From contig MNUO01000079.1 of NCBI GenBank assembly GCA_001871015.1, positions 1-14,518 of the forward strand: a DNA stretch of 14,518 nt, given 5' to 3'. A program made the translations under genes and the position numbers. The notes beneath the pieces are model-generated. The model did no database searches. It was not told the DNA's origin and worked only from the letters and a program-made list of their open reading frames with translations. This DNA is from Candidatus Desantisbacteria bacterium CG1_02_38_46 (GTDB taxonomy: Bacteria > Desantisbacteria > UBA1551 > UBA1559). Below, piece after piece: positions 1-14,518 of this stretch. The number at the start of each line of letters is the position of its first letter. Within the stretch, counting starts at the first letter, position 1.

Positions 1-2
1 AA

Positions 3-89
3 GGGTATTTCCGAGGGGAATCGCTAATTTTCATTGATATATCAGTACTTAGGAGATTTGTGCTCGTTAGATTCCCCCCTTCGGCATTT
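3..89 (+). repeat. tRNA-derived att-like direct repeat, copy 1
   Basis: This 87-bp block matches 2288-2374 with 7 mismatches. Its last 20 nt (67-86) read as the 3' half of a tRNA: T loop TTAGATT, T-stem strand CCCCC, acceptor strand CTTCGGC, discriminator A, with no encoded CCA. The sequence 5' of the T loop cannot pair as a T stem, so this is not a tRNA gene but what remains of a tRNA 3' end at the far side of an integrated element. A GCCGAAG acceptor partner is typical of tRNA-Leu. The homology and the tRNA-like parse are seen directly; the att role is inferred. Confidence 0.7.
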
Positions 90-209
90 GTTTTGTCCGA
101 GTAGTGGCAGAGTTTACTCTGCTAATTGTAGCACAGGGCTTTATGCCCTGCCTTCCTCTTTCCCTGTGCGAGAGGACGAAGGTGGGGGGATTATTTTTAT
201 GTAAATCCC

Positions 210-226
210 TTGTGCCAGATTTGTGC
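210..226 (+). repeat. TTGTGCC direct-repeat site, segment A left end
   Basis: TTGTGCCAGATTTGTGC is two copies of TTGTGC(C) with an 11-bp period, about one helical turn. The same double site occurs at 2205-2222, 2490-2507, 4774-4790 and 8245-8262, always in non-coding DNA near a segment end. Arm-type binding sites for a tyrosine recombinase or an accessory factor would look like this; that role is inference. Confidence 0.5.
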
Positions 227-274
227 AATCTGAAACTTGTTGAATCTGTCAAAAAATTTTCTTTTTCCCAAGAG

Positions 275-294
275 AATGGACGGTGTCCCTATTT
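275..294 (+). repeat. REP-like CTGTCCCTATTT unit
   Basis: AATGGACGGTGTCCCTATTT recurs with few changes at 2529-2548 and 9781-9801, and a related longer form sits inside queE at 12591-12674. It resembles the GGGAC/GTCCC repeats associated with REP-associated tyrosine transposases. No transposase is present in the window. Confidence 0.55.
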
Positions 295-376
295 CCTATT
301 ATATTAAATGAATCCGTTGTTTACAATTATTACTCGGCATGACCGATGGAATCAGGTGTGACAAATCAGGATTTAT

Positions 377-405
377 TTGACTTTTAAATCAAGATGTGCT
401 ATAAT
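377..405 (+). promoter_or_regulatory. sigma-70 promoter for the wHTH/MNT gene
   Basis: TTGACT (377-382), a 17-nt spacer and TATAAT (400-405), with an extended -10 TG at 397-398. Transcription should start near 412, so the longer reading frame beginning at TTG 377 cannot be the gene start and the ATG at 455 is preferred. Confidence 0.8.
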
Positions 406-416
406 GTTTTATAAAA

Positions 417-442
417 CGAACAAATGTTCGGAAAATAGAACA
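417..442. promoter_or_regulatory. LexA-like palindrome plus extra half-site
   Basis: CGAACAAATGTTCG (417-430) is a perfect inverted repeat matching the Gram-positive-type LexA box CGAAC-N4-GTTCG. It lies just after the predicted transcription start. A further half-site GAACA at 438-442 makes a second, wider palindrome with TGTTC 425-429. It could equally be the operator for the winged-helix domain of the gene it precedes. Confidence 0.55.
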
Positions 443-454
443 TTGGAGAAAATG

Positions 455-1057
455 ATGAGATTTCATGATATATTAGAGGATATTTTTTCCAGCAAGGTAA
501 AAATATCTGTTGTTAAAATATTGTTTCGGTATCCAGAAAAGAAATTTAGTGGCAGAGAATTAGCGAGAGTTGTTAATGCTTCTCCCTCGAGAGTGTGGGA
601 AATTCTGAATTTTCTACAACGATATGGAATAATTGAAAGTGCGAGGATTGGAAATACAATTGCATGGAATTTGAACAAAAGCAGTATATTTTCAAAAGAA
701 TTAAGCAAGGTTTTTCATTTAGAAAAGAAAATGTTTAGAGATTTAAAACATAAAATAACCCATTTATTCAAAAAACGGTTATTTGTCAAAAGGGTAATAC
801 TTTTTGGTTCAGTTGCTCATGGAAAAGAATCGCCTGAAAGTGATATAGATCTTCTTATTGTGGTTAAGAAAGAAAACGATAAGAAAATTGCAAGAGATAT
901 AATTCAACAACTGAACCCAGTTTTTCTATCTTTATACGGGAATATGATTTCAGAAATTATTTATTCTGAGAAAGAATGGTTGGCAAAGAGAAACACGCCC
1001 CTTGCAAAGAATATAGAATCCAATGGAGAAGTTCTTTTTGAAAGGGAAGCAGCGTGA
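455..1057 (+). CDS. winged-helix/MNT nucleotidyltransferase fusion
   Basis: This 200-residue protein has an N-terminal winged-helix domain (about residues 12-75; the recognition-helix region around ASPSRVWEILNFL) and a C-terminal minimal nucleotidyltransferase domain. The NTase signature GSVAHGKESPESDIDLL starts at residue 118, with metal-binding Asp130 and Asp132. MNT proteins are usually one half of MNT-HEPN toxin-antitoxin pairs, where they modify or neutralise the HEPN toxin; the helix-turn-helix suggests it also represses its own operon. I chose ATG 455 because GGAG at 445-448 gives a 6-nt spacing and an upstream TTG lies inside the promoter. The next gene starts within its stop codon (GTGA), implying translational coupling. 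Regulation is probably through the palindrome at 417-442. Confidence 0.8.
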   Translation: MRFHDILEDIFSSKVKISVVKILFRYPEKKFSGRELARVVNASPSRVWEILNFLQRYGIIESARIGNTIAWNLNKSSIFSKELSKVFHLEKKMFRDLKHKITHLFKKRLFVKRVILFGSVAHGKESPESDIDLLIVVKKENDKKIARDIIQQLNPVFLSLYGNMISEIIYSEKEWLAKRNTPLAKNIESNGEVLFEREAA

Positions 1058-1266
1058 ACAAAATAAAAGTGCACGATATAGTTGTATTGCTTAAGAAAAT
1101 CAAAGTGAAAAATATAGATGAAAAAATAAAGCAGGTCCTATCTATACTTTCTGTAAAAAATCTTGTAGAATATGAAGCAAGAGAATTCAGAGGAAGTGAT
1201 TCAAGGAAAATTATAATTCAGGTAGAACGCTTGTACGTTTGGGTAAACCAACTCCTTCCCGTCTGA
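1054..1266 (+). CDS. small coupled partner of the MNT gene (HEPN-like?)
   Basis: A 70-residue protein starts at GTG 1054, overlapping the stop codon of the nucleotidyltransferase gene. It is charged and mostly helical in appearance. Its second half (around KNLVEYEAREF and RLYVWVNQLL) resembles the C-terminal helices of small HEPN-type proteins found next to MNT genes. No R-x4-6-H ribonuclease motif is present and it is about half the length of a typical HEPN toxin, so it may be a shortened or inactive partner or an unrelated small subunit. The coupling to the upstream gene is seen directly; the family link is a weak inference. Confidence 0.5.
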   Translation: MNKIKVHDIVVLLKKIKVKNIDEKIKQVLSILSVKNLVEYEAREFRGSDSRKIIIQVERLYVWVNQLLPV

Positions 1267-1403
1267 ATTTGATAACAACTTTCGTTTTGTCAAAAAATGG
1301 GCACTGTTTTTTGAATAAAATTACCAAAACTAAATTGGGCGCTAATTCCGATCTAGGAAATGAAGTAGAAACTGAAGATGGAAATTGAGGGTAATCATAA
1401 AAT

Positions 1404-1432
1404 TTGACAACAGAATTCGCAGACAATAAAAC
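1404..1432 (+). promoter_or_regulatory. candidate promoter of the DUF3800 gene
   Basis: TTGACA (1404-1409), 17 nt, then TAAAAC (1427-1432). The -35 is consensus and the -10 matches at 4 of 6 positions. It lies just upstream of the AAGGG ribosome-binding site (1450-1454) of the gene at 1461. Confidence 0.45.
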
Positions 1433-1460
1433 ATTGAAAATGGTTTTTCAAGGGTAACCG

Positions 1461-2027
1461 ATGACAAAATATTATTTCTTTTTGGATGAAACCGGAGACC
1501 ACGGGCTTAACTATGTAGATAAAAACTTTCCACTGTTTCTTTTGTGTGGTTGCCTTTTCAACGAAGGTAGATTACTTGAATTAGAAAAAAGAATGAATGA
1601 CTTCAAAATAAAATATTTTAAAACTACAGAAGTAATTTTACATTCCCGCGAGACAAGAAAATGCGAAGGTCCTTTTCAAATATTATTTGATTTAAAACTG
1701 AAGGCTGATTTTTATGCAGACTTAAATAAAATATTAGAAAAAGCAGAGTATAAAATTATTACTTCTGGAATAAATAAGGAGGAGTATATCAAGAAGTACG
1801 GGAGGGGCGCTAAAGATCCATACAGCATCTCTTTATCTTTTATTATAGAAAGATTGATTTTTTATTTGGATACTTTTGCTAAAGAATCAATTGTGGAAAT
1901 AAAATTAGAAGAAAGGGGAAGAAAAGAAGATGAGATGCTTGCCGCTCATTTCAATATTATAGAAAAGAAAATATATTGCGATAATAATGGTAAATATGAA
2001 GGATGGGGTTTAAAACTATTTCCATAA
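1461..2027 (+). CDS. DUF3800-family protein, internally shortened
   Basis: The start FFLDETGDHG (Asp9-Glu10) and the C-terminal ending EGWGLKLFP are hallmarks of the DUF3800 family, which is common in defence islands and phage-related regions; its biochemical role is not established. The start at ATG 1461 has AAGGG six bases upstream. At 188 residues it is shorter than I expect. The family's usual middle-to-late block with a GLQ-A-DL type motif is missing, while the last 24 residues (165-188) look like a normal family end. This points to an in-frame deletion near residue 164 (about position 1953). It sits alone behind its own promoter in segment A and is probably inactive if the missing Asp is catalytic. 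Confidence 0.7.
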   Translation: MTKYYFFLDETGDHGLNYVDKNFPLFLLCGCLFNEGRLLELEKRMNDFKIKYFKTTEVILHSRETRKCEGPFQILFDLKLKADFYADLNKILEKAEYKIITSGINKEEYIKKYGRGAKDPYSISLSFIIERLIFYLDTFAKESIVEIKLEERGRKEDEMLAAHFNIIEKKIYCDNNGKYEGWGLKLFP

Positions 2028-2035
2028 AATAAAAA

Positions 2036-2058
2036 GCCCCTCTGTTAAACAGAGAGGC
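2036..2058 (-). terminator. hairpin terminator, oriented to the - strand
   Basis: A GCC-x-CTCTGTT / AACAGAG-x-GGC hairpin is preceded on the + strand by AAAAA. Read on the - strand it is a stem followed by TTTTTATTTTA, a classic intrinsic terminator. On the + strand no T-run follows, so termination of the DUF3800 transcript here would be weak. A second GC-rich inverted element (ATCG/CGAT around 2067-2088) follows immediately. No - strand gene reads into it within the window. Confidence 0.5.
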
Positions 2059-2287
2059 TCTCTATCGACCGGGAGACACCCCGATCCTTGATTTTTATTT
2101 CTAATGTAATTATATCATATTTTTAATAAAAAGTCAAGTTTTCGCATTAAATCACGAAAAAAATAACAAAATAAAGGCATAGTGCTATAAGTGGTCTTTA
2201 AAATTTGTGCCAGATTTGTGCCAAGTTCAGACAAAAACAAACACAAGAATATAAAAACAAGTAAAAACAAATAAAAGAATCGCAGAG
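2059..2287. other. non-coding right end of segment A
   Basis: No gene is seen. It contains a small GC-rich hairpin (about 2067-2088), the TTGTGCC double repeat at 2205-2222, and an A-rich stretch (about 2228-2278) with recurring AAAAACA runs that could be bent DNA. Confidence 0.6.
2205..2238 (+). repeat. TTGTGCC double repeat with CAGACAAAAACA, segment A right end
   Basis: TTGTGCC-AGAT-TTGTGCC followed by a TTCAGACAAAAAC stretch. The whole unit (about 2201-2240) is nearly identical to 8241-8280, at the right end of segment C. This links the ends of two different segments and supports one mobilisation machinery for both. Confidence 0.55.
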
Positions 2288-2374
2288 GGGTATTATCGAG
2301 GGGAATCGCTAATTTTCATTGATATATCAGGACTTAGAAGATTTGTGCTCGGTCGATTCCTCCCTTCGGCATTT
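2288..2374 (+). repeat. tRNA-derived att-like direct repeat, copy 2
   Basis: It is about 92% identical to 3-89. The tRNA-like part is 2352-2371: loop GTCGATT, CCTCC, CTTCGGC and discriminator A. It is the boundary between segments A and B. The 60 bp upstream of the tRNA-like part, including ATTTGTGCTC, are shared with copy 1, so the element ends as well as the att core are conserved. Confidence 0.7.
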
Positions 2375-2489
2375 TAGATTTTACCGACAGTAAATGTTTT
2401 TTTATGGGCGAAGGTTTATTCGGAACCCCTATTGCTTTTTTTTCAGTTTTCCCTCGATGATTTTATTTTTATAAAATATTGAAAAATCC

Positions 2490-2507
2490 TTGTGCCATTT
2501 TTGTGCC
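2490..2507 (+). repeat. TTGTGCC direct-repeat site, segment B left end
   Basis: TTGTGCCATTTTTGTGCC: same 11-bp period as the other sites but a diverged 4-nt linker. It lies about 120 bp after the att-like core, matching the position of 210-226 relative to copy 1. Confidence 0.5.
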
Positions 2508-2528
2508 ATATAAAATTCAAAAACTTAA

Positions 2529-2548
2529 AACGGGCGCTGTCCCTATTT
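2529..2548 (+). repeat. REP-like CTGTCCCTATTT unit
   Basis: AACGGGCGCTGTCCCTATTT, close to 275-294 and 9781-9801. It again lies shortly after a TTGTGCC site, as in segment A, so it may be part of the element left end there. Confidence 0.5.
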
Positions 2549-2635
2549 AACATTTTACCATATAAAGAAGGTTGGATTCATGAAAATGGTAAGCGGACAC
2601 CAAAAATGATAAGGACTGCGTGATTACAAAAACAA

Positions 2636-3025
2636 ATGGCTAAAAAATATAATTCCAAAGATTTAATTAAATATACTGTTGCACAGATGAAAAGAAGGCG
2701 CTACGCTACTGCTCATGCGTTCTGGGTTTTCGCCTTTGAGAATTTCCTAGAAGAAGCGTATAAAAAGGTTACAGGTTCAGAGCCAGATCCAAATCTGACA
2801 AACCGAGAAATTACTGATTTACTTGGAAGAAGAGGATATAATTGGAGGCAATTAAAAAATTTAAACTGGAAGAGAAATCAGATAATTCATAACGCTTTTA
2901 TAAACGAAGATGAAAGCGGGGAATTTTCAAGGTTAACAGAAGAATTAGGGTATGTTATATTTAATGATAAAAAATCTCTTAAAGAGAGAAAAGAAGAGAT
3001 AGACACAGAATTGGCTTTGGAATAG
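2636..3025 (+). CDS. HEPN-like putative ribonuclease
   Basis: A 129-residue, mostly helical protein. The segment WKRNQIIHNAF holds Arg80 and His85, which form an R-x4-H motif, the catalytic signature of HEPN ribonucleases. The preceding helix (residues 20-44, with FWVFAFENFLEEAYKKV) is consistent with the HEPN four-helix fold. Such proteins are toxins or abortive-infection effectors. No obvious antitoxin follows; the next reading frame is a remnant. The start at ATG 2636 lacks a clear ribosome-binding site, and an in-frame stop lies five codons upstream. The motif is seen directly; toxin function is inferred. Confidence 0.65.
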   Translation: MAKKYNSKDLIKYTVAQMKRRRYATAHAFWVFAFENFLEEAYKKVTGSEPDPNLTNREITDLLGRRGYNWRQLKNLNWKRNQIIHNAFINEDESGEFSRLTEELGYVIFNDKKSLKERKEEIDTELALE

Positions 3026-3297
3026 GAAAGGAAAACGAAAGGGTTAGAAAGGCGGCTATCAGTGCATTGTTTCTCCGCGACCGCAACAGAACAGTCAGGG
3101 TTTACCTTGATTTTGGGACGGAAGCAATCAAGGAAAGGCTTAAATATTACAACCTTTTGTACGATAAGGATTTCAAAAGTTTGTTTAAAGCATTGTGTGA
3201 TAAATATCCTGGTATAAAATTTTTCAATGTAGAACACTATTCCATTATTACTGAAGAGATTCCTATTATTAAAAGGATTGAGCATCACGCGAATTAG
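3026..3297 (+). pseudogene. unrecognised gene remnant after the HEPN gene
   Basis: An open frame runs from a stop at 2980 to the stop at 3297, but the only usable start codon is TTG 3067, which lacks good ribosome-binding spacing. Residues before that TTG (from about ENERVRKAAISALFLRDRN) read like ordinary protein, so the true start was probably lost or a frameshift separates it from the HEPN gene, which lies in another frame. The C-terminal part is charged and ends RIEHHAN. I do not recognise the family. Confidence 0.35.
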
Positions 3298-3346
3298 TTA
3301 AAAACCGTCTTGATAAAACCAGAAGTTTGTGAAAATTTTCAATAAC

Positions 3347-3375
3347 TTGACATTTACCATAAATTATGGTATAAT
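3347..3375 (+). promoter_or_regulatory. consensus sigma-70 promoter
   Basis: TTGACA (3347-3352), exactly 17 nt, TATAAT (3370-3375). Both hexamers are perfect consensus. The spacer and downstream region are occupied by two operator palindromes, so this is a strong promoter kept under tight repression. Confidence 0.9.
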
Positions 3376-3395
3376 TACCAATAATTATGGTAAAT
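3352..3395. promoter_or_regulatory. twin palindromic operators
   Basis: Two 15-bp near-perfect palindromes, ACCATAAATTATGGT (3356-3370) and ACCAATAATTATGGT (3377-3391), have centres 21 bp apart, i.e. two helical turns. An outer pair, ATTTACCATAA (3352-3362) and TTATGGTAAAT (3385-3395), encloses them. They overlap the spacer, -10 and start of transcription. The obvious binder is the winged-helix protein encoded at 3419. Confidence 0.8.
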
Positions 3396-3418
3396 GTCTT
3401 ATTGTGTGGAGTAATGTG

Positions 3419-3748
3419 ATGCTTGAATCATTGTTTGGCAACCTAACGGTTGAAAAAATTCTTTTTTATCTTCAGGTATACAGGCAGGGATATCCAAAGG
3501 GAATTTCAAGACTTTTTGCTACCCCGGTTAATGGAATCCAGCAGCAGTTAAGAAGACTTGAAGAAGGTGGGATAGTTGTAAGTTTTCTTCAGGGGAGAAC
3601 CAGAATATACCAGTTTAATCCACGCTACCCATTCCTGAAGGAATTAAAGGTACTTATTGATAAGGCACTCGAATTTTTGCCTGAAGATGAAATCAAGAAA
3701 TATTACAGGCAGAGAACGCGTCCGAGAAGGGCTGGTAAACCCCTGTGA
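3419..3748 (+). CDS. winged-helix regulator, probable antitoxin
   Basis: A 109-residue protein with an ArsR/MarR-like winged-helix core: a helical N-terminus (LFGNLTVEKILFYLQVY), a helix-turn-helix around residues 27-50 (GISRLFATPVNGIQQQLRRLEEGG) and a wing near FLQGRTRIYQFN. The tail is basic. I chose ATG 3419 because GGAG at 3408-3411 is seven bases upstream; the frame also opens further upstream but that part lies in the promoter. The next gene starts inside its stop codon (GTGA), so the pair is translationally coupled. It most likely represses its own promoter through the twin palindromes and neutralises the nucleotidyltransferase, as AbiEi does for AbiEii. The antitoxin role is inferred. 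Confidence 0.75.
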   Translation: MLESLFGNLTVEKILFYLQVYRQGYPKGISRLFATPVNGIQQQLRRLEEGGIVVSFLQGRTRIYQFNPRYPFLKELKVLIDKALEFLPEDEIKKYYRQRTRPRRAGKPL

Positions 3749-4308
3749 AAATTGATTGGGCAAAGATTGGAATTCGTGACTTATCAGGTTTAATTTGCGA
3801 AATATTAAGAAAAAAAGGAATAGATGCAACGCTTGTTGGCGGTGCCTGCATTTCAATCTATTCCGATAACAGATACATTTCAGGCGATTTGGATTTTATC
3901 ACTTATTCCTCAACCAAAGAAATAGAAGAGATATTTACACCCCTGGGGTTTCTCAGAAAAAGCCGCAGGCACTTTGAACATCCAGAATGCCGATTTTTTA
4001 TTGAGTTTCCTGCTCCACCAATTGCAATTGGCAATGAACTAATCAAGGATTATCAATCAATAAAGACAAAATTTGGCATAATTCGTATGTTGACACCCAC
4101 TGATTGTGTCAGAGATAGATTGGCGGCATACTTTTTCTGGGGCGATATGCAGTCTCTGGAACAAGCATTGATGGTTGCAAACAGGCAGAATATAAACATT
4201 GAAGTTATTAAGAAATGGGCATTGAAAGAAGGAGCCAGTAAAGAATTGAATAAATTTCTTTCTAAATTAAAAAAGACTAAGACCTCTTCCCAACTGCAAA
4301 CAACTTGA
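3745..4308 (+). CDS. AbiEii-like nucleotidyltransferase, probable toxin
   Basis: A 187-residue protein starting at GTG 3745. It has the nucleotidyltransferase core TLVGGACISIYSDNRYISGDLDF: Gly32-Gly33 and the metal-binding pair Asp48, Asp50. A downstream basic/acidic block, TPTDCVRDRLAAYFFW (around residues 113-128), is the helical motif that follows the catalytic core in this NTase superfamily. It is clearly shorter than the AbiEii at 7261, so it is a distinct subfamily (DUF6036-like). Together with the winged-helix gene it forms a compact operon resembling a type IV-like NTase toxin-antitoxin module. The transferred nucleotide and target RNA or protein cannot be told from sequence. Confidence 0.75.
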   Translation: MKIDWAKIGIRDLSGLICEILRKKGIDATLVGGACISIYSDNRYISGDLDFITYSSTKEIEEIFTPLGFLRKSRRHFEHPECRFFIEFPAPPIAIGNELIKDYQSIKTKFGIIRMLTPTDCVRDRLAAYFFWGDMQSLEQALMVANRQNINIEVIKKWALKEGASKELNKFLSKLKKTKTSSQLQTT

Positions 4309-4364
4309 TGAAATAACGGAAACAGTTCTACTTTTCGCCGGCAGGAAAACAAAGGAAACGTTGA

Positions 4365-4684
4365 ATGTCACATATCAAATACTGGATTCCCTTTTTCAAG
4401 GCAATGACGGGCAGGTGCGATAAATCCGCTACAAAGATTGACGAGATCTGCGAGGAGTGGATAATGTTTTTTAACCCAAAATATACGATAGATGAATTCT
4501 GTTTTGTTTGCAGAGATTGTTCATTAAATCATATTACACTCATGGCAAGGCAACAAGCAGGGATTTCCAGGCGTTATTTGGGATTTCTGCCCAAGCGGTA
4601 CATAAGGAACTATCCAAACTGGTGGAAATGAAGATAATCAAACCGCAAGGAAAGGGCAGGACATCGTATTATATTCTTGTTTGA
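4365..4684 (+). pseudogene. decayed 3' end of an AlbA_2/RecG-like regulator
   Basis: Two frames each carry part of a recognisable C-terminus. One (4365 onward) has the ATKIDEICEEW stretch followed by NPKYTIDEFCFV, matching the end of the ATP-binding domain in AlbA_2 (Schlafen-like) proteins. The other (4511-4684) encodes a good winged helix, ATSRDFQALFGISAQAVHKE and then KGRTSYYILV, ending at TGA 4682. The frame change lies near 4500-4515. The N-terminal AlbA_2 and ATPase parts are absent, so the gene is dead. It sits at the right end of segment B, probably truncated by deletion or recombination. Confidence 0.6.
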
Positions 4685-4728
4685 GGATTGTTAGGACCGG
4701 AGGAGAGGTAAGGTTTCTGTGTAGGCAA

Positions 4729-4752
4729 GGTTGATGATTAGGTTGATGATTA
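4729..4752 (+). repeat. 12-bp tandem repeat, two copies
   Basis: GGTTGATGATTA is repeated twice without interruption (4729-4740, 4741-4752), directly before the segment B right end. No coding role is seen. Confidence 0.7.
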
Positions 4753-4773
4753 GAAATTGGGGAGAAACAGAAT

Positions 4774-4816
4774 TTGTGCCAGATTTGTGCTCGTTCAACT
4801 CCCCCCTTCGGCATTT
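4774..4816 (+). repeat. tRNA-derived att-like repeat, copy 3, with TTGTGCC site
   Basis: TTGTGCC-AGAT-TTGTGC (4774-4790) runs straight into a tRNA-like 3' half at 4794-4813: loop TTCAACT, CCCCC, CTTCGGC and discriminator A. Here the T loop fits the canonical TTCRAnY best of the three copies. The upstream 60 bp shared by copies 1 and 2 are missing except for AGATTTGTGCTCG. It marks the boundary between segments B and C. Confidence 0.65.
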
Positions 4817-4863
4817 TCTTGCACTCGTCAGCAGTAGTTACCGTCGCAGAAAGGAGCATAGAT

Positions 4864-5791
4864 GTGGATACAGAAAAAGGAGAGAACTTGAAGAATAAGC
4901 AAGCAGAACAACAAAGTTCTGGCATAGAAAAGAATAGCATTGCCATTTACCGCACTAAAGATGGGAAAACCGAGATAGAAGTTAAACTTAAAGAAGAAAC
5001 AGTTTGGTTGAGTCAGATTAAGATGGCAAGACTTTTTGATAAGGTGGTACCTACAATCAATGAGCATATAAAAAATATTTACAAAGAGAAGGAATTAGAA
5101 CAAAAATCAACTATTCGGAAATTCCGAATAGTTCAAACTGAAGGTGGAAGACGAGTAGAACGTCCTATCGATTTCTATAACTTAGATGTAATTATATCAG
5201 TTGGCTATAGAGTGAAATCGTTAAGAGGCACCCAATTTCGTATCTGGGCAACTAAAACATTAAAAGACTATTTGATTCAGGGTTATGCTGTAAATCAAAA
5301 AAGACTTTCCGAGCAGTCAGTAAAACTAAAAGAACTTCAAGATACAATAAAATTCATAAAGACCAAATCCAGCCATCCTGAGTTATCAGACCAGACCCAG
5401 GAACTTTTAAATATAATTAACGAATATGCAAATTCACTCACACTTTTATACCAATATGATAAAGGAACGCTTAAAGAAATCAGGGGTAAAAAACCAGAGT
5501 TTATTTTAACATATAAAGACAGTCAAAAATTGATTGTTTAAGTCAAAGCAAGTCTTGCGAAAAAAAGTGAAGCCACAAACTTATTTGGACAGGAAGTAAA
5601 TCACAAATTTGATGGCATTATCGGTGCCATATATCAGACCTTTGACAAAAAAAGAATTGTACCAAGGTATATCAGAAAAAGCAGCAAATTTACTTTACCT
5701 GGTAATTAAAAACCATCCGTTTGTTGACGGCAATAAACGCATAGGTTCTTTGCTATTTATCTACTTTTTGGAGAAGAACCATTATAACTAA
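4864..5791 (+). pseudogene. broken RhuM-Fic (death-on-curing-like) gene
   Basis: The first part (GTG 4864 to TAA 5539-5541) is a RhuM-family protein: the blocks EVKLKEETVWLSQIKMARLF, FYNLDVIISVGYRVKS and TQFRIWATKTLKDYL are diagnostic. The same frame continues after the stop with family-like sequence (LFGQEVNHKFDGIIGAIYQTF). It then needs a +1 shift at a run of seven A (5647-5653), after which the Fic motif HPFVDGNKR appears. It stops at 5791, well short of the usual C-terminus. Fic domains AMPylate or phosphorylate target proteins. With a stop, a frameshift and a truncation the full protein cannot be made; a RhuM-only product of about 225 residues is possible. AAGGAG at 4851-4856 favours GTG 4864; TTG 4888, with AGGAG upstream, is an alternative. 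Confidence 0.75.
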
Positions 5792-5829
5792 ACAAATTGG
5801 TGCCGGCCATAAGCAAAAAGGATAAGAAA

Positions 5830-6192
5830 ATGATTTCTTATGAGGATGCACCTGATATCAAGGAAAAAGTTGATGGTATTATTTCTGCTGCCGGACTTAC
5901 CCACATAAAAAATGAATTCCTTATCTGTATTCGTTCCCGTGGTTCCGGGGCGCGCCGCGTCCTTGCCAGATGCCATGCTTTACCAAGAATAATGCAGAAA
6001 GCATTGAATACCGGCGCTCGGTACGTAATTGAGGTAATAAGCGAAAAGTTTGACAGGCTGTCAGAAGAACAACAGATGAAAACACTGATTCATGAACTTA
6101 TGCATATTCCAAAATCTTTTGGCGGTGGTTTTATTCACCATAATATTGTAAATTCACAAACAGTCAATAAAATATGGAAGGAAATTCAATAA
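5830..6192 (+). CDS. small HExxH metallopeptidase, phage type
   Basis: A 120-residue protein with the zinc-binding motif HELMH (His88, Glu89, His92), followed by a Gly-rich turn and HH at 103-104 that can supply the third ligand. The sequence context (LIHELMHIPKSFGGGFIHHN) and the size match the putative phage metallopeptidase family. An Arg-rich block (residues 36-47, RSRGSGARRVLA) precedes it. I chose ATG 5830 (AAGG eight bases upstream) over the TTG at 5797, which adds residues from the end of the broken Fic region. It lies alone between the RhuM-Fic remnant and AbiE. Substrate unknown; the host role may be defence or regulatory proteolysis. Confidence 0.65.
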   Translation: MISYEDAPDIKEKVDGIISAAGLTHIKNEFLICIRSRGSGARRVLARCHALPRIMQKALNTGARYVIEVISEKFDRLSEEQQMKTLIHELMHIPKSFGGGFIHHNIVNSQTVNKIWKEIQ

Positions 6193-6204
6193 AAAGAGGG
6201 AGGG

Positions 6205-6277
6205 ATTGCTTCCCCCCAATGCTTGTTTGCTCTTACGAGAGCCTACCTCGGCACAAGCAAACAATGGGGGTCGCAAT
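6205..6277. repeat. imperfect inverted repeat, REP/MITE-like
   Basis: Matching arms ATTGC (6205-6209)/GCAAT (6273-6277), CCCCC/GGGGG and TTGTTTGCT (6223-6231)/AGCAAACAA (6256-6264) make a long bulged hairpin. The ends ATTGCTT and GTCGCAATGAC are of the kind seen in widespread CATTGCGA-type intergenic repeats. It overlaps no real gene and fills the gap before the AbiE promoter. Confidence 0.6.
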
Positions 6278-6378
6278 GACATATGGTAAGGCTCCCACCA
6301 CAAAGACTGGCGGATATTCGAAAAGGTCTGCCCTACAAGAGCCCGATTTTTCTGTTATAGAACAAAAAAGCGAATTTA

Positions 6379-6457
6379 CTTGCAAAATTATGCAAAATGT
6401 GGTATAATATATACTACAAAATGAGAAAAGTAGCAAGTTAATGCATAATTTGGCAAG
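6379..6457 (+). promoter_or_regulatory. AbiE promoter with flanking inverted operators
   Basis: TTGCAA (6380-6385), 17 nt, TATAAT (6403-6408) with an extended -10 TG. Two 20-bp sites in inverted orientation flank the core promoter: CTTGCAAAATTATGCAAAAT (6379-6398) and the reverse complement of 6438-6457, which match at about 16 of 20 positions. AbiEi antitoxins are known to repress their own promoter by binding paired inverted repeats, so these are the likely AbiEi sites. Confidence 0.75.
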
Positions 6458-6469
6458 AAAGAGTCTAAA

Positions 6470-7261
6470 ATGAATACACAAGAAAATCTTTTAAATAATA
6501 GCCCAGTATTCACTTCAAAAGAATATCAGGATGAATTTAAGGAAATAAATACTAAATCTACTGTGCGGACCAAAATAGGCAGATTGCTAAAAAAAGGTAG
6601 AATGGGAACAATGGGCGGCGGGATATATTTTGTTATCCCCCAGGGCTATGATGTAAAGTCATACACTCCAGATAAATTTCTTGCTGCATCAAAAATGCGA
6701 GAGGACGCTGTCATAGGTTATCATTCTGCTTTTGAACTGCTTGGTTATGCTACACAAGTATTCAATACCGTGTATTATATCACTTCGTTGCAAAAGCAAA
6801 TGAAATCTTTTAGAGGAGTTACATATCTTTCGGTCTCTGTGCAAAGACCCCTGCAGGGTAGGGCTAGTTTTGGAATAGAAAAAATAGCAAGGGACAAAGT
6901 AAGAGTTGCGGTGACCAACAAAGAGCGTACGCTTATAGATTGTCTGGATAGACTTGAATATTCCGGTGGATTTGAAGAATTATGCCATTGCGCGGAAGCT
7001 CTTCCATATCTTGACCTGGATTTTGTTTTTGAATATCTTTCTGTTCTGTCAAAGAAAAGTCTTTTTGCAAAAGCAGGATATTTGCTTGAGAAATATAAGG
7101 ATAAATTTTTCTTTGATGAGAAATGGGTAAAGAGATTTATCTCTGAAAGATTTAAGTCTCCGTCTATAGCATATCTTGGAAGTCGCTCGGATGATAATAA
7201 ATTAATAGCGAGATGGAACCTTATGGTTCCCAAAAAATATCTTGTAGAAAGCGAACGTTAA
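6470..7261 (+). CDS. abiEi: AbiEi antitoxin of the type IV AbiE system
   Basis: This 263-residue protein has the AbiEi layout: an N-terminal winged helix (residues 12-60, with VFTSKEYQDEF and TKIGRLLKKGRM), then a larger C-terminal domain with the family stretch AVIGYHSAFELLGYATQ and, further on, VAVTNKERTLIDCLDR. AbiEi counteracts the AbiEii nucleotidyltransferase without binding it directly and represses the operon. ATG 6470 is the first sensible start; its ribosome-binding site is weak (GAAAGAG). Its stop TAA overlaps the AbiEii start as TAATG, the usual coupled arrangement. The gene looks intact. Confidence 0.88.
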   Translation: MNTQENLLNNSPVFTSKEYQDEFKEINTKSTVRTKIGRLLKKGRMGTMGGGIYFVIPQGYDVKSYTPDKFLAASKMREDAVIGYHSAFELLGYATQVFNTVYYITSLQKQMKSFRGVTYLSVSVQRPLQGRASFGIEKIARDKVRVAVTNKERTLIDCLDRLEYSGGFEELCHCAEALPYLDLDFVFEYLSVLSKKSLFAKAGYLLEKYKDKFFFDEKWVKRFISERFKSPSIAYLGSRSDDNKLIARWNLMVPKKYLVESER

Positions 7262-8208
7262 TGCAATATGCTCCTGAATATATAAACAAAATAAGAAATG
7301 GATTTCAGGGTGATTCAGTAGAGAAGGTTTTACGCCTGCAGACTCTGCTTAGTGATTTCAGCAAACACCCTTATTTGAAAGATAGAATAGTACTTAAAGG
7401 TGGGACAGCTATAACACAGTTTCACTTTCAGTTTCCACGTATATCAGTAGACATTGATCTGGACTATATCGGTAGTCCGAAGCTTGAAGGAATGAAGGAG
7501 GAACGCCCAAGATTAGAAGAAACAATGGACCAAATTTTCAAAAGCCAGAAATATGTCTTTGAATGGAGCGAAGATGAGCATGCCGGGAGAAAATGTATGC
7601 TTAAATTTGTAAACTTTCACGGAAACAACGATAACGTTCGTGTGGATATAAATTATCTGATGCGTATACCGGTAATGCAGATTGTCAGGATGAAATCTTT
7701 TAGTTTTGAAGAAGATTTTCATTTAGAATTTCCTGTCCTTCAGTTAGAAGAGTTGTATGCCGGTAAGACAAAAGCTCTTCTGGAAAGGGGTCTGGCACGA
7801 GACCTGTATGACTTATATCGATTGTTAAAAGATAAACTACCTATAGATACAAATATGTGGAGGACTATAACGATTTTATTCTGCTCCTCGTTGAGAGATG
7901 ATTTTAGAAAGTATACATCAAAAAGACTGGATATAGTATCAGAAACAGATGTCTGGACTGCTCTCCATCCTATTTTGAGGTCAGATGAGCGTCCAACAAG
8001 AGAAGAAATGATGAAAATAATTTATCCTTTTATTGAGGAGTTGTTTTCGTTTAAGGAGAATGAGAAGCAATATCTGGATTCGCTGATGAAAGGTGTTTAT
8101 GACCCGTCTTTATTGTTCGGAAAAGGTGCTCTTGCTGAAAAATTAGCAAAGCATCCGGCTCTTTTGTGGAAGGCAAAAAATGTCAGTGAATATCTGACAA
8201 AACAATGA
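7261..8208 (+). CDS. abiEii: AbiEii nucleotidyltransferase toxin
   Basis: A 315-residue protein starting at ATG 7261, one base into the AbiEi stop. Motif I LKGGTAITQF (Gly47-Gly48) plus ISVDIDLDY (Asp64, Asp66) forms the NTase metal site. The later motif with Lys169, Arg180, Asp181 and Asp184 (GKTKALLERGLARDLYDLYR) is the conserved AbiEii signature. Length and motif spacing are normal, so it is probably active. Family members of this type block growth by transferring nucleotides, in some cases to tRNA acceptor ends, and give abortive infection against phage. It ends the coding part of segment C. Confidence 0.9.
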   Translation: MQYAPEYINKIRNGFQGDSVEKVLRLQTLLSDFSKHPYLKDRIVLKGGTAITQFHFQFPRISVDIDLDYIGSPKLEGMKEERPRLEETMDQIFKSQKYVFEWSEDEHAGRKCMLKFVNFHGNNDNVRVDINYLMRIPVMQIVRMKSFSFEEDFHLEFPVLQLEELYAGKTKALLERGLARDLYDLYRLLKDKLPIDTNMWRTITILFCSSLRDDFRKYTSKRLDIVSETDVWTALHPILRSDERPTREEMMKIIYPFIEELFSFKENEKQYLDSLMKGVYDPSLLFGKGALAEKLAKHPALLWKAKNVSEYLTKQ

Positions 8209-8421
8209 AGATTTAAGTTAGAATGTGGTAGGTCAAAGGAAAATTTGTGCCAGATTTGTGCCATTTCCAGACAAAAACAGATATTTTATTTGCCTTTAAC
8301 AAATATTATACTAATATTCATTAAAGGTTTGACGAAAAGTAGGAAAGTTCAGTTTCATCTTACTCAATCGACTGAACAAATTGTAAATGGAGGCGAGTGA
8401 ATATAGTCGGGGGAGGATAAG
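8209..8421. other. non-coding end of segment C
   Basis: It holds the TTGTGCC double site (8245-8262) and an inverted pair GTTCAGT (8347-8353)/ACTGAAC (8371-8377) with a 17-nt loop. No tRNA-like att core follows, unlike at the ends of segments A and B. No gene is seen. Confidence 0.5.
8245..8278 (+). repeat. TTGTGCC double repeat, segment C right end
   Basis: TTGTGCC-AGAT-TTGTGCC then CCAGACAAAAACA, nearly identical to 2205-2238. It suggests the right end of segment C was once like that of segment A, with its att core since lost. Confidence 0.55.
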
Positions 8422-8723
8422 GTGAAGATACTGTGGACGGTAGTTATTATTGTGGGGGGTTTGGTGGTGCTTGGTATGCTATGGGTGGGGCGTTCGCTGA
8501 AGTTACGATTCTTCCAGCCCAGAATGCAAATGCAAAATATCCGGCAACAATTGAGGAGTGAAAATACGGGGAGGTGATTGAAAAACTGCACAAGTTTATA
8601 AAGGATAAAGGATATAAAATAACAGGACCACATGAGGAAGAATATATCAGGGGGCCGGAGCTAATTTTCAGAAGCCCCAAGAATTATATGACAATTATAA
8701 GATATGAGGTGAGGAAGAAGTAA
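8422..8723 (+). pseudogene. broken membrane-anchored GyrI-like protein
   Basis: GTG 8422 has a strong GGGAGG five bases upstream and encodes a transmembrane N-terminus (ILWTVVIIVGG). The frame then leaves the family sequence at a G-run near 8452-8457. A second frame carries AWYAMGGAFAEVTILPA, hits TGA at 8559-8561, then continues with a typical GyrI/effector-binding ending: EVIEKLHKFIKDKGYKITGP, EYIRGPELIF and the stop at 8721. So one frameshift and one nonsense mutation inactivate it. TGA is a normal stop elsewhere in the window, so readthrough is unlikely. Intact relatives are small membrane-tethered ligand-binding proteins. Confidence 0.6.
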
Positions 8724-8726
8724 ATC

Positions 8727-8755
8727 TTGCAAAAGTTTCATATTTATGGTATAAT
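8727..8755 (+). promoter_or_regulatory. promoter-like sequence abutting the smpB start
   Basis: TTGCAA (8727-8732), 17 nt, TATAAT (8750-8755), very similar to the AbiE promoter. Transcription would start near 8762, after the ATG at 8758, so it cannot serve smpB in the usual way. It may be coincidental or decayed. Confidence 0.35.
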
Positions 8756-8757
8756 AT

Positions 8758-9210
8758 ATGGCAGAGAAAATAATAGCGGTAAATCGCAAGGCATATCACA
8801 ATTATTTTATCCTTGAGACATACGAATCTGGACTTGTTTTGACTGGAGGCGAAGTAAAATCTCTTCGTGAAGGTAAGGTCAATCTCGGCGATAGTTTTGG
8901 CAGGATAGAAAAAAATGAAGCATTTTTGTATAATATGCACATAAGCCCGTATTTTTATGATGCTAAAGAAGAATATGACCCTTTACGCACGAGAAAATTG
9001 CTTTTTCACAGGGAAGAAATAAATCGCCTGATTGGTAAAATAAACCAGAAGGGACTTACGCTTATACCATTGAAATTATATTTTAAAAAAGGCAGGGCTA
9101 AAATAGAATTGGGATTAGCAAAAGGCAAGAAATTGCACGATAAACGAGAAGTTTTGAAAAAGAAAGCAGACAAAAGAGAAATTGACAGAGCGATGAGAGG
9201 GAGGGGGTGA
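8758..9210 (+). CDS. smpB: SsrA-binding protein SmpB
   Basis: SmpB binds the tRNA-like domain of tmRNA and brings it to stalled ribosomes for trans-translation. Family blocks are clear: [36 protein letters not shown] and, near the C-terminus, [14 protein letters not shown] with a basic tail ([17 protein letters not shown]). The 150-residue length is normal. ATG 8758 fits the family N-terminus, but there is no ribosome-binding site and a TATAAT ends two bases upstream, so initiation is unusual. Its partner RNA ssrA follows with an overlap: the predicted mature tmRNA starts at 9203, inside the last three codons, and the TGA stop (9208-9210) is largely within the acceptor stem. Confidence 0.95.
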
Positions 9211-9589
9211 AAAGGTTTCGACGGGAATATAGACCAGTGGTTGCATACCGAGAATGTCGGGAATCTCGTTAAATTTCCGGCAAAAACATAAACGCTAACA
9301 CTTTGGTAGCGTAATCCCCCCCTTCTTGCTTTCGTCCCCCTTGTGGGGACTTTCGCAAGAAAGCAGGGGGGCACGTCCTGCCGGTTTCGCCTGCAGGGTC
9401 GGCAAGGGCGTAAGATATGCAGGATAGTCCTGCGTTTTTTGCCTGAGAAGGCAGGATGAAAACTAATCAGGCTGGTCCCGCTTTTATCCCGCATACAGGA
9501 ATGGGCGGGACAAGATTAAATGTATGATAAGTATGTAGTAACTTCTGGGGAGATATTTTCGGACGCGGGTTCGATTCCCGCCACCTCCA
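9203..9589 (+). ncRNA. ssrA: transfer-messenger RNA (tmRNA)
   Basis: The 5' acceptor strand GGGGGTG (9203-9209) pairs with CACCTCC (9582-9588) with one G-U pair, and the discriminator A is 9589. Near the 5' end is the conserved TTCGACGGG. The T arm GCGGG-TTCGATT-CCCGC is at 9565-9581. CCA is not encoded. The tag frame most likely resumes at GGC 9279 and ends at TAA 9312-9314, giving GKNINANTLVA, a plausible degradation tag ending in LVA. A long irregular hairpin (9316-9372, with inner stem GTCCCC/GGGGAC) follows the tag. A T-run right after 9589 may act as terminator. Length, about 387 nt, is normal. The exact resume codon is inferred. Confidence 0.92.
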
Positions 9590-9593
9590 TTTT
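9568..9593 (+). repeat. ssrA 3'-end att copy, left
   Basis: This 26-bp stretch (T loop to just past the discriminator: TTCGATTCCCGCCACCTCCA and flanks) is repeated exactly at 9703-9728. The identity begins at the last T-stem base pairs, as expected for tyrosine-recombinase sites that use the T-loop/3'-end of tRNA-like genes. Confidence 0.8.
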
Positions 9594-9702
9594 TTTCTGA
9601 GAACCCTAAGGGGTGCAGGGGAAAAAATTCTCCTGCGTAGTAGAGAGGGTAACACTCGCCGCAGGCGAGGCCCTAGGGGGTGTAAACCCCATTGGGGACT
9701 GT
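9590..9702. other. scar between the two ssrA 3'-end copies
   Basis: About 109 bp rich in hairpins: GCAGGGGA/TCTCCTGC (around 9616-9638), CTCGCC-gca-GGCGAG (around 9656-9670) and GGGG/CCCC runs at 9674-9696. No gene is seen. It is most simply the residue of an integrated element that lost its genes. Confidence 0.5.
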
Positions 9703-9728
9703 GGTTCGATTCCCGCCACCTCCATTTT
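9703..9728 (+). repeat. ssrA 3'-end att copy, right
   Basis: Exact copy of 9568-9593. The sequence before it (TGTGG) cannot form the T stem with CCCGC, so this copy is not a functional RNA end. It lies 20 bp upstream of the amidase start, so the element end may now supply upstream sequence for that gene. Confidence 0.8.
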
Positions 9729-9748
9729 CCCAAAGTAAAAAGAGTGCG

Positions 9749-10867
9749 ATGAAAAACAATTATAAAATAAGGCTTTTCAAAAATGGTCGCTGTCCCTATT
9801 TTTTAATATTTTTTTCTCTTATTATTTTGTGTACAGATATCAATGCTTACATTCTTGAACCCACCAAAATTGATGGCAAAGAGTATATTTCCCTTGATGA
9901 TATCTGTGAAATTTTTGACATTTCTTTTGATTTCCAATCATATCCCAGAAAAATAGTTTTGAAAAGTGAAAATGAAACAATTACACTATTACCGTTCAGT
10001 CCGCAGATGATGATTTCCAGGTCCGCAACCAGCCGGGAAGTTGTTGGCGGGAGCCGGGTTTATATTTTAGAATCCCCTCCAAAATTTAAAGATGGAATAA
10101 TCTTTATCCCGATAAGTTTTATTGGTAAAGCTTTTGGAGAAAAAGCACTTGAAAGTTTAAAGGAGAAGAAAGAGGCTAAAATCAAAACCATTGTAATAGA
10201 TGCTGGGCATGGGGGGAAGGACCCGGGAGCCATAGGCCCAAATGGGTTAATGGAAAAGGAAATCAACTTAGATGTGGCCCACAAGGTTTATCGCCTTCTA
10301 AATTCAAGATTGCCCCTCAAAGTATTGATGACAAGGAAAGATGATATTTTTGTTCCATTGTTCGAGCGCACTAAGTTCGCAAACTCAAAAGGAGCAGATT
10401 TGTTTGTCAGTATTCACTGCAACGCCGCATTTTCACCAAAGACGAAAGGATGTGAAACATATTTTGTTTCTCCTGCTTTAGACCCAGATGCGAGAGCTGT
10501 AGAAGTATTGGAGAATTCAGTAATAAAATTAGAGTTTGAAGAGTCAAAAATTCTCAAAAATAATTATCTTGCATCAATCCTCGAGGATATGGCTTATTAT
10601 GAGTTCGTTCGTGAATCCAGCTTTGCTGCTGCATGTGTCCAGAACAATCTGAGTGAGAGGCTTAACCTTGAAAATAGAGGTATAAAACAGGCTTTGTTTT
10701 ATGTGCTCAGGGGAGCTGCATCACCTTCAATATTGATTGAGATTGCTTTTATTTCAAATCCGGAAGAAGAAGCTAAACTTGCTACAGAATCATTTCGTAA
10801 AGAAGTTAGCGAAGCTATCTTTAATGGAATAAAGGAATATTTGACGACAGGTGGAACATTCAAATAA
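9749..10867 (+). CDS. N-acetylmuramoyl-L-alanine amidase (Amidase_3)
   Basis: A 372-residue exported cell-wall amidase that cleaves the bond between muramic acid and the stem peptide. After a signal peptide (hydrophobic FLIFFSLIILC, residues about 18-28) comes a region like the copper-amine-oxidase N-terminal domain (about 40-135). The zinc amidase domain follows: VIDAGHGGKDPGAIG (His154), MEKEINL (Glu169), SIHCNAA (His223) and the catalytic LIEIAFISNPEEE (Glu331). I chose ATG 9749; the longer frame upstream only translates the ssrA repeat. The signal peptide residues NGRCPYFL (12-19) are encoded by a REP-like repeat found elsewhere in intergenic DNA. queD follows after 6 bp, so it probably heads the que operon. 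Confidence 0.88.
   Translation: MKNNYKIRLFKNGRCPYFLIFFSLIILCTDINAYILEPTKIDGKEYISLDDICEIFDISFDFQSYPRKIVLKSENETITLLPFSPQMMISRSATSREVVGGSRVYILESPPKFKDGIIFIPISFIGKAFGEKALESLKEKKEAKIKTIVIDAGHGGKDPGAIGPNGLMEKEINLDVAHKVYRLLNSRLPLKVLMTRKDDIFVPLFERTKFANSKGADLFVSIHCNAAFSPKTKGCETYFVSPALDPDARAVEVLENSVIKLEFEESKILKNNYLASILEDMAYYEFVRESSFAAACVQNNLSERLNLENRGIKQALFYVLRGAASPSILIEIAFISNPEEEAKLATESFRKEVSEAIFNGIKEYLTTGGTFK
9781..9801 (+). repeat. REP-like unit inside the amidase signal peptide
   Basis: AATGGTCGCTGTCCCTATTT matches the intergenic units at 275-294 and 2529-2548. Here it is translated as NGRCPYF in the signal peptide. Confidence 0.6.
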
Positions 10868-10873
10868 AAGAAA

Positions 10874-11230
10874 ATGTTTGAACTTAAGGTAAGTGCAAAT
10901 TTTTCAGCAGCACATAAATTGCGTAAATATCAGTGGAAATGTGCCCGGTTACATGGACACAACTGGAAAGTAGATGTTTATATCAGGTCAAATCTCCTCA
11001 ATAAAATTGGAATGATAAAAGATGCCAGAGAAGTAAAGAAAATATTGAAAAAATTTCTGGAGAAGCTGGACCACAAATATTTAAATGAGATGGTGTTTTT
11101 TAAAGAAAGAAATCCCACCTCGGAAAATATTGCCAGGTATATCTATGATGGATTGAAAAAAAGACTGCCGCAGATGGCAGAAGTCCGGGTTCATGAATCC
11201 GATTCAGCAGCAGTCAGTTATCGTGCGTAG
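10874..11230 (+). CDS. queD: 6-carboxytetrahydropterin synthase QueD
   Basis: QueD converts dihydroneopterin triphosphate to 6-carboxytetrahydropterin, the first committed step to preQ0 and queuosine. The 118-residue length is normal. Zinc ligands are His14 (FSAAHKL), His27 and His29 (LHGHNW), with catalytic Cys23 just before. LDHKYLNE, PTSENIARYI and the HES near the C-terminus are the other conserved blocks. It starts at ATG 10874, six bases after the amidase, with no strong ribosome-binding site, and is followed by queC and queE in one operon. Confidence 0.95.
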   Translation: MFELKVSANFSAAHKLRKYQWKCARLHGHNWKVDVYIRSNLLNKIGMIKDAREVKKILKKFLEKLDHKYLNEMVFFKERNPTSENIARYIYDGLKKRLPQMAEVRVHESDSAAVSYRA

Positions 11231-11239
11231 AGAAAAGTT

Positions 11240-11914
11240 GTGAAGAAAGCAATAGTCTTGTTATCCGGTGGCATTGATTCAGCTACAACGCTTTATTGGG
11301 CAAAGACAAAAGGTTATAAGTGTTTCTGTCTTACTTTTGACTATGGGCAGCGTCATAAAAGAGAAATAAAATCCGCACGCGCTATTGCAAGAAAAGTAGC
11401 CTGTCCCCTTTTTGTATTTAAGATAAATCTTCCCTGGAAAGGAAGCACGTTATTTCGCAATTCAGGAAAGATTTCTTTTCCCAAATCTCTTGCCGAAATA
11501 AAAAAAAGAATTCCTTCAACTTATGTTCCTTCAAGAAATACAATTTTTTTAAGCATTGCTCTTTCATATGCTGAATCAATCAGAGCACAGGCAATTTTCA
11601 TCGGAGCAAATGCAATTGACTTCAGCGGTTATCCTGACTGCCGTCCGAATTATTATACCGCTTTCAAAAAAATAGCACGACTTGGAACAAAGTGCGGAGT
11701 AGAAGGGAATCCGATTTCAATTCTGGTGCCATTATTAAAAAAGACAAAGGCACAAATTATAAAATTAGGAAAAAAATTAGGAGTTCCGTTTGAATTGACG
11801 TGGTCCTGTTATGCGGGTAGAAATAAACCCTGCGGTAAATGTGACGCCTGCAGTTTGAGAAAAAAGGGATTTATAGAAGCAGGAATAACAGATGCCTGTG
11901 GTTGCAAAACATGA
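11240..11914 (+). CDS. queC: 7-cyano-7-deazaguanine synthase QueC
   Basis: QueC makes preQ0 from 7-carboxy-7-deazaguanine using ATP and ammonia. The PP-loop LLSGGIDSATTLYWA (residues 7-21) binds ATP. A zinc site is formed by Cys190, Cys198, Cys201 and Cys204 (SCYAGRNKPCGKCDACSLR). The 224-residue length is normal. The start is GTG 11240, nine bases after queD. The stop overlaps the queE start as ATGA, so the two are coupled. Confidence 0.95.
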   Translation: MKKAIVLLSGGIDSATTLYWAKTKGYKCFCLTFDYGQRHKREIKSARAIARKVACPLFVFKINLPWKGSTLFRNSGKISFPKSLAEIKKRIPSTYVPSRNTIFLSIALSYAESIRAQAIFIGANAIDFSGYPDCRPNYYTAFKKIARLGTKCGVEGNPISILVPLLKKTKAQIIKLGKKLGVPFELTWSCYAGRNKPCGKCDACSLRKKGFIEAGITDACGCKT

Positions 11915-12780
11915 CAAAAGGATGGTTGTGCGAAATTTTTGATAGTATTCAGGGAGAGGGAATTTATCTTGGCGTGAGACAGATATTCCTGAGATTTGCT
12001 GGATGCAATTTGCGCTGCGAGTACTGTGATACGCCACAGGCGCTGCGGCGGCATAAATACTGCCGAGCCATGAGCCATGAGTCATGTGTCATGAGTAAAA
12101 TAGAAAATCCAATGACAGTTGATAGCATTATTTTTATTCTAAAAAGTTATTTATCTAACATCCAGTATCCGGGATCTAATATCTATCACTCTGTTTCTTT
12201 AACAGGGGGCGAGCCACTTCTTCAGGTTGATTTCATTAAAGAACTTATTCCACAATTAAAGAAATTGGGATTAAAGATTTATCTCGAGACTAATGGGGTA
12301 CTGCCAGATGCGCTCAAGAAAATTGTTGATGAAGTAGATTTTATTGCAATGGATATCAAGCTGCCCACGGCTATTGGACAGAAGTTGTGGAAGGAACATA
12401 AAAAATTTTTAAAACAGTGTGCAATGAATTACACCACTACAATACTTGATAGAAAAATGAAATGCGCCCTTGTTTTTGTTAAAATTGTAATTACTCCAAG
12501 GACCAGTGGAGGCGAAATTAAGAAGGCGGCAGAATTAATAGCAGAGGTTAATAGAGAGATTCCATTAGTTTTACAACCAGATTCGAAGAAAAGGGACAGT
12601 CCCAGACCCGCCGTGGCGGGTGCCCCGACAACTTCGTCCGTAAATAGTGACGGTCCCCAGGGACAATCCCTATTTTACTATCAGGAAATTGCCTCAAGAA
12701 TTCTAAAGGATGTCCGAATTATTCCACAATTGCATAATGTGTCACAAGCCATTTGTCATTTGTCAAGACCTGACACCTAG
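11911..12780 (+). CDS. queE: 7-carboxy-7-deazaguanine synthase QueE, with insertions
   Basis: QueE is a radical-SAM enzyme that turns 6-carboxytetrahydropterin into 7-carboxy-7-deazaguanine. The N-terminus FDSIQGEGIYLG and the iron-sulfur motif CNLRCEYC (Cys32, Cys36, Cys39) are clear, as are LTGGEPLLQ (98-104) and YLETNGV. At 289 residues it is longer than usual for the family. The excess comes from a repeat-derived block at about residues 227-254 (12591-12674), a heptamer-repeat segment at 53-62, and a tail at 277-289 that reads through repeat-like sequence. The start ATG 11911 overlaps the queC stop. All core motifs are intact, so it may still work. Its stop shares CTAG with the convergent SDR gene. 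Confidence 0.92.
   Translation: MTKGWLCEIFDSIQGEGIYLGVRQIFLRFAGCNLRCEYCDTPQALRRHKYCRAMSHESCVMSKIENPMTVDSIIFILKSYLSNIQYPGSNIYHSVSLTGGEPLLQVDFIKELIPQLKKLGLKIYLETNGVLPDALKKIVDEVDFIAMDIKLPTAIGQKLWKEHKKFLKQCAMNYTTTILDRKMKCALVFVKIVITPRTSGGEIKKAAELIAEVNREIPLVLQPDSKKRDSPRPAVAGAPTTSSVNSDGPQGQSLFYYQEIASRILKDVRIIPQLHNVSQAICHLSRPDT
12069..12096 (+). repeat. 7-bp tandem repeat inside queE
   Basis: Four consecutive heptamers: CATGAGC, CATGAGT, CATGTGT, CATGAGT. They encode MSHESCVMS after the RRHKYC block. Seven is not a multiple of three, so losing or gaining one unit would shift the frame. Confidence 0.8.
12591..12674 (+). repeat. REP-like palindromic insertion inside queE
   Basis: About 84 bp (28 codons) with nested palindromes: GGGAC-A-GTCCC, ACCCGCC-GT-GGCGGGT and GACGGTCCCCAGGGACAATC. 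It ends with CCCTATTT like the other REP-like units. It sits between the conserved LVLQP and QEIASRILK segments of QueE. Confidence 0.65.
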
Positions 12781-13607
12781 ACAGAGTAAGCGTTGAAACC
12801 GCCGTCAATAGGAATGACTGCTCCGGTAACAAATTTTGAGGCGTCAGATGAAAGCCATATGCAGGCACCGATAAGGTCTTCCGGCTCTCCGAATTTTCCC
12901 ATTGGTGTATGGGAGATAATTTTATTTCCTCTTTCGCTTAAATTCCCTTTTTCATCGTAAAGAAGATATTTATTTTGCGCAGTTGAGAAGAACCCAGGTG
13001 CAATTGCATTGACCCTTAAATTTTTGTTATATTCCTGGGCAAAATGAATGGCGAGCCACTGGGTAAAATTACTTACCGCTGCTTTTGCTGCAGAGTAACC
13101 GATGGTTTTTGTCAGCGGTCTGAAAGCAGCCATAGAAGAAATATTAATAATTGACCCGCCTTCCTTGTTTTTAATCATTTCTTTTCCGAAAACCTGCGAG
13201 GTCAAAATTGCCCCGCCGAACAGATTAATGGAGATAACTTTTTGTAAAGCATCAAAAGGTAGGTCAAAAAAGCCCTGCTTATCAGAAGTTGTTGCATCCT
13301 GTCTGTTCCCACCCGCAGCATTCAGCAAAATATCAATTTTACCGAAATCTTTAATGATTTCTTTGCATGCTGATTCAATCTTATTTTTATCTAAAACATC
13401 GATAAAATATGCTTTTGCTTCTATATTTTCTTTTTTTAATTCTTCCGCAACTTTATCTGCATTTGCAATATCTCCAATCGCTATTTTTGCTCCTGCTTTT
13501 CCTAATCCCCGGGCAATTTTTGAACCAAGAATGCCTGCTCCTCCGGGAATTACTGCTGTTTTTCCTTTTAAATTAAACATTTCTAAAACATTCTGTCGAG
13601 TAGACAT
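12777..13607 (-). CDS. SDR-family D-mannonate oxidoreductase-like enzyme
   Basis: A 276-residue short-chain dehydrogenase. The nucleotide-binding motif is GGAGILG (22-28), with NAAGGN (96-101). The catalytic residues are Ser157/158 (NISSMAAF), Tyr171 and Lys175 (GYSAAKAA). The blocks SSMAAFRPLT, SAAKAAVSNFTQWLA, NAIAPGFF and TPMGKFGEPEDLIG fit the SDR subfamily annotated as D-mannonate oxidoreductase/fructuronate reductase, acting in hexuronate breakdown. The start CAT 13605-13607 has a strong AGGAGG (13612-13617) that lies inside the upstream NagB-like gene's last codons. The stop overlaps that of queE. Substrate is inferred from similarity only. Confidence 0.82.
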   Translation of the reverse strand: MSTRQNVLEMFNLKGKTAVIPGGAGILGSKIARGLGKAGAKIAIGDIANADKVAEELKKENIEAKAYFIDVLDKNKIESACKEIIKDFGKIDILLNAAGGNRQDATTSDKQGFFDLPFDALQKVISINLFGGAILTSQVFGKEMIKNKEGGSIINISSMAAFRPLTKTIGYSAAKAAVSNFTQWLAIHFAQEYNKNLRVNAIAPGFFSTAQNKYLLYDEKGNLSERGNKIISHTPMGKFGEPEDLIGACIWLSSDASKFVTGAVIPIDGGFNAYSV

Positions 13608-14501
13608 TTATAACCTCCTCTCCCTTCCTTCATCCCTCCCCACTTGTTGGAGTGTTAGCGGGTAGGGGTTCATTTTACCTGACACCTTTGGTTTTGTGTT
13701 CAGTTCGCTTGCAGAATTTTCATCAAGATAAATATTAACACAGTGATGCATTCTTAAAAAAGAAGCAGGTAGTGAATCAGAAACCGGACCATCCCACATT
13801 AATTTCACAGCTCTTGCTTTATGTTTGCCAGGTACAATACAAAAGATTTTATCTGCTTCTAAAATACCGGCACAGGTCATACTTATTGCTTTTCGCGGGA
13901 CATCTTTTAGAGTTTTGTATCGGGCTTGAGGGTCAGGATGATTTTTATAATCATCATATTGTTGCCGAACAGAAACCTTATCAATCTCAACAGGAATTAT
14001 TAATTTTGATGTTCTTTTGTCCACATGCGGTTCAATAAAAGCAATATGTCCGTTTATGCCAATTCCTAAAATAACTATGTAGATTCCATCTTCTTTGCGG
14101 ACCTCTTTAATTAGTTTTCTGATAATCTCTTCATATTTTTGCGCAATTTCTTCGCCTGTTCCTTTTAAAGATTTAATGAAATAAATGTTTTTTTCAGGGA
14201 TTGGAACTTTACTAAAGATGTGTTCTCTTAAATAAGATTCAAATGTATTCGGATGTCCTCTTTTCAAATCGACATATTCATCCAGATGAACAGCAGTTAC
14301 TTTTTTCCAATCAATTCCTTTTTCCTTGCAAAGGCTGGCTAAAAATGTATCCTGGGAAGGAGCAGCGGCAAAAGCAACAACAATTCTTTTTTTCTTTTTT
14401 ACTGTCCATTCTCTCAAGACTTCAGCCAATTCTTTAGCTGCGACTTTTCCCATTTCTTCATTAGTCTTCATAATTTTTCTTTGAATATTAATTTCTTCCA
14501 T
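13608..14501 (-). CDS. NagB-like glucosamine-6-phosphate isomerase/deaminase
   Basis: A 297-residue protein of the NagB/6-phosphogluconolactonase superfamily. AAAPSQDTFLASL (46-58) is the phosphate loop, HLDEY (72-76) holds Asp74, and GIGINGHIAFIEP (146-158) holds His152 and Glu157. Asn150 replaces the Asp of classical NagB, as in a separate subfamily with GI-x-NGH, so the exact reaction is uncertain. The family normally ends near IYLDENSA (257-264); the last 30 residues read repeat-like DNA. I chose the ATG at 14501 with GGAGG upstream over an earlier TTG. The next gene starts directly after the stop, making a sugar-catabolic operon. Confidence 0.8.
   Translation of the reverse strand: MEEINIQRKIMKTNEEMGKVAAKELAEVLREWTVKKKKRIVVAFAAAPSQDTFLASLCKEKGIDWKKVTAVHLDEYVDLKRGHPNTFESYLREHIFSKVPIPEKNIYFIKSLKGTGEEIAQKYEEIIRKLIKEVRKEDGIYIVILGIGINGHIAFIEPHVDKRTSKLIIPVEIDKVSVRQQYDDYKNHPDPQARYKTLKDVPRKAISMTCAGILEADKIFCIVPGKHKARAVKLMWDGPVSDSLPASFLRMHHCVNIYLDENSASELNTKPKVSGKMNPYPLTLQQVGRDEGRERRL
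13611..13690. repeat. repeat-like sequence forming the NagB-like C-terminus
   Basis: It contains ACCTGACACCT (13677-13687), also found at the queE end (12768-12778), followed by GGGTAGGGG and an imperfect CACT/AGTG hairpin. It encodes the non-family tail of the NagB-like protein on the - strand and carries the ribosome-binding site of the SDR gene. Confidence 0.4.
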
Positions 14502-14518
14502 TTTCCCCTCCAAGATAT

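Follow-up and report, generated by a model that had tools for sequence, protein, structure and literature searches.

The 14,518-nucleotide stretch of DNA analysed here (the window; contig MNUO01000079.1 of Candidatus Desantisbacteria bacterium CG1_02_38_46) very probably holds small, CIME-like elements without integrases, stacked as a tandem accretion array at the 3' end of a tRNA-Leu(CAG) gene, between that tRNA and smpB-ssrA. The array is partly decayed, and several cassettes show decay. CIMEs (cis-mobilizable elements) are known from tandem accretion arrays, e.g., the ICESt1-related elements of Streptococcus (PMC5704250). Cassettes 1 and 2 of the window retain both attL and attR and contain no integration genes and no conjugation genes.

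Three 20-nt sites in a single orientation, their starts 2285 and 2442 bp apart, are the att cores of the array:

67-86, + strand: att core 1, TTAGATT-CCCCC-CTTCGGC-A (T loop, T-stem strand, CTTCGGC, A); matches the 3' end of the intact tRNA-Leu(CAG)
2352-2371, + strand: att core 2, GTCGATT-CCTCC-CTTCGGC-A; tRNA-Leu 3'-end match, pattern absent from shuffles
4794-4813, + strand: att core 3, TTCAACT-CCCCC-CTTCGGC-A; tRNA-Leu 3'-end match, pattern absent from shuffles

The sequence-only reading had placed the sites at these positions and taken them for relics rather than tRNAs, and both points hold: ARAGORN calls no tRNA at any of the three, and in cloverleaf folding the intact tRNA-Leu reaches -44.9 kcal/mol (z -4.0) while the three sites range from z -0.6 to +0.4. 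Allowing up to two mismatches, the core pattern occurs three times in the window and in none of 300 first-order Markov shuffles. The repeats are longer than first described; 36 nt (AGATTTGTGCTCG...CTTCGGCATTT) are common to all three sites, and positions 3-89 match 2288-2374 over 87 nt at 92%.

An intact tRNA-Leu beginning with GCCGAAG, which the same reading had predicted, is present on another contig of the genome (C74:2726-2811; anticodon CAG), and the assignment of the three sites as att relics of tRNA-Leu(CAG) is supported. The intact target tRNA stands at one end of the array both here and in G001, a genome from another family of the phylum (C36:11066-11152), with array-type DNA directly after each. 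Because C74 and the array contig C71 are unjoined in the assembly, we infer their physical link from synteny in the two genomes.

Beside the cores there is a second signature, missed by the sequence-only reading: a double repeat with an 11-bp period (TTTGTGCCA-NAT-TTGTGC), which is best read as a putative arm site for an integrase. The window has five copies (0.07 expected per window, pattern search) and a sixth lies 3' of the intact tRNA; with no more than one mismatch allowed, the motif is confined genome-wide to this array and a position 62 bp 3' of that tRNA. Among 386 diverse genomes scanned, only the window's genome exceeds two arm motifs. In bacteria of many phyla and in phages, the motif sits some 45-75 bp 3' of a tRNA gene, and a tyrosine integrase is often adjacent: of 115 cases across phyla, 27 lie 20-120 bp 3' of a tRNA (0.55% for random positions), a tyrosine integrase adjoins the motif in 15 of 23 viral stretches and is found within 1 kb of it in 27 of 115 genome stretches, and several of the motif-adjacent integrases have PF14657 or other arm-binding domains. 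Within the open-access literature searched, a single paper prints the motif sequence, which it lists as a prophage att core. The tRNA-targeting prophages L073, L076, and L081 (IMG/VR) share with the window a tRNA 3'-end core followed by TTTGTGCCANATTTGTGCCA in equal orientation but, unlike the array, encode an integrase next to the arm; at the other end of prophage locus L071, an arm lies roughly 120 bp before the core, oriented as at 2204-2352 in the window. The arm sites and ends of the first two cassettes are as follows:

3-66, + strand: right end (P-arm side) of an element lying to the left, off the contig; runs up to att1, 92% identity to 2288-2351
209-226, + strand: putative P'-side arm site of cassette 1 (CTTGTGCCAGATTTGTGC; pattern search)
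2200-2351, + strand: putative P-arm region, right end of cassette 1; arm site 2204-2221 plus core-proximal sequence
2489-2506, + strand: putative P'-side arm site of cassette 2 (CTTGTGCCATTTTTGTGC; pattern search)
4771-4793, + strand: right end of cassette 2, a double arm site abutting the core (comparison with 2200-2221/2338-2351)

Positions 3-66 are also 86% identical to att-proximal sequence in G001 (C34). Loss of 128 bp between AGATTTGTGC repeats would account for the direct contact of arm and core at 4771-4793. That intergenic repeats resemble a tRNA 3' end by chance would agree with the inability of the sites to fold as tRNAs, yet the probability of this is close to nil: it is refuted by the shuffles, the co-occurring arm motifs, the matching intact tRNA, and the same arrangement in a second family.

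The segments differ in their toxin-antitoxin or abortive-infection genes and are without an integrase (Pfam, PADLOC, and six-frame search), as the sequence-only reading had described, and their interpretation as separately acquired cassettes is supported. The contents of the first two are:

87-2371, + strand: cassette 1, between att1 and att2, with att and arm sites at both ends
452-1057, + strand: winged-helix and MNT-type nucleotidyltransferase, antitoxin-like (Pfam Polbeta/NTP_transf_2; listed ORF 377-1057)
1054-1266, + strand: partner gene of the cassette 1 nucleotidyltransferase (alignment to L102:8085-8480)
1461-2027, + strand: DUF3800 protein (Pfam PF12686, 2e-9)
2372-4813, + strand: cassette 2, between att2 and att3, with att and arm sites at both ends
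2636-3025, + strand: small HEPN-like protein (weak; Pfam RiboL-PSP-HEPN 0.0017, below cut-off)
3329-3748, + strand: winged-helix protein, upstream partner (PADLOC PDC-M05A, 5e-8)
3745-4308, + strand: nucleotidyltransferase-like protein, DUF2204-like (weak; Pfam PF09970 0.0065, below cut-off)

The cassette 1 nucleotidyltransferase has a weak NCBIfam MntA match, below cut-off; its relatives are absent from viral contigs and only distant in plasmids (<60% identity). The partner gene has no Pfam match. Set against the 131-aa copy in G001 it is truncated, having lost about 180 bp from its interior; its position suggests a HEPN-like role.

Of the extent first proposed for the array (1-4816), the cassettes stand and the end point does not, as the third segment continues past 4816 toward the chromosomal flank:

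4814-8400 (about; right limit approximate), + strand: cassette 3; arm remnant at the right end, right att core missing
4861-5541 (start approximate), + strand: RhuM family protein (Pfam PF13310, 5e-28)
5609-5791, + strand: Fic/Doc fragment (Pfam PF02661, 1e-11)
5797-6192, + strand: phage-type metallopeptidase (Pfam PF18894, 1e-22)
6470-7261, + strand: AbiEi antitoxin (PADLOC AbiEi, 1.6e-62)
7213-8208, + strand: AbiEii nucleotidyltransferase toxin (Pfam PF08843, 8e-25; PADLOC AbiEii, 5e-88)
8240-8279, + strand: putative P-arm remnant, right end of the array (93% to 2200-2239, 97.5% to G001 C34:9926-9965)
8758-9589, + strand: smpB and ssrA (tmRNA), chromosomal right flank (Pfam SmpB, ARAGORN tmRNA; the G001 array has the same flank)

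No CTTCGGC core was found after the arm remnant of cassette 3.

Comparison within the phylum covers two genomes, that of the window and G001. In G001 the orthologous tRNA-Leu(CAG) is followed by a 93%-identical copy of the cassette 1 nucleotidyltransferase module; the nucleotidyltransferases at this shared tRNA are 95.5% identical in amino acids. An att and arm site just upstream of smpB in G001 is 92% identical to that of the window (2200-2374 vs C34:8353-8527). Differences at 4-fold sites amount to 0.17 in the cassette gene and 0.69-0.89 in host genes, and this gap between 17% and 69-89% indicates that the cassette moved horizontally. The roughly 155 bp between the G001 tRNA and the start of cassette 1 homology contain no arm sites, so what is conserved is the gene pair rather than the whole att-bounded unit. 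No empty tRNA-Leu site was found, both genomes of the phylum being occupied. Homologous recombination between arrays through flanking repeats, or some other transposition, with the att repeats merely old, could account for homology between cassette 1 and G001 that begins near GTCCCTATTT (about 292; again at 2533 and 9786) instead of at the att core. This route is nonetheless quite unlikely, as in both genomes the module follows the orthologous tRNA directly on its 3' side, the arm and att sequence is itself 92% identical between them, and the surrounding host DNA is far too diverged (about 60-70%) for efficient exchange.

A tyrosine integrase adjacent to the tRNA-Leu, also expected from the sequence-only reading, was not found on C74, C71, or in G001, and Pfam and six-frame searches detected neither an integrase nor a remnant of one inside either array (window or G001). 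Elsewhere in the window's assembly (87.8% complete) the only recombinases are XerC/XerD (C60, C1) and a trio on C15; G001 has XerC/XerD and a 46-aa fragment. No element sharing this right end turned up in 50,697 phage records. The scanned ORFs of the window include no relaxase, coupling, or type IV secretion families, and Pfam scans of the window returned no capsid or packaging interference genes. Several known classes were considered and rejected. An integron cassette array does not fit sites that are tRNA-Leu 3' ends, and the recombinases fall far below the NCBIfam integron-integrase cut-off; an autonomous integrative element (prophage, IME, or ICE) would have its own integrase inside the att-bounded units, where there is none. 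Phage satellites (PICI, P4-like) are likewise small tRNA-inserted elements with defence genes. As a rule, such satellites bring an integrase of their own together with hijacking genes; the window elements have neither, nor capsid or packaging interference genes, and this class was rejected as well.

The closest parallels are to CIMEs, which share att sites at both ends, the absence of integration and transfer genes, and tandem stacking at one site by site-specific recombination. Unlike the Streptococcus CIMEs, the window units measure just 2.3-2.4 kb, have toxin-antitoxin-like modules as their main cargo, and sit at tRNA-Leu, and no ICE or IME parent or partner is seen in the two genomes of the phylum. 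Dehalococcoides ssrA islands (PMC3146451), 15 of which are without an integration module and are proposed CIMEs, resemble the array in forming many tandem islands with about 20-bp repeats of the 3' end of a tRNA-like gene; they differ in using a CcrB-like serine recombinase and ssrA and in carrying reductive dehalogenase cargo, whereas the window has tyrosine-integrase-type arm sites, tRNA-Leu, and defence cargo.

How the elements came to be without an integrase divides the CIME-like reading into two sub-cases. The chances are about even that larger autonomous elements (phage, ICE, or IME) lost their integrase after insertion and left att-bounded fossils, as in classical CIMEs. Decay is the usual origin of CIMEs (PMC5704250), and it is visible here in the truncated cassette 1 partner gene, the Fic fragment, the HsdR pieces in the C74 element, the core missing at 8280, and the arm deletion at att3; however, in none of the three visible elements does an integrase remnant lie beside a P' arm, the place of int in autonomous relatives, and cassettes 1 and 2 are of similarly small size, with little beyond toxin-antitoxin-like genes. 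It is also possible, though we lean against it, that the elements were without an integrase from the start, their insertion and excision being the work of integrases from co-resident elements that recognise these arm and core sites, as in a satellite or cassette system; this was the view of the sequence-only reading. Cassettes 1 and 2 do keep both arms and the core without an integrase, the same gene module has been exchanged between families at the same tRNA, and a 6.9-kb Rhodocytophaga element at tRNA-Pro (L145), with arms and cores at each end, yielded no integrase; but no helper element was identified, G001 has only the gene pair of cassette 1 and lacks the left end, the array is damaged at att3 and on its right side, and elements of ~2 kb would still need a route between cells.

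For the accretion array as a whole, we infer the acting integrase, the order of events, and any present mobility. A tyrosine integrase whose N-terminus carries an arm-binding domain would have bound arm sites P and P', the TTTGTGCCA double repeats, and recombined the core of each element with the tRNA 3' end; every insertion would have remade the tRNA and displaced earlier cassettes away from it, leaving each junction with a 20-nt core and arm sites. The cargo is toxin-antitoxin and abortive-infection modules, which resist loss. No functional integrase of this type is in the assembly today; the elements would have either lost their own or relied throughout on that of a co-resident phage or island. 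More speculative, and rather improbable on present evidence, is a trans-mobilised system of minimal toxin-antitoxin cassettes that have only a paired core and arm sites besides their genes. Many tRNA-targeting tyrosine integrases of different phyla would read a common arm-site code (TTTGTGCCANATTTGTGCC), by which any resident integrase would insert, stack, and export the cassettes at tRNA genes.

The array indicates that defence and toxin-antitoxin genes can pile up at one tRNA without carrying recombinases, and that such recombinase-less defence genes can be exchanged between bacterial families. The arm-site motif marks tRNA-integrated elements in many phyla and could be used to find integrase-less islands overlooked by integrase-based annotation.

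The three sites at 67-86, 2352-2371 and 4794-4813, read from the sequence alone as tRNA-Leu 3' ends, are real: in each, a T loop of 7 nt and a T-stem strand of 5 nt are followed by CTTCGGC and an A. All three have 36 nt in common and the first two share 87 nt; shuffled sequence yielded no such cores in 300 trials. An intact tRNA-Leu starting with GCCGAAG had been foretold and was found (tRNA-Leu(CAG), C74:2726-2811), a genome search with the core leading to its 3' end at C74:2727-2741; folding gave a tRNA for this gene and for none of the three sites. About 62 bp past it lies TTGTGTCAAATTTGTGC; from there to the contig end, C74 has remnants of two proteins, Fic and a type I restriction subunit. 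The left end of the window lies within the right end of another element; in this draft genome (1.73 Mb, completeness 87.8%) the window, 14,518 bp long, takes up all of contig C71, separate from C74, and the stretch between them is absent from the assembly.

Alongside the cores there is a second signature, TTTGTGCCA-NAT-TTGTGC, whose two units are 11 bp apart. It has five copies in the window (0.07 expected); with up to one mismatch, the whole genome contains only these and one beside the intact tRNA. Once these copies are placed as putative integrase arm sites (P and P', at the right and left ends of a cassette, respectively), the array has a consistent anatomy:

3-66: right end of an off-contig element, then core 1 (67-86)
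209: P' arm, then cassette 1 (winged-helix/MNT nucleotidyltransferase, truncated partner, DUF3800)
2204: P arm, then core 2 (2352-2371)
2489: P' arm, then cassette 2 (weakly HEPN-like protein, winged-helix/nucleotidyltransferase pair)
4773-4813: arm fused to core 3, then cassette 3 (RhuM, Fic fragment, phage-type metallopeptidase, AbiEi/AbiEii)
8240-8279: P-arm remnant, then chromosomal smpB and ssrA

A 128-bp deletion between AGATTTGTGC repeats would account for the fused arm. The cargo is defence-like, several assignments being weak, and differs among the three cassettes; different toxin-antitoxin and Abi-type genes had been described for the segments between the sites.

The motif is read as a putative arm-type site because of its proximity to tRNA genes, the integrases and arm-DNA-binding domains beside it, and the layout of one prophage. 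Among 115 exact matches in bacterial genomes, part of which are expected by chance given the collection size, 27 lie 20-120 bp 3' of a same-strand tRNA; random positions drawn from those stretches do so in 0.55% of cases. The tRNAs are of eleven identities. An integrase lies within 1 kb of 27 of the 115 matches. In 15 of 23 IMG/VR stretches with an exact match, many of them from mutually related prophages, a tyrosine integrase ORF lies no more than 400 bp away; in nine of the 23, a tRNA-Arg end precedes the motif by 46-57 bp on the same strand. Motif-adjacent integrases carry PF14657 (L076; slightly under the cut-off in L155) or PF12167 (L072, slightly under the cut-off). At the far end of prophage locus L071 the motif, in the same orientation, stands roughly 120 bp ahead of the core, as at 2204 and 2352 in the window.

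Two loci, in a beta-proteobacterium and Pseudidiomarina (L169 and L207), carry the motif twice in one orientation, at a spacing of about 220 bp, which is what a junction of tandem elements should look like. Eight others (L107, L115, L154, L157, L171, L178, L189, and L192) have the motif just 5' of an opposite-strand tRNA, several with an integrase beside it, which suggests relatives whose target is the 5' side of a tRNA gene, in most cases tRNA-Leu. TTGTGCCAAATTTGTGCCAAA, which PMC5431838 (Table 2) lists for a Lactococcus garvieae prophage as its att core, is more likely the arm motif, and is present at both ends.

The arrays yielded no integrase, as the sequence-only reading had held for the segments between sites, and six-frame translations of the array contigs, searched permissively, showed no integrase remnant. 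Whole-genome searches with PF00589 returned XerC/XerD-like enzymes and a recombinase trio on contig C15, and, in a relative's genome (G001), XerC/XerD and a 46-aa fragment. The trio (L037-L039), three adjoining and distinct genes for tyrosine recombinases of 353, 346, and 434 aa, looks like a recombinase-in-trio element. Since cassettes 1 and 2 retain both arms and cores, an integrase encoded outside them could in principle act on them in trans, but the same facts are explained by the decay of formerly autonomous elements. This situation is not unique: in a comparable 6.9-kb element at tRNA-Pro in Rhodocytophaga aerolata (L145), each end bears an arm motif and a tRNA core, and no integrase could be detected.

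The most telling test is the comparison with G001, the one other genome of the phylum compared, which belongs to a different family. A DUF6941 gene upstream in both genomes identifies its orthologous tRNA-Leu(CAG), after which comes the cassette 1 nucleotidyltransferase module (93% identical across 790 and 189 bp), with no arm between them; the partner gene is intact there (131 aa), whereas the window copy has lost about 180 bp. Just upstream of smpB on its smpB-ssrA contig is an arm-plus-core site 92% identical to 2200-2374 of the window, preceded by an AAA/DUF4143 cassette and another arm and followed directly by chromosomal DNA. Both families thus have the order tRNA-Leu, array, smpB-ssrA, over two contigs in each genome. 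Host proteins of the two are 57-82% identical, with differences at 69-89% of 4-fold sites, versus 95.5% and 17% for the cassette gene; the cassette was transferred horizontally, well after the two hosts had diverged. A caveat is that the shared part begins at 292, within the att-bounded unit, and that the G001 copy has no arm on its tRNA side.

Other repeats lie in and beside the array. For the tmRNA gene's 3' end (GGTTCGATTCCCGCCACCTCCATTTT, 9568-9593) there is an exact copy 135 bp downstream (9703-9728), an att-like second, separate scar at the ssrA adjoining the tRNA-Leu array. A short palindrome at about 100-150 (GGCAGAGTTTACTCTGC region), with some 60 partial matches genome-wide, is a REP-like interspersed repeat family, here within the left end of cassette 1. 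GG(A/G/T)CG(C/G)TGTCCCTATTT recurs at 275-312, 2529-2566, and 9782-9819, and may be what is left of a REP-associated (IS200-like) transposon; G001 and cassette 1 become homologous near the first copy.

The array does not qualify as an autonomous element, no integrase having been found in it, nor as a phage satellite or a set of integron cassettes. It fits the testable definition of a cis-mobilizable element (CIME), in which att sites are retained and integration and transfer genes are absent (PMC5704250), and is similar to the tandem islands at ssrA in Dehalococcoides, 15 of which are without integration modules (PMC3146451). The array stands out for its small units, their cargo and the kept arm architecture, for a single tRNA at which families have exchanged a cassette, and for how widely the arm motif occurs.

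Follow-up and report, generated by a model that had tools for sequence, protein, structure and literature searches.

In the insect symbiont Candidatus Carsonella ruddii, the gene for the ribosome-rescue protein SmpB runs into ssrA, the gene for its partner tmRNA, in half of the strains (Hudson, Lau and Williams 2014, PMC4131195). That report, which cites Mao et al. 2009 on the Carsonella overlap, placed the smpB-ssrA overlap in Carsonella and 'nowhere else' and stated the same feedback argument that is considered here. As it was published for Carsonella in 2014, the idea of a non-stop smpB message with feedback is not new. The tmRNA database was updated in 2025 (PMC11915505), and no mention of an smpB overlap was found in the passages of that paper that were examined.

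Two other systems share features with this arrangement. In Helicobacter, a coding sequence of the FtsW/RodA family runs into a downstream tRNA-Ile gene and a non-stop mRNA is expected on processing (PMC4131195, Table 4). In E. coli, the message for ArfA is made non-stop by an RNase cut and is held down by trans-translation (PMC8012679). The messages of arfA and brfA, which belong to a rescue pathway, lose their stop codons through RNase III or a terminator, and the product is tagged while trans-translation works (PMC8012679). Trans-translation is efficient up to approximately 9 nt past the P site (PMC8012679).

The window analysed here is the whole stretch of 14,518 nucleotides from the uncultivated Candidatus Desantisbacteria bacterium CG1_02_38_46 (contig MNUO01000079.1). 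An 8-nt overlap of smpB and the tmRNA gene in this window is confirmed as real and as uncommon (Table 1). As in Carsonella, smpB continues on the same strand into the mature tmRNA, and maturation should give a non-stop smpB mRNA. The Carsonella SmpB lacks the central loop and tail and is encoded by a tiny symbiont genome, whereas the SmpB in the window is complete and belongs to a genome of about 1.7 Mb (88% complete). The idea is therefore known but the lineage is new, being distant from Carsonella and having an intact SmpB tail. As with arfA and brfA, it is the message of a rescue pathway that loses its stop. For those genes, however, cleavage takes place at a hairpin within the coding sequence and the regulation has been tested, whereas here the predicted cutter is RNase P, acting at the partner RNA, and the overlap is not conserved. 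The Helicobacter case differs in that protein and RNA are functionally unrelated and many related genomes share the overlap.

Table 1. Features at and around the smpB-ssrA junction, with positions in the window.
Feature	Position	Strand	Remarks
Promoter-like TTGCAA-17-TATAAT with TG	8727..8755	+	At smpB start; regional match count at chance level
smpB CDS	8758..9210	+	150 aa; stop TGA 9208-9210; C-terminal tail complete
Expected RNase P cut	between 9202..9203	+	Inferred from the tmRNA 5' end (ARAGORN, Rfam)
8-nt overlap GGGGGTGA	9203..9210	+	5' strand of the tmRNA acceptor stem and one further base; also the last smpB codons and stop
tmRNA (ssrA)	9203..9589	+	ARAGORN; one-piece; tag ANTLVA; CCA not encoded

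The original prediction, made by inspection of the sequence, had placed the first base of the tmRNA at 9203 and the smpB stop within its acceptor stem. Both placements hold. ARAGORN and Rfam RF00023 agree on the 5' end, and the position of the stop inside the mature tmRNA, on the same strand, is upheld by the open reading frame, Pfam and the two tmRNA predictors. The RF00023 match spans 9203-9592 with 182.1 bits, against a gathering cut-off of 47, and covers the full model (1-374), with model position 1 at 9203. The predicted acceptor stem, GGGGGTG with CACCTCC, has 7 bp (in order G-C, G-C, G-U, G-C, G-C, U-A, G-C). A G3.U70 pair is an established alanine identity element, and the tmRNA in the window has it within a 7-bp acceptor stem. 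It is therefore unlikely that the G-run is out of register or the TGA misplaced, and the predicted tmRNA start is well fixed.

The SmpB encoded in the window matches Pfam PF01668 over profile positions 1-142 of 143 (E 2.1e-59), has the HDKR tail, and is 75% identical to the SmpB of the nearest relative. Since smpB and the tmRNA are both full length, the overlap is not an artefact of a chance open reading frame. The frame in which smpB enters the junction was set by alignment to the nearest relative, with AGAGCGATGAGAGGGAGG in the window and AGAGTGATGCGCGGCAGG in the relative. The smpB stop is the tmRNA's own conserved UGA at tmRNA nucleotides 6-8, a point that separates the window from Carsonella. 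This UGA is present in every GGGGNUGA-type tmRNA, so that a stop there comes free for one in three frames. Codon 149 of smpB begins at 9202; the expected cut would thus leave 148 full smpB codons plus an A, with no stop. There is a strong match to RNase P RNA in the same genome.

The tmRNA tag at 9294-9314 is very short, with six encoded residues and an ending other than LAA, and is identical in the window and the nearest relative, the two genomes of the phylum that were compared. Just 3' of the tag stop, at about 9320-9364, is an insertion of about 45 nt that forms a long C-run/G-run hairpin and is missing from the tmRNA of the relative (387 versus 343 nt). The last 30 or so bases of the tmRNA (9561-9593) are repeated 135 bp downstream at 9696-9728 with 91% identity and a broken T stem. 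This copy resembles the displaced 3' end that an element leaves on integrating into a tmRNA gene; the gap between the two copies has no room for an integrase gene. A competing leader structure was also considered, as the minimum-energy fold pairs the 3' strand of the tmRNA with the 3' end of smpB. It was dropped because the normal acceptor stem, when forced, costs just 0.8 kcal/mol.

At the other end of smpB, a good extended -10 sequence (TATAAT) ends 2 bases 5' of the ATG and there is no evident Shine-Dalgarno sequence, so that the smpB message may lack a leader or the promoter may start within the gene. Further upstream is a gene for an AbiEii-type nucleotidyltransferase (7213-8208), directly preceded by an open reading frame of no assigned family (6470-7261), possibly making an AbiE-like toxin-antitoxin pair. 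Downstream, a run of QueD-like (PTPS), QueC and QueE-like (radical SAM) genes (10874-12780) forms a probable operon for the queuosine precursor.

Conservation of the overlap was assessed within the phylum by comparison of two genomes, that of the window and G001, from the same order and another family. G001 has the same smpB-ssrA pair, with three additional smpB codons before a TAA stop and a spacer of 79 nt, and no overlap. The overlap is thus not conserved in the single phylum relative compared. The difference may reflect the loss of a spacer in the window or the gain of one in the relative.

The rarity of the arrangement was addressed by a scan of approximately 85,000 species for an GGGGNTGANNNGGNTTCGAC tmRNA start with an H/Y-DKR SmpB tail 45-75 nt upstream. 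A total of 23 loci were identified; such counts are lower bounds, as the pattern does not catch long overlaps or pairs with a different tmRNA start or SmpB tail. Frame analysis of the 23 revealed exactly one further 8-nt overlap, locus L063 in a metagenome-assembled genome of the Bacillota (JAAZMP010000144.1). There, smpB ends RQFRG-stop on GGGGGTGA, and ARAGORN starts the tmRNA at the same base as in the overlap of the window. The spacers in the family of L063 are 3, 4, 8, 13, 15, 17, 21, 41, 50, 52, 52, 76 and 84 nt. One more locus, L110, came from a wider tail pattern applied to phylum and order samples, together with the first pattern applied to the class of L063. Its overlap is 1 nt, the G of the smpB stop TAG being the first base of the tmRNA. 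L110 is the only close junction among 25 genomes of its order. In a sample of 386 diverse genomes taken with that of the window, five close junctions were present and only the window had an overlap.

When duplicate loci are merged, 62 distinct close junctions remain. Two have a spacing of -8 nt, one of -1 nt, 41 of 0-6 nt and 18 of more than 6 nt; because the search patterns favour short spacers, this distribution is valid for close junctions only. Spacers of zero, in which the stop abuts the tmRNA start, or of 1-5 nt are found in several lineages (L061, L107, L108, L112, L113 and others). In one phylum sample, several genomes have zero spacing (TAA then GGGG), and a 1-nt spacer is common to three of the six genomes of one small phylum. 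Five matches (L114, L119, L120, L121 and L128) were rejected as not being smpB, having no open frame of at least 80 codons at the match. The overlap seems to be a rare extreme in a continuum of drifting, compacted spacers.

From these comparisons, loss of the spacer in compact operons is the best explanation of the overlap. The reading considered probable for the window is a lineage-specific compaction, in which the spacer was removed or was never present and smpB came to end on the UGA of the tmRNA, with a passive effect and not a switch. Under this reading, ssrA RNA would come at least partly by read-through from smpB, co-transcription being assumed, and RNase P would cut at 9202/9203. SmpB would be made normally by any ribosome arriving at the UGA ahead of transcription and folding of the tmRNA 3' strand. 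A ribosome reading the UGA would cover the acceptor strand, and RNase P would need that strand paired with bases about 390 nt downstream; the two would be mutually exclusive on the shared bases. Since transcription reaches the 3' strand last, SmpB could be completed by early ribosomes before maturation is possible. It had been proposed that one transcript gives either SmpB or tmRNA, which is too strict, since SmpB can be finished ahead of transcription of the 3' half of the tmRNA.

Later ribosomes would meet a cut message. After the cut, the smpB remnant would be a non-stop message of 148 codons. A ribosome at its end would hold Gly148 in the P site and have no codon to read in the A site, a classical substrate of trans-translation. 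Ribosomes stalled there would be rescued by tmRNA-SmpB, adding ANTLVA to an SmpB that lacks only its last two residues. The life of the smpB message would be passively shortened, possibly with weak negative feedback, in place of an evolved switch. Processing of the tmRNA probably truncates the smpB message, and the SmpB yield of each transcript is expected to be modestly capped, not decided by an either/or choice.

An alternative is that the overlap is harmless, with a promoter within smpB driving most ssrA expression and the smpB messages separate or far fewer, so that SmpB output is hardly touched. There are promoter-like matches inside smpB at 8906-8934 and 9082-9109, and tmRNA is usually far more abundant than the smpB message. 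However, matches of this kind number four in the region versus 3.2 expected from shuffled sequence, which is the level of chance, and the two inside smpB were set aside as evidence for an ssrA promoter on that ground. Any smpB transcripts reaching the 3' end of the tmRNA would be cut anyway. This alternative is considered unlikely.

A selected self-limiting circuit, balancing both outputs per transcript through loss of smpB messages on maturation and breakdown of their SmpB product by way of trans-translation, is distinctly improbable. The original prediction had proposed both that maturation strips smpB of its stop and that this may form a self-limiting circuit; the geometry bears out the first part for a shared transcript, and the second is opposed by the spacer of the relative and the isolation of L063 and L110. 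The geometry of the overlap would permit a circuit, and overlaps have arisen separately in Carsonella (PMC4131195), the window, L063 and L110. In addition, spacers of 0-5 nt are common, and a cut there would leave 3-8 nt, including the stop, past the last sense codon; this is within the range of about 9 nt (PMC8012679), so tmRNA could compete with release factors on such remnants. Against this, the overlap has not been retained in the nearest relative, in the family of L063 or in the order of L110, and only half of Carsonella strains have it (PMC4131195). The scan of some 85,000 species, moreover, gave just one 8-nt overlap among the canonical close junctions. These isolated overlaps amid relatives with longer spacers show no sign of selective retention. 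The pattern of conservation argues against a dedicated self-limiting circuit, the part of this that concerns the phylum resting on one relative.

An assembly or base error that brought the genes too close is most improbable: the contig is a single metagenome-assembled draft from one genome of the species, but both genes are full length and smpB is in frame, the acceptor stem keeps its 7 bp with the G.U pair, and the smpB tail aligns with that of the relative up to the junction.

A broader reading is that an smpB stop within a few bases of the start of the mature tmRNA, or inside it, is a recurrent regulatory arrangement. This is very doubtful. If it were so, maturation by RNase P would leave smpB messages that extend 3-8 nt past the last sense codon or lack a stop altogether, and SmpB synthesis would itself be sensitive to trans-translation in many lineages, with the true overlaps as the strongest form.

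The overlap alone establishes no new mechanism. It does update the 2014 statement that confined such overlaps to Carsonella, as an 8-nt overlap is present in at least two other lineages and a 1-nt overlap in one more. Intact smpB genes of ordinary size can end inside the tmRNA. Among closely spaced pairs, spacers of 0-6 nt are common, and these provide cheap cases in which to ask if tmRNA processing limits SmpB.
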